Positions 1-64,000 of a stretch of 64,000 nucleotides of DNA are shown here, piece by piece. Both the position numbers and the translations under genes were made by a program. A model generated the notes under the pieces. The model had not been told where the DNA came from. It was given only the letters and a program-made list of their open reading frames with translations, and did not search any database. Location of the stretch: positions 1 through 64,000 of the forward strand of contig JACRFB010000063.1 of NCBI GenBank assembly GCA_016218045.1, read 5' to 3'. The stretch is from Ignavibacteriota bacterium. GTDB lineage: Bacteria > Bacteroidota > Ignavibacteria > SZUA-365. The first letter of the stretch is position 1. Each line of letters begins with the position of its first letter.

Positions 1-330
1 ACAGCGGGACAGCGGGATAGCGGGAGAGCGGAACAACGAAAGAGTGTCTCGCTGAGCGGAGTCGAAGCGCGACGTGACAGCGGGACAGCGGGAGCGGAAC
101 AACGAAATAGTGTCTCGCTGAGCGGAGTCGAAGCGCGACGGGACAGCGGGACAGCGGGACAGCGGGAGCGGAACAACGAAATAGTGTCTCGCTGAGTCCC
201 GCGCAGCGGGAAAGAGCGACGTGACAGCGGGACAGCGGGACAGCGGGATAGCGGGAGAGCGGAACAACGAAATAGTGTCTCGCTGAGCGGAGTCGAAGCG
301 CGACGTGACAGCGGGACAGCGGGACCAGAA
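1..330 (+). repeat. Tandem block of about 65-90 bp units (left arm of an inverted pair)
   Basis: Four copies of a unit containing GCGGAACAACGAAATAGTG, followed by CTCGCTGAGCGGAGTCGAAG, begin near 28, 93, 168 and 258. They are separated by variable numbers of GACAGCGG-type 8-9 bp steps. The same units, reverse-complemented, occur four times at 1600-1960. One copy on each side carries the same variant, in which the GCGGAGTCGAAG part is replaced by a TCCCGCG-type sequence, so the two blocks share ancestry. No gene is supported here. Confidence 0.9.
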
Positions 331-430
331 CGCTGTGTCACCCCGAGCTTGTCGAGGCACGACGGGCCGGGGGAGTGGGGAGTGGGGAGTTGGGAGTGGG
401 GAGTGGGGAGTAGGGAGTTGGGACGGCGAC

Positions 431-745
431 GGATTGAAATGCCATCGCAACGGATTGAAATGCCATTGCGGCGGATTGAAATGCCATTGCACGACGTGAA
501 AACGATTTTGCAGCGCGTGAAAACGTCATTACATAGGATTGAAACGTCATTGCAAAGGATTGAAACGTCATTGTGTAGGATTGAAATGCCATTGCACGAC
601 GTGAAAACGATTTTGCAGCGCGTGAAAACGTCATTACATAGGATTGAAACATCATTGCAAAGGATTGAAACGTCATTGCGCGGGATTGAAACGTCATTGC
701 ATAGGATTTAAATGCCGTTGCACGACGTGAAAAAGTGAGTGCATC
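431..745. repeat. 21-bp tandem array with a 105-bp higher-order repeat
   Basis: Fourteen head-to-tail 21-bp units of the type GGATTGAAACGTCATTGC plus three bases run from 431 to 724, with a decayed unit after that. Five-unit blocks repeat as a whole: 473-577 and 578-682 are nearly identical, giving a 105-bp period. Because 21 is a multiple of three, both strands stay open: the plus strand reads seven-residue repeats such as RIETSLQ and the minus strand repeats such as AMTFQSF. No ribosome binding site or signal peptide is visible, so I treat the open frames as a by-product. Confidence 0.9.
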
Positions 746-803
746 GGATCAAAGGCTCGGTGCGAAGAATTACCCGGGATTGGTTCTTGTGCTCTCTCGG
801 AAT

Positions 804-853
804 GGGTAGATGGGTAGCTGGTAGTTGGTAGTTGGTAGATCGGTAGATGGTAG
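804..853. repeat. Short GGTAG-type degenerate tandem repeat
   Basis: A run of GGTAGATG, GGTAGCT and GGTAGTT steps of 7-8 bp. It lies inside the gene-free island and has no coding signal. Confidence 0.7.
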
Positions 854-923
854 CGCGCGATAGAACTTGGATACTTCCCACTTTTCCACTTTGCGACCTT
901 CCACGATTTCCTGAGCCCCGGAG

Positions 924-1210
924 GGGCGACATTCACCAACCCACGCCGTGAGGCGTGGGAGTGCGGCGTGTGACAGGAAATGAAGAGCCCCGGAGGGGCG
1001 GCATTCAGAGGTCGGATTCGCCACATGTGAATGCATCATCCTCGCGTGCAAACTGCAGAAGAAATTCCGGGTATTTGTTCTTGTGCTCTCGCGAAAGATG
1101 TGTTCCCAAGGCTCAACGTCCTGGAATGCTGCCTCGCTTCGCGGGGCTCTGTGGACTTCGATGCCGCGTCGTGTCCCACGCCTCACGGCGTGGGTTGGTG
1201 AATGTCGCCC
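924..1210. repeat. Exact 37-bp inverted repeat (924-960 and 1174-1210) with internal palindromes
   Basis: The stretch at 924-960 is the exact reverse complement of 1174-1210. Each arm contains the small palindrome CCACGCCGTGAGGCGTGG. In addition, AGCCCCGGAGGGGCG occurs at 914 and again at 985, itself a palindrome. The 213 bp between the arms carry no supported gene. This looks like a pair of dispersed palindromic intergenic elements in opposite orientation. Confidence 0.85.
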
Positions 1211-1230
1211 GCTTCGCGGGCTCAACGTAC

Positions 1231-1320
1231 GATGAGACGATTGGACGGTTAGACGAGCAGACGATTAGACGATCAGACGATCAGACGATTAGACGATCAG
1301 ACGATTAGACGATAAAACGA
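1231..1320. repeat. AGACGATTAG/AGACGATC tandem repeat
   Basis: About nine 8-10 bp steps of AGACGATT, AGACGATC and variants. No coding signal is seen. Confidence 0.8.
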
Positions 1321-1351
1321 CACACCTGTCCGATTCTTACTGCGATCCGTT

Positions 1352-1567
1352 CCGCGTGTGCGCAAACCGCGTATGACATCCGACAGGGGCGACCGGCGGT
1401 CGCCCGACACCGCCGCGGAACACGCGCAAAACACTGCGCAGAACAGACCAGTCACCGATCCGCGTGTGCGCAAACCGCGTATGACATCCGACAGGGGCGA
1501 CCGGCGGTCGCCCGACACCGCCGCAGAACACAAGCAAAACACCGCACAGAACAGACCAGTCACCGTC
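1352..1567. repeat. Direct duplication, two 108-bp copies
   Basis: Copy A starts at 1352 and copy B at 1460. They differ at only a few positions, mostly near the end of each copy. Each copy contains the palindromic core CGACCGGCGGTCG. The 108-bp length keeps a frame open on both strands, giving a 36-residue peptide repeated twice, but no start signal or domain supports a gene. Confidence 0.85.
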
Positions 1568-1599
1568 TCCCGGAACGGGAGAGGGCCGGGGTGAGGGTA

Positions 1600-1960
1600 A
1601 CAGTCCCGCTCTCCCGCTGTCCCGCTGTCACGTCGCGCTTCGACTCCGCTCAGCGAGACACTATTTCGTTGTTCCGCTCCCGCTGTCCCGCTGTCACGTC
1701 GCGCTTCGACTCCGCTCAGCGAGACACTATTTCGTTGTTCCGCTCCCGCTGTCGCGCTCTCCCGCTGTCGCGCTGTCCCGCTGTCGCGTCGCGCTTCGAC
1801 TCCGCTCAGCGAGACACTATTTCGTTGTTCCGCTCCCGCTGTCCCGCTGTCCCGCTGTCACGTCGCGCTTTCCCGCTACGCGGGACTCAGCGAGACACTA
1901 TTTCGTTGTTCCGCTCCCGCTGTCCCGCTCTCCCGCTGTCCCGCTCTCCCGCTCCTATCT
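1600..1960 (-). repeat. Tandem block, right arm of the inverted pair
   Basis: Four copies of the 1-330 unit in reverse orientation, each containing GAGACACTATTTCGTTGTTC and ending near 1678, 1742, 1832 and 1913, separated by CGCTGTCC steps. With the left block it forms inverted repeats of about 330 bp around 1.27 kb of other repeats. The block runs right up to the stop codon of the next gene. Confidence 0.9.
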
Positions 1961-1961
1961 C

Positions 1962-4900
1962 CTATCTCCTCGAAAGCGGCAACTCCCGCGCGGCGTCGGT
2001 GATCGCGCCGATCTTGCTGGCGTAACTCGTGCGCGCCGCGATGTCGTCGTCGGTCACGTAATGCACGTCGAGCAGACCGCTGTTCTTGTAGCCGGTGCGC
2101 AGGTAATTCATCTCGGCCAAGCACAGACTCCACCCGTTCAACCACAACGCCAGTTGTGCGCGCGCCTCGAGATCACCACCCACGTGGAAAATGAGATCGA
2201 TGTCGCTGCCCGGACCCGCGCTGCCGTTCTTCGTGCTTCCGAAGACGTAGGCAGACTTCACATCAAATCGGCGCGGATCAATCTGCGCGGCGATGCGTTC
2301 GGCCATGCGCAGGCGCCAGCTCCAGTGGTCCTCGATCTCGTGCACTTCTTCCTCGGTGTTCTCGGCGTACACGGCGCGGTTCTTGCGCACCGGTGTCAGA
2401 TAGCCCATCGCCTCCTCGAGGTCGGCGTTCATCAGCACTCGCATCACCATGCCGTCGGTGCAGCGCGGAACGTCGATGACACGAATCGTGTCCTTGAGGT
2501 GTTCGAACTCCGGCAGCAGTTCCGCCAGCACATTCGGCATGTGATGCAGGAAACCCTCGTTGAAAATCACGCCCGGATCGTCGGGATACAGCGGCAGATA
2601 GCGTATCGAGGCCTCGACAAGATCCTGGAAAAAGTGTGTGCCGAAGGAGAGGTCGGGTACGTAGTTGCCGGTCTTGCGCGCGATTTCGATGAGCACGGCG
2701 GTGTTGTTGATGTCGGAGTACGACACGGCCACGCCCAGCTTGATATCGCCGCGGCTGCCCCAGCGGCCCGGACCCATCAGAATGAACTGCCGCTTCGGCA
2801 GAAGATTGTTCAGCCGCCCGATGGCGCGCCCCACTTCGAGCAGATCGTTTCTGTCGGGCAGATACGAGTACTGCTGCGGATCCACGTACACGATGTGTGT
2901 GATGTCGGGCACCACGCCGTTCGAGATGAAACGGTTGGCCGTGAAAATCTTCCGGTGATTCGACACGTCGCGCGGTATCGAGGCCGGCGCGCTTCCGCGT
3001 GTGAAACTCTGCGGCCTGCACTGGAGCAGATACAGCACGTCGCCGTCGCTCGCGAATTCGATGTCGACCGGCGTGTCGATGCTCTCCTGCAGCAAGCGGA
3101 CGATGGCGTGCAACTGTTTCACAAAATTCGAGCGCGTGATCAGTCCGTCGAACGTCACCGCCGCGGTCTCGCGCTCGAAGTCGATGTGCAGACCCACCGG
3201 CTGCCGCATGTGATCCTCTTCGTACAGCGACACGATGCGATGGACCTGCGGGAACTCGTTGCCGTACTCGCGCAGGAATTCCTGCACGTCCACGGTCTCG
3301 AAGCTGCACGTATCCAGATTGATGACGTCCATCTTCTTGGGGGAATACCGCAGCATCTCCTCGGGCGACACGTTCACGCGCAGATTCGGCTGGCCCGGCG
3401 CGATGAGGATGGGGAAGTCGTCGCTCAGCCGGTCCACCGCGCGTGTGCCGAGTCCGGGCACCATGCGGATGAGTCCGTCCTCGCGCCGTATGCGCGGCGA
3501 CCAGCGGAATTCGTTGTTGCTGAACGCCACGCCCGCGAAGGCGGGCAGGAAGTACTTGCCGACCTGTGTGCCGACAACCTCCTGAATCATGATGCCCATC
3601 TCCTCGTGGAAGTCGAGCAGTCCGCGTTCGGATCGGTATTCGATGGGATCGGGTCCGAATATCGACGCGTACACCTCGGCGATGGCGTCCATCAGCGCCG
3701 CGAGGCGTTCGCCCTTGCTCCCCGCGTTCGCGAGGAAGAGACTCTTGTACTTGCCCGAAAACGCGGCGCTCATGCTGTCCTCGAGCAGACTCGAACTGCG
3801 CACGATGATGGGGCGGTCGCCGAGATCGTCGAGCGCCATCGACAGGCCCTTGATGATCTCGGTGGTGAAGTACGAGTTCTTGAACACCTGCACGAGGTGC
3901 GGATATTCGTCGCGCACCTGGTCGATGTCGAGGTACTTCTGATTGAACACTTCCTCGAGATTGTTGTAGTGGATGAAGTTCAGGATGCCGTCGGAGACGA
4001 CGTACCAGGTCTTCGGAGTGCGCACGTTTTCGAGCAGGGGATTTTGTCCCGCGGCCCGGCGCACGATCTGTGTCGCGAGAAAAAGTCCCGCGCTTTTGCC
4101 GCCCAGTTTGCCGTGGCTCTTCTGGTGGTAGATGATGCGGTGCAGGAGGTCGTAGAAGTCGCGTATCTCGATGTACTTCTTCGCGATGTTGATGAAGCTG
4201 AGCTGGTCGTTGAAGAAGCGCCGAATCAACGACACGCGCAGCACCTTGTCGGTGGAGGGTGAAAGCTCGAGTCCCGACGGGAACAGATGGTAATAGCGCC
4301 CGAGTGCATCCGATATTTCGGCCAGCGAGGTGTCGAGACTTTCGACGGCATTCACGAGGAAGGCGGCCTTGTCGTCCTTGATCCACTTCTGGATGTTCAT
4401 CAGGATGTCGTCATCGCTCAGGTAATTCGAGGCGATGATGAAGATCTCGTCGCTCGTGATGATGAAGTTGTGCAGTTCCTCGCGCTGCTGCGGCTTGTTG
4501 GTGCCGAAGGCGGGATCGTCGCCGGGCTGTTCGGTCACGTTGAAACTCTGCAGCAGCGTCGATGCCTCCTTGATGCCGATGCGGCAGAGGTGGTTCAGCA
4601 TGCGCCGCGAAATGCGTGTGTACAGACTCTGGTCGGTCTTGCGCAGTACGCCCAGCACAACCATCCATTCGCTGCGCTCCTTGCCAGTGCGTTCCGTGCG
4701 GAAGGTCTCCCACTCGAAGAACACGTTTTTCAGGCGCTGATGCAGGATAAAATGCGCGATGCGTTCCGCGATGGAGTTGAGCAGCCGGCGCTCCTCCTTG
4801 AGGAAGGGACCCTCGTCGGCGGGTGGAAGCTCCTTTGTGTAGTACACTTCCACAACGCCCTCCACGGCGTCCTGCACGCTGATATCCGAGCGCTGCAGCC

Positions 4901-5141
4901 AGCGTGTCACGGCGAAGTTTTCGCTGGTGAACACCGCCTCGCCGTAGCGGATGCGCGCGCAGCAGAGGTCCGGATACTGCCATCCCTCGGGTATCGCGCG
5001 CGCCACCTCGACGAGCACGTCCTCCAGTGTCTCGTCGCGCGCGGTGAGAAGTTCCTCGATGCCGTAGAGGCAGCTCAACTCCTTTGCTCGTTCGCCGAGG
5101 ACGGTGAGCAGATCGTTGATGTCCTTGCTCTGATGTTTCAT
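1962..5141 (-). CDS. PEP/pyruvate-binding domain protein with C-terminal nucleotidyltransferase domain
   Basis: A 1059-residue cytoplasmic protein. Residues about 1-140 form a sensor-like N-terminal region (NELSCLYG-type, here KELSCLYGIEELL) known from histidine kinases of other phyla. A pyruvate phosphate dikinase-type ATP-grasp region follows (KLGGKSAGL near 344, VRSSSLLEDS near 449, LLQCRPQ near 709). Then comes a module with MGPGRWGS near 792 and GTHFFQDL. Near 970 a nucleotidyltransferase signature is seen (FGSTKNGSAGPGSDIDL). The phosphohistidine swivelling domain of true PEP synthases is not visible. I chose the ATG giving MKHQSKD because homology-like sequence begins there. A TTG 66 bp upstream has a better Shine-Dalgarno (GGAGGG) but would add an Arg/Pro-rich stretch. 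It is divergent from the glutamate dehydrogenase gene 145 bp away. Its substrate is unknown. Confidence 0.85.
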   Translation of the reverse strand: MKHQSKDINDLLTVLGERAKELSCLYGIEELLTARDETLEDVLVEVARAIPEGWQYPDLCCARIRYGEAVFTSENFAVTRWLQRSDISVQDAVEGVVEVYYTKELPPADEGPFLKEERRLLNSIAERIAHFILHQRLKNVFFEWETFRTERTGKERSEWMVVLGVLRKTDQSLYTRISRRMLNHLCRIGIKEASTLLQSFNVTEQPGDDPAFGTNKPQQREELHNFIITSDEIFIIASNYLSDDDILMNIQKWIKDDKAAFLVNAVESLDTSLAEISDALGRYYHLFPSGLELSPSTDKVLRVSLIRRFFNDQLSFINIAKKYIEIRDFYDLLHRIIYHQKSHGKLGGKSAGLFLATQIVRRAAGQNPLLENVRTPKTWYVVSDGILNFIHYNNLEEVFNQKYLDIDQVRDEYPHLVQVFKNSYFTTEIIKGLSMALDDLGDRPIIVRSSSLLEDSMSAAFSGKYKSLFLANAGSKGERLAALMDAIAEVYASIFGPDPIEYRSERGLLDFHEEMGIMIQEVVGTQVGKYFLPAFAGVAFSNNEFRWSPRIRREDGLIRMVPGLGTRAVDRLSDDFPILIAPGQPNLRVNVSPEEMLRYSPKKMDVINLDTCSFETVDVQEFLREYGNEFPQVHRIVSLYEEDHMRQPVGLHIDFERETAAVTFDGLITRSNFVKQLHAIVRLLQESIDTPVDIEFASDGDVLYLLQCRPQSFTRGSAPASIPRDVSNHRKIFTANRFISNGVVPDITHIVYVDPQQYSYLPDRNDLLEVGRAIGRLNNLLPKRQFILMGPGRWGSRGDIKLGVAVSYSDINNTAVLIEIARKTGNYVPDLSFGTHFFQDLVEASIRYLPLYPDDPGVIFNEGFLHHMPNVLAELLPEFEHLKDTIRVIDVPRCTDGMVMRVLMNADLEEAMGYLTPVRKNRAVYAENTEEEVHEIEDHWSWRLRMAERIAAQIDPRRFDVKSAYVFGSTKNGSAGPGSDIDLIFHVGGDLEARAQLALWLNGWSLCLAEMNYLRTGYKNSGLLDVHYVTDDDIAARTSYASKIGAITDAARELPLSRR

Positions 5142-5224
5142 GGGATGGAGGCGCTGCGGTGGGTCGCGAAGGGGATGGTGCGGGAAATTACGTCTTCGGC
5201 GCGTCAAATGACACCCTCCGGGGC

Positions 5225-5256
5225 TTTGGCGCGCGCGCGGAATTATGGTAGTTTAC
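5225..5256 (+). promoter_or_regulatory. Candidate Bacteroidota-type promoter of the first glutamate dehydrogenase
   Basis: TTTG at 5225-5228 is followed after 20 bp by TAGTTTAC (consensus TAnnTTTG). It lies about 30 bp before the start codon, in the divergent gap. Assigned by pattern only. Confidence 0.35.
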
Positions 5257-5286
5257 GGTACTCTTATCCTTTAAAAGGACGCTCCC

Positions 5287-6573
5287 ATGGCCCAAGAATC
5301 GTTTAATCCGTTCCGCATGGCGCAGCAGCAATTCGACAGCATCGCCGAAAAACTCTCGCTCGACGATGCCACGCGCGAGCTGCTCCGCACCCCCGATCGT
5401 GAATTCCATTTCAATATTCCCATCCGTATGGACGACGGCAGTTACCGCGTGTTCCGCGGTTTCCGCGTGCAGCACAACGACGCGCGCGGTCCGAGCAAGG
5501 GCGGCATCCGTTTCCATCCGCACGAGACCATCGACACCGTGCGCGCCCTCGCGATGTGGATGACGTGGAAGACCGCGGTGGTCGACATCCCGCTCGGCGG
5601 CGGGAAGGGCGGCGTGATCTGCGATCCGCACAATCTCTCCATGCGCGAGCAGGAGGCACTGTGCCGCGGCTGGGTGCGCAAGATCGTCGAGTATATCGGC
5701 GCGTATCAGGACGTGCCCGCGCCGGATGTCATGACATCGTCGCAGCACATGGTGTGGATGCTCGACGAGTACGAGCACATCACAGGCCGCAAGGAGCCGG
5801 GTTTTATCACCGGCAAGCCGGTCGGTCTCGGCGGCTCGCTCGGACGCACGGAAGCCACGGGATACGGTCTTGTGTACACGCTGCGCGAAGCCATGCGCGA
5901 GCGCGACCTCGCCATCGCGGGTTCCACCGCCAGCGTGCAGGGCTTCGGCAATGTGGCGCAGTACGCGATCGAGCTGTTTATCTCGTACGGCGGCAAGGTC
6001 ATCGCGGTGTCGTGCTGGGATCAGCGCGAGCAGCGCGCCTTCACGTTCCGCCGCAAGGACGGCATCGATCTGCAGGTGCTGCGCGGTATCACGAACAAGT
6101 TCGGCGAGATCGACCGCGGCAAGGCGCCGGAACTCGGCTTTGATGTGCTGGACGGCGACGCCTGGCTCGAACAGGATGCCGATGTGTTGATTCCCGCGGC
6201 GCTCGAGAATCAGATCAACGCGCTCAATGTCGACAAGATCCGCCCCTCGGTGCAGCTCATCGCCGAAGGCGCCAACGGTCCGACGACGCCCGAGGCCGAC
6301 GGGGTGCTGCACAAGCGCGGCGTGGTGATTGTGCCCGATTTCCTCGCAAACGCGGGCGGCGTGACCTGCAGCTATTTCGAGCAGGTGCAGAGCAACATGA
6401 ACTATTACTGGACGCGCGACGAGGTGCTCAGCAAACTCGATTCGAAGATGACCGACGCCTACGACGCCGTGGCCGACATCGCGCGCAAGCGCCGGCTCTC
6501 GCTGCGCGACGCCGCCTACATGATCGCCATCTCGCGCGTCGCCGAGGCGTGCAAGCTGCGCGGCTGGGTGTAG
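5287..6573 (+). CDS. Glu/Leu/Phe/Val-type glutamate dehydrogenase (short form)
   Basis: A 428-residue enzyme that would interconvert glutamate with 2-oxoglutarate and ammonia. The substrate-binding and catalytic part is intact: RGPSKGGIRFHP near 67-78, GGGKGG at 104-109 with the active-site lysine, and PAPDV at 145-149. The nucleotide-binding Rossmann loop is GFGNVA at 219-224. Length and motifs fit the roughly 420-residue hexameric subfamily common in archaea and many bacteria, which is distinct from the second dehydrogenase at 13405-14748. Coenzyme preference (NAD or NADP) cannot be read with certainty. An AAAGGA ribosome site precedes the ATG. The gene is divergent from the PEP-binding protein on its left. 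Confidence 0.93.
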   Translation: MAQESFNPFRMAQQQFDSIAEKLSLDDATRELLRTPDREFHFNIPIRMDDGSYRVFRGFRVQHNDARGPSKGGIRFHPHETIDTVRALAMWMTWKTAVVDIPLGGGKGGVICDPHNLSMREQEALCRGWVRKIVEYIGAYQDVPAPDVMTSSQHMVWMLDEYEHITGRKEPGFITGKPVGLGGSLGRTEATGYGLVYTLREAMRERDLAIAGSTASVQGFGNVAQYAIELFISYGGKVIAVSCWDQREQRAFTFRRKDGIDLQVLRGITNKFGEIDRGKAPELGFDVLDGDAWLEQDADVLIPAALENQINALNVDKIRPSVQLIAEGANGPTTPEADGVLHKRGVVIVPDFLANAGGVTCSYFEQVQSNMNYYWTRDEVLSKLDSKMTDAYDAVADIARKRRLSLRDAAYMIAISRVAEACKLRGWV

Positions 6574-6627
6574 GGATGAAGAATGTTGAACGTTGAAAGT
6601 GGAACGGTGAAAGTAGCACGTTGATAG
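6574..6627. repeat. Short copy of the GTAGCA/GTTGAAAG dispersed intergenic repeat
   Basis: The gap holds GTTGAACGTTGAAAGTGGAA and GAAAGTAGCACGTTG. These are variants of the element seen at 13236-13325 and 20499-20606. Confidence 0.5.
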
Positions 6628-9093
6628 ATGCGTCGTATCACAAGACAGTATGAGATTGTCTGTGCCGTGCTGCTGTATGCACTGTTTGTGTGCGGTGCCG
6701 GTGCGCAGCAGCGTCGAGCTTCGGGCATTGTTGTGGACCGGGACGGTGGCAAGCCGCTGCCGTTTACCCATGTGTTGATCCTCGGCAGTTCGAAGGGCAC
6801 CACCAGCGATCTTGAAGGGCGTTTCGTGCTCCCCCTCGACACAAGTGCGCACCGCCTGCGTTTCAGCCGCGTCGGGTACTCCTCCGTCACCATGCAAATT
6901 CACCCGGGCGATACGCTGTCGGACATGCGCATCATGCTGCGGCAGACCGCTATCAAAATGCGCGGAGTCACCGTCACAGCCGGAGAGGATCCGGCGGTGC
7001 CCATCATCCGCAAGGCCATCGAGAAGAAGCGTCTGCTCGAGCAGCGGCTATTTAACTATGCCGCGACCACACACACAAAAACGGTGCTGCGGATACTGTC
7101 GTTGGACGACCGCGAGGCGGGCGAGAGAGATCCGGACCTTCGTCTTCCTACCGTGGGCGAATCGCTGACGCAGGCATATTGGGCAAAGCCCGATCAGTAC
7201 AAGGAGATTATTGAGGCGCGCAGGAGTTCGGATCTCGATGGACCGACGAATACGCTCACAAGTATCACAGCCCGTGCAAACTTCTCCCGCGACCGTGTAC
7301 AAATCGGCAAACGTGTATCGGTTATTGGACCGATTTCGGAGGACGGTCTCTCCGCGTACTATTACACACTCATGGGCGAGACGTCCATCGATTCCACCAC
7401 GGTGTATATCATCCGCATTACACCGCGCAGCGCCGCCAAACCGCTGGTTGCGGGCACCATCTATATCACCGATGGCAGCTACCTGCTCAACAGCGTTGAT
7501 ATCGTCTTTAATGAAGCGGCGTTGCCACCAATGATCGATACCGTGAGCTTCCGCCAGCAATACAGTCTTGTCGACGACGAGTTCTGGCTGCCGTCGGATG
7601 TTTCGCTGTACGCCCACATGACGGCCTCCATCGTGGGGATCGAGGTCACGGCCGAGGGCCGCATGTTCTCGATCATCCAGAACTACCGCGTGAACAAACC
7701 GGAGAACGAGGAGATGATGGACGGCATCCGCGTCAAAGTGCTCGAGGGCGCGGATCTGTTTGATTCCACGTCGTGGCGTATGCAGCAGCGTATCCCGAAT
7801 ACAGAGGAGGAACTGCGCGCCTATACGAAGGGCGACAGCGTGCATCTCGTCGAAACCATCCAAGCGAGGCGATACAGCGCGGCCGAAGTATTCACGGGCA
7901 CAACGCTGGACGGTGGAAGTGTTTCGTATTCACTGCCGGGATTGCTTACGATGTATCACTACAATCGTGTTGAAGGGCATGCGGTGTATGCGCCGTTTTC
8001 GGTCTCCTCACCGGCATATTCGCTCCGCGGGGCCGGCTTCGGATTCGGGTACGGCCTCAGCGATGCGCGTGTAAAATGGCACGCCGCAGTGTCGCCGTAC
8101 TTGCACCTCCGCACGGGAATGTTTTTGGTGGCTTCCGCGTACAGCCGGCTCGCCTCCATCGACGAGGATCAGCACCTCATGGGCACCTCGGCCACGACGG
8201 CACTGAATCTGTTTGTCAAGGAGGATCCGCGCGATTATTACCGCAGCACGGGAGGTGGGATTCTCCTGGATGCCTATCTAGTGAATACCCTGCACAGCAG
8301 TCTCTCTGTTTCGTTGGAGGAGCACACGTCGGTGGCAACAAATACACAGTGGAGCCTCGCAGGAAAGGATACACGCTTCCGTGCCAATCCCCCGATCAAT
8401 GAGGGAAAATTCCTGTCCCTCGGTTTTGAGAGTGAACTGGATTTTCGTCCGCGCATCGACGATGCGGGCGTCGTCAGACGAAGCGGCGAGGCCGACATCG
8501 TTCCCAAGGCCGGAATCACGTGGACACAGGCGGATACGGAGCATGATCGATGGTCGTACCTGACACTCAGCGCGGGACTTTCCGGTACCATCGACCTCGG
8601 AATACTCGGCCGCAGCACTCTGGATGTATCCGCGCGGTGGAGCACACAGCGGCTTCCGACACAGGATCTCTTCCACCTCACCGGATCGAGCAACTACATA
8701 ACCGCACCCGCGCGTTTTCGGACGCTCGGCTTCCGCGAGTTTGGTGGTGATGCGGCTGCGTCAATCTTTGTGGAACAGAATCTGGGACGCCTGCCTTTCT
8801 CGATTCTTCCGCTCGGAAATATCCCGGTCCTCGGTGCGGCCTCGTGGGAACTCATTTTTTTTGGCGGAGCGGGATGGACGTCGATGCGTAGCAGTACCGG
8901 CGCCATGCAGACCGTGCCTGTCGGAATCGCGTCGCGGCCCTTCTTCGAGGCGGGCTTCAGTATTGAAAAAATATTCACATTATTCCGTCTCGATCTCGCA
9001 TGGCGGCTCGATCACTTCCGATCGGGACGGAATTTTTTTATAGGTTTCAGCACGTCCGAACTCTTGCGCGCACGTGCCTCCGGGGAAAATTAG
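6628..9093 (+). CDS. DUF5686-type outer-membrane protein with carboxypeptidase-like N-terminal domain
   Basis: An 821-residue exported protein. A signal peptide is evident (hydrophobic VLLYALFVCGAGA followed by QQR). Residues about 30-110 form a carboxypeptidase-regulatory-like beta-sandwich (SGIVVDRDGGKPLPFTHVLI). The segment with VPIIRKAIEKK near 130 and the following region match what I know of the DUF5686 family, widespread in Bacteroidota. The C-terminal half is rich in alternating hydrophobic and polar strands typical of a beta-barrel and ends without a sorting domain. Function is unknown for the family. It sits 54 bp downstream of the dehydrogenase, but the repeat between them argues against strict co-transcription. 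The start is the first ATG giving a proper signal peptide; the ribosome site is weak. Confidence 0.85.
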   Translation: MRRITRQYEIVCAVLLYALFVCGAGAQQRRASGIVVDRDGGKPLPFTHVLILGSSKGTTSDLEGRFVLPLDTSAHRLRFSRVGYSSVTMQIHPGDTLSDMRIMLRQTAIKMRGVTVTAGEDPAVPIIRKAIEKKRLLEQRLFNYAATTHTKTVLRILSLDDREAGERDPDLRLPTVGESLTQAYWAKPDQYKEIIEARRSSDLDGPTNTLTSITARANFSRDRVQIGKRVSVIGPISEDGLSAYYYTLMGETSIDSTTVYIIRITPRSAAKPLVAGTIYITDGSYLLNSVDIVFNEAALPPMIDTVSFRQQYSLVDDEFWLPSDVSLYAHMTASIVGIEVTAEGRMFSIIQNYRVNKPENEEMMDGIRVKVLEGADLFDSTSWRMQQRIPNTEEELRAYTKGDSVHLVETIQARRYSAAEVFTGTTLDGGSVSYSLPGLLTMYHYNRVEGHAVYAPFSVSSPAYSLRGAGFGFGYGLSDARVKWHAAVSPYLHLRTGMFLVASAYSRLASIDEDQHLMGTSATTALNLFVKEDPRDYYRSTGGGILLDAYLVNTLHSSLSVSLEEHTSVATNTQWSLAGKDTRFRANPPINEGKFLSLGFESELDFRPRIDDAGVVRRSGEADIVPKAGITWTQADTEHDRWSYLTLSAGLSGTIDLGILGRSTLDVSARWSTQRLPTQDLFHLTGSSNYITAPARFRTLGFREFGGDAAASIFVEQNLGRLPFSILPLGNIPVLGAASWELIFFGGAGWTSMRSSTGAMQTVPVGIASRPFFEAGFSIEKIFTLFRLDLAWRLDHFRSGRNFFIGFSTSELLRARASGEN

Positions 9094-9130
9094 AGATGGT
9101 CTCTGCTTGGCACTCAATCACGGTTGACGC

Positions 9131-12100
9131 ATGAAAGACTCTCGAATAAAACGCGACGAAGTCACCGATGTCATCGGGCTGTACGGCGTCAAACCGGGTT
9201 CGGGCCAGGCGATGGAGTTCCGTGATCTGATGCGGTATCGGATCACGAACATACTGCTCGTCTCGAGTCTCTACGATTATTACACGATTGTGGAGGACGG
9301 TCAGCTCTCCGAGGCGATCTTCAGCGAGTTTCTCGAACTCAATCTGCACTACGCCCCGCATCTCACGCGTGTCAATTCCGGCGAGGCCGCGCTGGCCGCG
9401 CTGCAGGCGCAGGAGTACGATCTTGTCATCACCATGCTGCGCCTCGGCGACATGGATCTGTCGTCGTTCTGCGAGGCCGTGCGCGCCACATATCCCGAAC
9501 TGCCTGTCGTGCTGCTCGCGTATCAGTCGCGCGAACTTCAGCTTTCGCTTGCACAGGAGAATCTCGCCTTGCTCGACAAGGTGTTCATCTGGATGGGCGA
9601 CCGCCGCATCTTTCTCGCCATCATCAAACTCATCGAGGATATGCGCAACGCGGCCATCGACTGCCTGCAGTTCGGCGTCCGCACCATTCTTCTGCTCGAG
9701 GATTCGCCCGCGTTTTACTCCTCCTATCTCCCGCTGATCTATACCGAGCTGATCAAGCAGGGACACTCGCTCATCGAGGAGGGGAAAAACTTTGCGGACC
9801 GCTACATGCGCCAGAAGGCGCGCCCGAAAATCCTTCACGCGGTGTCGTACGAGGAGGCCTGCGCCTATTACGAGAAATACCGCGGCACGCTGCTCGGTGT
9901 GATCACCGACATGCGCGTGCTGATGGAGGGGCGCGAGGCGGGCGACGCGGGGCTGCGCTTCGCGCGCATGGTGCTGCAGGACAATCCCGAGCTGCCCGTG
10001 CTTGTGCAGTCGTCGGAAACGCAGCACCTGCCCGAAATCGAGGCGGGCAATATCGCGTTTGTGAACAAGAACTCGCGCTCGCTGCTGCAGGAGGTCGGAG
10101 AATTCATCAAACAGAACTTCGGCTTCGGCGACTTTGTCTTCCAGCTTCCCGACGGCTCCGAGGTGGCCCGCGCGCGCAATCTGCGCGAGCTGCGCGACCG
10201 CCTGCGCGACGTGCCCGAGGAGGCCCTCATGCACCATGCCTCGCGGGATCACTTCTCGAACTGGTTGCTCGCGCGCACACACTTCACACTCGCGCGTCGT
10301 ATCAAGCCCGTGAAGATCAGCCACTTCGCGAGCGCTGCCGATCTGCGCGCCTACCTCATTGCCGAGGTGTCGCTGCAGATACAGGTCGATCAGCAGGGGG
10401 TCATCTCCGATTTTGCGCGCGGCGAATTCGACATCGATGCCGTGGTGTCGCGTATCGGCGGCGGTTCGCTCGGCGGCAAGGCACGCGGACTCGCCTTTGT
10501 CGACAGCGTGCTGAAAAAATATATGGAGCCGGACTATTTCCCGGGCGTGCACATCTCGATTCCGCGCACCATCGTGCTCGGCACCGATGTGTTCTCGCAG
10601 TTTGTCGCACAGAACGATCTGCTTCCACTCGCCTTCGAAAATGTGTCGGACGAGCAGGTGGTACGCGCGTTCCTGCATGCGGATCTGCCCCCGACGGTGC
10701 TGGGCGATCTGCGCGCCATCCTGCAAAAGGCCCGCTTCCCGCTGGCGGTGCGCTCGTCGTCGCTGCTCGAGGACGCGCTCTATCAGCCCTTTGCCGGCAT
10801 CTACGCGACGGTGATGATCCCGAACAGCAATCCCGACTTCGCCGTGCGCTTCCACAACCTGACGCAGGCGGTGAAATTTGTGTTTGCATCCACGTGGTTC
10901 CGCGGTGCAAAGAATTACATCGAGGCAACGGGCAACCGCATCGAGGAAGAAAAGATGGCCGTGATTGTGCAGGAGATGGTCGGCACAAAACACGACCGGT
11001 ATTTCTATCCGCACATCTCGGGCGTCGCGCGCTCGTTCAACTACTATCCCTTAGGCAAGGCGAAACAGAAGGACGGTGTGGTGAATCTCGCCCTTGGTCT
11101 CGGCAAGACCATTGTCGACAACGGTGTGAGTCTGCAGTTCTGCCCCGTGTATCCCACGGTGCATCCGCAGTTCGGCACCACGAAGGATCTGTTTCAGAAT
11201 TCGCAGACGATGTTCTGGGCGGTCGATCTGCGTTCGGATATCGTCCGAAAATATCCGACCGAGGACGAGTACATGGTGCGGCTCAACATTCAGGACGCCG
11301 AGCGGCACGGAGCGCTGACACATATCGCGTCCACGTATTCGGCCGAGAACGACTGCATGTACGAGGGTGTGTTCCGCAAGGGTCCGCGTGTCATCAACTT
11401 TGCGCCGCTGCTCAAGTCGCGCGTGATGCCGCTCACCGATGTGGTGCGTATGCTGGTGTCGATCTGCGAGACGGCGATGAACTGTCCGGTGGAGATGGAG
11501 TTTGCCGTGCGGCTCGGCGAAAAGGAGGCCATGCCCGCGCAGTTCAGTTTCCTGCAGGTGCGGCCGATGGTGAAGCAGGAGGGTGGTCCGGCAGTCGATC
11601 TGTCGTCGCTTGATCAGGGCGATGTGCTGCTGCGCACCACGCAGGCGCTGGGCAACGGCGTGCACACGGTGCGCGACGTGGTGTACGTCAAACCGGAGGT
11701 GTTCGACGCGATGCGCACGCGCGAGATGGTGAAGGAGATCGCCGCGTTGAACGCGCAGCTTGTGCGTGAACAGCGGCCGTACCTGCTCATCGGTCCGGGC
11801 CGCTGGGGTTCGTCCGATCCGTCGCTCGGCATACCGGTAAAATTCCCCGACATCTCCGGCGCGCGCGCGATCGTGGAGACCTCGCTGCCGAACATGATCA
11901 TCGATCCCTCGCAGGGTTCACACTTCTTCCAGAATCTCACGTCGTTCCACATCATGTATTTCACGCTGCGCCACTACACGGCGGGGCAGGAGATCGACTG
12001 GGCCTGGCTCGATGCCGCCGCCGCGGAAACGGAGGCGCGTTTCACGCGCCACGTGCGCCTCGACGACGACCTCCGCATTCTTGTGGACGGCCGCAGCGGC

Positions 12101-12133
12101 GAAGGTGTGGTGATGAAAAAGAGCCGCGGCTGA
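9131..12133 (+). CDS. Tandem receiver-like / PEP-pyruvate-binding domain protein
   Basis: A 1000-residue soluble protein. Two response-regulator receiver-like folds come first. The first (about 35-165) has ILLVSS and DLVITMLRLGD, where the usual phospho-Asp is Thr. The second (about 178-330) has ILLLEDSP and GVITDMRV and keeps acidic residues and an Asp. A dikinase-type ATP-grasp region follows: IGGGSLGGKARGLAF near 442, VRSSSLLED near 538, SFLQVRPM near 805. The C-terminal module has LLIGPGRWGSSDPS near 884 and GSHFFQNLTSF near 928. No phosphohistidine domain is visible, so classical PEP synthase activity is not supported. It is a close paralogue of 15004-18021 and shares the ATP-grasp and GPGRWGS parts with 1962-5141. 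A role as a signal-controlled nucleotide- or PEP-binding enzyme is inference. Confidence 0.88.
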   Translation: MKDSRIKRDEVTDVIGLYGVKPGSGQAMEFRDLMRYRITNILLVSSLYDYYTIVEDGQLSEAIFSEFLELNLHYAPHLTRVNSGEAALAALQAQEYDLVITMLRLGDMDLSSFCEAVRATYPELPVVLLAYQSRELQLSLAQENLALLDKVFIWMGDRRIFLAIIKLIEDMRNAAIDCLQFGVRTILLLEDSPAFYSSYLPLIYTELIKQGHSLIEEGKNFADRYMRQKARPKILHAVSYEEACAYYEKYRGTLLGVITDMRVLMEGREAGDAGLRFARMVLQDNPELPVLVQSSETQHLPEIEAGNIAFVNKNSRSLLQEVGEFIKQNFGFGDFVFQLPDGSEVARARNLRELRDRLRDVPEEALMHHASRDHFSNWLLARTHFTLARRIKPVKISHFASAADLRAYLIAEVSLQIQVDQQGVISDFARGEFDIDAVVSRIGGGSLGGKARGLAFVDSVLKKYMEPDYFPGVHISIPRTIVLGTDVFSQFVAQNDLLPLAFENVSDEQVVRAFLHADLPPTVLGDLRAILQKARFPLAVRSSSLLEDALYQPFAGIYATVMIPNSNPDFAVRFHNLTQAVKFVFASTWFRGAKNYIEATGNRIEEEKMAVIVQEMVGTKHDRYFYPHISGVARSFNYYPLGKAKQKDGVVNLALGLGKTIVDNGVSLQFCPVYPTVHPQFGTTKDLFQNSQTMFWAVDLRSDIVRKYPTEDEYMVRLNIQDAERHGALTHIASTYSAENDCMYEGVFRKGPRVINFAPLLKSRVMPLTDVVRMLVSICETAMNCPVEMEFAVRLGEKEAMPAQFSFLQVRPMVKQEGGPAVDLSSLDQGDVLLRTTQALGNGVHTVRDVVYVKPEVFDAMRTREMVKEIAALNAQLVREQRPYLLIGPGRWGSSDPSLGIPVKFPDISGARAIVETSLPNMIIDPSQGSHFFQNLTSFHIMYFTLRHYTAGQEIDWAWLDAAAAETEARFTRHVRLDDDLRILVDGRSGEGVVMKKSRG

Positions 12134-12203
12134 TCCACCGCGGGCGACCGTACAACACGTCGCTGCTCCATCGTCCGGGCGGCCTTCCCTCCGCTTCCAC
12201 TGT

Positions 12204-12234
12204 TTTGCAACGGAAGTGCCGGCATGTATTTTCC
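12204..12234 (+). promoter_or_regulatory. Candidate Bacteroidota-type promoter
   Basis: TTTG at 12204-12207, exactly 19 bp, then TATTTTCC at 12227-12234. This is a good match to TTTG-N19-TAnnTTTG. It lies 39 bp before the ATG of the glyoxalase-fold gene. Confidence 0.5.
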
Positions 12235-12273
12235 GGACGATTCCCCACATACTGAAATTCACAAGGAGGTCCC

Positions 12274-12645
12274 ATGCAGCTCGGCGCATTTTCCATCAGT
12301 CTCACAGTGAAAGACATACATGCCTCGGTCGCGTTCTACGAAAAATTCGGTTTTACATACAAGGGTGGCGACATCACGCAGAACTGGATCGTGCTGAAAA
12401 ACGGCGAACACGTGATCGGCCTGTTCCAGGGCATGTTCGACAAAAACATGCTCACATTTAATCCGGGCTGGGATCAGAGCGCGCAGCTCGTGCCCGGTTT
12501 CACCGATGTGCGCGAATTGCAGAAACGCCTCAAGGAGCAAGGTGTGCAGCTTGTGGTGGAGGCCGACGAGAGCACGACGGGTCCGGCCTACTTCGTCGTG
12601 CACGATCCCGACGGCAATCCCATCCTTGTGGACCAGCACGTCTGA
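12274..12645 (+). CDS. VOC (glyoxalase/bleomycin-resistance fold) family protein
   Basis: A 123-residue cytoplasmic protein. The paired beta-alpha-beta-beta-beta units of the vicinal oxygen chelate fold can be followed: FSISLTVKDIHASVAFYEKFGF at the start, and a second half ending PAYFVVHDPDGNPILVDQHV. A DPDGNP turn and a C-terminal acidic or His metal position are typical. A strong AAGGAGG ribosome site lies 6 bp before the ATG. The YciI-like gene follows after 11 bp, so the two are probably one transcript. The substrate is unknown. Confidence 0.88.
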   Translation: MQLGAFSISLTVKDIHASVAFYEKFGFTYKGGDITQNWIVLKNGEHVIGLFQGMFDKNMLTFNPGWDQSAQLVPGFTDVRELQKRLKEQGVQLVVEADESTTGPAYFVVHDPDGNPILVDQHV

Positions 12646-12656
12646 AAGGAGCGCAC

Positions 12657-13208
12657 ATGCACACTCTGCAGCAACTCGTGATTTTGGCCACGCGCACGGT
12701 GCCCCGGAACTCACTCAGGCGGTCGCACCTCGCCAAGCTCGGTGTGACACATCATCTCGTTAGACCTTTGCTCCTTTGCGTCTGGGTGGCCTGCACCGCA
12801 ACGGTTTGTGCGCAGACGTCCTCGACGGACTACGACAGCACACTCGCGAAACGCCTGGGCGCGGATGCGCGCGGCATGAAGAAGTACGTGTTTGTGCTGT
12901 TGAAGACCGGCCCCACGCCCGTGCCCAAGGGACCGGAACGCGACGAGATGTTCAAGGGCCATTTTGCGAACATGAACCGTCTCGCGGAGGCGGGTGTGCT
13001 GGTGCACGCCGGCCCGTTCGACGGCGTCGAAGGCTGGCGCGGCGCCTTCATCCTCAACGTGCCCGACATCGAAACCGCCAAGACCCACGTCGCCACCGAT
13101 CCCGTCATCATCAACGGCGAGATGATTGCGGAATACCACGTGCATTACGGCTCCGCCGCGCTGATGATCGTCAACGAGACGCATAAGCGGCTGGAGAAGC
13201 CGCATTGA
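12657..13208 (+). CDS. YciI-like domain protein with an N-terminal export signal
   Basis: A 183-residue protein. Residues about 75-170 resemble the YCII fold (YVFVLLKTGPTP near 78, GHFANMNRLAEAG near 100, VLVHAGPF near 112, and GAFILNVPDIETA). YciI proteins are normally about 100 residues and cytoplasmic. Here residues 1-53 hold a basic stretch and a hydrophobic run (LLLCVWVACTATVCA) followed by Q, which looks like a signal peptide. The AAAGGAG ribosome site sits correctly before the distal ATG, so the long N-terminus is probably real. A periplasmic location is inferred. It is likely co-transcribed with the preceding VOC gene. Confidence 0.78.
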   Translation: MHTLQQLVILATRTVPRNSLRRSHLAKLGVTHHLVRPLLLCVWVACTATVCAQTSSTDYDSTLAKRLGADARGMKKYVFVLLKTGPTPVPKGPERDEMFKGHFANMNRLAEAGVLVHAGPFDGVEGWRGAFILNVPDIETAKTHVATDPVIINGEMIAEYHVHYGSAALMIVNETHKRLEKPH

Positions 13209-13235
13209 ACGGAAGCGGTGTGGGAATGACGCGAC

Positions 13236-13325
13236 GTGGAAAGTAGCAAAGTGGAAAGTAGCAAAGCGGCGCGTGCCGACAGCCGCACATTCCACTTTCC
13301 TACCTTGCTACTTTGCTACCTTCCT
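13236..13325. repeat. Dispersed GTAGCAAAGTGGAAA inverted element
   Basis: GTGGAAAGTAGCAAAG occurs twice on the left, and its complement (CTTTCCTACC TTGCTACTTTG type) lies on the right, giving an imperfect hairpin. A related element lies at 20499-20606 and fragments occur at 6574-6627 and near 870-905. Confidence 0.8.
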
Positions 13326-13346
13326 CCATGTTCGCTGCTCGATAAA

Positions 13347-13376
13347 ACACAAGGCGCCCCGCGGGGCGCCTTGTGT
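13347..13376 (-). terminator. Perfect 15+15 bp palindrome, terminator of gdhA
   Basis: ACACAAGGCGCCCCG and its exact complement abut with no spacer. On the minus strand the hairpin is followed by a short T run (TTTTATC). It lies 29 bp past the gdhA stop codon and may also serve the plus-strand genes to its left. Confidence 0.8.
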
Positions 13377-13404
13377 GTAACAGCGTGTTGATGAGAGAAG
13401 GGGA

Positions 13405-14877
<1,473 letters not shown>

Positions 14878-14886
14878 TTAGGGGTA

Positions 14887-14919
14887 TTTGTGTCGCTGCG
14901 CGGGCGAAGCGTAAATTGC
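14887..14919 (+). promoter_or_regulatory. Candidate Bacteroidota-type promoter of the third PEP-binding gene
   Basis: TTTG at 14887-14890, 21 bp, then TAAATTGC at 14912-14919. It lies in the 255-bp divergent gap, 84 bp before the chosen start. Confidence 0.3.
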
Positions 14920-15003
14920 GGCACAACCACGCGCCTCCGCGCATTTCCTCCCGACGATATTCCCGCGCACGACGGCCACGGCCGGCAGGCACAGGGCGAC
15001 ACC

Positions 15004-18000
15004 ATGAAACGCGAACTGCTCAAACGCGACGAACTCAAGGATGTGATCCTCGATGCGGGCATCCCCTCGCATTTCGTCGATACACACGAACTGGACTTCA
15101 AGGATCTGATGCGCGTGCGCATCAACAACATCCTGCTTGTCTCCAGCCGCTACGATTTTTACACGCTCGTCGACGACGGCCAGCTCACCGAGGCCATCAT
15201 CAGCGAGTACCTCGATCTCAACCTGCATTACGCGCCGCTCATCACGCGCGTGTATTCGGGCGAGGCGGCGCTCGACGCGCTGCGCAGGCAGCCCTTCGAC
15301 CTCGTGATCACGATGCAGCGCCTCGGCGACATGCGGCTGCGCACCTTCTGCGTCGAGGCGCGCAAGATCGCGCCAGATCTGACCCTCGTGCTGCTCGCGT
15401 ATCAGTCGCGCGAATTCCAGATGCTGCTCGAGCGCGACAACCTCTCGCTCTTCGACCGCACCTTCATCTGGTCGGGCGACCGCAAGCTCTTCCTCGCGCT
15501 GATCAAGGTGTTCGAGGATCTCGAGAACGCGCCCATCGACTGCCTCGACTTCGGCGTCCGGGCCATGATCCTTGTCGAGGACTCGCCGATGTTTTATTCC
15601 TCGTACATGCCGCTGATCTACACCGAAATGATACAGCAGGGACAGAACCTTATCGAGGAGGGCAAGAACTTCGCCGACAAGCTGCTGCGGCAGCGCGCGC
15701 GCCCGAAAATCCTGCATGCGACCACCTACGAGGAGGCGTGGGACTTCTTCAAAAAATACCGCGGCGTGCTGCTGGGCATCGTCACCGACCTGAAGTTCCG
15801 CATCGGCGATGAACTGAAGGAGAACGCGGGCCTCACCTTCATCGAACGCGTGCGCGCCGAGATGAAGGATCTGCCGATACTTGTGCAGTCGGCGCAGGTC
15901 GAGCTGCAGGAAAGCGTCGAGGCGCAGAACTGCACCTTCGTCGACAAGTACAGCCGCACGCTGCTGCAGGAGGTGCGGGAGTTCATGAAACAGAACTTCG
16001 GTTTCGGGGAGTTCATCTTCCGCCTGCCCGACGGCACCGAGGTCGAGCGCGCGCGCAACATCCGCGAACTGCGCCGCAAGCTGCGCGAGGTGCCCGATTC
16101 CTGCCTGCTGTATCACGCCTCGAACAATCACTTCTCGAACTGGCTCATGGCGCGCACTCGCTTCCAGCTCGCCGAGATGCTGAAGCCGATCAAGATCACG
16201 CAGTTCGCCGATCCCGAGGAACTGCGCGCCTACATGATCGATCAGATCGACCAGCTCGTGATCCACGACAACCGCGGTATCATCTCCGATTTCTCGCGCG
16301 ACGAGTACGATCCGCACGCGAAGTTCCAGCGCATCGGCGGCGGATCGCTGGGCGGCAAGGCCCGCGGCCTCGCCTTCATCGACACGATCTTTAAAACCTA
16401 TCTCAAACCCGAGTACTTCCCGCGCGTGCGCATCGCGATTCCGAAAACATACGTGATATGCACCGACGTGTTCACCGAGTTCATGGAGATGAACGGGCTG
16501 CTGCCCATCGCGGTGCAGAATATTTCGGACGAGGAAATCGTCGATCATTTCCTGCATGCAAAATTTCCACGCGAGATCGAGGAGGATCTGCGCCTCATCA
16601 TCAGCGCCAACCACTATCCGCTTGCGGTGCGCTCGTCGTCGCTGCTCGAGGACACGCTGTACCAGCCCTTCGCGGGAATCTATTCCACGTTGATGCTGCC
16701 CAACAGCAACCGCAATCCCGAGGTGCGCTATCAGCGCCTCGTGCAGGCCATCAAGTTCGTCTTCGCCTCCACCTACTTCCGCGGCGCGAAAAACTATATC
16801 GAGGCCACGGGCCACCGCATGGAGGAGGAGAAGATGGCCGTGGTGATACAGCAGATCACCGGCAAACGCTACGACCACTTTTTCTACCCGCACTTCTCGG
16901 GTGTGGCCCGCTCGTACAACTACTACCCGTTCGGCGACGCGAAACAGGACGACGGCATCGTGAACCTCGCCGTCGGTCTCGGCAAGACCATCGTCGACGG
17001 GGGATTGAGCGTCACCTACTGCCCCGAGTATCCCGCGGTGCTGCCGCAGTTCATGTCGCAGAAGGACTACTTCAACAACTCGCAGCGCCGTTTCTATGCG
17101 CTGGATCTCGGCGGCGATATCGTCATGCGCCATCCTGTGGAGGACCAGAACCTCGTCTCTGTCGACATCAAGGTGGCCGAGCGGCACAACTCGCTGCGTT
17201 TCCTCGCCTCGACGTATGATTTCCAGAACGACGCGCTGTACGAGGGCACCTTCCGCACCGGACACCGCGTGATCAACTTCGCGCCGCTGCTGCAGTCCGA
17301 CATCGTGCCCGTCAACAAAGTTGTGCGCCTGCTGCTGCGACTCTGCGAGACGGCGATGAACTGTCCGGTGGAGATAGAATTCGCGGGCACGCTCGACGAC
17401 GAGAGCGGCCTGCCTGCGGACTTCAGCTTCCTGCAGGTGCGGCCCATGGTCAAGGAGGAAGGATTCTTCGAGACGGAAGCGCGCGCGGTGGATGCCGCGG
17501 ACCTGCTTCTGCAGAGCGACAAGGCCCTCGGCAACGGCGTGTCGCGGCTCAGCGACATCGTGTTCGTGAAACCCGATGTGTTCGATCACGCGAAGACCCG
17601 CGACATGGCCGTCGAGATCGACGCCATGAACCGCGCGCTCACCGACGAAGGCCGGCAGTATCTGCTCATCGGACCCGGCCGCTGGGGCTCCAGCGATCCC
17701 TGGCTCGGCATTCCCGTCAAGTTCACCAACATCTCCTCGGCGCGCGCCATCGTCGAGAATTCCCTGCCGAACATGATTCCGGATCCCTCGCAGGGCTCGC
17801 ATTTCTTTCAGAATCTCACGTCCTTCCGCATCGCGTACTTCACACTTCGGCATTACAAGGAATCGGATGTGATAGACTGGGACTGGCTCAACGGACTCGA
17901 GACCGTCGCGGAATCGACCTTCGTCAAACACGTGCGCGCCCCGCGCGACCTCGAGGTGCGCGTGAACGGGCAGACGGGGAAGGGTGTGATCGTCAAATAC

Positions 18001-18021
18001 GCGGACGTCCCCGGCGAATAA
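15004..18021 (+). CDS. Tandem receiver-like / PEP-pyruvate-binding domain protein (paralogue)
   Basis: A 1005-residue protein, collinear with 9131-12133 over its whole length. Receiver-like domain 1 has ILLVSSRYDFY and DLVITMQRLGD (Thr at the phospho-Asp site). Domain 2 has ILVEDSPMFYSSY and GIVTDLKFR, with the Asp retained. The ATP-grasp region shows IGGGSLGGKARGLAF near 443, VRSSSLLED near 543 and SFLQVRPM near 807. The C-terminus has LLIGPGRWGSSDPW near 890 and GSHFFQNLTSF. No swivelling phosphohistidine domain is seen. The ATG giving MKRELLKRDELKD is chosen because it aligns with MKDSRIKRDEVTD of the paralogue; an upstream extension of 49 codons is unlikely. The ribosome site is weak. Function is inferred only as a nucleotide- or PEP-dependent regulator or enzyme linked to the adjacent gdhA. 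Confidence 0.87.
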   Translation: MKRELLKRDELKDVILDAGIPSHFVDTHELDFKDLMRVRINNILLVSSRYDFYTLVDDGQLTEAIISEYLDLNLHYAPLITRVYSGEAALDALRRQPFDLVITMQRLGDMRLRTFCVEARKIAPDLTLVLLAYQSREFQMLLERDNLSLFDRTFIWSGDRKLFLALIKVFEDLENAPIDCLDFGVRAMILVEDSPMFYSSYMPLIYTEMIQQGQNLIEEGKNFADKLLRQRARPKILHATTYEEAWDFFKKYRGVLLGIVTDLKFRIGDELKENAGLTFIERVRAEMKDLPILVQSAQVELQESVEAQNCTFVDKYSRTLLQEVREFMKQNFGFGEFIFRLPDGTEVERARNIRELRRKLREVPDSCLLYHASNNHFSNWLMARTRFQLAEMLKPIKITQFADPEELRAYMIDQIDQLVIHDNRGIISDFSRDEYDPHAKFQRIGGGSLGGKARGLAFIDTIFKTYLKPEYFPRVRIAIPKTYVICTDVFTEFMEMNGLLPIAVQNISDEEIVDHFLHAKFPREIEEDLRLIISANHYPLAVRSSSLLEDTLYQPFAGIYSTLMLPNSNRNPEVRYQRLVQAIKFVFASTYFRGAKNYIEATGHRMEEEKMAVVIQQITGKRYDHFFYPHFSGVARSYNYYPFGDAKQDDGIVNLAVGLGKTIVDGGLSVTYCPEYPAVLPQFMSQKDYFNNSQRRFYALDLGGDIVMRHPVEDQNLVSVDIKVAERHNSLRFLASTYDFQNDALYEGTFRTGHRVINFAPLLQSDIVPVNKVVRLLLRLCETAMNCPVEIEFAGTLDDESGLPADFSFLQVRPMVKEEGFFETEARAVDAADLLLQSDKALGNGVSRLSDIVFVKPDVFDHAKTRDMAVEIDAMNRALTDEGRQYLLIGPGRWGSSDPWLGIPVKFTNISSARAIVENSLPNMIPDPSQGSHFFQNLTSFRIAYFTLRHYKESDVIDWDWLNGLETVAESTFVKHVRAPRDLEVRVNGQTGKGVIVKYADVPGE

Positions 18022-18042
18022 AGACACAGTGGTCCGAAAATA

Positions 18043-18069
18043 AAAAGGCCGCTCGACGAGCGGCCTTTT
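18043..18069. terminator. Bidirectional terminator between convergent genes
   Basis: A 13-bp perfect stem, AAAAGGCCGCTCG with its complement around a single A, with T tracts on both strands. It separates the PEP-binding gene from the convergent lipoprotein gene. Confidence 0.88.
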
Positions 18070-18089
18070 CCATGTTCTTCAGCGAGCGG

Positions 18090-19829
18090 TCAGGGCGCCA
18101 GGAACACTTCCTTGATGATCGTGTTGCATTCCACGAAGCGGACCTCGTACTGCTTAGTCGTGTATCCGTTCTTGCTGACACGCACCACGTACGTCATCGG
18201 CGCGCGTAGGCCCTGCTTGATGTAGGTGCCTTCCGACGCCGTGTAGCCCGAGTACAACCAGGCGCTGCTTGTGCCGATTTCCACCAACGCGTCGTTGAGC
18301 CACGTGTTTGTGGTGGAATCCTTCACACGCACCTTCAACGTCGCGTTGTCGCAACTGTCGACCGACTGCTGCAGCAGTCCGAGCGTATGTGAGTACTGCT
18401 CGTTGCAGCCGATGCGGAAACCGAACTCGCGCGACTTGTAGCCCGTCTTGATGATGGAGATCTGGTACTCACCCTCGCAACGGTTCGTGAAGAGCACCTG
18501 GCCCGCGCCGCGATTGTCTCCGCCGGTGCTCTGCGTGGCGACAAGCGAGCTGCCCTTCCAGAGCTTCACGGTGGCGCCGTTCAACGCAGCGCGTGTGGTG
18601 GAGTCGATAATCGTGAAGTTGATCGAACCCTGGCAGCAACTGTCGTTGCTTCCGGAGGACTGCAGGCGGGGATCGTCGGTCTTGGTTTCGTTGCATCCGA
18701 CCGCGATCTCGTATTCCTTCACGAGGAAGCCCTCTTTCTGTATGCGCACCGCGTAGGTGCCGGGGCAGAGGCCGTCGAAACTTGTGCCGGCCTGGGTCGT
18801 CGTCTGCGGACCGTACGTGGTGCCGCCCTTGCTCAGCTTCACCGACGCGCCGACGAGCACGCTGTTGTTGGCCTGACTCATCGGAATGATGGTGAGCACG
18901 GAATGGCAGCACGAGTCGCCCGCGGCGGCCGTGAGTGAGCGATCAACCTGTTTGATCTCGCTGCAGCCCATGACCACGTCGAACTCCTGCACCTGATAGC
19001 CGTCCTTGGCGATGCGCACCCAGTACGTGCCCGGGCACATCTCATAAAACACCGCGCCGCTGTCGGTGGATGATTTGTAGCGCGCGTCGCCGCCCTGTTT
19101 CTGCACCTTGATGGACGCGCCGATCAGGATGGCGTTGTTGGCCGCGCTGCGCGCGATCACCGTCAGCACGCCGCGGCAGCAGGAATCTTCACCACCCGTG
19201 GTGGTCGCTTCCATGCGGATGTCCATGCTTGTGCTGTCGCAGAACTGTATCGTGGCGTTCCGCTCGACGACGCGGTATCCCGTCTTCGCGATGCGGAGCG
19301 AGTAGCTGCCCGCGATGAGGTAATTGAATTCGAGGTATCCTGTCGCGTCGGTGGTGGTGGTGCTGACGAGCACGCCGTTGCGCTTCAGGCGCACTTCGGC
19401 GCCGCTCAGCGCGGCGAGTGTTGTGATATCGCGGATGGTGAGCTTCAGACTGCCGCAGGCGCTGTCGACGTGAGTCATCAGCAGCACGGCGCCTCCTCCT
19501 CCGCTGACGGACTGCAGCGGCGCGACATACGACTTGAAGTCGCCATGTGACACGCGGACAATCAGGCCCGATTTGTCGGTGGGCAGGGTCGAGAGTGTAA
19601 AGATGCCGAAGTCGTCGCTGGTGTCGACGGCGACCAACGCGTTCGCCGAGGTCACGGCGGTCACGATGGCGTTCGGCACGCCGTATCCCTGTTCATCCTT
19701 CGCGATGCCCGTGATGGTGTCGCCCAGTGCGGGTGCCGTGCCCGGTTCGTCCTTGCACGACGAAAGAAGCAACACAAGGGCAAACGAGCCGATGACGAGC
19801 GGGAGAAAACGCTGTGTCGCGATGCGCAT
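18090..19829 (-). CDS. Lipoprotein with six carboxypeptidase-regulatory-like repeats carrying Cys pairs
   Basis: A 579-residue lipoprotein: the lipobox VLLLSSCKD ends the signal peptide. The rest is a string of beta-sandwich repeats of about 90-100 residues in the carboxypeptidase-regulatory-like style. Each has a GASVKL/GAEVRL strand, a GTYxVRIxKxGY-type strand and a closing strand with a Cys. The last five repeats open with DSACGSL, DSCCRGV, DSCCHSV, DSCCQGS and DSCDNAT. Paired cysteines at fixed positions suggest a disulfide or metal site per repeat. An AAAGGAG site precedes the chosen ATG. Probably a surface or periplasmic structural or adhesive protein; the function is unknown. Confidence 0.82.
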   Translation of the reverse strand: MRIATQRFLPLVIGSFALVLLLSSCKDEPGTAPALGDTITGIAKDEQGYGVPNAIVTAVTSANALVAVDTSDDFGIFTLSTLPTDKSGLIVRVSHGDFKSYVAPLQSVSGGGGAVLLMTHVDSACGSLKLTIRDITTLAALSGAEVRLKRNGVLVSTTTTDATGYLEFNYLIAGSYSLRIAKTGYRVVERNATIQFCDSTSMDIRMEATTTGGEDSCCRGVLTVIARSAANNAILIGASIKVQKQGGDARYKSSTDSGAVFYEMCPGTYWVRIAKDGYQVQEFDVVMGCSEIKQVDRSLTAAAGDSCCHSVLTIIPMSQANNSVLVGASVKLSKGGTTYGPQTTTQAGTSFDGLCPGTYAVRIQKEGFLVKEYEIAVGCNETKTDDPRLQSSGSNDSCCQGSINFTIIDSTTRAALNGATVKLWKGSSLVATQSTGGDNRGAGQVLFTNRCEGEYQISIIKTGYKSREFGFRIGCNEQYSHTLGLLQQSVDSCDNATLKVRVKDSTTNTWLNDALVEIGTSSAWLYSGYTASEGTYIKQGLRAPMTYVVRVSKNGYTTKQYEVRFVECNTIIKEVFLAP

Positions 19830-20073
19830 CAGTGGAACTCCTTTAATGGTATGGAGATATCGTTTGGGAGGTGCTGCGCGGATCGGACACGGCGCGTGTG
19901 TTGCGGATCCGATCAAACTTACAAAAAAAGATATGAAACAGGAAAATATCCGGTCGTGGGAGACCGGATCCGATCCGTCAAATAACAGACAATCGGCATC
20001 CCCAAATCCTGACAAAACGGACCGGATTTCTTTCAGGAGTGTGTATATTCGCAAAGAACTTAGACGGACGCGC

Positions 20074-20481
20074 ATGCAACCCTACGAAATCGCCACTCTC
20101 TCGCTGTACGCCGCGTATTCCGCCATGCAGGCGGTGCGGGCGTTGATTGCTCCGGGCAAATACAAGGAAGCCGAGCTGCGCTTCTACAAAACCGGGAAAC
20201 CCGACCTCTTCGACGCGCTCGTATTCGCCTTAACTGGCGCGGCGCTTATCGCCCTGATCCTGCATTTCACCGCCGAGCGCGCGCGTATGGGGCAGCTCCT
20301 GCTCTATGTGCAGGTCATCCTCTTTGCGGCGACACTCCCGCTCAACTTTCTGCCCTTCCTGCGCGAACGCACAAAAAGCACACTGAACCGCAAATCGACG
20401 GCCGACTACAAAGCGAGTGGTTTGAAAAAGCTCGTTCTCATCGCCGTGACCGTACTGGCGCCGTTCATCTTCACGCGCTGA
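20074..20481 (+). CDS. Small integral membrane protein, unknown function
   Basis: A 135-residue protein with about four hydrophobic segments: an N-terminal stretch (ATLSLYAAYSAMQAV), two central ones (ALVFALTGAALIALIL and LLLYVQVILFAATLPL), and a C-terminal one (LVLIAVTVLAPFIF). I do not recognise the family. The ATG at 20074 is preferred over upstream in-frame starts because those overlap the divergent lipoprotein gene and read as low-complexity sequence. A TATATT box lies 25-30 bp upstream. Confidence 0.65.
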   Translation: MQPYEIATLSLYAAYSAMQAVRALIAPGKYKEAELRFYKTGKPDLFDALVFALTGAALIALILHFTAERARMGQLLLYVQVILFAATLPLNFLPFLRERTKSTLNRKSTADYKASGLKKLVLIAVTVLAPFIFTR

Positions 20482-20498
20482 TCCCGTGGGATTCGGGC

Positions 20499-20606
20499 AA
20501 CGTAAAGTAGCAAAGTAGCAAGGTGGTAAAGTAGCACCGATGTGAGTTTGCCACGTTTCCACTTTGCTACCTTGCTACTTCTCCACGCTGCTACTTTCCA
20601 CGCTCT
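20499..20606. repeat. Dispersed GTAGCAAAGTAGCAAGG inverted element
   Basis: AAAGTAGCAAAGTAGCAAGG on the left is answered by CCACTTTGCTACCTTGCTAC on the right, forming a long imperfect hairpin between two convergent genes. It is the second large copy of the family at 13236-13325. Confidence 0.8.
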
Positions 20607-20608
20607 TG

Positions 20609-21415
20609 TTATCGTCGGCGTCGCGGCGACAGCAGCCAGGCAAGGACGAACAGCGCCGTCGCGAGGAGCACGATGGTTGCGCCCGACGGCATGTTGAATT
20701 GATAAGCGAGCAGAAGGCCGCCCACTGAGGCGCCAATACCGAAGAGCACGGAGAGTGTCATCATCCAGCCGAAACGTCGCGTGAGCTGATAGGCCGACGC
20801 GGCCGGAGTGACGATGAGGGCGGATACAAGCACGACGCCCACGGACTTCACCGAAATGACGATGGTGACAGCCATCAGCGCGAGCAGCAGATACGAGAGC
20901 AGCCGTGTCGGGAGCCCCATGACGCGGGCGTGTTCGGCGTCGAAACTCAGAGCCAGCAGTTCCTTCCAGTACAGCGCGACGATGCCAAGTATCACAAAAG
21001 TGAGCGCCGCGCTCCAGATGATGTCGCCCGCGGTCACCGCGAGGATGTTGCCGAAGAGGTAGCCGAAGAGGTCCGTGTAAAAGCCTTTCATCGTGCTGAT
21101 AACGGCGATGCCGAGAGCCATCGTGGCCGCGAAAAATATTCCGACCGCTGTATCCTTTTTTATCTCGCCGCGTTCGCTCACAGCGCCGATGCTGAGCGCG
21201 GTGCCCACGCTGAACACGAGGGCGGCCAGCAGGGGATCCACGCCGAGTGCCAGGCCCAGCGCCACGCCTCCGAAGGCCGAGTGGGATATACCCGCGCCGA
21301 TGAAGGAAAGCCCGTTGAGCACCACGTACACGCCGATGAGGGCACAGACGCCGCCCACGAGCATCGCCACAAGCAGGGCCTTCTGCATGAAGGCATAACC
21401 GAGCAACTCGGTCAT
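20609..21415 (-). CDS. znuB: Metal (Zn/Mn) ABC transporter permease
   Basis: A 268-residue permease of the ABC-3 family with about eight hydrophobic segments. Family landmarks include GISHSAFGGVALG near 42, the GYLFGNILAVT segment near 120, and SVKSVGVVLVSALIVTPAASA near 190-210. It would form the membrane channel of a zinc or manganese importer. Its ATG overlaps the stop of the ATPase gene by 4 bp, so the three genes are one translationally coupled operon. Confidence 0.88.
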   Translation of the reverse strand: MTELLGYAFMQKALLVAMLVGGVCALIGVYVVLNGLSFIGAGISHSAFGGVALGLALGVDPLLAALVFSVGTALSIGAVSERGEIKKDTAVGIFFAATMALGIAVISTMKGFYTDLFGYLFGNILAVTAGDIIWSAALTFVILGIVALYWKELLALSFDAEHARVMGLPTRLLSYLLLALMAVTIVISVKSVGVVLVSALIVTPAASAYQLTRRFGWMMTLSVLFGIGASVGGLLLAYQFNMPSGATIVLLATALFVLAWLLSPRRRR

Positions 21416-22245
21416 GCGGCGCCTCCGTCGCTGCCGGAAGCGCCGTGGCTGTGCCGGTGCCCCTCATCGCCGACAACCATGTGCGGCATCTCGCCGTGCC
21501 CGAACAGTACCGCACCGCAGCCGTACATCTGTTCCAGCGTTTCGCCCGTAAACATGTCCGCAGGCCGTCCGTGCGCCACGAGGCGCGTGTTCATACACGC
21601 GATCGAATCCACGTAGCGGCTCACTACGCCCATGTCGTGGGACACGAGAAGAATCGTCAGCCGGTCTTCCTCGTTCACCTGATGCAGCCACTCGTAGAGT
21701 CCTTCCATCGCGCTGTGGTCCAAAGCCGCGGTGGGTTCGTCGAGAATCAGCAGCGAGGGTTTTTGCACGAGGGCCCGCGCGATGAGCGCGCGTTGCCGTT
21801 GCCCACCCGACAGTTCACCGATGGGGCGGTGTGCGAGGTCGCTGATACGCAACCGCTCGAGTGCCGTACCCACCGCATCGTGATGGACAGGGCGCAGGCG
21901 TCGGCCGAGACCCATGCTGCCGAACAATCCCGTGGCCACCACGTCGGAGACGCGGAGCGGGAAATCAAAATCGATGCGTGTCTGCTGGGGGACGTACCCG
22001 ATGCGCGCACGCTGCGCGCCGAGTTCGTCGGGCGCCAGTCCGAAGACGCGCACCTCGCCCGCGAAGGGGCGCAGCAGTCCGAGTATAGTCTTGACCAGAG
22101 TGGTCTTGCCCGAACCGTTGGGACCGATGATGCCGCAAAATGCGCCGCGCTCGACATCGAAGGTCACATCCTCCACAGCGCGACGGCCCTGATACAGCAC
22201 CGTCACCGCGCGAAGCGAGACGTCGATGTCGCCGCTGCCCGTCAT
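21412..22245 (-). CDS. znuC: Metal (Zn/Mn) ABC transporter ATPase with His-rich tail
   Basis: A 277-residue ABC ATPase: Walker A GPNGSGKTT near 41-49, Q-loop VPQQTRIDFDFP near 85, signature LSGGQRQRALIARAL near 143, Walker B LLILDEPTAALD, and the H-loop SHDMGVVS. The last 40 residues are unusual: HGEMPHMVVGDEGHRHSHG is rich in histidine and could bind metal. The ATG at 22245 is chosen because it overlaps the stop of the binding-protein gene in ATGA fashion and family similarity begins just after it. Confidence 0.92.
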   Translation of the reverse strand: MTGSGDIDVSLRAVTVLYQGRRAVEDVTFDVERGAFCGIIGPNGSGKTTLVKTILGLLRPFAGEVRVFGLAPDELGAQRARIGYVPQQTRIDFDFPLRVSDVVATGLFGSMGLGRRLRPVHHDAVGTALERLRISDLAHRPIGELSGGQRQRALIARALVQKPSLLILDEPTAALDHSAMEGLYEWLHQVNEEDRLTILLVSHDMGVVSRYVDSIACMNTRLVAHGRPADMFTGETLEQMYGCGAVLFGHGEMPHMVVGDEGHRHSHGASGSDGGAA

Positions 22246-23171
22246 CGCATCACGTCCGCCATGCGCCGCACATTCGTCCGCAGCCACTCCTCGTACGTCG
22301 CGCCGAAGTCCGGACTCCCAACGGGATCGAGCAACACCACGCGCGCGCCCGATTCCTGCGCAAGCGCGTCGGCCGCCTTGGTCGACGAGACGGTCTCCGC
22401 TAAGATCACACCCGCGCCGCTGCGCGCCATGACACGGAGCAGTTCCGCCAGTTCCTTCGGAGTCGCTTCGCGTCCGGGCGAACGCTCGATCAATCCTTCC
22501 TGCGTCAGCCCGTAGCGAAACGCGAAATATTCCCACGAGGCGTGCTGTGCGATATAGCCGCGCATGCGCCAGCCGGCGGTCTCGCGCGCGATCTCCCGGT
22601 CGAGTTCGCGGAGCGATGTGATGAAGCGCGCGGCATTGTCGTTGTATTCCACGGCGTGTGACGGATCGACACGTATCAACGCCGTGCGCACACGCTGTGC
22701 GGCCTCGATCATGCGCACGGGATCGAGCCAGAAGTGCGGATTCTCATGCACGTCATCGCCTTCACTTTCCGAGGCGGCGACCCGCGGTGCTTCGCGTCCG
22801 TCGATACGCCACGGCATGGCGGGCTCCAGCATCGAGACGATCTCGAAGTGGTCGCTGTGTATGTTGGCGCGCAGTTTATCGGACCAGTATTCGAATCCCG
22901 CCCCCACCTGCACCAGAAGGCGCGCGTCGCGCGTGTTGCGCAGTACCTCAGGCGTGAGATCGAAGGTATGAGGATTCGACCCCGGCGGGACGACAACCAC
23001 AACATCCACCCGTTTGCCGCCGATCGCGCGCACGAGATGTCCGAGAGGGGTGATGCTTGTAACGACACGCAGTGCTGATTGCTTCGCCGATTTTTCCGGG
23101 TTGCAACCGCAGGCCAACAGGCACATGGCTGCGAAGAAAATGAGCGCGCGGGTGCTGCGATGATGTGTCAT
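22242..23171 (-). CDS. znuA: Metal (Zn/Mn) ABC transporter substrate-binding lipoprotein
   Basis: A 309-residue lipoprotein (lipobox in LLACGCN). It is the cluster A-I solute-binding type: VTSITPLGHLVRAIGG at the start, GSNPHTFDLTPE with the first metal His, HENPHFWLDP with the second, and QHASWEYFAFRYGL with the third. A conserved acidic residue is expected near LLDPVGS. The charged loop between the first two ligands (ESEGDDVHEN) is short, so it is less clearly zinc-specific than long His-rich ZnuA. It is the first gene of the operon and is divergent from the BNR-repeat gene. No Zur-like box was identified by eye. Confidence 0.88.
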   Translation of the reverse strand: MTHHRSTRALIFFAAMCLLACGCNPEKSAKQSALRVVTSITPLGHLVRAIGGKRVDVVVVVPPGSNPHTFDLTPEVLRNTRDARLLVQVGAGFEYWSDKLRANIHSDHFEIVSMLEPAMPWRIDGREAPRVAASESEGDDVHENPHFWLDPVRMIEAAQRVRTALIRVDPSHAVEYNDNAARFITSLRELDREIARETAGWRMRGYIAQHASWEYFAFRYGLTQEGLIERSPGREATPKELAELLRVMARSGAGVILAETVSSTKAADALAQESGARVVLLDPVGSPDFGATYEEWLRTNVRRMADVMR

Positions 23172-23265
23172 GGGGCCTCGAACAGGGTCAAACGACAATT
23201 TTACGAAAAATCGGGTCCGATTCATATCCGCGGCCGGCTGCGATCGCGGATTCCCGTCCGCCAGC

Positions 23266-23296
23266 TTTGTTTTCAGACGAATTGCCTGTATTTTCT
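23266..23296 (+). promoter_or_regulatory. Candidate Bacteroidota-type promoter
   Basis: TTTG at 23266-23269, exactly 19 bp, then TATTTTCT at 23289-23296. It lies 54 bp before the ATG of the Ycf48-like gene. Confidence 0.5.
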
Positions 23297-23350
23297 TCCG
23301 ATCATTCTGTACCCCTCCTCCGATTTCATCATCAATCAAGGAATGTCTCC

Positions 23351-25180
23351 ATGCGCCGTCGTTTCGGACTTGATACGCTCATTCCGTCCGCCTGGACCCG
23401 GATTCTGACAGCCGCGCTCTTGCTTGCTTGCGCAGGCAGCGCCCACGCGCAGACGTGGACGTGGAAGAACCCCCTCCCGCACGGCAACACCAACAACTCC
23501 ATCCAGCGGCCCGCCGACAACGTGATTGTCATCGTCGGCGACCAGGGACGTATCATTCGGTCGACGGACGACGGTCTGACCTGGAACCTCACGCAGAGCA
23601 ACACCGACATCTCCTTCCACGACGAGAGTTTCATCGACAACGAATACGGCTGGGCATGCGGCGAGGACGGCATCATCTCGCGCAGCACCGACGGCGGTCG
23701 TACCTGGAAGCGTCAGAACACCGGCACCACCAAGCGTATTTACGCGATCAACTTTTTCAGCCGTCAGGTCGGTTGGGCCTGCGGCGTGGGCGGTCTCATC
23801 CTCCACACCACCAACGGCGGCGACGTCTGGACCGACCGCTCCTATGCCGAACCGCAGTTCCTCCGTTCGATTTACTTCGACGACGACAAGCGCGGCTGGG
23901 CGATGGGTTGGAAGGATCAGCGCGGCCTCATCCTCGAGACAACCGACGGCGGCGCGAGCTGGAACAAGAAAAATTTCGACCTCCCCGGCAACCCCGAGTA
24001 CATATACTACGTCAACAACACCGTGCGCTTTATCTGCGGCGGCAACGGCCTTATGCTGAAAACCACGGACCGCGGCGAGAAGTGGAATCTCATCGATTCC
24101 AAGACCGGTGTCACGCTGATTTCGATGTTCTTCATCGACGACAGCCGTGGCTGGGCCGTCGGTGAGGGCGGCGTGATCATCAAGACCACCGACAAGGGCA
24201 CGACGTGGAGCAAGGTCCAGAGCGGCACCGACGCTGATCTTATGGACGTGTCGTTCAGCGCGCAGGGGACCGGCGTGGTGCTCGGCACCGAGGGCACGCT
24301 GCTCCGTTCCACCGACTGGGGCGATTCCTGGAAGAGTGTGTCGCGCGGTCCGCGCTCGCTGTTTTATGCCGTCGACTTCGTCGGTGAGAAAAACGGCTGG
24401 GCGATGGGACGTGACGGCGACTTCCTCGTCACCGCCGACGGCGGCGACACGTGGACTTCCTCCCGCTTCCAGAACACGCTGGAATGGAATGCGATGGACT
24501 TTGTAAACGACCGCGAGGGCTGGGTTGCAGGGAACCGCGGACAGATCGGCTACTCGAACGACGGTGGCATGAGCTGGTCGCTGCAGATGTCGGACAAGCC
24601 GGAAAATCTCAACGGCATCGCTTTCAGCGATACCAAGACCGGACTTGCCGTCGGTGACAAGGGCGCCGTGTATTCCACACTCGATGGCGGACAGACCTGG
24701 ACCAAAATCTTGGGACCCGCATCGAAGGACCTCTTCGACGTCGTATCCATCGGCAAGGGCTGCTGGTCCATCGTGGGTGCGGGCGGTCTTATTGCAATCT
24801 CCTGCGACAACGGCAACACCTGGAAGCTGCAGCAGTCGACAGTGACCGAGGATCTGCTCTCCGCAAAATTCCTTTCCCGCGACAAGGGCTGGGTATGCGG
24901 CGCGCGCGGCGTGATGCTCATGACGGAAGACGGCGGCACGACGTGGGAACAGATTCCTACAAACGTGTACCTGCCGCTGATCAACATCGATTTTGCTGAT
25001 CCGATGCGCGGCACCATCATCGGTGCCGAAGGCACCGTGCTGACGACGCAGACAGGCGGCAAGACGTGGGTGCGCCTCGCGCGTCCCACCGAAGAGACAC
25101 TCGTCGGCATCTGTTATTCTTCGCCCAAACGTATGTGGGCCGTGGGTCACAACGGTACCATCCTCGGCTGCGACTGGTAG
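23351..25180 (+). CDS. Exported Ycf48/BNR-repeat beta-propeller protein
   Basis: A 609-residue exported protein with a signal peptide ending in GSAHA before QTW. The mature part is built of about twelve 45-residue repeats with the pattern GWACGxxGxIxxSTDGGxTWxxQ, the sialidase Asp-box/Ycf48 type. Such proteins fold as one or two beta-propellers. Similar proteins in this part of the tree are often cell-surface proteins, but no type IX sorting domain is present: the last residues are GHNGTILGCDW. The start was chosen for its signal peptide and AAGGA site; an upstream in-frame extension overlaps znuA. Confidence 0.87.
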   Translation: MRRRFGLDTLIPSAWTRILTAALLLACAGSAHAQTWTWKNPLPHGNTNNSIQRPADNVIVIVGDQGRIIRSTDDGLTWNLTQSNTDISFHDESFIDNEYGWACGEDGIISRSTDGGRTWKRQNTGTTKRIYAINFFSRQVGWACGVGGLILHTTNGGDVWTDRSYAEPQFLRSIYFDDDKRGWAMGWKDQRGLILETTDGGASWNKKNFDLPGNPEYIYYVNNTVRFICGGNGLMLKTTDRGEKWNLIDSKTGVTLISMFFIDDSRGWAVGEGGVIIKTTDKGTTWSKVQSGTDADLMDVSFSAQGTGVVLGTEGTLLRSTDWGDSWKSVSRGPRSLFYAVDFVGEKNGWAMGRDGDFLVTADGGDTWTSSRFQNTLEWNAMDFVNDREGWVAGNRGQIGYSNDGGMSWSLQMSDKPENLNGIAFSDTKTGLAVGDKGAVYSTLDGGQTWTKILGPASKDLFDVVSIGKGCWSIVGAGGLIAISCDNGNTWKLQQSTVTEDLLSAKFLSRDKGWVCGARGVMLMTEDGGTTWEQIPTNVYLPLINIDFADPMRGTIIGAEGTVLTTQTGGKTWVRLARPTEETLVGICYSSPKRMWAVGHNGTILGCDW

Positions 25181-25522
25181 TTGTCTTATTCTGAGAGGGT
25201 CGCGCTCCTGACTCCTTTCTTCTGATTCCTCACACTCCCGTGAGGATACAGGAAACAGGAGTCAGGAGACGCCAATCGAGTACGTGCTTGTCTCCTGTCT
25301 CCTTCATCCTGACTCCTCACACTCCCGTGAGGATACAGGAGACAGGAGTCAGGAGACACGCGTTATCAAGTAAAGACCTGTCTCCTTCATCCTGACTCCT
25401 CACACTCCCGTGAGGATACAGGAAACAGGAGTCAGGAGACACCAATCGAGTACGTGCCTGTCTCCTGTCTCCTTCATCCTGACTCCTCACACTCCCGTGA
25501 GGACTAAGCAACTTGAAGCCGA
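25181..25522. repeat. Palindromic tandem repeat array of about 85 bp period
   Basis: No gene is seen in these 342 bp. CACACTCCCGTGAGGA recurs at 25231, 25318, 25401 and 25488 (periods 87, 83, 87). It is flanked on both sides by complementary CTGACTCCT and AGGAGTCAG, so each unit forms a long hairpin. The short linkers alternate: GCCAATCGAGTACGTGC after units one and three, ACGCGTTATCAAGTAAAG after unit two. Confidence 0.88.
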
Positions 25523-26209
25523 TTAGGTTCCCTTCGCCCGTACTCGCTCAAGCACTGCGTCCCCACGCAGCTCCCGCAACGCATCCTTCGCGATCCACCG
25601 GGCTGCGCGGCTCTCACGCAGAGCAAGTTGTTCCGCCACGGCCACTGCATGCGGATGCAGCCGTGCGTTCCGCTTTCCAATCTGTCGTAGGGCCCAATTG
25701 ACGGCCTTCTTCACGAAGTTGCGCTCGTCGTCGGCCTCGCGCGCGATATCGTCGAGGTAGCGCACAAACACGGCGTCGTCCGCCTTTTTATCGTGAACTC
25801 CAAGGGTTGCGATCATCGCGAAGCCGGCGCGTTTCACGAACTCCTCGTTCCGTGTTGTCCATTCGCGCGCCATGTCGTGCGCGTGCCGCGTTTTCCGGAA
25901 GAGGTGAATGCAGCAGCCGTCGCACACATCCCACGAATCGAAGGCGGAGGCCCAGCGCTCCATCTGTGCGCGGTCCACCGCGGCAGGATCATCAACAAAG
26001 GCCGCGAGGATGCGTGTCTCCCGTATGCCCGCATCCCACAACTCCAGCGCCAGCATGTGGTCGCGCCCGATCTCCTTTGCGAGCGCCCGAAGTTCTCCTG
26101 CCGACACACCGAAGGTGTTGTCCGTGTGTATGCCGTACCGCGCCATTCCGGCGATGGCGACGGGGTTGCGCAGCGCTTCGAGGCGCGTGATGATGCGGGT
26201 CAGAGTCAT
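25523..26209 (-). CDS. DNA alkylation repair protein (AlkD-like HEAT-repeat glycosylase)
   Basis: A 228-residue protein made of short helical repeats. ARYGIHTDNTFGVSAGELRAL near 23 and the SWDVCDGCC stretch near 93 match the AlkD family, as do FVKKAVNWALRQIGKRN near 163 and WIAKDALREL near 205. The AlkD catalytic aspartate and aromatic positions are expected in the SWDVCD and VNWALR segments. It would remove alkylated purines (3-methyl- or 7-methyl-) from DNA. It is monocistronic and flanked by the repeat array downstream. Confidence 0.85.
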   Translation of the reverse strand: MTLTRIITRLEALRNPVAIAGMARYGIHTDNTFGVSAGELRALAKEIGRDHMLALELWDAGIRETRILAAFVDDPAAVDRAQMERWASAFDSWDVCDGCCIHLFRKTRHAHDMAREWTTRNEEFVKRAGFAMIATLGVHDKKADDAVFVRYLDDIAREADDERNFVKKAVNWALRQIGKRNARLHPHAVAVAEQLALRESRAARWIAKDALRELRGDAVLERVRAKGT

Positions 26210-26352
26210 GGGTGCAAATCGCAGTTGTATGGATTAGCAAACTAGGGTGGGGGATAGTGGAATCCAATGGACGAAACAAAGTGCGCGGATGTGATCATGT
26301 CATGATTCCGTTTCGATGACGCACGGCGTACATTCGCTGTGATGTATCGCGC

Positions 26353-27486
26353 ATGAACAATCCCTGGCTCGACATACCACTCTCGGATTACGAGTCCCAC
26401 ATGGCGATGTCCTCTATTGCACAGGCGGGGATGATCGCGGCCGAATTCGAGGCGCTTGTACGGTGCCATAAGCCCGACTCCGTTGCGGTGATCGGCTGCG
26501 CAGGCGGCAATGGCTTCGACCGTGTCACTCCGGAGATGCGCCGTGTTGTCGGTGTCGATATCAATCCCGCGTTTATCGCGGCAGCGTTGTCGCGTTACGG
26601 CGGCCGCATTGCCGGACTCGAATTGTATGTTGCCGACATTCAGGAAGCGCCCCCGCCCTGCGCGCCGGTCGAACTTATCTATGCAGCGCTTGTGTTCGAA
26701 TACGTCGCGCCTCCGGCGGCGCTGGCGAATCTTGCGCGCATCTGTCGTCCCGGAGGCCGACTCTGTGCGCTCCTGCAATTGCCAGTCGCGGGTCTCGAAG
26801 AAATATCGCCCTCGCCGTATGAGAGTCTGCATGCGCTTGCACCCATCATGCGGCTCGTGGAGCCGTCGGAGTTGATCCGCTACGCGACCCATGCGGGCTT
26901 CGTGCTCGAATCGGAAACACGGGTGTCGCTCGCATCAGGGAAGGCGTGTGTGCTGCAGCAGTATATTAAACCGTCATGCTCCTACTCCCGTGGGCGTCGC
27001 GCTTCGTTCAGACCAGACGAAATCACAGTGGATTTCGTGGAGGAAAATGACTATGATGGATATCACCTATCCCAATATCTACAGCGAAACGGAGTGATCA
27101 TGGAATATAATCCAGTTGGTTGGTTCGAGATATACGTGCAGGATATGGCGCGGGCGACAGCGTTCTACGAGACGATTTTCCAATGGCAGATGACGCCGAT
27201 GGGGAATCCCGATCCGGAGGGCTTCCCCGGGATGGAGATGTGCTCCTTCCCGTCGTCGATGACAGCGTATGGTGCCTCAGGTGCACTGGTGAAAATGCCC
27301 AACACTCCTTCCGGCGGAAGCACGCTGGTGTACTTCTCCTGTGAGGATTGTGCGGTGATCCTCGCGCGGGTCATAACAAACGGGGGAACTGTGGTCAGCG
27401 ACAAAATGTCGATAGGGGAGCATGGATTTATTGCCATCTTTTCCGACACGGAAGGGAACGTCATCGGACTCCACTCGCAGAACTAG
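26353..27486 (+). CDS. SAM-dependent methyltransferase joined in frame to a VOC-fold domain
   Basis: A single open frame of 377 codons. Residues about 1-205 form a class I methyltransferase (AVIGCAGGNGFDRV near 45-58, VVGVDINP near 65, and PPAALANLARICRPGGRL near 120). Residues 250-377 form a VOC protein (WFEIYVQDMARATAFYETIF near 257, DTEGNVIGLHSQN at the end). The 45 residues between them read like untranslated linker. An internal ATG at 27100, in frame, has GGAG 7 bp before it, so the VOC part may be made separately. Either a fusion or two genes whose shared stop has been lost. The methyltransferase substrate is unknown. Confidence 0.7.
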   Translation: MNNPWLDIPLSDYESHMAMSSIAQAGMIAAEFEALVRCHKPDSVAVIGCAGGNGFDRVTPEMRRVVGVDINPAFIAAALSRYGGRIAGLELYVADIQEAPPPCAPVELIYAALVFEYVAPPAALANLARICRPGGRLCALLQLPVAGLEEISPSPYESLHALAPIMRLVEPSELIRYATHAGFVLESETRVSLASGKACVLQQYIKPSCSYSRGRRASFRPDEITVDFVEENDYDGYHLSQYLQRNGVIMEYNPVGWFEIYVQDMARATAFYETIFQWQMTPMGNPDPEGFPGMEMCSFPSSMTAYGASGALVKMPNTPSGGSTLVYFSCEDCAVILARVITNGGTVVSDKMSIGEHGFIAIFSDTEGNVIGLHSQN

Positions 27487-27716
27487 ACGGACTCCAGGCA
27501 CTGTGCAAGCAGGATCACGGCGGGCTGCACGCTCGCTGTCGGTGACCTGATGCTCCATCGCACTCTCCTGCACAACGGATCCTCGCGGCAATCACCCGTG
27601 ATTATGGCGTGATTGTCGCGCCATGTCCAAGGTGTTATTGTTTCACGGGGCACCGTCAATGGGGCGTCTCGTAGCGGACGCATCCACAACCGGGCTGCCG
27701 TGCGCAATGAGCGAGA

Positions 27717-27748
27717 TTTGACTCTCACATCTACCTGTGCTATGTTCC
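27717..27748 (+). promoter_or_regulatory. Candidate Bacteroidota-type promoter of the MarR gene
   Basis: TTTG at 27717-27720, 20 bp, then TATGTTCC at 27741-27748, only 19 bp before the GTG start. Confidence 0.45.
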
Positions 27749-27767
27749 GCGCTTCCAATCCGGCACA

Positions 27768-28226
27768 GTGAAAACAACAAAACAATACGGCTCCGACGCC
27801 GATCGCGCGCTCGACATGTGGGTGAAACTTGCCCGCGCCTACGCCACGTTCAACCGGCTGACTGTGCAGCAGATTCGCGAGTCGGGTCTGACACAGCCGC
27901 AGTTCGGTGCGCTCGAATGCCTCGGCCACCTCGGCGCCATGCCCATCGGCGAACTCTCGCGCAAGATGCTCGTCAGCGGCGGGAACATGACTTGTGTGGT
28001 GGATAACCTCGAAAAGGCAGGTCTCGTCGAACGCGTGCAGAGCGGCAACGACCGGCGCTCCGTGACGGTGCGGCTCACGACAAAAGGGCAGCGCCTCTTC
28101 CAGTCGATCTTTCCGCCGCACGCCGCGTATATCGCGGATCTTGCCGCAACCCTCAGTCACAAGGAACAGGAAGAACTCGCGCGCCTCCTGAAAAAACTCG
28201 GTCTCGGACTCGCCCCGCATCCGTAG
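27768..28226 (+). CDS. MarR-family transcriptional regulator
   Basis: A 152-residue winged-helix regulator. The dimerisation helices flank the DNA-binding core: TQPQFGALECLGHLGAMPIGELSRKM near 44-69, the recognition helix near GGNMTCVVDNLEKAGLV, and the wing with SGNDRRSVTVRLTTKGQRL near 88. DRRS and the LTxKG turn are typical of the family. The start is GTG (a better ATG is absent) and no clear ribosome site precedes it. It is followed after 68 bp by the pirin gene in the same direction; control of that gene is a reasonable inference. Confidence 0.9.
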   Translation: MKTTKQYGSDADRALDMWVKLARAYATFNRLTVQQIRESGLTQPQFGALECLGHLGAMPIGELSRKMLVSGGNMTCVVDNLEKAGLVERVQSGNDRRSVTVRLTTKGQRLFQSIFPPHAAYIADLAATLSHKEQEELARLLKKLGLGLAPHP

Positions 28227-28294
28227 GAACTCTTTTTTTCTGCCATGTGTTTTGAATTTGAAGTAATAACACGCGCATGAATGGAGCTGAGCAC

Positions 28295-29002
28295 ATGATT
28301 ACGATACGGAAGGCGGGCGAACGCGGAAGCACCCGCATGGGGTGGCTGACGAGTTATCACAGTTTTTCGTTTAATCGCTATTACGATCCAGAACACATAC
28401 ATTTTGGCCCCCTGCGTGTGTTGAACGACGATTTTGTCGCACCGGGCACGGGCTTTGGCATGCACCCGCACGACAATATGGAGATCATCACCTACGTGCT
28501 GGCGGGCGAGGTGGAGCACCGCGACAGCACGGGCACACACAGCGTGATTCGCGCGGGTGACGTGCAGCGCATGAGCGCGGGTACGGGCGTGGTGCACTCC
28601 GAATACAACCGCTCGGCCGATAAGGAACTGCATCTGCTGCAAATCTGGCTGCTGCCCTACAAGCGCGGCCTTGCGCCGTCGTACGATCAGCGCACGTTTG
28701 ACGCGGCGCGGCGCCGGAATACGCTGCTGCGTGTTGTCGATGGTGATGCCCGCGGCGATGCGCTGGCCATGCATCAGCACGCGTCGATGTTTGTTTCGTC
28801 GCTCGAAGCCGGAAACACGGTGGAGCACACGCTCGAGGCGGGCCGCGGCGCCTACGTCTTTATTGCCGCCGGTGCGGCAACGGTGAATGGCTTGATATTA
28901 GGGACTGGGGACGCGGCTATGGTCCGCGACGAGATCAATCTCGCGATATCGGCGCAGGAGACGGCGGAACTCGTGCTCTTCGATCTTCCCATGGACGAGT
29001 GA
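28295..29002 (+). CDS. Pirin-family bicupin protein
   Basis: A 235-residue protein of the YhhW/quercetinase-like pirin family. The N-terminal cupin shows the metal-site motif GMHPHDNMEIITYVLAGE and HRDSTG, and the second set HSEYNRSADKELHLLQIWLLP. The C-terminal cupin is degenerate. Such proteins bind iron or another metal; some degrade quercetin in vitro and the cellular role is unclear. I use the second ATG because GGAG lies 8 bp before it and the peptide then starts with MITIRKAGERG as in relatives. It is tail to tail with the TerC gene. Confidence 0.9.
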   Translation: MITIRKAGERGSTRMGWLTSYHSFSFNRYYDPEHIHFGPLRVLNDDFVAPGTGFGMHPHDNMEIITYVLAGEVEHRDSTGTHSVIRAGDVQRMSAGTGVVHSEYNRSADKELHLLQIWLLPYKRGLAPSYDQRTFDAARRRNTLLRVVDGDARGDALAMHQHASMFVSSLEAGNTVEHTLEAGRGAYVFIAAGAATVNGLILGTGDAAMVRDEINLAISAQETAELVLFDLPMDE

Positions 29003-29026
29003 CCGAACAATCGCGGATGTTTCGGC

Positions 29027-29956
29027 CTATGACGGAGTCTCGTCCCGCGGCGCCGGTATCAACAGCGAGATCAACACCGACGCGGCGAGTATCCCCACAA
29101 CGATGCCCAGCTCAAGAAGCACCGACATGTGAAGCATGTCGCCCGCAAACATCTTGATTCCGACAAAGATGAGGATGAGCGATAGTCCGTAGTGCAGGAA
29201 ACGGAACAGTCCCATGATGCCCGCAAGCACAAAATACATTGCGCGTAATCCGAGTATGGCGAAGATGTTCGAGCTGTACACGAGGAAGGTGTCGGTGGTG
29301 ATGCCCAGTATCGCGGGAATGGAGTCGGTGGCAAAAACCACGTCGGTCGTCTCCACCACGATCAGCGTGATCAAGAGCGGGGTGGCGGTCAGAACACCGT
29401 TCAGGCGCACAAAAAATGCGCCGCCATGATACTCGGATGTCACGGGGAAGAAGCGTTTGAACAGGCGTATCCCGACGTTTTTTTCGGGATGGAATTCCTT
29501 GTCCTTGTTCAGCGCCAGTTGAATGCCGGTATACACCAGGAAGGCGCCCAGCACGTAGATGCTCCAGGAAAGCGACTGAATGAGTGTGACTCCCGCCGCG
29601 ATGAACACCGCGCGGAACACCAGCGCGCCGAGTATGCCCCAGAAGAGGACGGTGTGCTGATACTCGCCGGGCACGCCGAAATACGAGAAGATGACGAGGA
29701 AGACAAAGAGGTTGTCCATGCTCAGCGCCTTCTCGACCAGATACCCGGTCAGGAACTTCGTGGCGGGTTCCTGCCCCAGCTCGACATACACCCCCGCGGC
29801 GAAAGCCAGTGACACCACGATCCAGACGATGCTCCATATCACCGCTTCGCGGAGCTGCACCTGATGGGCCTGCCGGTGGAAAATTTTCAGATCGATGGCC
29901 AGCATGACCAGCACGATCACGATGAAAGAAATCCACATGAAGAGAGAAACAGGCAT
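29027..29956 (-). CDS. TerC/Alx-family integral membrane protein
   Basis: A 309-residue protein with about nine hydrophobic segments. TerC landmarks are EKALSMDNLFVFLVIFSYF near 75-93 with the acidic and Asn residues, and ETTDVVFATDSIPAILG near 190-206. The family is tied to tellurite resistance and, in recent work, to manganese export. The ATG was chosen on the GGAG site 8 bp upstream and because the hydrophobic N-terminus then starts at once. No yybP-ykoY riboswitch could be recognised in the leader. Confidence 0.92.
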   Translation of the reverse strand: MPVSLFMWISFIVIVLVMLAIDLKIFHRQAHQVQLREAVIWSIVWIVVSLAFAAGVYVELGQEPATKFLTGYLVEKALSMDNLFVFLVIFSYFGVPGEYQHTVLFWGILGALVFRAVFIAAGVTLIQSLSWSIYVLGAFLVYTGIQLALNKDKEFHPEKNVGIRLFKRFFPVTSEYHGGAFFVRLNGVLTATPLLITLIVVETTDVVFATDSIPAILGITTDTFLVYSSNIFAILGLRAMYFVLAGIMGLFRFLHYGLSLILIFVGIKMFAGDMLHMSVLLELGIVVGILAASVLISLLIPAPRDETPS

Positions 29957-30141
29957 GCAACTCCGAATTGTGTGAGCCGCCCGAAGGCGGATCGTGCAAG
30001 ATGCGCACAAAGTCGCGGACGGCAAAATCCGCGGCACCGTTTGGCATTCTCGGCCGCTCTGCCAACATTGAGCAACATCTCACACGCAGCGGCTGCGTGC
30101 ACAAAAACATCACGCCACCTTCCTCAGCACGGAACCATATC

Positions 30142-31287
30142 ATGCTTCGAATCCCGTCCTGGCACTCCGATCTGTTGCGCGCGCTGTTCGGCGCCGATAC
30201 ACTCGAGGGGCGCCGCCTGCGCGCGCTCGCCGAACCGATCACACGCCTGTCGTCGATGTTCAATCGCCTCGACGACGAGGCGCCCGGCGCGGCGCGCCCG
30301 TATCTGAACGACGACACAGCGCTGCGCGCCTACGCCGTGTATTTCGGCACGGCGAACATGTTGAAACTGCACAGGGCGCTGCGCGAAATCGCACGTATGG
30401 ACGCGGCGCCGCGACGCGACGTCCTGCGTGTGCTGGATTTGGGTGCGGGCACGGGCACGGGCCTCTGGGGACTCGCCGCCTGGCTGCGCCCCGACCGTTC
30501 CGAACCGCGTCCCGTGCCTCTCGACATCACGCTTGTCGACGTCTCGCGCGCCGCGCTCACGCTCGCCGACGAGAGCGCGCGCTGGCTGTCCGCAAATGTT
30601 TTCGACGGTGCGCTCCACGCATCCACACGTCTCTGCGACATCGACCGCTATACCGACGCGGGCTCCTACGATCTCATCATCGTCGCAAACACGCTCAACG
30701 AATTGTCCGATCCGGGCGACCGGCTGCTCGAAATCTGTACGGAGCGCCTCGCGCCCGGAGGCAGTGTGCTGCTGCTCGAACCAGCGCTTCGCACCGCCTC
30801 GCGCGCGCTTCTGCATCTGCGTACGCGTGCCGCGGCGGACGGGTGGACCATCGCCGCGCCGTGTTTCAGACAGGGAGTCTGCCCCGCCCTCGACGCCGAA
30901 AAGGACTGGTGTCATGCGGACGACGGCTGGGAACGTCCGGCCTGGATCGAGGAACTCGATCGCGCGACGGGTACGGTGAAACTCTCGCTCAAGTACTCGT
31001 ACCTCGTGCTCAACCGCAGCGGCGCAACACTCGGCGGCGCGCTGGGCGTCACCGATCCGCAGCGTGTTGTGAGCCACGCGGCGCGCGAGAAGGGCAGAAC
31101 CCGCGCCTATCTCTGCGGCGAGGCAGGCCGATTTCCCTGTATGCAAAACACGCGCGATGTCACCGAGGCCAACCGCGCGTTTGCACGCGCCGAGCGATAC
31201 GACATTCTCGAGCTTTCACAGCTCGAACGGCGGACGCACGACTGCCTCGTGCCGCGGGATTCGATTGTCACACGGCACGAGGCCTGA
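30142..31287 (+). CDS. Rsm22-like methyltransferase (putative small ribosomal subunit methyltransferase)
   Basis: A 381-residue protein. The class I methyltransferase core shows VLDLGAGTGTGLWG near 100-113 and IIVANTLNELSD near 180-191. After it comes a segment with three closely spaced cysteines (PCFRQGVCP and DWCHAD), then the SLKYSYLVLNR strand and a fourth Cys in YLCGEAGR. This Cys pattern and SYLVLNR are typical of Rsm22/METTL17-type proteins, which in mitochondria act in small-subunit assembly and carry an Fe-S cluster. The start at 30142 is preferred because an upstream extension reads as low-complexity sequence into the TerC leader. Confidence 0.83.
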   Translation: MLRIPSWHSDLLRALFGADTLEGRRLRALAEPITRLSSMFNRLDDEAPGAARPYLNDDTALRAYAVYFGTANMLKLHRALREIARMDAAPRRDVLRVLDLGAGTGTGLWGLAAWLRPDRSEPRPVPLDITLVDVSRAALTLADESARWLSANVFDGALHASTRLCDIDRYTDAGSYDLIIVANTLNELSDPGDRLLEICTERLAPGGSVLLLEPALRTASRALLHLRTRAAADGWTIAAPCFRQGVCPALDAEKDWCHADDGWERPAWIEELDRATGTVKLSLKYSYLVLNRSGATLGGALGVTDPQRVVSHAAREKGRTRAYLCGEAGRFPCMQNTRDVTEANRAFARAERYDILELSQLERRTHDCLVPRDSIVTRHEA

Positions 31288-31295
31288 TCCGGGAC

Positions 31296-32831
31296 TCAGA
31301 CGTATTTCTTGAGTTTCGGCCAGAGTTCCTTGAGCGGCACACGCGGCCTGCGGCAGATGTAGATGGGAAGGTCGTTTTCGAAACCCATCGCGAAGCCGCC
31401 CCAGTGTATGATCCAGGTGTTCTGCACGTCCTCGAACATCTCGTGCAATTCCTCCTCGGAGGTGCCGATCATGATCATCACCTCGCCGCTCGTGGCGCCC
31501 GGCCCCCAGTGGAAATACGAATTGTGTGTCGCGAGTGTCGGCGGGAGACTGTACTCCTCGCGATAATACTCGAGTGCGCCGGCCTCGCCGTAATTGCTTG
31601 CGCCTATGGCGGCGACGGCACGCTCCTCGGGCGTGAGAAGCGCGCAGGCGTTCGCAATATTCGCCGCCATGTCGCGCCAGCCGAATCGATCCGCAAGATG
31701 TTGCGGCAGGGGTGCGCGCTGGCCCTTCTCGAATTGTCGGTTCATACCCGCGAGCCCCATGACGCGGGATTGTGTGACGGGAGGGAAGAGCGGCAGAACA
31801 AGCGGGAGCATGACAATTCCCGCGAGGGTGATCGCCGCGATGGCCCCAGTGCGCGCGAGAGCTGCGCGTTGAGCGAGTCGGGCGCCGAGTGCAGCGCCGC
31901 CTGCCGCGGCGCACAACACGTAGATTCCCGCGATGCGGTCGGGACGGCTTGATTGGGTCGCGAGAAAAATCAGGTAGGTGGCGATCACGGTCCACCCGAG
32001 GAAGCGCCACCTTCCGCTGTCATGGATAAACAGCCACCACACTCCGGCGATCCAGACGGGAAGAAAGAAGATATTGCCCACCATGGACTGAAGAAAAACC
32101 ATTTCGAGAGGCGAGGTCGGGATGTTCTTGTACTTGGTCGCGTTGGCATAGAATTCGAGCGAGGGAAAGCCGTACGCCCATTGCCAGAGGATGTTCGGCA
32201 GAACGATGCAGCATGTGATGGCGGCGGCGATCCACGGCCCCTTCGTGCCGAGCACCCGGCGTTGCCCGGTGAGCAGGAGCGCGGGAAGCAAGGCTGCGGG
32301 AAGCAGTATCATCGTGTGTTTATTCATAAGCCCGATGCCCAGAAGCAGGCCCAGCCACATCCAGTCCCGTGGCCGTTGCCGATCGAGAGCACGGAACAGG
32401 CATAACAACGTGATGCCCCAGAGCAGCGGTTCGAAAGCGTTCATCGAATAAAAACTTGCGAGCGCGTGCAAGATGGGAACACCCGCGGCGAAGAGGGCGG
32501 CGAGCACCATGCCGGTCCTTTGCGCGCCCATCGCGCGCGCGAGCATTCCCGCCACAGCAGTCGTTGCGCCGGCCGCCAGCGCGGGCAGCAGCCGCACGGC
32601 GGCGACGGAATCACCAAGCATCGCGCGAACACCCGCAAGCATCCATACCGAAAGCGGAGGATGATCGACGTACCCCGCATCGAGGCGCGCCGCGCAGGCC
32701 AGATAATAGAATTCGTCGCGGAACATTTCATACCACGGCGAGAACGACAGGGCCACATGTGCCGTCGCCACCGCCGCTGCGATGATAAAAATGGAGCGGG
32801 GCAGGGGATCTCTGGGCGGGAACGGTTTCAT
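31296..32831 (-). CDS. GT39-type membrane glycosyltransferase (ArnT/PMT-like)
   Basis: A 511-residue polytopic protein with about eleven membrane segments. The first extracytoplasmic loop contains the expected acidic pair (RDEFYYLACAARLDAG) and the YVDHPPLSVW motif characteristic of the PMT_2 branch. Members move a sugar from a polyprenyl-phosphate donor to lipid or protein on the outer face of the membrane. The acceptor cannot be told from context. It is convergent with the Rsm22-like gene, 8 bp apart. Confidence 0.87.
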   Translation of the reverse strand: MKPFPPRDPLPRSIFIIAAAVATAHVALSFSPWYEMFRDEFYYLACAARLDAGYVDHPPLSVWMLAGVRAMLGDSVAAVRLLPALAAGATTAVAGMLARAMGAQRTGMVLAALFAAGVPILHALASFYSMNAFEPLLWGITLLCLFRALDRQRPRDWMWLGLLLGIGLMNKHTMILLPAALLPALLLTGQRRVLGTKGPWIAAAITCCIVLPNILWQWAYGFPSLEFYANATKYKNIPTSPLEMVFLQSMVGNIFFLPVWIAGVWWLFIHDSGRWRFLGWTVIATYLIFLATQSSRPDRIAGIYVLCAAAGGAALGARLAQRAALARTGAIAAITLAGIVMLPLVLPLFPPVTQSRVMGLAGMNRQFEKGQRAPLPQHLADRFGWRDMAANIANACALLTPEERAVAAIGASNYGEAGALEYYREEYSLPPTLATHNSYFHWGPGATSGEVMIMIGTSEEELHEMFEDVQNTWIIHWGGFAMGFENDLPIYICRRPRVPLKELWPKLKKYV

Positions 32832-32931
32832 ATATCGATTCCGTGCTGGGGGTAATCCTCTAATATCGAAAAAAGAGCGGGATTGTTGCAGAGTCCGTCG
32901 CGCAGCGTGCCGCTCCCCGCTATATTGCGAC

Positions 32932-33849
32932 GTGGAAAAAAGTTCGGACATATACCGCGCACTTGCACACTCGTACGCAGCTTGTACACAGGTCGCGCGC
33001 AGCCACTACGAGAATTTTCCCGTGGCGTCGGTGCTGCTCCCGCGACGCCTGCGTCCGCATGTTGCGGCCGTCTATGCCTTCGCCCGTGCGGCGGACGATT
33101 TCGCCGATGAAGGCGATGTTGATACGGCTGCGCGGCTTGCGGCGCTTAACCGCTGGGAAGATTATCTCGACTCGGACACGGGCGGCCTGCCCTACGCCGC
33201 ACAACGCGATGAAATAGACCGGCTTGCATCCGACATTTTCCCCGCGTTGCACCACACGATCCGGTGCTTCGATATCGACGGCGCGCTGTTCCGCGATCTC
33301 CTCGATGCGTTCAGGCAGGACTGCACCACAACACGCTACGAGAGTTTCCCGTTGTTGCTCGATTACTGCCGCCGGTCAGCGAATCCTGTCGGCCGTATCA
33401 TGCTGGCGCTGTTCGGTGTGTCGGATCCCGCTGCCTGTGCGGCATCCGATGCGTTGTGCACCGGTCTGCAACTCGCCAATTTCTGGCAGGACGTCTCGAT
33501 CGATGCGGCACGCGGACGCATCTACATTCCGCTCGAGGATCTGCGCGCGGCCGGACTCTCGGCCGAGCATTGCCTGCCCGGCGCGGCCAAGCCGCCCGCG
33601 CTGCGCGACGTGCTGCGCCGCCAGGTGGAACGCACACGGCTGTTCTTCGACAGCGCACTGCCACTCTTTTCGCATCTGCGCGGACTGCCCGCTCTCGAGA
33701 TCCGCGCCGTCTGGCTCGGGGGCTCCCGCATACTTGACAAAATTGCCCGCGGAGACTATACTGCATTTGAGAATCGACCCACACTCACAAAAGCAGAATA
33801 CGTGTCTATACTTTTCCGCGCAGCGCTACGTCTTATTCCACACAGGTGA
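32932..33849 (+). CDS. hpnC: Squalene synthase HpnC-like
   Basis: A 305-residue head-to-head prenyl synthase of the squalene/phytoene type. The first Asp-rich motif AADDFADEGD is near 55-64, and the second is NFWQDVSIDAARGRIYIP near 185-202. In the HpnCDE route HpnC converts presqualene diphosphate to hydroxysqualene. The start is GTG at 32932, with no Shine-Dalgarno site and a TATATT box only 6 bp upstream. Upstream in-frame starts would run into the divergent glycosyltransferase gene. hpnD follows after 3 bp. Confidence 0.88.
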   Translation: MEKSSDIYRALAHSYAACTQVARSHYENFPVASVLLPRRLRPHVAAVYAFARAADDFADEGDVDTAARLAALNRWEDYLDSDTGGLPYAAQRDEIDRLASDIFPALHHTIRCFDIDGALFRDLLDAFRQDCTTTRYESFPLLLDYCRRSANPVGRIMLALFGVSDPAACAASDALCTGLQLANFWQDVSIDAARGRIYIPLEDLRAAGLSAEHCLPGAAKPPALRDVLRRQVERTRLFFDSALPLFSHLRGLPALEIRAVWLGGSRILDKIARGDYTAFENRPTLTKAEYVSILFRAALRLIPHR

Positions 33850-33852
33850 CCC

Positions 33853-34713
33853 GTGCACGACAGGGATGTCGCGGACATCATTACGCGCCAGAGCAAAACG
33901 AATTTTATGATATCGTTTTCTCTGCTGCCCGAGCCGAAACGCGAGGCGATCAACACCGTGTACGCCTTCTGCCGCTGCACCGACGACATCGTCGACGAGG
34001 GCAACGACGAGCAGGCCAAACACGACAAGCTTGCGCGATGGACGTACGAACTCGAAATGGGTTTCCGCAATGAAAGCGTCTATCCTCTGCTCAACAAACT
34101 GAATGTCATTGCCGGACGTTTTAATATCCCCGCCGCGCATTTTTTTGAACTCATACGCGGCATGCGCATGGACCTCGAACAGAAGCGCTACGACACTTTC
34201 GAGGATCTCGAGCAATACTGCTATCGCGTCGCGTCGACAGTCGGGCTCATGTGCAGCGAAATTTTCGGATATAAAAACAAGCGCACGCTGCAGTACGCGA
34301 TCGACCTCGGCATCGCCCTGCAATTGACCAACATCGTGCGCGACGTACGCAGCGACGCCTTGCGCGACCGCATCTACATTCCGCTGGAGGACTTCGAACG
34401 CTTCGGGTACACGGAGGACGAGCTGTTTGCGTCGGTCTACAACGAGAACTTCGTCAAGCTCATGCACTACGAGGCCGAGCGCGCAAGGCGGTATTACGAA
34501 AAGGCGCGCGCCTCGCTGGCGGAAGAGGACCACCGCGCATTTTTTTCGGCGCGCATCATGGATCGCATCTACTACCGCATCCTCGACAAGATCGAGCAAC
34601 GCTCGTACGCGGTGTTCGAGGAGAAGATTTCCATCTCCTCTCTCTCCAAACTTGTGATCGCGATGCGCGAGTATTTCAGCAGGCCCGCACTCGGGACCAT
34701 CGCCGGCGCATGA
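33853..34713 (+). CDS. hpnD: Presqualene diphosphate synthase HpnD-like
   Basis: A 286-residue synthase with both Asp-rich motifs intact: RCTDDIVDEGND near 41-52 and TNIVRDVRSDALRDRIYIP near 159-177. HpnD joins two farnesyl diphosphates to presqualene diphosphate. The start is GTG, 3 bp after the hpnC stop. Its own stop overlaps the ATG of hpnE by 4 bp. The paralogue to its left has a more divergent first motif, consistent with the HpnC/HpnD split. Confidence 0.92.
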   Translation: MHDRDVADIITRQSKTNFMISFSLLPEPKREAINTVYAFCRCTDDIVDEGNDEQAKHDKLARWTYELEMGFRNESVYPLLNKLNVIAGRFNIPAAHFFELIRGMRMDLEQKRYDTFEDLEQYCYRVASTVGLMCSEIFGYKNKRTLQYAIDLGIALQLTNIVRDVRSDALRDRIYIPLEDFERFGYTEDELFASVYNENFVKLMHYEAERARRYYEKARASLAEEDHRAFFSARIMDRIYYRILDKIEQRSYAVFEEKISISSLSKLVIAMREYFSRPALGTIAGA

Positions 34714-36047
34714 TCGACGTTGCCGTCATCGGCGGCGGACTTTCCGGCCTTGCGGCCGCGGTCTCACTGTCCGGTCGCGGATTTACGGCGGCGCTTGTCG
34801 AGGGAAGGCCCTATCTCGGCGGTCGCGCGCGTTCCTTTACGGATGCCGCCTCCGGCGCGGTGCTCGACAACGGCCAGCATCTCATGATGGGCTGTTATAC
34901 GTCGACGTTGCAATTCCTGGAACTGATCGGTTCATCCGGCACACTGCGGCGAGTCGACCGCATGAGTATTCCGTTCCGCGACACACGCGGGGGAAGGGCT
35001 GTTTTACGGACGGGATCACTGCCGCATCCCTTCGGTATGGCACAGGCCTTTCTCGGGTACAACTTCCTCGGCGTGCGCGACAAGGCTGGTGTGTTGCGGG
35101 TGGCTGCCGTCTTGCGCAACACCGATCCCGCGCGTCTCGACGGTATCACCGCCGCCAAGTGGCTGCTGGACCTGGGACAGGGTGCACACGCCATGTCGGC
35201 GTTCTGGGAACCCGTGATACTTGCGACGTTGAACGCGCGGCCCGCGCACTCCTCGGCCGCCCTGCTCACGAGAGTACTGCGCGAGGTGTTTCTTAGTGCC
35301 GCCGAAGCGTCGGCATTGCTGTTCTGCACAGGCGGCCTTTCCGGCACGTTCGCTGATCCCGCAGCCGCATTCCTCGAAGCGCACGCAACGCGCGTATTCA
35401 CTCACACGCGCGTCGAAATGCTGCGTCGTGATGCCTCGGGATGGACTCTGATCTTCGCGGACGGACGGCAGATGGAGTCCAAATCCATTGTACTCGCCAT
35501 GCCTCCGTGGGATACGCGTGCCCTTCTGGAGCGCTCCGCGCTCGGCTCGGCGGCCGCAACCTTGTGTCCGGCGTTTGTGCCCTCGCCGATCGTCTCGGTG
35601 TACATTTGGTCCCGCGAACGCCTCAGCACCGAACCGATCATGGGGCTGCTCGACACGGTGGTGCAATGGGTGTTCGACAAGGGACGCGCGCCCGATGGCC
35701 ACTGGCTGTCGACCTGTACTGTTTCGGCCGCCGACACGCTCTGTGACGACGACAATGCGCAGTGGGAGAGCCGCGTACGCCGCGACATTGCCGCGGTGTT
35801 CGGTCAGACAGCCGCGCGTGCCGTTCATCGAATGCTCGTCATTCGCGAGCGCGCCGCGACGTTCCGGCCATCGCCCGGACTTGAAACACTGCGGCCTGCC
35901 GCTCTCACCGAGGAAGCCGGTCTCTTTCTCGCGGGAGACTGGATAGGCACCGGCCTGCCGGCAACCATCGAAAGCGCCGTGCGTGGCGGCTTTTTTGCGG
36001 CCGACGCAGTGGCGGCGCATGTTGCCGGTACACGGGGCGGTGTGTAA
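34710..36047 (+). CDS. hpnE: Hydroxysqualene dehydroxylase HpnE (FAD-dependent)
   Basis: A 445-residue flavoprotein. The N-terminal dinucleotide-binding loop is VAVIGGGLSGLAAAVSL, followed by EGRPYLGGRARSF and DNGQHLMMGCY. This matches the squalene-associated desaturase family. The C-terminal FAD motif is FLAGDWIGTGLPATIESAVRGG. It would reduce hydroxysqualene to squalene, completing the three-gene path. No squalene-hopene cyclase or sterol gene lies in the window. Confidence 0.93.
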   Translation: MIDVAVIGGGLSGLAAAVSLSGRGFTAALVEGRPYLGGRARSFTDAASGAVLDNGQHLMMGCYTSTLQFLELIGSSGTLRRVDRMSIPFRDTRGGRAVLRTGSLPHPFGMAQAFLGYNFLGVRDKAGVLRVAAVLRNTDPARLDGITAAKWLLDLGQGAHAMSAFWEPVILATLNARPAHSSAALLTRVLREVFLSAAEASALLFCTGGLSGTFADPAAAFLEAHATRVFTHTRVEMLRRDASGWTLIFADGRQMESKSIVLAMPPWDTRALLERSALGSAAATLCPAFVPSPIVSVYIWSRERLSTEPIMGLLDTVVQWVFDKGRAPDGHWLSTCTVSAADTLCDDDNAQWESRVRRDIAAVFGQTAARAVHRMLVIRERAATFRPSPGLETLRPAALTEEAGLFLAGDWIGTGLPATIESAVRGGFFAADAVAAHVAGTRGGV

Positions 36048-36129
36048 CCGCGACGGCGCTGCGGAACAACTTGCAGCCACCCGTGTGTTGAGCTTCTGAA
36101 GACGTTGACTCAAAAGAAAGCAGACGGTG

Positions 36130-37215
36130 ATGAACAATCGTGTTGTGGTCGGAATGTCGGGTGGCGTGGATTCGTCGGTGGCCGCGGCATTGCTTGTGGA
36201 GCAGGGCTATGAGGTTATAGGCGTCACCCTCAAGACACATGCATTCGAGGATGTGGGCGGCAACACGGCGAACGAGTCGAGCTGTTGTTCGCTCGACGGG
36301 ATAAACGATGCCCGCCGTGTGTGCGCACGTCTCGGCATCCCGCACTATGTGTTCGATTTTTCCGCCGCGTTTATGGAGCAGGTCATCAATCCCTTTGTGG
36401 ATGCCTATCTCGCGGGAACGACGCCCAATCCCTGCGTGCTCTGCAATCGTGGAATCAAATGGGAGCAACTGATCCGAAAATCGCTGGGACTGGGCGCGGA
36501 CCGCGTGGCCATGGGGCACTACGCACGTGTCGGATCCGACGCCGATGGGGGACGCCACTGGATCACACGCGGAATCGACGCGTCGAAGGATCAGTCGTAC
36601 GCGTTATGGGCGCTGTCGCAGGACAGTCTCGCGCGAACGCTTTTCCCCCTCGGCGGTCTCACCAAGGACGAGGCGCGCTTGCATGCACAGCGTTTCGGAC
36701 TGCACACGGCGCGGAAAGGCGAGAGTTACGAGATCTGTTTTGTGTCCGACAATAACTACGCGCGATTTCTGAAGGAGCGCGTGGACGGGCTCCAGGGGAA
36801 GGTCCGGGACGGTGATGTGGTGTTTGACGGGCGCGTGATCGGGAAACACGACGGATATCCGTTTTATACGATAGGCCAGCGGCGGGGTTTGAATGTGGCA
36901 GTCGGCGAGCCTGTGTATGTGACGGGCATCGATCCGCAGTCGAACCGCGTCACTGTGGGCCGTGATGCGGATCTGTACACGGATACGTTCACCGCGCGTG
37001 ATGTTGTCATGCAGAAGCGGTCGTTCCCCGATGCACCGCTGCGCGCCCGTGTGAAGATCCGGTACAAGGACGAGGGAGCGTCCGCGACACTGCATCCGCA
37101 CGCAGACGGCACGCTGCGTATCGTGTTCGACGCCCCGCGTCGCGCCATTACACCCGGACAGTCGGCCGTTTTCTACGACGGCGACGACGTGCTCGGCGGC
37201 GGCGTCATCTGTTGA
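36130..37215 (+). CDS. mnmA: tRNA-uridine 2-sulfurtransferase MnmA
   Basis: A 361-residue enzyme that thiolates U34 of Lys, Glu and Gln tRNAs. The PP-loop GMSGGVDSSVAA is at the N-terminus. The first active cysteine is in TPNPCVLCNRGIKW near 98-111 and the second in SYEICFVSDN near 199-208. GMSGGVDSS, the FYTIGQRRGL segment and a C-terminal beta-barrel domain all fit the family length of about 360. A GTG lies directly before the ATG and either could start translation. It is 80 bp downstream of hpnE. Confidence 0.95.
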   Translation: MNNRVVVGMSGGVDSSVAAALLVEQGYEVIGVTLKTHAFEDVGGNTANESSCCSLDGINDARRVCARLGIPHYVFDFSAAFMEQVINPFVDAYLAGTTPNPCVLCNRGIKWEQLIRKSLGLGADRVAMGHYARVGSDADGGRHWITRGIDASKDQSYALWALSQDSLARTLFPLGGLTKDEARLHAQRFGLHTARKGESYEICFVSDNNYARFLKERVDGLQGKVRDGDVVFDGRVIGKHDGYPFYTIGQRRGLNVAVGEPVYVTGIDPQSNRVTVGRDADLYTDTFTARDVVMQKRSFPDAPLRARVKIRYKDEGASATLHPHADGTLRIVFDAPRRAITPGQSAVFYDGDDVLGGGVIC

Positions 37216-37327
37216 CGAAATTTCGGATGTCCGCGGAAATGCGTGTTCCCACGCGTTGATTGTGGCCCGCAATGTGAGTAACGTTACGAATACTCACTGT
37301 ATCCTTCTACTGAAATTCGAGGTGCAC

Positions 37328-37960
37328 ATGGTACGTGTCATGATGGTCCTCATTGTTGCATGTATGCTTGGTTCCGTGGTGTCGCAGGCACAGGAATCGG
37401 ATATTCGTGTCGGTTTTGGTGTAAGTATGTCGCAGTCTGTCCTAGTGTATGCCATCGACCAGGAGCATGCGTACACGCCGTGGTCTTTCGCGACAGTCTG
37501 CGTCCCTGTGTTCCTGACAAAAAATTTCCGCATCGAACCGGAGGTGGGGTACCTGTCCGGCTCGCACGAGCGCATATATTTCGATAAAACGACAAGCACC
37601 GCGTCATTCACACAGATGCGTCTCGGCGCCGGCGTGCACTACTTCATCGACAGAGTCGGCGGAGCGGAAAACGTCTCCCTGTATCTCGGGCCGGAATTTG
37701 CTCTTGCGCCCACGTCTACAAAAAGCAAACCCTCCTCGCCGGGCTCCAAGGAGAGCACCACATCCCAATCGAACACGCTGCTCGGTTTCGTGCTGGGCGG
37801 TGAATACTCCTTTGCGAAACGGTTCAGTGTCGGGACCGCCGTACACTGGAGCTATATCATCATCGGAGAGGAGGACCCGCTTTCCAGCACGTATTCCGAG
37901 GTGTCCGAATCGTATCTGAATATCTCCACCTCGATCCGGTTCCGTTTCTACTTCAATTGA
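37328..37960 (+). CDS. Small outer-membrane beta-barrel-like protein
   Basis: A 210-residue exported protein with a signal peptide ending at VVSQA before QES. The mature part alternates amphipathic strands (DIRVGFGVSMSQSVLVY, RIEPEVGYLSG, FTQMRLGAGVHYFI, VSLYLGPEFAL, TLLGFVLGGEYSF, FSVGTAVHWSYII, YLNISTSIRFRFYFN). It ends in an aromatic-flanked strand, as expected of an eight-stranded barrel of the OmpA/OmpW-like kind. No ligand is known. A GAGGTG site precedes the chosen ATG. Confidence 0.75.
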   Translation: MVRVMMVLIVACMLGSVVSQAQESDIRVGFGVSMSQSVLVYAIDQEHAYTPWSFATVCVPVFLTKNFRIEPEVGYLSGSHERIYFDKTTSTASFTQMRLGAGVHYFIDRVGGAENVSLYLGPEFALAPTSTKSKPSSPGSKESTTSQSNTLLGFVLGGEYSFAKRFSVGTAVHWSYIIIGEEDPLSSTYSEVSESYLNISTSIRFRFYFN

Positions 37961-38051
37961 CGGTGTTTTGCAGGAGCGGACAATGTCGTAGTTTGTGTTT
38001 CGATTCTTCCGCGCATCGGATACTGCACCCCATACATCATCGGAGCATTGC

Positions 38052-39431
38052 ATGAAAGACATCCTCGCGTTTTTTGCGGCGAACCGCGACGCGTTTCTTG
38101 CGGACCTCGTTACCTTCCTTTCCATTCCGAGCATCAGCACGAGCGACGAGCGCAAACCCGACATCGCCCGCGCCGCGGCGTTTGTCGAAGCACAGCTCAA
38201 AAACATCGGCATGCAGAACGTGACAGTGCATCCCACGAAGGGCCATCCGGTCGTGACCGGCGAGTGGCTCGGCGCGAAGGGCGCACCGACGGTTCTTATT
38301 TACGGGCACTACGATGTGCAGCCCGCGGAGCCGTTGGAGCTGTGGAATTCGCCGCCCTTTGAGCCGGTAATGCGCGATGGAAAAATCTTTGCGCGCGGAT
38401 CAGCCGACGACAAGGGGCAGGTGTTCATCCACTTCAAAGCCGTCGAAGCGTTCATGAAGACGCATGGCGCGCTTCCCGTCAACGTGAAGTTCATCGTCGA
38501 GGGCGAGGAGGAAATCGGGAGCACGAACCTGGCGGACTTCGTCAAGAAGAACAAGAAGATGCTCGCCTGCGATGTTATTCTGATCTCCGATACTCACATG
38601 ATGGGTGTCAAGGAGCCGAGCATCACCTACGGTCTGCGCGGTCTCACCTATCTCGAGATGACCGTCACCTCGGCGAAGGGCGACATGCACAGCGGCACCT
38701 TCGGTGGCGGCGTCGCGAATCCCATCCAGGTGCTGTCGGAAATCCTCGTCGCATGCAAGGATCCGAAGTCCGGCAAGATCAAGATACCCGGTTTCTACGA
38801 GGACGTTGTGCCTCTGACCAAGAAGGAGCGTGCGGCGCTTGCAAAACTTCCACACGACGACAAAAAGTGGGCGAAGTCGATCGGCGCCACCATGCCGCAC
38901 GGCGAACAGGGGTACACCACTGTCGAGCGCACGGGCTCGCGTCCGACCTTCGAAGTGAACGGCATCTGGGGCGGTCACACGGGACCGGGCGTGAAGACGG
39001 TGCTCCCCGCGCAAGCGCATGCAAAGGTATCGATGCGGCTCGTCGCGAATCAGGATCCGCTGAAAATCGCGAAGCTCTTCACCGCCTACGTCAAGAGTGT
39101 TGCACCGCCCACGGTGAAACTCGATGTGAAGCTGTACGACAACAACGGACATCCCGCGTTGACGCCCATCGAATCGGTCGGCATGCAGGCGGCGTCGGCT
39201 GCGATCAAGGCCGTGTACAAGAAGGAGCCCTTCTTCACGCGTGAAGGCGGATCAATTCCTGTTGTTGCGGACTTCCAGCACATACTCGGCGTCGAAGCAG
39301 TGCTTCTGGGTTTCGGCCTCCCCGACGACAACCTGCACGCTCCGAACGAGAAGTTCGATCTGGTGCAGTTTGACAAGGGTCTCGCGACGGCAGCGCATTT
39401 CCTCTCAGCGTTCGCCGAGCTGAAGAAGTAA
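38052..39431 (+). CDS. M20-family metallodipeptidase
   Basis: A 459-residue di-zinc peptidase of the M20/M25/M40 group. Metal and catalytic residues are visible: GHYDVQPAEP near 93 with the first His and Asp, SADDKGQ near 123 with the bridging Asp, EGEEEIGS near 156 with the catalytic Glu, ISDTHMMGVKEPSI near 188, and a late His in DDNLHAPNE. The dimerisation lid domain lies between about 200 and 340. It is probably cytoplasmic, as there is no signal peptide. A GGAG site 7 bp before the ATG decides the start. Confidence 0.93.
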   Translation: MKDILAFFAANRDAFLADLVTFLSIPSISTSDERKPDIARAAAFVEAQLKNIGMQNVTVHPTKGHPVVTGEWLGAKGAPTVLIYGHYDVQPAEPLELWNSPPFEPVMRDGKIFARGSADDKGQVFIHFKAVEAFMKTHGALPVNVKFIVEGEEEIGSTNLADFVKKNKKMLACDVILISDTHMMGVKEPSITYGLRGLTYLEMTVTSAKGDMHSGTFGGGVANPIQVLSEILVACKDPKSGKIKIPGFYEDVVPLTKKERAALAKLPHDDKKWAKSIGATMPHGEQGYTTVERTGSRPTFEVNGIWGGHTGPGVKTVLPAQAHAKVSMRLVANQDPLKIAKLFTAYVKSVAPPTVKLDVKLYDNNGHPALTPIESVGMQAASAAIKAVYKKEPFFTREGGSIPVVADFQHILGVEAVLLGFGLPDDNLHAPNEKFDLVQFDKGLATAAHFLSAFAELKK

Positions 39432-39457
39432 CACCGCGTACGATTCAACTGGTATTC

Positions 39458-39488
39458 ACGCCCGCGGGGAGTCGTTCTCCGCGGGCGT
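39458..39488. terminator. Terminator hairpin between the dipeptidase and the convergent methyltransferase
   Basis: A 13-bp stem with one G-U pair (ACGCCCGCGGGGA against TCTCCGCGGGCGT) and the loop GTCGT. The T run after it is short. Confidence 0.7.
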
Positions 39489-39502
39489 TCTGTATACAGG
39501 TG

Positions 39503-40711
39503 TTATTTCGACGTAGAGCCGCTTCCATCCACACGGCTACAGAGGTACACTACGTGTGTGTCGCCTATGCGGGTGCAGATCAGCACGCCGGCGCTGTGGC
39601 CGCGGAAACGGAAGCTGGCGCGGATCTGTTCGGGCAGGAGGCGGAAGCTGCGCTTTTTGATTTCTGTATGCGGACCGAAGTCGTGCGCATCGATCGCGTC
39701 CTGCACGCGGCGGCGCTGATAGGGCACAACCTCGAGTACCTCGAAGGCAGTGTGCCAGCGCGAGGCGCGAGGCAGCGTTGCGGAAATGCCGTACGCGATC
39801 CGTGGATCAACGGGGACGGATTTGTGCTCACGGAAATACTCCGCTACAGCCCCCGTGCGTATCACCGCTGCATGCGGTTCGATGAGATACTTGGGGCGCG
39901 TCGGACCAGGGACGGATGCAGCTTCATGTGAAGGAGACCACCGTTCACCAGTGACGGCATCCGCTGCCGAGACGTCCGGCACGTCGAAGCCGCGCAGCAG
40001 CAGTTGTTCCTTGCACTCGTCGCCGACAGCGAGAAAGCATTTTTTCCAGAAGGTGTCGCGGATATCCGCAGCGGGCGCGATCTTGACAACTGCCGTGATT
40101 TTTGTCGCGGCCGCGCGGCAGAAGGAGAGAGGAGGCGACATGCGTTCGGGATCGATGAGACGCGTGCCGTCGCTGCGCCGCGACGGATCGGCAAAGAGGG
40201 CTTCGTGCGGAGCGAAGGGACGCGTAGCCGCATCGTCTTCCGCGCGCGCTTTGATAACGGACACGTGCGTGCAACCGAGAGCGTGCATGTTGTGCTCGAG
40301 CAGGGCTGCGGTAACGGTATCGGCTTCGACGGCATGGACGGCGCCGCAGACTTGCGCAAACGCGTGTGTGTCGCTGCCGACACCCGCGCACCATTCGCGC
40401 ACTACCTCGCGGCCCGCAAACAGCGAGGCGTGGAAGGACGCAGCGGAGGCGGACGATGCTTGCTCCGCTCCCGTCCGTGTGTAGAGCGCCCGTGGACCAA
40501 GGGCCGTTTTCCCTGCCGCGCGCCGGCGCAGCTCCCACTGCTCGGCCGCCGCGGCGAACAATGCCGGCGGAAGATCGGGAAAGGCGGCACGCAGATGCGT
40601 TTGGATTCTGAGTGAATCCCTGTATTTTTCATGGAATTGACCGTACGCCGCATGTACGGCTTCAAAACGATCCGAGAGGAGAAAGTGAAGCTGTGCGTCG
40701 GTGAGTTCCAT
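39503..40711 (-). CDS. Class I methyltransferase with THUMP-like C-terminal domain
   Basis: A 402-residue protein. The N-terminal third is helical. A methyltransferase core follows (VREWCAGVGSDTHAFAQ near 105-121, VHAVEADTVTAALLEHN near 125-141, and ALFADPSRRSDG near 170). The C-terminal part (RPKYLIEPHAAVIRTG near 270, and FEVLEVVPYQRRRVQDAI) matches the THUMP-like domain known in a family of uncharacterised bacterial methyltransferases. The likely substrate is an RNA, by analogy. It is divergent from the TonB-dependent receptor, 76 bp apart. Confidence 0.82.
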   Translation of the reverse strand: MELTDAQLHFLLSDRFEAVHAAYGQFHEKYRDSLRIQTHLRAAFPDLPPALFAAAAEQWELRRRAAGKTALGPRALYTRTGAEQASSASAASFHASLFAGREVVREWCAGVGSDTHAFAQVCGAVHAVEADTVTAALLEHNMHALGCTHVSVIKARAEDDAATRPFAPHEALFADPSRRSDGTRLIDPERMSPPLSFCRAAATKITAVVKIAPAADIRDTFWKKCFLAVGDECKEQLLLRGFDVPDVSAADAVTGERWSPSHEAASVPGPTRPKYLIEPHAAVIRTGAVAEYFREHKSVPVDPRIAYGISATLPRASRWHTAFEVLEVVPYQRRRVQDAIDAHDFGPHTEIKKRSFRLLPEQIRASFRFRGHSAGVLICTRIGDTHVVYLCSRVDGSGSTSK

Positions 40712-40748
40712 ACACTTCGAAGATGATGCTGACGGAGCACGCAGGCGC

Positions 40749-40756
40749 TATGTTTG
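40749..40756 (+). promoter_or_regulatory. Candidate -7 element (TATGTTTG)
   Basis: A perfect TAnnTTTG match 31 bp before the receptor start, but no TTTG at the right distance upstream. Confidence 0.3.
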
Positions 40757-40787
40757 TGTTGTATGCCGCCACGACTGCAGATACAAT

Positions 40788-43025
40788 ATGCAAATTCGAT
40801 CTCTGATTCCGCTCCTGCTCCTCATTCTTGTCGTGTCTGTTCCGTTGCTCCGTTCCCAGGACCAGAAGGGGGGCGTTAAGGGTTTTGTTTCCGACTCGGC
40901 GAACGGTGAACGCCTGTCGCTGGTCAACATCGTGATCGTGTCGAAAGGCATGGGAGCCGCGACCGACCACAATGGTTTTTACTTCATCGGCAACATACCC
41001 GCGGGTACCGTCACAGTGCGCGCAACCATCATCGGATACCGCACCGTCGAGAGGCAGGTACGCATCGAGGCGGGTAAAATCGTGTCCGCGAACTTTCTTC
41101 TCGCGCCCAATCCCGTGATGATGGAGGGCGTCGAGCAAGTGGCCGAACGCCATGTGCGCTACGACACCGAGATTTCGACGCAGCCGATCGGCATACGCGA
41201 GATCGAAATCGTTCCCACCATCGTCGAGAAGGATCTGTTCCGCACTCTCTCCGTGCTGCCAGGCGTGGTGGCGACGAGCGACGTCAGCAGCCAGTTCTAC
41301 GTGCGCGGCGGCGGCGGCGATCAGAACCTCATCGTGCTCGACGGCATGACGATTTACAATCCCTTCCACGCGCTCGGCATCTTTTCGATCTTCGACGCCG
41401 ACGCGATCAAGGAGGCCGAGATACTGAAGGGCGGCTTCCCCGCGCAATGGGGCAACCGGCTTTCGTCGGTCATCAACATCCGCACGCGCGAGGGCAACAA
41501 GAACCGCTTCGCGGGAAAACTGAACGCGAGTCTCGTGGCGGGAAAGGTGATGCTCGAGGGTCCGACACCATGGGACGGATCGTGGATGATTGCCGGCCGC
41601 AAGAGTTTCCTCGACGACATGCTGCAGAAGTTCGTGAAGAGCGAAACACCGTTCGACTTCTACGATCTTATCGCGCGTGTGAACCACAGCACCGGCGAGA
41701 ACGGGCGCATCTCTTTCCACTCCCTGCTCAGCGGTGATATCATCCGCCCCGCGTCGGCCGTGGAACCGGAATACCTCTGGAACAACCGCGCCTACGGTCT
41801 TACCTGGTTCCAGGTGCTCGAGAACAAATACCTCATCGAGACCACCTTCTCGATGAGCGCCTTCAACGGCGAGCTGCGTCCGCGCGAGAATTCCTCGGTC
41901 ACCGCGCGCTCCTCGGAGGTGAACGACTCGTACTTCAACGGGGGCGTCACATATTTCCAGCAAAGCGGCGATATGTACGGCGCGGGTTTTATGTTCCGCT
42001 TCCCCGAATACAAGTATTCGTTTACAAACGCCGCGAATTACCGCCGCGAGATCAGCGAGCGCAACAGCGAAACAGGCATCTGGTTCCGGTACAAACTCAA
42101 GCAGCTCAATCCGTTCTCCATCGAGGCCGGCATCCGCTCCGATCTGTTTTCGGTGCTCTCTGCAAATTCCGGCGACGCTTTCGAACCGCGCCTCTCCGTC
42201 GGCTACGACGTCTCGGCCGCGCATTCGGTGAAACTCTCGTACTCGCGCGTGCACCAGCGCATGATGACGATCACCAACGAGGACGACGTGGTGTCGCTCT
42301 TCGAAACATGGATTCCGATCTCGTCCGACATGCCGTCGCAGCGCGCGGACCACTTTATCTTCGCCGTGGATGGCACCGCGGGTTTTGTTCCGGGACTGAA
42401 TTTCAACGTCCAGGCGTATTACAAGGACATGGCGAATCTTGTCGAATACAATCGCGACAAGGTCGATGCCAGCGATCCGGATTTTGTGTCCGCCGACGGA
42501 CGTTCCTACGGCCTCGAGTTGTTCATCGAGGAGAAGCATCCCGTGTATTACGGCTGGCTGTCGTACACGCTCAGTTTCACCGAGCGCAGCGTCGGGAACT
42601 TCACGTACTCGCCGCGCTACGACCGTCGCCACAACCTCAATCTTCTCGCGGGTGTGCGGCCCGGTGGGGGATGGGACATCGGCCTTCGCTGGGAATTCGG
42701 GTCTGGTCTGCCCTTCACGCAAATCATGGGTTTCTACGATCGCCTGTTGTTCGGCGGACTCTTCGATGGAACGGGATACGGCGGCGAAAAGGGGCTGCCC
42801 TACACGATACTCGGGGATAAAAACCGCGGCCGTCTTCCCTCGTATCACCGTCTCGATTTTAACGTCGCGAAGACCTTCCGCTTCGGCTGGGTGAACATCA
42901 TCGCCGAGGGCAGCATCATCAACGTGTACAACCGCAAGAACATGTTCTACTACAACCAGACCACGGGACAGCGCATCGACATGCTGCCGTTCCTCCCAAC
43001 CGTGAATCTGAAAGTGGAATTTTAG
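40788..43025 (+). CDS. TonB-dependent receptor with carboxypeptidase-like N-terminal domain
   Basis: A 745-residue outer-membrane receptor with a signal peptide (LIPLLLLILVVSVPLLRSQ). Residues about 25-110 are a carboxypeptidase-regulatory-like domain (GVKGFVSDSANGERLSLVNI). Residues about 135-230 are a plug domain: SSQFYVRGGGGDQNLIVLDG near 165, and INIRTREGN near 225. The remainder is a beta-barrel ending in the strand VNLKVEF with a C-terminal Phe. It imports an unknown ligand using energy from a TonB-ExbB-ExbD complex; such a complex is encoded 2 kb downstream on the other strand. The start is chosen for the signal peptide. Confidence 0.9.
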   Translation: MQIRSLIPLLLLILVVSVPLLRSQDQKGGVKGFVSDSANGERLSLVNIVIVSKGMGAATDHNGFYFIGNIPAGTVTVRATIIGYRTVERQVRIEAGKIVSANFLLAPNPVMMEGVEQVAERHVRYDTEISTQPIGIREIEIVPTIVEKDLFRTLSVLPGVVATSDVSSQFYVRGGGGDQNLIVLDGMTIYNPFHALGIFSIFDADAIKEAEILKGGFPAQWGNRLSSVINIRTREGNKNRFAGKLNASLVAGKVMLEGPTPWDGSWMIAGRKSFLDDMLQKFVKSETPFDFYDLIARVNHSTGENGRISFHSLLSGDIIRPASAVEPEYLWNNRAYGLTWFQVLENKYLIETTFSMSAFNGELRPRENSSVTARSSEVNDSYFNGGVTYFQQSGDMYGAGFMFRFPEYKYSFTNAANYRREISERNSETGIWFRYKLKQLNPFSIEAGIRSDLFSVLSANSGDAFEPRLSVGYDVSAAHSVKLSYSRVHQRMMTITNEDDVVSLFETWIPISSDMPSQRADHFIFAVDGTAGFVPGLNFNVQAYYKDMANLVEYNRDKVDASDPDFVSADGRSYGLELFIEEKHPVYYGWLSYTLSFTERSVGNFTYSPRYDRRHNLNLLAGVRPGGGWDIGLRWEFGSGLPFTQIMGFYDRLLFGGLFDGTGYGGEKGLPYTILGDKNRGRLPSYHRLDFNVAKTFRFGWVNIIAEGSIINVYNRKNMFYYNQTTGQRIDMLPFLPTVNLKVEF

Positions 43026-43053
43026 GCGCGGCGCCCGGATCCGCAGCACTGCC

Positions 43054-44466
43054 ATGACCGGCTCGCGACGCAACGATCTGCTCATCCCTTTCCTGATGGT
43101 GGCCTGCGACTTTGCCGCCATAGTCGGAGCTTTCGTCGCCTCGTTTCAACTGCGATTTATCGGTCCGCTGCACACCATCATCCCCGTCACGAAAGGATAT
43201 CCGCCCTTCGAAGGATATCTCTACGGAGCGCTCCTCGTCGCGCCCGTATGGATACTGCTTTTTAATTCGAAACGAACCTACCGTGCGCGCCGCGCGGCGG
43301 ATTTCAGCTCGGAGTTTTTTGCGATTGTGCGCGGCACGGGATTCGGGATGCTCGCCGTGATGAGTCTCGCATTCCTGTATCGGGACTTCTCGTACTCGCG
43401 CCTGGTGTTCCTCATCATCTGGCTGCTTTCCATCGGGTTCATTTTTTTCGGACGAGTGATGGTGCTCTCGTACGAGCGCTGGTTGTATCGCCGTGGACGT
43501 GAGCTTCGGAACGTGCTGCTGTACGGATCAAACGCTACAGCGCAGAATCTCGCGTTCTGGATGTCGCAGCAACCCGCGGCGGGGTATCGGATCATTGGAT
43601 ATGTTTCGGGAGAAGACGAACGGCTCGATCTGCCCGGTATTCCACGGCTCGGTTCACTGGACGATCTCACCTCCGTGGTGCGGGAATACCGTGTCGAGAC
43701 CGTGGTGGTGTGCCTCGATGCGCCCGATCCCGACGCGGTGAACACCGTGATGAACGCGCTGCTCGGGCTTAACGTGCAGCTCATGCTGCAGTCGGAAGTG
43801 ATCGGCATTTCACCCACGCGGCTGCGTGTGCATGAATTTTTCGGACTGCCGTTTCTGGGCGTGAAGGATGTTCCGATGACGACCTGGGGGCGCGTGGCAA
43901 AGCGCGCCTTCGACATCGCCTTCAGTTCTCTTGTGCTTCTGCTCTGCGCACCGTTCGCCGCGATTGTGGCTGTGCTGGTGTGGATCGAATCGGGACGGCC
44001 CATCCTGTACACGCAGGTGCGGATCGGACTCGACGGCAGGGAATTTCGACTGTACAAATTCCGGACGATGCGCATCGATGCCGAATCGGCCAGCGGCCCG
44101 ACGTGGACGCGCAAGAACGATCCCCGCATCACCCGCATCGGCAAATGGCTGCGCCGTTTCAGCTTCGATGAGACACCACAATTCCTGAACATTCTGTTTG
44201 GCCACATGAGCGTTGTGGGTCCCCGTCCGGAACGACCGGAATTCGTGAGCCAATTCAAGAATTACGTACCCAAATATCTGGAACGCCATCGCCTGAAAAC
44301 CGGCCTCACCGGATGGGCGCAGGTCAGCGGCCTGCGTGGCGACGTGCCGATCATCGAACGCACGAAATACGATCTCTATTACATCGAAAACTGGTCCTTC
44401 AACCTCGACATGCGCATCATCTTCAAGACGGTGCGCGCAGTCCTCTTCGGCAAGGATGCGTACTGA
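43054..44466 (+). CDS. Polyprenyl glycosylphosphotransferase (sugar transferase, WbaP/CpsE-like)
   Basis: A 470-residue membrane enzyme that starts exopolysaccharide or O-antigen synthesis by moving a sugar-1-phosphate to undecaprenyl phosphate. It has four or five N-terminal membrane segments, a Rossmann-like central domain (VLLYGSNATAQNLAFW near 152), and a C-terminal bacterial sugar-transferase domain from about 285. That domain shows KRAFDIAFSSLVLLLCAPFA, FRTMRIDAE, VVGPRPERPEF and GLTGWAQVSGLRGD. No other polysaccharide genes are next to it except the GT39 enzyme 11 kb away. It is 28 bp after the receptor gene. Confidence 0.93.
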   Translation: MTGSRRNDLLIPFLMVACDFAAIVGAFVASFQLRFIGPLHTIIPVTKGYPPFEGYLYGALLVAPVWILLFNSKRTYRARRAADFSSEFFAIVRGTGFGMLAVMSLAFLYRDFSYSRLVFLIIWLLSIGFIFFGRVMVLSYERWLYRRGRELRNVLLYGSNATAQNLAFWMSQQPAAGYRIIGYVSGEDERLDLPGIPRLGSLDDLTSVVREYRVETVVVCLDAPDPDAVNTVMNALLGLNVQLMLQSEVIGISPTRLRVHEFFGLPFLGVKDVPMTTWGRVAKRAFDIAFSSLVLLLCAPFAAIVAVLVWIESGRPILYTQVRIGLDGREFRLYKFRTMRIDAESASGPTWTRKNDPRITRIGKWLRRFSFDETPQFLNILFGHMSVVGPRPERPEFVSQFKNYVPKYLERHRLKTGLTGWAQVSGLRGDVPIIERTKYDLYYIENWSFNLDMRIIFKTVRAVLFGKDAY

Positions 44467-44468
44467 CC

Positions 44469-44780
44469 ATGATTCCCATCACCGTGTTCTACATCCATAT
44501 CGTCGGCGCTGCGTATGCGTTCGCGAAGAGTTACAGCGAGACCAAACTCTCCGACGCCTTCATGACACTGGCATTCATTGCAGTCATTTTTTCTGTGGGG
44601 TGGACCATCGCCGGTTTCATCGTGCGCTTCCTGATTCCCGACACGGGCGTGGGTCCGTGGCTCGACAGCGACGGTATCTCGCTGCTCATCGTCACCTGCC
44701 TCGAGGCGGTCATGTACCTCACATATTTCCGCACGTCGAAGAAGGGACGGCGGGCCGAGCCCCAGACGCCGGCGGCTTGA
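44469..44780 (+). CDS. Small three-segment membrane protein, unknown
   Basis: A 103-residue protein whose ATG follows the sugar transferase stop by 2 bp, so the two are coupled. Hydrophobic segments are PITVFYIHIVGAAYAF, AFMTLAFIAVIFSVGWTIAG and ISLLIVTCLEAVMYLTYF, followed by a basic tail. I do not recognise the family. It ends 3 bp from the convergent tonB-like gene. Confidence 0.72.
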   Translation: MIPITVFYIHIVGAAYAFAKSYSETKLSDAFMTLAFIAVIFSVGWTIAGFIVRFLIPDTGVGPWLDSDGISLLIVTCLEAVMYLTYFRTSKKGRRAEPQTPAA

Positions 44781-44783
44781 GCG

Positions 44784-45707
44784 CTACTGCAGGCGGAAGT
44801 TGAAGACGCCTGTCGCTTCCTGATCGCCCGAAGCGCTGTTCGCGGGTAGGCGATTGAAGCGCCACGCGCGCACTGCCGCGAGCACTGCGTCGTCAAACGC
44901 GGGCGCCGCCTTCTGCACGATGGTCACAGCATACACGCTGCCGTCGGGGCGGACGCGGAAACGTGCCCGCACCTGCGCGCTGCGCTGCGCGTCGCGCGGG
45001 AATGCCGGGAGCTGGCCCGATATGCGTGTGCGTGAAGCACCCGCGCCCCAGTCCAGCGACACGCCGGCGCGTGGTGTGGCGCTCAGTTCGCCGGTGTTTT
45101 GTGTGCCGGAACCGTCGGGTGTGCCGGGTTTGTCGCGCTGTTGCGTGCTCCCCTCGATTCCGGGCAGCGTGGTTTCGCGGCGCTGACCGGTGCCTGCCGG
45201 CACCCCCGGATTCGATCGCGTCTGCATGTCGCTTGCTGCACCGCGCGTGCCGCTGCTGCTGCCGCGTTCCGCAAAATCGACGGCATCCATGCTTCGAGGA
45301 CGCGGAGGCACGGGAGCGGTCTTGGGTGGTGTGTTCGAACCTTGCGCGGGGCTCTGTACTCCTGAGGTCGGCGACGTCCGTTGCGCCGTGGGTGAGGTAC
45401 GCTGTGCGCGTTGCGCCGAAGCTGCCGGAGTCCGGGGTGTCGTGCGTGCCGCGGGTGTGCGGGCGGGAGCGGCACTGCGGCGCTGTGCTGGTGCGGGTGT
45501 GATAGCCGGCGTCGTGGGTGCGATTCGTTTTTCTGGTGCCGGTGCAACAACGTCAGGGGGGGCGGCAGGAGCGGCAAAAAGCAGTTCCACCTCCGAAGGC
45601 GGCGGTATCTCATTTTGCACGGTGAGCAGCAGCGCAAGAAGAAACAGCAGCGCGTGTGTGCCGATGGATACGGCCCAGCTCGTCCTATCGTCGGATCGCG
45701 CGGTCAT
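44784..45707 (-). CDS. TonB-like energy transducer
   Basis: A 307-residue protein with one N-terminal membrane anchor (VSIGTHALLFLLALLLTV), a long Pro/Ala/Thr/Arg-rich periplasmic linker, and a C-terminal TonB domain. The domain reads FPRDAQRSAQVRARFRVRPDGSVYAVTI, with VRAWRFNRLPAN near the end. It would carry energy from ExbBD to outer-membrane partners. It is the last gene of a six-gene operon and its ATG overlaps the exbD stop by 4 bp. The linker is unusually rich in Thr-Pro and Ala-Arg rather than Glu-Pro/Lys-Pro. Confidence 0.88.
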   Translation of the reverse strand: MTARSDDRTSWAVSIGTHALLFLLALLLTVQNEIPPPSEVELLFAAPAAPPDVVAPAPEKRIAPTTPAITPAPAQRRSAAPARTPAARTTPRTPAASAQRAQRTSPTAQRTSPTSGVQSPAQGSNTPPKTAPVPPRPRSMDAVDFAERGSSSGTRGAASDMQTRSNPGVPAGTGQRRETTLPGIEGSTQQRDKPGTPDGSGTQNTGELSATPRAGVSLDWGAGASRTRISGQLPAFPRDAQRSAQVRARFRVRPDGSVYAVTIVQKAAPAFDDAVLAAVRAWRFNRLPANSASGDQEATGVFNFRLQ

Positions 45708-46120
45708 GGCGCTGTCGCCGCCTCGCGTGTCGAGATGAAAAACCGTGCGACACCCAGGCCCCTGGCCTCGTCCATGATACGCACCGCATTCTGAAACGGC
45801 ACTTCCTTGTCCGCCGCAAGCACGATTGTTTGTTTCGCGGGTTCGGTGAGCAGGGCGCGCAGTTGCCCCGCGAAGGCCTCCGCCGTGGTCTCGGTGTCGT
45901 TGATCAGAATGCGGCCGCTCTTTTCCAACGTCACGGTCACCGTGCCCTGCTCGGTCGCCTGCGCGTTCCGCGCATCCGGCAATTTCACGGTCAGGGATTT
46001 GGTCGCGATGAACGACGAGGTGAGCAGAAAAAAGATGAGCAACAACAGTACGATGTCCGTCAGCGACGAGTAACTGAAGGCCGACAGGGTTGTGTGTGTC
46101 TGCGGAAGTCTGATTCTCAT
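45704..46120 (-). CDS. exbD: ExbD/TolR-like proton-channel protein
   Basis: A 138-residue protein with one membrane helix containing the essential Asp (SLTDIVLLLLIFFLLTSSF near 18-36) and a periplasmic domain (TVTVTLEKSGRILINDTETT and IVLAADKEVPFQNAVRIMD). With ExbB it forms the proton-driven stator. The start ATG at 46120 has AGGAG 8 bp upstream. It is 25 bp after exbB and overlaps tonB. Confidence 0.92.
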   Translation of the reverse strand: MRIRLPQTHTTLSAFSYSSLTDIVLLLLIFFLLTSSFIATKSLTVKLPDARNAQATEQGTVTVTLEKSGRILINDTETTAEAFAGQLRALLTEPAKQTIVLAADKEVPFQNAVRIMDEARGLGVARFFISTREAATAP

Positions 46121-46145
46121 GCTGACATCTCCTGCCACGCCGGTG

Positions 46146-46778
46146 TCAGCGCTGCGCGCCGCGCGTGGTGTCGGCGGCGGCGATGTCGAGGAAATCGTTG
46201 CAGCTATTCTCGGTCTCGAACACGAAATGGCTGATGCGGTTCACAAAATAGTTGTACATGAAATACGCGGGAATACCGACGATCAATCCGTACGCTGTTG
46301 TGATGAGCGCCTCCCAGATGCCCGAGGCAAGCATGGTCGGATTCACGATGCCCTGATTCAACTCCACGGCGCGGAACGCGGCGATCATGCCGGTCACGGT
46401 GCCGAGGAAACCGAGGAGGGGGGCGATGCCTGCCACCGACGCAAGAAGTCCGAGTCCACGCTCGAGTTTGTACACCTCGTTGCGTGCCGCCGCGTCGATG
46501 GCGTCGCGCACATCTTGCGAGGTGCCCTTCAATTTGAGGAGACCGCTGCGCAATATGCTCGCGAGTGGAGTATTTGCTTGCGCGCACAACGACAGCGCCG
46601 CGGAGATGTCGCCGCCCTGCAGCACGCTGCGGATCTGTAAAATGAATTTGCCGCCGTCGACTTTCGCGCGCGACAGCACGATGAACTTCTGCACGATGAT
46701 GTACAGTGCCAGTATGGAACTTGCGAGAATGAACCACATGATGGTTCCTCCGCGAAGGAAAAGATCAAGAAGCGTCAT
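46146..46778 (-). CDS. exbB: ExbB/TolQ/MotA-type proton-channel protein
   Basis: A 210-residue protein with three membrane helices: near the N-terminus (TIMWFILASSILALYIIVQKF), and two in the C-terminal half. The latter include VAGIAPLLGFLGTVTGMIAAF near 112-132 and WEALITTAYGLIVGIPAYFMY near 162. The GxLGTVxGM loop and the Thr in the last helix are family hallmarks. Its ATG overlaps the stop of the HU-like gene by 4 bp. Confidence 0.93.
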   Translation of the reverse strand: MTLLDLFLRGGTIMWFILASSILALYIIVQKFIVLSRAKVDGGKFILQIRSVLQGGDISAALSLCAQANTPLASILRSGLLKLKGTSQDVRDAIDAAARNEVYKLERGLGLLASVAGIAPLLGFLGTVTGMIAAFRAVELNQGIVNPTMLASGIWEALITTAYGLIVGIPAYFMYNYFVNRISHFVFETENSCNDFLDIAAADTTRGAQR

Positions 46779-47743
46779 GACACGTGCTCCGTGGTGGGAA
46801 AGGACTGCGGGTATTGGTGGATGGCGCTTGGCGCCGCATCGGGCGGCATGCCGACGACCGGAGATGAAAACATTTCGTCGAAGAATCCGGCGAACCAGGC
46901 CACGGCCACAATGAGGATCACCAGAAACAGCATGGCGAGGATACTGGCCGCGGATTTCCGTTGCCTGTGCTTCTGCTCGGGCGGATGAAAGAGCTGCTCG
47001 CGGTTGCGCTCAAAGTCGCCGGCGGATTCCGCTTCAACAAAGGGACCGTCCGATCCGAGTCCGGTGGCACTGGCGCGTGATTCCGTCGCGAGCGAGCGAA
47101 GGAGACGCGATGTTCCTGTGTCGCTGGCTCCGTCGTCGGGCAGCTCGGGCAGGTTGTTGCGCACAACTCGGATGAGCGCGGCAACATCGATGGCTCCCGG
47201 TTCCAGCGTGTCGCCGGGCGGATCAAAGCCCATCTCACGATGCACCTCGGCGATCAGCCGGGATACATCCACCGTGCCGCTTGACGCCGTGGCTGTGACG
47301 GAACTTGCACCGCCGCGCGGCAGCTCGGGTACGATTAAGGGAGCGGGCACAAACGCCGGCACGCCGTCTCGAGCGGCGGGATGCCATATGCCGAGGTCCT
47401 GCAGGGTCACGGATTCGCGTCGATCGAGCGCATCGGATACGTGGAGCAGCAGTTGTTCCCGCACGCGCTCAGCGGCCTCTGCCGGAAAGTCGGCGGCCAC
47501 GCAGTACTCACGCAACACGACGTCGAACCGCAGCGTGTCAGTCACGTCCTGCGCCGCGTGTGTTTTCACGATCTGTCCCTCGTGCAGTGACAGCAGGCCC
47601 AGCCGCCCGCAATCGACGCGGCGTCCCGCGGCGAGACTCGTGTGTACCGCCGTGACGATTGATCCGTACGCGAGCGCCACCTGCTCGATCGGCGACGACA
47701 GCTCCTGCGAGATGCGGTAGAGTATGTGTTCTGTGCGCAACAT
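46775..47743 (-). CDS. HU-like tandem domain protein with one membrane segment, unknown
   Basis: A 322-residue protein of no family I can name with certainty. Residues about 12-60 and 85-125 resemble two half-length HU/CCDC81-like folds (VTAVHTSLAAGRRVDCGRLG and VSDALDRRESVTLQDLGIWH). A long acidic, low-complexity middle follows. Near 270 there is a basic stretch, then a membrane helix (ILAMLFLVILIVAVAWFAGFF), with a short extracytoplasmic tail. In other Bacteroidota HU-CCDC81 domains precede SPOR domains; none is present here. The position between the barrel and exbB implies a role in the same machine. Confidence 0.65.
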   Translation of the reverse strand: MLRTEHILYRISQELSSPIEQVALAYGSIVTAVHTSLAAGRRVDCGRLGLLSLHEGQIVKTHAAQDVTDTLRFDVVLREYCVAADFPAEAAERVREQLLLHVSDALDRRESVTLQDLGIWHPAARDGVPAFVPAPLIVPELPRGGASSVTATASSGTVDVSRLIAEVHREMGFDPPGDTLEPGAIDVAALIRVVRNNLPELPDDGASDTGTSRLLRSLATESRASATGLGSDGPFVEAESAGDFERNREQLFHPPEQKHRQRKSAASILAMLFLVILIVAVAWFAGFFDEMFSSPVVGMPPDAAPSAIHQYPQSFPTTEHVS

Positions 47744-47747
47744 TGGG

Positions 47748-49475
47748 TCAGAGTCGGACGGTTATTCCAGCGGCGAGAAACAGCGGCCGTTCGCTGTAGC
47801 CGCGATAGCGTTCCCATCGTGAACCAAAGATATTCTCCACTGCAGCGTACGCAGCGGCGTACCGTGTGAGTCGGTATTCGGCACGCACGTCGACCAGCAC
47901 CGCGCTCGCGAGCGTAACGGCATCGGCTGTGCGAGAACCCACAAGGCGCAAACCGGCCTGCACTTCAAGTGGGATGTCGAAACCACGCGTATAGACGGCG
48001 TGCAATTCGAACGCCGGAAGGTAGGGGACCGCCGCATCGAGCGCGCGGATGTAGGAACTGCGCAGATCCACACAGGCCGCGACACGATCGAGGCGGGTCG
48101 CTTGCCATTGCGCGTCGGAGTGTACGGTGAAAATGCTTGCGTGGCCTGGATAGCGGACGTCCCATTGCGTGGAGTATGGTTCGGAACTGCGGATGAAGAC
48201 GCCGTGTGTTGCGTACTCGCGATACTCCGCGGATACGTCGAAGGCGAGACGTCGCCTGTCGTCGAAGCGGGCCGACAGGGCGATCGCGACAGGGATGTCA
48301 TCGTGGCGCAATTCCGCGTCGAGTGATGTGTACGGATTCTCGTCGAAGATTCCGCGATAGGTTACACGCTCGACGCGCGGCGTGACAGCCGCGGCGACCG
48401 ACAGATCGGCGTCCCAGTAATATCGGAGCTCGATGTCCGGATATATGCGCCCCTGCGCGGCGCTGCTGGAGCCACGATAGAGCGTGAGTGCAAGTCCGCC
48501 GTCCAGCGAGAGGTCCGGTCGAATCCACCACTGCGACCGTGCGCTTCCGGCGAGAAAGAAGGGGCGCGTTGTGGCACTACCCAGAGGCGCGCGGAAGTAT
48601 TCGATCGAGGCCTCGAAACCGCCCTCGAGCGGGAAACCACGCAGGAGCGTGCGAGCGCGGGCGGAGACGTGGACCCGCGTGTCGGCAAAACGGCCTTCTG
48701 GCACGGTGAAACTGTCGGCTACGGCAAGGGCCTCTCGGATATTTGTGTGTTCGAGTCCGAAGTTGAACGCGTGATCCACGACGCGGTTCTGACGCGAAAT
48801 CAGGCCGCCGGAAAAGGAGAAACCGCTCCGTTTTCGCGAGAAAAGAAGCGCCGGAGAACCGGGGTCGATGCGGTCACCGTAGAGTGAGTACGTGCGGTAC
48901 TCTGCCGCCGCCTGACCTTCGACGCGTGAACGGGCGAAGAATGCGGGGAGGGTGGCGGGCAAAAACGAACCGCCTCCGCCTTCGATGGAGGCGGAGGAGC
49001 GGTCGGCGTGGTCCGTGTGGCCGTTGCTCCTCTCGAGTGCAGCGCGAGCGAAGGCGTCACCGTGTTCGAACTGTTGCGCCGCGCGTACGTCGAGCGCGGG
49101 TGTCGCAAAAAGACCCAGTGTTGCGCGGGCAAAAAGATTGACAGCGCGTCCGAGCAGCAGCGGTTGTTCGAGCACCGGCTGCGTGAGGGCCGGTGCGCCT
49201 TCCGGCAGCTCGCGAATCCCGCGTCCCGCACGGGCTACCAGGGCGGATGGATCAAACGCGTCGAGCGCTTCCTTGCCGCCTTCCCGCAGCCGTATCATGT
49301 CGGCGCCGGTGATGGTGTATTCGGGCAGGGCGATCGCCTTGGTCTCGGTGCGTCGCTTTACGCTGTCGATGCCCGGCGCGGTTGTGGGGGGTAGGGGCTT
49401 GTGCTGTGCCGGTGCGCCAAAGGTTGCAAAGGCGCAGAGTCCGGCCACGAAACAAAGTCGGATGCGGCCGGTCAC
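47748..49475 (-). CDS. Outer-membrane beta-barrel protein with TonB-box-like N-terminus
   Basis: A 575-residue exported protein (signal peptide ending in TFGAPAQ). Near residue 50 IALPEYTITGAD resembles a TonB box. No proper plug domain follows; from about 120 the protein is a succession of long amphipathic strands (FNFGLEHTN, GGFEASIEYFRAPL, DIELRYYWDADLSVAAAVT, AFELHAVYTRGF, LVDVRAEYRLTRYAAAY) and ends LFLAAGITVRL. It looks like a plug-less relative of TonB-dependent receptors. Its ATG overlaps the TPR gene stop by 4 bp. Confidence 0.75.
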   Translation of the reverse strand: MTGRIRLCFVAGLCAFATFGAPAQHKPLPPTTAPGIDSVKRRTETKAIALPEYTITGADMIRLREGGKEALDAFDPSALVARAGRGIRELPEGAPALTQPVLEQPLLLGRAVNLFARATLGLFATPALDVRAAQQFEHGDAFARAALERSNGHTDHADRSSASIEGGGGSFLPATLPAFFARSRVEGQAAAEYRTYSLYGDRIDPGSPALLFSRKRSGFSFSGGLISRQNRVVDHAFNFGLEHTNIREALAVADSFTVPEGRFADTRVHVSARARTLLRGFPLEGGFEASIEYFRAPLGSATTRPFFLAGSARSQWWIRPDLSLDGGLALTLYRGSSSAAQGRIYPDIELRYYWDADLSVAAAVTPRVERVTYRGIFDENPYTSLDAELRHDDIPVAIALSARFDDRRRLAFDVSAEYREYATHGVFIRSSEPYSTQWDVRYPGHASIFTVHSDAQWQATRLDRVAACVDLRSSYIRALDAAVPYLPAFELHAVYTRGFDIPLEVQAGLRLVGSRTADAVTLASAVLVDVRAEYRLTRYAAAYAAVENIFGSRWERYRGYSERPLFLAAGITVRL

Positions 49476-52465
49476 TGGACTCTCGCCAATCTGTTCTGAG
49501 CTTCACCGGCCGCTGCCGTCCCGGGGTATTTCGCTATCAGCGTCCGGTATGTTTCCGCCGCCTTCGCGCCCTTGTCCCGGGCTTCGTACATGGCACCGAG
49601 ATCGAGCAGGGCTTTGCCAGACCATTCCGCGGACTCGGGATACACATACCCGACGCGCAGCCACGCCTTTTCGGCTTCAGCACTGCGCTGCGCGTTAGCC
49701 AGCAGGTCGCCCGTGCGGTACTGCGCTTCAGCCCCCACGTCGTCGATTCTCGATGCCGCAATCGGCGCAAGCAGAGCGAGGGCCGTATCGACCGAACCGC
49801 GCCGTGCCAGTATACGTGCCGCTTCGATGGTACCGCGGTCGGCAAAGGTCGGTTCGTCAGCCGCTGCACGTGCGGCAGCGTATGCTGCGAGGGCTGCGTC
49901 GTCGGCGCCGTTCATTGTATGCGCGCGGCCGCGGTCGAATTCAAGTTCCGCAGTGGTATGCGCAATGAGACCCTGTCGCTGAAGCGCATCGTAGAGAGCC
50001 AGCGCCGTTTCGGGATCCTGTTCGTCGATGGCGATGCGCGCCGATGCGAAGCGGGCGCGTTCGAGCACGGCTGCATCATTGCCCGCATCCAAAAGGTGCG
50101 TGAGGGACGCGCGGGCGCTGTCATACAGGCGCGCCTCGCGATAGGCCTCGGCGCGCAGAAGCATGGCATCGCTGCGCAGAGGACTTTCGGGATATTTGGC
50201 CATGAAATCCGCCAGCATCGCGCGTGTTGAGGTCGCATCGCCTCCGACGGATGCTCTGCGCGCAAGCGCAAGCAGCACGTCGTCGGCGCCCGGAGCGTTC
50301 CCATTTTTCTCGAGCCACTCGGCGGGAAACTTCTCGGCGTTCGGGTCGCCGGCCAGTTGACGGCATTGTGCGATGCCGTCCAGGGCATTCGGCACGAGCC
50401 GGCTGTCGGGATGCTGGGTCAGGATGCGTGTGTACGCGGTTTCGGCGTCGGCGTAACGGCCCATGTTATAATAGCAGTCCCCGATCGCGTACAGCGCCTG
50501 CGGCGCAAGGGTGCTGGTCGGATACGAGCCCTCGAGAGCGCGGAATTCGGTGATCGCCTTCACGTAATCGCGTGTCTCGAAGTAGAACCAGGCGAGACTG
50601 AACTGCGCCTTGTCCGCCACATCGGATCCGGGATGTGAGGCGAGCAGCGATCGCAGTGTCGCGACACCCGCGGGGGTGTCCCCGCTGCGATGCTCGGCGT
50701 TTCCCTGCTGTAGTAATGCGTACGGAGTGAGTATGTGTTTCGGAAATTTCTTTGCGGCACTGCGGTAGTTGCGCGCTGCATCCGAGAACTTTTTCTGCGC
50801 GTATTGCGCGTCCGCCAGTCGTACGAGCGCGTCCGCTTCCCTGCGTCCGCCGCGATACGTATCGATCAACGACAGGAATGTTGCCTCCGCCTCTCGGTAG
50901 CGGCCCGCGCTGTACTGTGCCCAGCCTGTGCCGTAGAGTGCGTCCTGGCGGAGTCCCGGCTCGCGTGTGTTCTGCGACGCGCCCGTGTATGCCTGCACCG
51001 CCTCGCTGTAGCGCTTCGCGTGGAACAGCGCTTCTCCGAGCCACAGACGCGCTTCGGCCGAGCGCGTATCGCCGCTGTGTGAATCAATGAAGGATGCGAA
51101 TGCGGCCGCGCTCTGTGCGAAACGGCCGGCTTCAAAATGAGCATGGCCAAGCCGGAATCGTGCGTTGGTGCGGACCGGAGCGTCCACGGTATCCGCCGCC
51201 GCGGCGGCAAACATCGCGGCGGCTTCCGCGGGACGTCGTAATTTCATGAGTGATTCGCCCGCCATGAACCAGGCATCGGTGCGCACATCGCTTCGTGGAA
51301 TACGATCGATGACGCGTTCGAAGCGGCCCAGTGCATCGGTGAATCGCTCGGCCTGGAACGCATTCATTCCCAGTTCGAAAGAGGCATTGTCGGCATACAT
51401 GCCCGAAGGGCGGTCTGCTATGAGCCGCTCGAAAATTGCCGCAGACTGTTCGGCCTTGCCGTCAAGTCGTAATACCATTCCCTTACGGAAGAGTGCCGCT
51501 TCGGCAAGTTCGGGACTGCCCAATGCGGCACTGTCGAAGGCCACGGCGGCCTCGGTGTATTTTTTCAATTCGAGATAACACCACCCGAGAGCGTAGTACA
51601 CGGCGCGTGCGCGTTCGTGGGTGGGATACGCATCGAGAAACGCGCTGTACAGGCGTGAGGCCTGCAGATGCTCGCCGAGTTGGTAATATGCTTCCGCGCG
51701 CAGAAAGAGGCGCTCGGAGGCATTGGCGGGATCGGGACTGTCGGCCAGGGAGTCGAGCCATTGAATTGTACCGCGGTAGTCTTTTTCGGCGAATGCACAC
51801 GCGCCGATTCGCGTTTTTGCCGTGGGTTGAAGCGCGCTGCCAGGGAATTGTTCGAGGAAAGAAATGTATCCGCTGCGCGCCTGTGATATCCGACCCTCCT
51901 GTTCGTCGACATACGCGATCGAAAAAGCGGCATAGTCGCGGATCCGTCCCTCGGGATGGCGCTCGTAGGCGCGTCGGTACAGTGCCCGAGCGCGGTCGAA
52001 ATCGCGGAGATGCAGGGCACTCTCTCCGGCCCAGTACGCGGCCTCGTGGGCGGTGTTTGCATCGGGATAGTCGTTGAGGATGCGGTCATACTGCGCGAGC
52101 GCGGCCGTATGGTCCCCGCGCCGGAATGCGATCTCTCCACGGCGGAAAATCGCGTCATCAGCGAGTTTTCCAAGGGGATGTTTTTCGACAAAGATGCGGA
52201 AGGCGATATCGGCATCGGTCAGATACCCCTGCTGGTATTGACATTCCGCCGCGTAATAGGCGGCATCCACGGCGAGTCCGCTGCCGGGGTGTCGCGCGAC
52301 AAGTGCCGTAAACTCTTCGAAAGCAAGCTGATAGTTTTTATCTCGAAACAAGCCGCTTGCGAAGGCAAAGTCCTGTTCCGCCGATGAGCCGGCAACTTGC
52401 GCGTCTGCCGTGTACTGCCCGCACAAACCGACGAACATCAGGAAAAATAGGGGGAATATCCGCAT
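49472..52465 (-). CDS. Exported TPR-repeat protein
   Basis: A 997-residue protein with a signal peptide (FPLFFLMFVGLCGQYTADA) and at least twenty tetratricopeptide-like units from about residue 30 to the end. Examples are AEYYAAECQYQQG-like and VDAAYYAAECQYQQGYLTDA early, ARAVYYALGWCYLELKKYTE near 285, and APQALYAIGDCYYNMGRYAD near 660. Units show the BamD/YbgF style (YPxSxLAxxAxxxxG). It is probably periplasmic and acts as a scaffold. It is the first gene of the six-gene operon; the 264 bp upstream separate it from the divergent ATPase gene. Confidence 0.88.
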   Translation of the reverse strand: MRIFPLFFLMFVGLCGQYTADAQVAGSSAEQDFAFASGLFRDKNYQLAFEEFTALVARHPGSGLAVDAAYYAAECQYQQGYLTDADIAFRIFVEKHPLGKLADDAIFRRGEIAFRRGDHTAALAQYDRILNDYPDANTAHEAAYWAGESALHLRDFDRARALYRRAYERHPEGRIRDYAAFSIAYVDEQEGRISQARSGYISFLEQFPGSALQPTAKTRIGACAFAEKDYRGTIQWLDSLADSPDPANASERLFLRAEAYYQLGEHLQASRLYSAFLDAYPTHERARAVYYALGWCYLELKKYTEAAVAFDSAALGSPELAEAALFRKGMVLRLDGKAEQSAAIFERLIADRPSGMYADNASFELGMNAFQAERFTDALGRFERVIDRIPRSDVRTDAWFMAGESLMKLRRPAEAAAMFAAAAADTVDAPVRTNARFRLGHAHFEAGRFAQSAAAFASFIDSHSGDTRSAEARLWLGEALFHAKRYSEAVQAYTGASQNTREPGLRQDALYGTGWAQYSAGRYREAEATFLSLIDTYRGGRREADALVRLADAQYAQKKFSDAARNYRSAAKKFPKHILTPYALLQQGNAEHRSGDTPAGVATLRSLLASHPGSDVADKAQFSLAWFYFETRDYVKAITEFRALEGSYPTSTLAPQALYAIGDCYYNMGRYADAETAYTRILTQHPDSRLVPNALDGIAQCRQLAGDPNAEKFPAEWLEKNGNAPGADDVLLALARRASVGGDATSTRAMLADFMAKYPESPLRSDAMLLRAEAYREARLYDSARASLTHLLDAGNDAAVLERARFASARIAIDEQDPETALALYDALQRQGLIAHTTAELEFDRGRAHTMNGADDAALAAYAAARAAADEPTFADRGTIEAARILARRGSVDTALALLAPIAASRIDDVGAEAQYRTGDLLANAQRSAEAEKAWLRVGYVYPESAEWSGKALLDLGAMYEARDKGAKAAETYRTLIAKYPGTAAAGEAQNRLARVQ

Positions 52466-52678
52466 GTTTGATCGAGTCCGTGATTCGGGTGGACTTAAAG
52501 CAGAACTGCAAGTGCTTCACCTAACTTTAGCGAAAGTAGCTCCTGATTTGCCGAGTGTCAAGCCGTACACGGAAAAATGCCCACCCGTTTCTTCAGCGGG
52601 CCCGGCGGGGTGAAAATGCGGGTCCGCCTCTCCAGCACGAAGAATTGAAAAATACGCCGAGATTATTTCTCCGCGCCG

Positions 52679-52684
52679 TATATT
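52679..52684 (+). promoter_or_regulatory. Candidate -10 TATATT box
   Basis: TATATT 46 bp before the GTG start of the MoxR-like gene. No matching upstream element at 19-21 bp was found. Confidence 0.25.
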
Positions 52685-52729
52685 CCGTGTTTGTGATTTT
52701 TCCCTTCAACTCTCTCAGCAGGGGATAGA

Positions 52730-54034
52730 GTGGCAGTTCCGCATGCTTTTCAGTTCGACCAGACCATCGATGTATTCCGGCGGGCCATCGAATTTGTCAA
52801 CCGTCGCATCATCAATAGAACGGAGGTCATCGATCAGATCTTCTGCGCGCTACTCACGCGCGAGCATGCTCTGATACAGAGCCGCACTGGTGCGGCAAAG
52901 TCGCTGCTCGCACAGCAGATTTTTACGATGTTCAGCGGCGCTCACGTCTTTATGGTACAGGCCTCCAAGGAACAACAGCCTGACACGTATTTCGGGGGAC
53001 TCGATATCGAGCAGTTGAAACAGGGGCGTATCATACACAACACGCGCGACTCGCTCGTCGAATCGGAATTCGGCTTCATCGACGAGATCTTCGACGCGAA
53101 TGATTATACGCTGCGCGCGCTGCTCACCACCCTCAACGAACGCGCTCTTGTCCTCGGTGTGCAGCAGGTGCCGGCACGTGTGCACAGTGTCATCGCCGCC
53201 ACCAATTACCTGCGCGTCAGCGAAATCACCGAGGCAATCCTCGACCGCTTTGTGTACAAGGCCTTGTTCATCCCGAAAAAGGTGGGATCCGTCCAGTACA
53301 AAATCGCCCGAAATTACATAGAACATGGGGGCCGCGCGGTCGAGCCCACGGAGAAAATCCCGTACGACGTACTCTGCCGCACATCCCTCGTTATCACGGG
53401 ACGTGATCCCGTCAACGCGATACGTATTCCAAAGGACGTCATCTTTTTTGCGAATTCCGTCGTGCGGCACTATGAATCTCAGCGGAACCGGCTCCTGAAG
53501 GAGAAACCGCGGGAGCAGCAGCAGATCAAGGATTTCTACATCTCTCCGCGCACGTACACAAAAAGTCTGGACATGCTCCGCGCCAGCGCCTTCCTGCATG
53601 GCAGGGAGGAAGTCGTCAAGGAGGACGTGGCGAAACTCTGGTATCTGCACACGACCGTCGGCCTGCAGGAGCAGAAGGAACTGTTCCTCAAGTCGTATGA
53701 TACGATTCTGCATCAGCTCGGAGCCGCGCGCGCCTTCGAGCAAATCACGCGTATGCTCGATTTCCAGGATCTGCTCGACCGCCTGCGTGCAGAACCAGAG
53801 CTTTTGAAACAATCCATTACCGATCTCGAAGGTCTGCCCATACGTCGTACACTGAAGGAATGGGCGCGTGAAACCCTCGGCATCTCCGACGCTTCGGTCG
53901 AGCACAACAGGCGCCTGCTGGAGGGATATGTCAAGACCTTTGAACCGCTGACCGAGGAGATCCTCGATCTGCGGCACGCGCAGGAGCGGGAGATACACGA
54001 ACTCTTCCATCCTATCGCTCACGTCTGGGCATAA
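52730..54034 (+). CDS. MoxR/RavA-type AAA+ ATPase
   Basis: A 434-residue ATPase. The Walker A is SRTGAAKSLLA near 51-61 (the GxAKS variant known from RavA-type MoxR proteins). Walker B is EFGFIDEIFDAN near 113-124, sensor 1 lies in VIAATNYLRVSE near 160, and the Arg finger region in ILDRFVYKALF near 178. The C-terminal third is helical. Start is GTG with AGGGGA 5 bp upstream. Its stop overlaps the ATG of the VWA gene (TAATG). Such pairs act as chaperone-like machines that insert metals or remodel complexes; the client is unknown. Confidence 0.88.
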   Translation: MAVPHAFQFDQTIDVFRRAIEFVNRRIINRTEVIDQIFCALLTREHALIQSRTGAAKSLLAQQIFTMFSGAHVFMVQASKEQQPDTYFGGLDIEQLKQGRIIHNTRDSLVESEFGFIDEIFDANDYTLRALLTTLNERALVLGVQQVPARVHSVIAATNYLRVSEITEAILDRFVYKALFIPKKVGSVQYKIARNYIEHGGRAVEPTEKIPYDVLCRTSLVITGRDPVNAIRIPKDVIFFANSVVRHYESQRNRLLKEKPREQQQIKDFYISPRTYTKSLDMLRASAFLHGREEVVKEDVAKLWYLHTTVGLQEQKELFLKSYDTILHQLGAARAFEQITRMLDFQDLLDRLRAEPELLKQSITDLEGLPIRRTLKEWARETLGISDASVEHNRRLLEGYVKTFEPLTEEILDLRHAQEREIHELFHPIAHVWA

Positions 54035-55548
54035 TGGCCGGGCTCTACGATCACTTTTTTGATCTGATGGAGGACCTCGGGTTCTTCGAGCATATCTATG
54101 AGAACCTGCCGCCGGATTTCACCGCCGTGTTCGAGATCGCGCGGGTGCTCGAGGATGCGAATCACACACTCACGGCCCGGCTTGCGCCCGCACTCTCGCT
54201 CGCGCGCCCGGCCCTGCGCACCCAGGCGCAGGAGGCAGGCGAGGATCAGCAGGTCATTCTGACCACGTCGGAAGAGGACGAGGCGGGACTCATCCGTTCA
54301 CCGCAACATGTCTCGCGTATGTACAACAGCCAATGGCTGCTGCCCGAGGACGTGCTCTGGCGGAAACTCGCAAAAAAGGAGCTGTGGGTCCCATATCCCA
54401 AGGAACCGACCTACTATGCCGTCGATCCTGACGAGGAGGAGTACCGGCCGGACGGCCGCAAGCAAAAATTGTACATCCTTCTCGACACCTCGAGTTCCAT
54501 GGCAATGCGCAACCGGATCAATCTCGCAAAAGCCATCGTCTACCATGTTCTTGCGCACAACCTGAAGGAACTCGGCTACATCCACCTGCGGACCTTCGAC
54601 GTGAAGGTGGGAGAACTGCACGAAGCGCGCGACAGGGAGAGTTATCACAGTCTGCTCAGCTTCATCATGCGGCTGCACACGCTGGGAAATGGAACCGCGA
54701 TGTCAAAGGCCATCACGCAGGCCGTCGAGGATATTTCGCGTCTGCCGCAGCTCTCTGGAACCGAAATACTCGTCATCACCGACGGTGCATGCGCGCTCGA
54801 CGAGCAGGCGATCCGCTCGCTGCTCGGTGATCAGATCATCATCAACACCGTAAAAATCGGCAAGTCCCAACTGATCGCGTCAAAAAGTCTGATTCACGAC
54901 CGCATCTTCGAGGAGGACACCGCACAGCATCGGCTGATCGCCGACATGCAGTCGCGCGAAAGGGAACTCGCGCGACAGCTCGAACATGCGCAGAGCCCGA
55001 ACGCCCGCCGGAAATATGAGGAATCGCTCAGGAGTCTGCGCGCGGAGATGAACCGTCAGGTCGACGCAATGACCGAGGAAATTGTGGTGGGCTACGGGCA
55101 TGAACTCGAGCGCCTCTCCGAAGTCTACGTCGCCGTTGACGACATCGATATGGCCTCGATGCTGCCCGCGGGGGGCACACACATCGACGCGCTCGAGAAT
55201 CTGCATGACATGCTTCTGCAACGCGGCGACGAGCAGGCCCTGCTCGATCTGCTGCGCAAGCTGACCATTCTGCACGACCACCTCCAGTACCTCCTGCAGA
55301 ATACGCGGGACCCCGCACAAAAAGTGCGGCTGGAGGCGCTGGACGCCAAAGTCGCCGCATCTCTGCGGCAACTGCTCGAGGCCGGAAACGACGAACAGCA
55401 CAGTCTGCTCGATTATCTCGCTCCCGAGGACAGGCACGATATCCAATATCTCCTGCAGGCCTCACATTCGATGGGCCTCTCGCTCTGGAAACTGCTGCTG
55501 CGCAGAATCATGGCGCGTCTGCGCCGCAGATCCCCACGGAAATCCTGA
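54034..55548 (+). CDS. VWA-domain partner of the MoxR ATPase (ViaA-like)
   Basis: A 504-residue protein. The VWA domain spans about residues 145-330: the MIDAS motif LLDTSSSM near 149-156, the Thr in GNGTAMSKAI near 225, and the Asp in VITDGACALD near 248. A long helical segment rich in Arg, Glu and Leu follows (about 300-350, likely coiled coil), and the C-terminus is basic (RRRSPRKS). The overlap with the ATPase gene implies a stable pair. Confidence 0.87.
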   Translation: MAGLYDHFFDLMEDLGFFEHIYENLPPDFTAVFEIARVLEDANHTLTARLAPALSLARPALRTQAQEAGEDQQVILTTSEEDEAGLIRSPQHVSRMYNSQWLLPEDVLWRKLAKKELWVPYPKEPTYYAVDPDEEEYRPDGRKQKLYILLDTSSSMAMRNRINLAKAIVYHVLAHNLKELGYIHLRTFDVKVGELHEARDRESYHSLLSFIMRLHTLGNGTAMSKAITQAVEDISRLPQLSGTEILVITDGACALDEQAIRSLLGDQIIINTVKIGKSQLIASKSLIHDRIFEEDTAQHRLIADMQSRERELARQLEHAQSPNARRKYEESLRSLRAEMNRQVDAMTEEIVVGYGHELERLSEVYVAVDDIDMASMLPAGGTHIDALENLHDMLLQRGDEQALLDLLRKLTILHDHLQYLLQNTRDPAQKVRLEALDAKVAASLRQLLEAGNDEQHSLLDYLAPEDRHDIQYLLQASHSMGLSLWKLLLRRIMARLRRRSPRKS

Positions 55549-55748
55549 GGGACCCGCATGAAACTGAACTCCGTTGCAGCACGAAGGAAAGCGCATTTCA
55601 ACGCTTCTCCCTGTGCAGGGCGCTTTTATCCCGCACCTTTGTGAATTTTTTTTCGAACCGGGCACTTTTTCACCCCCACCTGCTGTTCTGATAATGGATT
55701 CGCAATATCCTATTTCCAGAACCTGAGAAAACAACGCACATCCACGGA

Positions 55749-55997
55749 ATGACACACCCCTTGAAACAGCAGACGGAAGGTCACGGGCTCGGCGAAACGC
55801 TTCGAAGCATGCTTCCGTACACGCAGATCGGTTGGCAGTTGGTCAGCACGATCCTTCTGTTTTTCGGGATTGGATATGCTCTGGATATGTGGCTCGAACT
55901 TCGTCCCATATGCACAGTCATCGGGGCGGTGCTCGGAGTTGTTATCGCCATGGTCGGCTTTTTCAGGTCGGCTCAGTCACTCTTTAAGGAGAAATAA
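55749..55997 (+). CDS. atpZ: AtpZ/AtpI-family small protein
   Basis: An 82-residue protein with two membrane segments (WQLVSTILLFFGIGYALDMW and TVIGAVLGVVIAMVGFFRSA). This is the AtpZ pattern, usually the first gene of ATP synthase operons, and is linked to c-ring assembly or ion supply. It lies 200 bp after the VWA gene and begins the ATP synthase operon. Confidence 0.85.
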   Translation: MTHPLKQQTEGHGLGETLRSMLPYTQIGWQLVSTILLFFGIGYALDMWLELRPICTVIGAVLGVVIAMVGFFRSAQSLFKEK

Positions 55998-56001
55998 GCT
56001 C

Positions 56002-56448
56002 ATGTTTGCACGCACATCCCGCTTTCAGGTGTTAAAATTTCCTCGACGTGAAGGAGCAGCGCGCGGGCGGTCGCTGTTCCTCATCAGTCTGTCGCTATTG
56101 ATGTTTCTCTACGCCCTTTTGCATGTTTTCGACCTTCCCCATCACACAGAATATCTCGCCAGTTGTATTTTAGCTCTGACCAATGCATTTTTGGGATACG
56201 TGTTCATTGAGCGCGCATTCCGGATGAACGTCAGCATGTCTATCCTCTTGCTGTTGGCCGGAATGGGAGTCCGGTTCGTTCTTTCCCTGGCTGCAATCGC
56301 GCTGTTCCTCGTGTTCACTCCAGTCGGAATCGCCCCCTTCGTTGGCTCTTTTATGGTGTTCTACACCATCGCGCTGTTCGCCGAGGTGTTCTACATCAAC
56401 CACAAAACCGATCAATTGAAACCGGCGCGAATTCCGGTCCGCAAATAA
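56002..56448 (+). CDS. AtpI-like four-segment membrane protein of the ATP synthase operon
   Basis: A 148-residue protein with four hydrophobic segments (LFLISLSLLMFLYALLHVF, LASCILALTNAFLGYVF, ILLLLAGMGVRFVLSLAAIAL, SFMVFYTIALFAEVFYI). By position, between atpZ and atpB, and by topology it corresponds to the ATP synthase protein I slot; the sequence itself is too divergent for certainty. AAGGAG stands 10 bp before the ATG. Confidence 0.7.
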   Translation: MFARTSRFQVLKFPRREGAARGRSLFLISLSLLMFLYALLHVFDLPHHTEYLASCILALTNAFLGYVFIERAFRMNVSMSILLLLAGMGVRFVLSLAAIALFLVFTPVGIAPFVGSFMVFYTIALFAEVFYINHKTDQLKPARIPVRK

Positions 56449-56471
56449 GCCGATCGATCTCCGTCACACGC

Positions 56472-57473
56472 ATGCGCACACAATCCGGATATTTCACTCG
56501 ACTGACAGCCCTCGCGGGTATTCTCGCGTTGCTGGCGAGCTTCCAGCTTCGCGCCGGAAACGAACCAGGTCACGGGGAGCATTCGACATCCGACACGGCG
56601 GCTGCCGTAGCGGCTCACGGTGACGATGCGCATCATGCGGGCGCGCACGACGTGAGCAGTCTCACGCCGAAAGAAGAGATGATGTCGATTCTCGAGCACA
56701 AGGTCGAGAACACGCCCTATATCCACGAATGGCCGTTTCCAATGGTGGAACTGCCAACGAATTGGGTGGTGAACATTGCCGGTTTTTCGCTGAATCTGTC
56801 GCCGACACGTCACCTCGTGTACATGTGGATCGCCGGTCTGCTCACGGTGTTCATGACCGTGCTCGCCGCGCGTAAAAACGCGGGCAAGACTGTTCCCAGG
56901 GGCTTCGGCAACATGATCGAGGCGATGATTGTTTTTATTCGCGACGAAGTCGCCGCGCCATTCCTGGGCCATGATACCAAGCGGTATCTTCCGCTTCTTC
57001 TTACATTTTTCTTTTTCATCGCGACGATGAATCTCGTTGGTCTGCTGCCTTTCGGCGCGACCTCGACAGGCAATATCGCGGTGACAGCAGGACTCGCCAT
57101 CATCACATTTCTTATGATGATCGGCGGCGGTATGCGTGCCAACGGCGTCTTCGGGTACATGAAAGGCATCGTGCCTCACGGTTTGCCGTGGCCGCTGTAC
57201 ATCATCATGATACCAATCGAAGTGATGGGCATGTTCACAAAGCCCTTCGCCCTGACCGTCCGTCTCTTCGCGAACATGGTGTCCGGCGGCCTTGTGATCG
57301 GTGCCTTTTACGCGCTGATTTTCGGACTCGACACCGTGGCGGTCGCGCCGCTGTCGCTGGTATTTCTGCTCTTCATGTCGCTGCTCAAGATTTTTGTGTG
57401 CCTTCTTCAGGCATATATCTTCACGATGCTCTCGGCGTTCTTTATCGGAATGTCCGTTCACCAGGAGCATTGA
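56472..57473 (+). CDS. atpB: ATP synthase F0 subunit a
   Basis: A 333-residue membrane subunit of the proton channel. The key arginine is in LTVRLFANMVSGG at residue 264. Segments near 175-195 (LLTFFFFIATMNLVGLLPFG) and near 305-325 fit the family. The N-terminus is unusual: residues 1-28 look like a signal peptide and about 30-60 form a His/Asp-rich region (GHGEHS and HGDDAHHAGAHD), making the protein longer than the roughly 250-270 residue norm. Confidence 0.95.
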   Translation: MRTQSGYFTRLTALAGILALLASFQLRAGNEPGHGEHSTSDTAAAVAAHGDDAHHAGAHDVSSLTPKEEMMSILEHKVENTPYIHEWPFPMVELPTNWVVNIAGFSLNLSPTRHLVYMWIAGLLTVFMTVLAARKNAGKTVPRGFGNMIEAMIVFIRDEVAAPFLGHDTKRYLPLLLTFFFFIATMNLVGLLPFGATSTGNIAVTAGLAIITFLMMIGGGMRANGVFGYMKGIVPHGLPWPLYIIMIPIEVMGMFTKPFALTVRLFANMVSGGLVIGAFYALIFGLDTVAVAPLSLVFLLFMSLLKIFVCLLQAYIFTMLSAFFIGMSVHQEH

Positions 57474-57529
57474 CAGACACGTCAGTCACAGTTACTTCAC
57501 CATTTCATCAGTTTCAACGGAGGAATCCC

Positions 57530-57751
57530 ATGGAGGGTCTGTCTCATCTCGCCGCCGGTCTGGGCGCAGCCATTGTTGTCGTCGGTGCCGGTCTCGGTAT
57601 CGGCAAGCTTGCCGCCGCAGCGCTTGAAGCGATCGGTCGTCAGCCGGAAGCCGCCGGCGATCTCCGCGGCGCGATGATCATCATGGCAGCGCTTATCGAA
57701 GGTATCGCGCTCTTCGCCGTGGTGGTCTGTCTGCTTCTCGCTATCAAGTAA
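57530..57751 (+). CDS. atpE: ATP synthase F0 subunit c
   Basis: A 73-residue double-hairpin protein. The glycine-rich first helix (AAIVVVGAGLGIGK), the polar loop RQPEA at 37-41 and the ion-binding Glu at 57 (ALIEGIALFAVV) are all present. The polar set typical of sodium-binding c-rings is not obvious, so proton coupling is more likely. A GGAGGA site precedes the ATG. Confidence 0.97.
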   Translation: MEGLSHLAAGLGAAIVVVGAGLGIGKLAAAALEAIGRQPEAAGDLRGAMIIMAALIEGIALFAVVVCLLLAIK

Positions 57752-57814
57752 CAGGGCGGCCGGCACGATCCGGCCACATGACCCCGCTTCTTTCAGCTTC
57801 ACGGAGCCACCACC

Positions 57815-58309
57815 ATGGATAAACTGTTGATGCTTGAACCGGGGATGATTATCTGGACGTTCATCACGTTCGGATGTCTCCTGTTCATTCTGAAAAAATT
57901 TGCATGGAAGCCGCTGCTCGCCTCTCTCGAGAAGAGGGAAGAGGGCATCCGTTCCACTTTGCAGCGCACGGAACATGCGCGCGAAGAGGCGGAGGCACTG
58001 CTTGCGGAGCATCGCAAGATCATGCAGTCGTCGGAACTCGAGGCGCGCCGCATCATCGATGAGGCGAGGCAATCGGCCGACAAGGTGCGCGACGAGATCC
58101 TCGCCAAGGCGGAGGAGCAGGCGCGCATGATGACCACGCAGGCGAAGGCCGATATTCAGCGTGAGAAGGAAACCGCCCTCGCCCAGCTCCGCAGTGAAAT
58201 CGCGGATCTCGCCATTCTCGCGGCGTCGCGCATCCTGAAGGAGAACCTCGACGAGACGCGCAACAAGGCGCTCGTGGAATCCTTCATCGCCGACCTTCCC
58301 AAGAATTGA
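57815..58309 (+). CDS. atpF: ATP synthase F0 subunit b
   Basis: A 164-residue protein: one N-terminal membrane segment (MIIWTFITFGCLLFILKKF) and a long charged helix rich in Glu, Ala and Arg for the peripheral stalk. The IDEAR and AEEQARMM heptads are typical. A GGAG site precedes the ATG. Confidence 0.95.
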   Translation: MDKLLMLEPGMIIWTFITFGCLLFILKKFAWKPLLASLEKREEGIRSTLQRTEHAREEAEALLAEHRKIMQSSELEARRIIDEARQSADKVRDEILAKAEEQARMMTTQAKADIQREKETALAQLRSEIADLAILAASRILKENLDETRNKALVESFIADLPKN

Positions 58310-58327
58310 CCTGACCGAGGCGGACGA

Positions 58328-58873
58328 ATGCTCATCTCCCGTGTCGCTCGGCGCTACGCGCTCGCAATGTTCGATTCCCTGCCCGAGGGCGAGGAACGTG
58401 CAAAGATCTTTGCATCGCTGGCTGATCTCCACGACATTTTCCACTCGTCGCGTGAACTGCAGCATTTCTTTGCGTCGCCCATCATTCCTTTCTCAAAGAA
58501 GGAACAGGTGCTCGAAATCCTCTTCCGCGATCGTGTTGTTCCGGCGATTTACGACATGCTGCAGTTCCTCCTCGTCAAGCGGCGTGAAGGTCTGCTGCAC
58601 GAAATCATCGAGGCGATCTTCGAGCTCGATAAAATCCACCGCGGTGTCACTACCGTCGACGTCCAGTCACAATCGTCCATGCCCCCTGAACAGCGCGAGC
58701 ATCTCGAGAAAAAACTCGCCGAGCTTACGGGCGGACCAGTCAGCGCATCCTATTCCGAAGACTCCGGTCTGATCGGAGGTCTCGTCGTGCGTGTCGGTGA
58801 CACCGTGTACGATGGAAGCGTGCGCCGCCAGTTGCAACGGCTGCGCGCGAGATTCATCAGCGGCGCCGCCTAG
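58328..58873 (+). CDS. atpH: ATP synthase F1 subunit delta
   Basis: A 181-residue subunit joining the peripheral stalk to F1. RVARRYALAMFD at the start, a central helical region, and the C-terminal strand-turn signature (SEDSGLIGGLVVRVGDTVYDGSV near 148-170) match the family. GAGG precedes the ATG. Confidence 0.95.
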   Translation: MLISRVARRYALAMFDSLPEGEERAKIFASLADLHDIFHSSRELQHFFASPIIPFSKKEQVLEILFRDRVVPAIYDMLQFLLVKRREGLLHEIIEAIFELDKIHRGVTTVDVQSQSSMPPEQREHLEKKLAELTGGPVSASYSEDSGLIGGLVVRVGDTVYDGSVRRQLQRLRARFISGAA

Positions 58874-58921
58874 TTTTTCTCCCAGTCATTCCAGGCACTC
58901 CATACCAAAGGCATCGTTCCC

Positions 58922-60484
58922 ATGTCAGAAGTTCGTCCCGACGAAGTATCAGCAATTCTCCGCAAACAGCTCAGCGGATTCGACAGCGAAGTCGACATCT
59001 ACGAAGTCGGCACAGTCCTCCAGGTGGGGGATAGCGTCGCGCGCGTCTATGGATTGACGCGGTGTATGGCAGGTGAGCTGATTGAGTTTCCGAACGATGT
59101 TTTCGGCATGGCGCTGAATCTGGAAGAAGACAACGTGGGCTGCATTCTGTTCGGCGAATCGTCGCGCGTGAGCGAGGGTGATACGGTGAAGCGCACCGGC
59201 CGCGTGATGTCGATCCCCGTTGGCGAGGACATGCTCGGGCGTGTCATCAATCCTCTGGGCCAACCCATCGACGGGCGCGGTGTGATCCACACCGATCAAC
59301 TGATGCCGATCGAGCGGAAGGCGCTTGGTGTGATTCAGAGGCAGGCCGTGAAAGAACCGCTGCAGACTGGCATCAAGGCCATCGACTCGATGATCCCCAT
59401 CGGCCGCGGACAGCGCGAGCTTATCATCGGAGACCGTCAGACAGGCAAGACCGCGATCGCGCTCGACACGATCATCAACCAGAAGTACACGCATACGGAA
59501 GAGGCGCGACGCCGCGGAGTGAATCCCGTGTATTGCATCTATGTCGCTATCGGGCAGAAGGGATCGACCGTTGCGCAGGTGTACACGAAGCTGCAGGAAG
59601 AAGGCGCGATGGCCTACACCACCATCGTCACTGCCAATGCAAACGACCCGGCTCCGATGCAGTACATCGCGCCGTATTCTGGGGCAACGATCGGCGAGTA
59701 TTTCCGTGATGCCGGCCGCCACGCGCTGGTCATTTATGACGATCTTTCGAAGCAGGCGTCAGCATACCGCGAAATTTCGCTTCTGCTCCGCCGCCCGCCG
59801 GGCCGTGAAGCATATCCCGGCGACGTGTTTTATCTGCACTCACGCCTGCTCGAGCGTGCGTCGAAGCTCAGCGAAGAACTCGGCGGCGGCAGTCTCACAG
59901 CGCTTCCCATTATCGAAACGCAGGCTGGCGACGTTTCGGCGTACATCCCCACGAATGTGATCTCGATCACGGACGGACAGATTTACCTTGAGCCCGGCCT
60001 GTTCAACGCGGGCCAGCGACCCGCCGTAAACGTCGGTATTTCGGTCTCACGTGTGGGCGGCAACGCACAGGTGAAAGCCATGCGCAAGATTGCCGGTTCC
60101 TTGCGCCTCGATCTCGCGCAATACCGCGAACTCGAGGCCTTCGCAAAATTCGGCTCCGACCTCGACAAGGCCACGCAGCAGCTCCTGCGCCGCGGCGCAC
60201 ATCTCCTCGAACTGCTCAAGCAGGGCCAGTACAAGCCGATGCCGATCGAGGAGCAGATCATCAGCATTTTTGCGGGTGTGAAGGGCTTCACGGATGAAAT
60301 TCCGCTGCCGCATGTGCCGCGTTTTGAACAGGAATTTCTGGAATTGATGCGTTCGCGCCACCGTGACGTGCTCGATCTGATCGCCGACACGCGCGAGATC
60401 AACGACGAAACCGCCGCGAAGCTCGAGCAGGCATTACGCGATTTTGCAGCATCCTTCTCCCTCTCACTCTCGGCGGGTGCCTGA
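58922..60484 (+). CDS. atpA: ATP synthase F1 subunit alpha
   Basis: A 520-residue nucleotide-binding subunit. The P-loop is [11 protein letters not shown] near 170, and [18 protein letters not shown] and [19 protein letters not shown] follow. The Arg finger region [11 protein letters not shown] is near 365-375. Length and order agree with the family. The beta partner (atpD) is not in this window. Confidence 0.98.
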
Positions 60485-60487
60485 TCC

Positions 60488-61393
60488 ATGGCGAACCTTC
60501 GCGAAATCCGACGGCGCATCGCGGGAATTCGAAGCACTTCGAAGATCACGCAGGCGATGAAGCTCGTTGCGGCTGCGAAGCTGCGCCGCGCGCAGGACTC
60601 CATCATCTCGGCGCGTCCCTACGCGCGACATCTCCGCGGTCTCATGAAACACATGCTCGCACGTGTGGACCGCGCAAGCCTCCCTCTGTGGTTCGAGGGG
60701 CGCGATGATGCGGCTGTGCTTATCGTGGTTGTTACAGCCGACCGTGGCCTCTGCGGCGCCTTCAACACCAACGTCATCAAGGCCGCAGTCGACCGTATTG
60801 AACGTGTCTATGCAGACAAACACGCCGAAGGCAAGGTGCGCCTGGTGTGTGTCGGACGGCGCGGCTACCAGTTTTTTGTCAAGCGCGATATCGAGGTGGT
60901 GGGCAAACATCTGGGCATTGTGAATGCGCCCGACCATGCCGCGGCAAAAGTCATCATCGACGAGATCCTCGCGACATACATGTCGGGAGAAATTGGTACT
61001 GTCGAGGTGATATACAACGAGTTCAAATCCATCATCCAGCAGAGGCTGCAGGTGGAAACGTTGTTGCCGATACCCGCGGAAGAAGTGCCCGCAGTCGAGG
61101 CACACGGTCATACGTTCCACAGTTTTGTGGATTACATCTACGAGCCATCGGAACAGGCGTTGATGGAATTCCTCATACCGAAACAGCTCAATTTCCAGAT
61201 GCTCCGCGTGCTGCTCGAATCAAACGCGGCGGAGCAGGGCGCCCGCATGACCGCGATGGACGCTGCGACGAGCAATGCGAAGGACCTCATCAACCGCCTC
61301 CAGCTCGAATACAACAGCGCGCGTCAGGCGAGCATCACCAAGGAAATCCTCGAGATCGTCGGCGGAGCCGAGGCGTTGCGCAAGAGCGACTAG
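60488..61393 (+). CDS. atpG: ATP synthase F1 subunit gamma
   Basis: A 301-residue rotor subunit. Family landmarks are RRRIAGIRSTSKITQAMKLVAAAKLRR near the N-terminus, VTADRGLCGAFN near 77-88, and the C-terminal helix ARMTAMDAATSNAKDLINRL. It starts 3 bp after the atpA stop and closes the operon, followed by a terminator; no atpD or atpC follows. Confidence 0.97.
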   Translation: MANLREIRRRIAGIRSTSKITQAMKLVAAAKLRRAQDSIISARPYARHLRGLMKHMLARVDRASLPLWFEGRDDAAVLIVVVTADRGLCGAFNTNVIKAAVDRIERVYADKHAEGKVRLVCVGRRGYQFFVKRDIEVVGKHLGIVNAPDHAAAKVIIDEILATYMSGEIGTVEVIYNEFKSIIQQRLQVETLLPIPAEEVPAVEAHGHTFHSFVDYIYEPSEQALMEFLIPKQLNFQMLRVLLESNAAEQGARMTAMDAATSNAKDLINRLQLEYNSARQASITKEILEIVGGAEALRKSD

Positions 61394-61419
61394 CGAGCCG
61401 CTGGTCTTTCCAATGAATC

Positions 61420-61450
61420 ACAGGTCCTCCCTCAAGGAGGACCTGTGTGT
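61420..61450 (+). terminator. Terminator of the ATP synthase operon
   Basis: An 11-bp stem, ACAGGTCCTCC with its complement around CTCAA, followed by GTGTTTT. It lies 27 bp past atpG. Confidence 0.88.
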
Positions 61451-61606
61451 TTTCGGTCGAAGCCGAGTGCAACGCGTTCTGCGCGTAGGGGTATCAGACG
61501 GTTCATGCCACATGTGTGTGTACTGCGGGGCGCATCAGTGTGCTCCGAAAGGAGATGGAGCAAGACTCGACAGAGTGCGTTACGCACGGATCGAAGCCGA
61601 TACAAC

Positions 61607-61637
61607 AAAAAAGCCCCGCCGATTGGCGGGGCTTTTT
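61607..61637. terminator. Bidirectional terminator
   Basis: A 13-bp stem, AAAAAGCCCCGCC with its complement around GATT, with A/T tracts on both sides. It serves the minus-strand type IX substrate gene. The 160 bp between the two terminators hold no gene I can see. Confidence 0.88.
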
Positions 61638-61656
61638 CTTGAGCATGTCTCAGAAT

Positions 61657-63030
61657 TTATTTCTCAAGCACCATGCGTGCAGTGGTGATACCGGCCGACG
61701 AGAAGAGGTGTGCATAGTATATGCCGCTCGGCAGTGCAGTGGCGTCGAAGGAAACCGTGTGCTGACCGGCGTCGAGAAGCTGCGCATCGTACACAACCGC
61801 CACTTCACGTCCGGCCGCGTCGAACACGCTGAGCGAAATCGTCTCGGTCTGCTGCAGGGAGAATGTGATGTTGGTGGACGGGTTGAAAGGATTCGGGAAG
61901 TTGCGAACCAGATTGAAGGATCCGCGCTGTGCGGCAACCGACACCACGGTCGAGTACTCGTATTTTCCGTCGCGATCGACCTGGCGCAGGCGGTACGACA
62001 CTGTCGCATCGGCGCGCGGGGCGTCGGTGAAGCTATACTGCTGCGGTGTGTTCACTGTGCCGTGGCCGTCGACGAAGCCGAGGTTTTCCCAGGTCTGACG
62101 GTTGTATGAGCGCTCGACGAAGAAGCCGTGATTATTCTTTTCTGTCGAGGTGCGCCAGTTCAACTGCACCTTGCCGTTCAGACGGTTGGCAGTGAATGCG
62201 GTCAGCTCGACAGGGAGCGGCTTGGTAATTCCGAAGTTGTCGAGACCCCAAATCTGGCAATTGTGCGCGTTGTTTCCACCCTGATTCGACGGATCGCCTG
62301 GTGAGAAAACGACCGCAAGATAAATGCTCGCATTCGGGGCGAGGAGATAGCTGCCAAAATCGATGGTTGACGAAACGGGGATCTTCGAGATGGGATAGCC
62401 GTTCACCGCGTTCGAGTTGCTCGCATCGGGGTTGAAGAGTTTCGCCGTGTTCGTGACTGCAACCCAGCCCAATGTCGGATCGGTGTTGGTCTCGGAAAAC
62501 GACGTGGGAGAGCCGTTAAAGGTGTAATACATCTGGACGAGTGTCCCTGTCGCGTTTACATCGTTACGATATTTTTCGAGTTCGTAGGCGACTTCCATGC
62601 CCGTGAGGTCGTAGTTGTAGTTGTTGTACAACTGCACCATCACGTTTTGGCTGTACGCGTTCGAGCGGGGGCGCACTGCGAGGGCACGGTCGGCGGTTGG
62701 ATTCATCGGATCATATTCAAGATCGACAGAGGCGTTGTCCGAGCGGGCGTTGTGATACATGTTGCTGCCCAGAGGGAGGGGATATGAACCGACAACATAA
62801 TCGACATCGTAGTATGTCTGGCTGGTGTTGCTGTAGCCGGTCACATACCGATAGTTGTTCGGTGAACGAGTGATCAGCCAACCTGACGGAAGGGCCTGGC
62901 CGGTTCCGAGACCGCTGGTGCCGTTGAATGTCTGCACGTAGTTCTGAATCGGCAGTTGCGCGAATGTATCAACGCTTCCAATCACGGTGATCGCAATGAG
63001 CAGGGCGATGATGCTGGTTGCCATTTTCAT
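61657..63030 (-). CDS. Type IX secretion substrate with C-terminal sorting domain
   Basis: A 457-residue exported protein with a signal peptide (IIALLIAITVIGSVDTFA before QLP). The N-terminal half (FNGTSGLGTGQALPSGW near 30, then beta-rich sequence) resembles jelly-roll or anchor-type surface domains. A fibronectin-type part follows (LTAFTANRLNGKVQLNWRTS near 275). The last 85 residues are a type IX sorting domain: VRNFPNPFNPSTNITFSL and the closing SAGITTARMVLEK. It would cross the outer membrane by the T9SS, whose machinery is not here. The first of two nearby ATGs with GAGG upstream is used; longer in-frame starts are unsupported. Confidence 0.88.
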   Translation of the reverse strand: MKMATSIIALLIAITVIGSVDTFAQLPIQNYVQTFNGTSGLGTGQALPSGWLITRSPNNYRYVTGYSNTSQTYYDVDYVVGSYPLPLGSNMYHNARSDNASVDLEYDPMNPTADRALAVRPRSNAYSQNVMVQLYNNYNYDLTGMEVAYELEKYRNDVNATGTLVQMYYTFNGSPTSFSETNTDPTLGWVAVTNTAKLFNPDASNSNAVNGYPISKIPVSSTIDFGSYLLAPNASIYLAVVFSPGDPSNQGGNNAHNCQIWGLDNFGITKPLPVELTAFTANRLNGKVQLNWRTSTEKNNHGFFVERSYNRQTWENLGFVDGHGTVNTPQQYSFTDAPRADATVSYRLRQVDRDGKYEYSTVVSVAAQRGSFNLVRNFPNPFNPSTNITFSLQQTETISLSVFDAAGREVAVVYDAQLLDAGQHTVSFDATALPSGIYYAHLFSSAGITTARMVLEK

Positions 63031-63406
63031 GAATGTAGCCTCGTATGAAATATTTTGAAGTGTTTGCACGTTGGAATTCATAACTGCACAGCTTTTAACG
63101 ATAATCATGCCAGAGATATGTGTCGAAAAAATGTTCGAAATATCGACAGAATGACCACTTTTGGACAGTTCAAGACGGCAACTCAAAAATGTGCTGTTCC
63201 AAAAGAAAACACGGGAGGGTCTGTGTTCATTTTTATAACAACGTGTGCAACCATTCCCGCCTTCCTGTTTTGCATTGATACGCCGTGAATTGGTTGCTGT
63301 ATCACTCCTGTCCAAGGAGGAAGCGCCGTTTTGCCTTGGCATTGTTCCCTCCTGATAGTATGTTGCGTTGATGTTGCAGGTTTCTAACGAGGCAAGGCAG
63401 GTTGAT
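63031..63406. other. Divergent intergenic region, lower GC
   Basis: 376 bp between divergent genes with clearly lower GC than the rest of the window and several A/T runs. No gene or RNA was recognised. It probably holds the promoters of both flanking genes. Confidence 0.6.
63336..63366 (+). promoter_or_regulatory. Candidate promoter of the DsbD-like gene
   Basis: TTGG at 63336-63339, 19 bp, then TATGTTGC at 63359-63366, 40 bp before the ATG. Confidence 0.35.
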
Positions 63407-64000
63407 ATGACATTCCGCACTTTCACACTGTTCAGTTTTGTATCTCTATTAACGATCGGAGCGGCCTCTTCGCTATGGGCGCAGGAAGTGGCCACATGGT
63501 CGGCTTCGATCGAGCAATCCTCGGTGAAACCGGGCGAACAGGTGCTAGTGAAAGTGAGGGCGGTAATTAACGAGAAGTGGCATATCTACTCGGCCACTCC
63601 GATGGAAGAAGGACCGGAAGCAACAAGTATCGAGTTCTCTGCGTCATCCGCCCTGAAACGCAAGGGTGCGATTCGGCAACCGAAACCGATCGTGAAATTT
63701 GACGAGGCGTTCAGTCTCAATACCGAATTCTTCGAAAAAAAGGTCACATTTTCGGTGCCTGCGGTGGTGAAGAGCAACGCCAAACCCGGTGAGCAGAAGG
63801 CCGTTGTCGAAGTGACCTTTATGGCCTGCAACGACCGGCTCTGTATTCCGCCGAAAACGATAGAAGTTCCGTTATCACTCACCGTGGGCGAAGCGGACCC
63901 GGGTTCGGTGGCGGCCGATGAAACCGCTGATGATACAACCGCGACGATCGCGGCTGACACGAAGAGCAGCGGCACATCCGTTACAACCACGCCTCCCGCC
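63407..64000 (+). CDS. DsbD-like thiol:disulfide interchange protein, N-terminal part (cut by window end)
   Basis: An open frame of 198 codons continues off the right edge. A signal peptide (LTIGAASSLWA before QEV) leads into an immunoglobulin-like domain: VKPGEQVLVKVRAVINEKWHIYSAT near 38-62, and VEVTFMACNDRLCIPPKTIEV near 135-155. The CNDRLC pair corresponds to the redox cysteines of the DsbD alpha domain, which passes electrons from the membrane domain to periplasmic partners. A Thr/Ala/Asp-rich linker begins near 170. The membrane and thioredoxin domains would lie beyond the window. Confidence 0.8.
   Translation, partial: MTFRTFTLFSFVSLLTIGAASSLWAQEVATWSASIEQSSVKPGEQVLVKVRAVINEKWHIYSATPMEEGPEATSIEFSASSALKRKGAIRQPKPIVKFDEAFSLNTEFFEKKVTFSVPAVVKSNAKPGEQKAVVEVTFMACNDRLCIPPKTIEVPLSLTVGEADPGSVAADETADDTTATIAADTKSSGTSVTTTPPA

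Follow-up and report, generated by a model that had tools for sequence, protein, structure and literature searches.

The window analysed here, a stretch of 64,000 nucleotides at the start of contig JACRFB010000063.1 of an Ignavibacteriota bacterium (assembly GCA_016218045.1), begins with about 1.9 kb of dense tandem repeats (positions 1-1960; periods of 8, 21, 66, 74, 105 and 108 bp, and others) that extend from the contig end to the stop codon of a gene on the minus strand. The product of this gene, a protein of about 1059 residues that we call PPN, combines a GAF-like domain, a helical linker, a PPDK_N ATP-grasp domain, a domain that we call X and a C-terminal nucleotidyltransferase (NTase). 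We adopted the ATG at 5141 as its start, an upstream TTG at 5207 being given in the list of open reading frames, and residues are numbered as in P0001, in which the first Met is residue 3. The features discussed below are as follows.

1962-5141, minus strand: PPN gene, in the order GAF-like, helical, PPDK_N ATP-grasp, X, NTase
4698-5099, minus strand: GAF-like sensor domain, residues ~17-150; VIA-align Z 11.8-11.9 against the GAF domains of NifA and NLH1
4113-4697, minus strand: mainly helical linker in the AlphaFold2 model, residues ~151-345, with no Pfam match
3003-4112, minus strand: PPDK_N ATP-grasp domain, residues ~346-715, from Pfam, structure comparison and alignment A1
2358-2975, minus strand: domain X, residues ~725-930, with GPGRWGSRGD and SFGTHFFQD motifs; His838 codon at 2634-2636
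1965-2330, minus strand: C-terminal NTase, residues ~940-1061; GS..DxD at 2196-2240, D1027 at 2067-2069
5287-6573, plus strand: glutamate dehydrogenase (GDH), 428 residues, divergent from PPN; nearest solved relatives are archaeal hexameric GDHs
9131-12133, plus strand: first NTase-less paralogue, 1000 residues; receiver domain (above the Pfam cut-off), PPDK_N and X
13405-14877, minus strand: second GDH, of the NADP-GdhA type; open reading frame, likely start near 14748
14857-18021, plus strand: second NTase-less paralogue; receiver-like region, DUF5752, PPDK_N and X; open reading frame, likely start near 15004

Two regions of PPN match Pfam families above cut-off, PPDK_N (residues 347-724) and NTP_transf_2 (residues 959-994), and three models (Polbeta, an MTPAP-like model and one further model) match below it. 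The AlphaFold2 model of the whole protein, built with 67 sequences, has a mean pLDDT of 81.3 and a pTM of 0.65. An earlier note on this DNA had described the N-terminus as sensor-like, and structure comparison bears this out, as the region aligns with the GAF domains of NifA (Z 11.8, 111 aligned residues, rmsd 2.0) and of A. aeolicus NLH1 (Z 11.9, 119 aligned, rmsd 2.5). The region that follows the linker scores 190 bits against PPDK_N (PF01326) and aligns with PEP synthase and rifampin phosphotransferase (Rph) at Z values of up to 24.4 (367 aligned, rmsd 3.8). K351, R450, E697, Q709 and R711, which we take to be the key catalytic residues of the PPDK_N ATP-grasp, are invariant in all 67 rows of A1, an alignment of 66 PPN relatives and the window protein. 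The label PEP/pyruvate-binding, which the note had given to this part of the protein, is a misnomer, since the ATP-grasp half alone is recognisable; PF01326 is the ATP-binding domain, and the PEP/pyruvate-binding barrel (PF02896) was absent from PPN at E<=1 in the Pfam scan.

The pol-beta-type signature that the note had placed after the dikinase region, FGSTKNGSAGPGSDIDL, corresponds to residues 969-985 of P0001 (window 2193-2243, minus strand) and lies in the same frame as PPDK_N. PF01909 (NTP_transf_2) matches PPN with 28.7 bits against a cut-off of 21 (E 1.7e-6), and matches at E<=0.01 all 31 members of alignment A3, which was made from alternate rows of A1 (34 of 67) minus three decayed sequences (L057, L059 and L074). 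The note had looked to structure prediction for the second catalytic Asp and had made its case depend on the catalytic carboxylates; D982, D984 and D1027 are all present, the third of them, D1027, in a predicted strand (1026-1031) and the DxD at the start of another (983-989). Conservation across A1 is high for both the carboxylates (D982 in 65/67 rows, D984 and D1027 each in 64/67) and the GS pair (G970 in 67/67, S971 in 64/67). Since GS, DxD and D1027 are kept in most rows of A1, the NTase of the window protein is probably active. Losses do occur among the relatives: DxD is missing from L049, L057 and L074, the third Asp from L047, L056 and L074, and GS from L058, L059 and L074, while L038, outside A1, also reads without DxD. 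Five Calditrichota sequences (L037, L044, L045, L047 and L059) keep DxD and have lost a conserved C-terminal tail, [ST]S[YF]A.KI.A.TD.A; L047 additionally lacks the third Asp and L059 the GS, possibly reflecting stepwise decay of the NTase.

By profile search, the nearest solved NTases include minimal, kanamycin, MntA-type and RNA-uridylyl transferases (best E 0.0015; entries 2rff, 6p01, 1wot and 5yep, with RNA uridylyltransferase 1 at similar E), and minimal NTases (2rff, HEPN-MNT, 7bxo) also appear among the weaker Foldseek hits (probability 0.96-0.99, E ~0.04-0.09). PPN shares the GS..DxD..D motif with such MNT/Kan-type enzymes, including the antitoxin MntA, but its NTase is fused to a dikinase-like protein and the neighbouring gene encodes a GDH, not a HEPN toxin. 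MntA itself is reported to be an adenylyltransferase that chemically modifies its partner protein (PMC7641770). Weak matches of the NTase region to PADLOC candidate systems (best E 1.3e-5), and a single one of the phosphoesterase described below (E 1.7e-8), were not taken as a sign of defence.

Between the ATP-grasp and the NTase lies domain X, whose His838 is invariant in all 67 rows of A1 and in all 74 rows of a second alignment, A2, nine of which are X domains of paralogues. No Pfam family fits X of the window protein, and the few Pfam hits obtained with other members (E 0.0094 or worse) were to unrelated families. The phosphohistidine domain PF00391 matched neither PPN nor X in Pfam. A comparison of X with PF00391-type His domains by hhalign gave a probability of 0.5%, indicating no sequence kinship; control regions (NTase, linker, GAF-like, ATP-grasp) gave 0.1-0.2% against the same His profile, which was built from 28 of the 30 loci L091-L120, leaving out L108 and L110, where the motif was not matched. 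The X profile returned only two hits by hmmsearch in the PDB (E 1.8 and 2.1), and Foldseek with X alone had no hit at E<=0.001, the best rows being those of CD38 at E ~0.07.

Modelled alone, X is predicted with high confidence (pLDDT 90.6, pTM 0.89), and His838 opens a helix that is followed by a strand. Structure comparison with this model yielded 14 chains at Z >=5 and none reaching Z 8. The top match, to an unrelated muramoyltetrapeptide carboxypeptidase, has a Z of 6.2, and there are weak matches to the His domain of Rph (756-867; Z 5.1-5.6, best rmsd 3.8 over 112 aligned residues), to that of PPDK (382-519; Z 5.0-5.3, best rmsd 4.3 over 124), to the C-terminal domain of two bacterial pyruvate kinases and to RraA. 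Most of these are 'swivelling' beta/beta/alpha folds. When the full PPN model is compared, PEP synthase and Rph align beyond the ATP-grasp into X, as judged from the ends of the aligned ranges. It is therefore plausible from the modelled fold, rather than from demonstrated homology, that X is a diverged phosphohistidine swivel carrier. Rph is reported to use an ATP-grasp together with a His swivel domain (PMC4844700). PPN resembles PEP synthase, PPDK and Rph in its PPDK_N ATP-grasp with the key residues kept and possibly in a swivel-like domain with an invariant His after it; in contrast to them, it has no detected PEP/pyruvate domain, its X escapes recognition by PF00391 and hhalign, and a GAF-like sensor and an NTase are added.

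Searches of public genomes confirmed 124 relatives of PPN, of which 80 were kept for analysis of their loci. The protein recurs at full length, with 52-66% identity, in the 66 aligned relatives, so its architecture is not a product of chance. Record titles assign relatives to Ignavibacteria, Melioribacter, Aminicenantes, Acidobacteria, Calditrichota, Zixiibacteriota and Neomarinimicrobiota, as well as to Syntrophomonas, Planctomycetes, Kiritimatiellae, Gemmatimonadetes, Spirochaetaceae and others; 60 genomes sampled from other classes of the window's phylum gave no PPN match at 1e-20. A literature search that covered few subscription journals found no description of PPN or of a PPN-GDH link. 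One Muiribacteriota record (L079:7905-12815) contains an open frame of 1636 residues in which a short PPDK_N-X form and PPN are apparently fused. Two unannotated phage records from the human gut, MT835667 and MT835811, show 27% identity to residues 338-873 of PPN (PPDK_N and X); the matches span half of the query, and the records may be bacterial DNA. Within a viral fold library, the best match to PPN was Gp139 of Bacillus phage G (E 2.2e-8).

The GDH that the note had pointed out beside PPN is a full-length enzyme (ELFV domains at 240 and 184 bits in Pfam; residues 7-428 aligned with 1gtm), and it is a conserved neighbour. A GDH more than 50% identical to it, whole or cut by a contig end, is present in 66 of the 80 relatives' loci, upstream on the same strand in 62 and divergent, as in the window, in four. 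In thirteen of the 14 loci without it, the DNA upstream of the block amounts to less than 1.4 kb; the clear exception is L018, with more than 6 kb upstream and no adjacent GDH. Ten of these 14 genomes, that of L018 included, encode a GDH of 66-71% identity elsewhere, and only GDHs of 34-36% were found in the remaining four. Among 20 genomes sampled from the same class, PPN occurs in nine (in G009 the match ends before the NTase), and exactly these nine have a GDH of >=66% identity, the other 11 reaching at most 52%. In our view, PPN is linked to GDH with near certainty. Distances between PPN sequences correlate with those between their GDHs (r 0.71 over 57 loci, a value not reached in any of 1000 permutations), a result that shared descent would also give; by domain, the correlation is 0.72 for the ATP-grasp and 0.39, the lowest compared, for the NTase. 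When 39 GDHs with intact partners were compared with 18 whose partners are decayed or tail-less (of 62 aligned, the tail pattern also excluding near-variants, among them L068 and L075), the filter retained two Leu/Ile positions and nothing else, and no modifiable residue was co-lost with NTase decay. That GDH is the substrate of the NTase is possible, though we would sooner doubt than assert it. By eye, a histidine-kinase-like gene lies near the GDH/PPN block in 10 loci (e.g. L026, 2536-4382) and a response-regulator-like gene, upstream or downstream, in eight.

NTase-less relatives of PPN also lie close to GDHs. In the window, the second paralogue, whose receiver-like N-terminus scores below the Pfam cut-off, is divergent from the second GDH, and a PPDK_N-X form of about 600 residues lies directly upstream of PPN in 19 other loci. 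Across the 20 same-class genomes, 25 of 30 PPDK_N-X genes are within 6 kb of a Glu/Leu-type dehydrogenase, and in class genomes without PPN (G031, G055, G066, G004 and G078), GDHs of 49-52% identity adjoin PPDK_N-X genes of about 1000 residues. Because the paralogues share this neighbourhood, the GDH link seems to belong to the PPDK_N-X core, with the NTase as an extra layer for one type of GDH. The likely true PPDK of this genome is encoded on another contig, C40.

A phosphoesterase of the calcineurin-like type (the single scanned copy matches PF00149) is directly convergent with PPN, at distances of -8 to 366 bp, in 32 of the 65 loci where at least 1 kb follows PPN, and is absent from the other 33. 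Within the 56 A1 loci that have at least 1 kb downstream, it accompanies 28 of 50 PPNs with intact NTase catalytic residues and none of six with broken ones (Fisher p 0.023, kinship ignored). Likewise, it accompanies 26 of 40 PPNs with the C-terminal tail motif and 2 of 16 without it (p 0.0008, kinship again ignored, using a pattern fixed after the sequences had been inspected and missing near-variants in L065 and L075). The five of 20 same-class genomes that encode it all have PPN, and it is absent from four of the nine PPN genomes. Here, the phosphoesterase is found at C53:201-1055, close to a contig end, and since the window itself begins a contig with repeats, the two genes may possibly adjoin across the repeat region.

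Taken with the domain order, the conserved catalytic residues and the conserved GDH linkage, all of which are computed observations, these data lead us to a model that we put forward tentatively, giving it slightly less than an even chance: PPN would be gated by its sensor and would regulate the neighbouring GDH covalently, combining dikinase-type phospho-transfer with nucleotidyl transfer. A metabolite would be sensed by the GAF-like domain, and the ATP-grasp would use ATP to place a phosphate on His838 of X, which would swing between sites as in dikinases. As there is no PEP/pyruvate domain after X, the acceptor is proposed to be a protein rather than pyruvate, GDH or PPN itself being the simplest candidates. 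This same target would receive a nucleotide monophosphate from the C-terminal NTase, and one of the marks might be removed by the downstream metallophosphoesterase, present in about half of the relatives.

The existence of NTase-less paralogues near GDHs means that GDH-directed activity need not reside in the NTase. In an alternative that we judge unlikely but deserving of weight, the NTase would act on the phospho-transfer part of PPN, nucleotidylating for example Thr837 or the C-terminal tail; the phospho-transfer part alone would act on GDH, and the paralogues would represent an unregulated form. Residue 837, beside His838, is Thr in 66 of 67 rows, reminiscent of plant PPDK, in which a Thr close to the catalytic His is the site of regulation, and the NTase distances track those of GDH least. 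However, the paralogues inspected retain Ser/Thr before the His despite having no NTase, and a small, fast-evolving domain lowers a correlation for other reasons too. We regard it as rather improbable that PPN instead works as a metabolic enzyme, phosphorylating or ligating a small molecule linked to glutamate/2-oxoglutarate metabolism, its adjacency to GDH reflecting a shared pathway. The known ATP-grasp relatives, PEP synthase and Rph, do act on small molecules, and three PPDK_N-X genes and two GDHs lie within 18 kb, yet signalling proteins are where GAF-like and receiver-like N-termini typically occur, Pfam recognises no acceptor-binding domain, and an NTase would be superfluous for a plain enzyme.

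The earlier note had compared PPN with GlnD and GlnE, and a divergent NTase of that kind, controlling PII or glutamine synthetase in the ordinary way, would fit the NTase fold, the nitrogen-enzyme neighbourhood and the presence in this genome of a PII with a T-loop Tyr. The kinship did not hold up: PF08335, PF03710, HD and ACT were all absent from PPN at E<=1 in Pfam. Moreover, PF08335 matches elsewhere in the genome point to separate genes of both kinds, one GlnE-like (C40:93272-95008, with two matches in a single frame) and one GlnD-like (C13:141511, with a single match), labels that we infer from the match pattern. A likely uridylyltransferase for PII is thus already present. Of the 20 class genomes, 16 have PF08335 matches, and all nine with PPN are among them. 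Given that the linkage of PPN is to GDH, we consider such control highly improbable, and with separate GlnD-like and GlnE-like genes and a PII with a T-loop Tyr here, the analogy is at most functional, an NTase presumed to act in nitrogen control, and not one of kinship or replacement.

GDH connects carbon with nitrogen metabolism, and we know of no dedicated GDH-modifying enzyme in bacteria comparable to GlnE for glutamine synthetase. SelO, a protein with a pseudokinase fold, sets a precedent for AMPylation of a GDH, but is a different protein without an NTase domain. Mammalian GDH is reported to be AMPylated by SelO and to be less active as a result (PMC12375108). Returning to PPN as a covalent regulator of GDH, its fullest form would be a nitrogen switch based on nucleotidylation, the third after GlnD-PII and GlnE-glutamine synthetase, with metabolite sensing, a phosphate carried on the His of an unnamed swivel domain, both phosphate and nucleotide marks on GDH, a dedicated phosphoesterase as eraser, a distribution over many phyla and NTase-less sisters paired with other GDH types; as a whole, we think this unlikely. 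Nonetheless, the PPN-GDH pair across many phyla is a concrete, testable candidate for GDH modification, and it provides a large set of proteins, apt to be named automatically after PEP synthase or PEP/pyruvate binding, with a likely partner. The occurrence of PPN beside GDH in many bacterial groups suggests an undescribed switch for ammonia metabolism.
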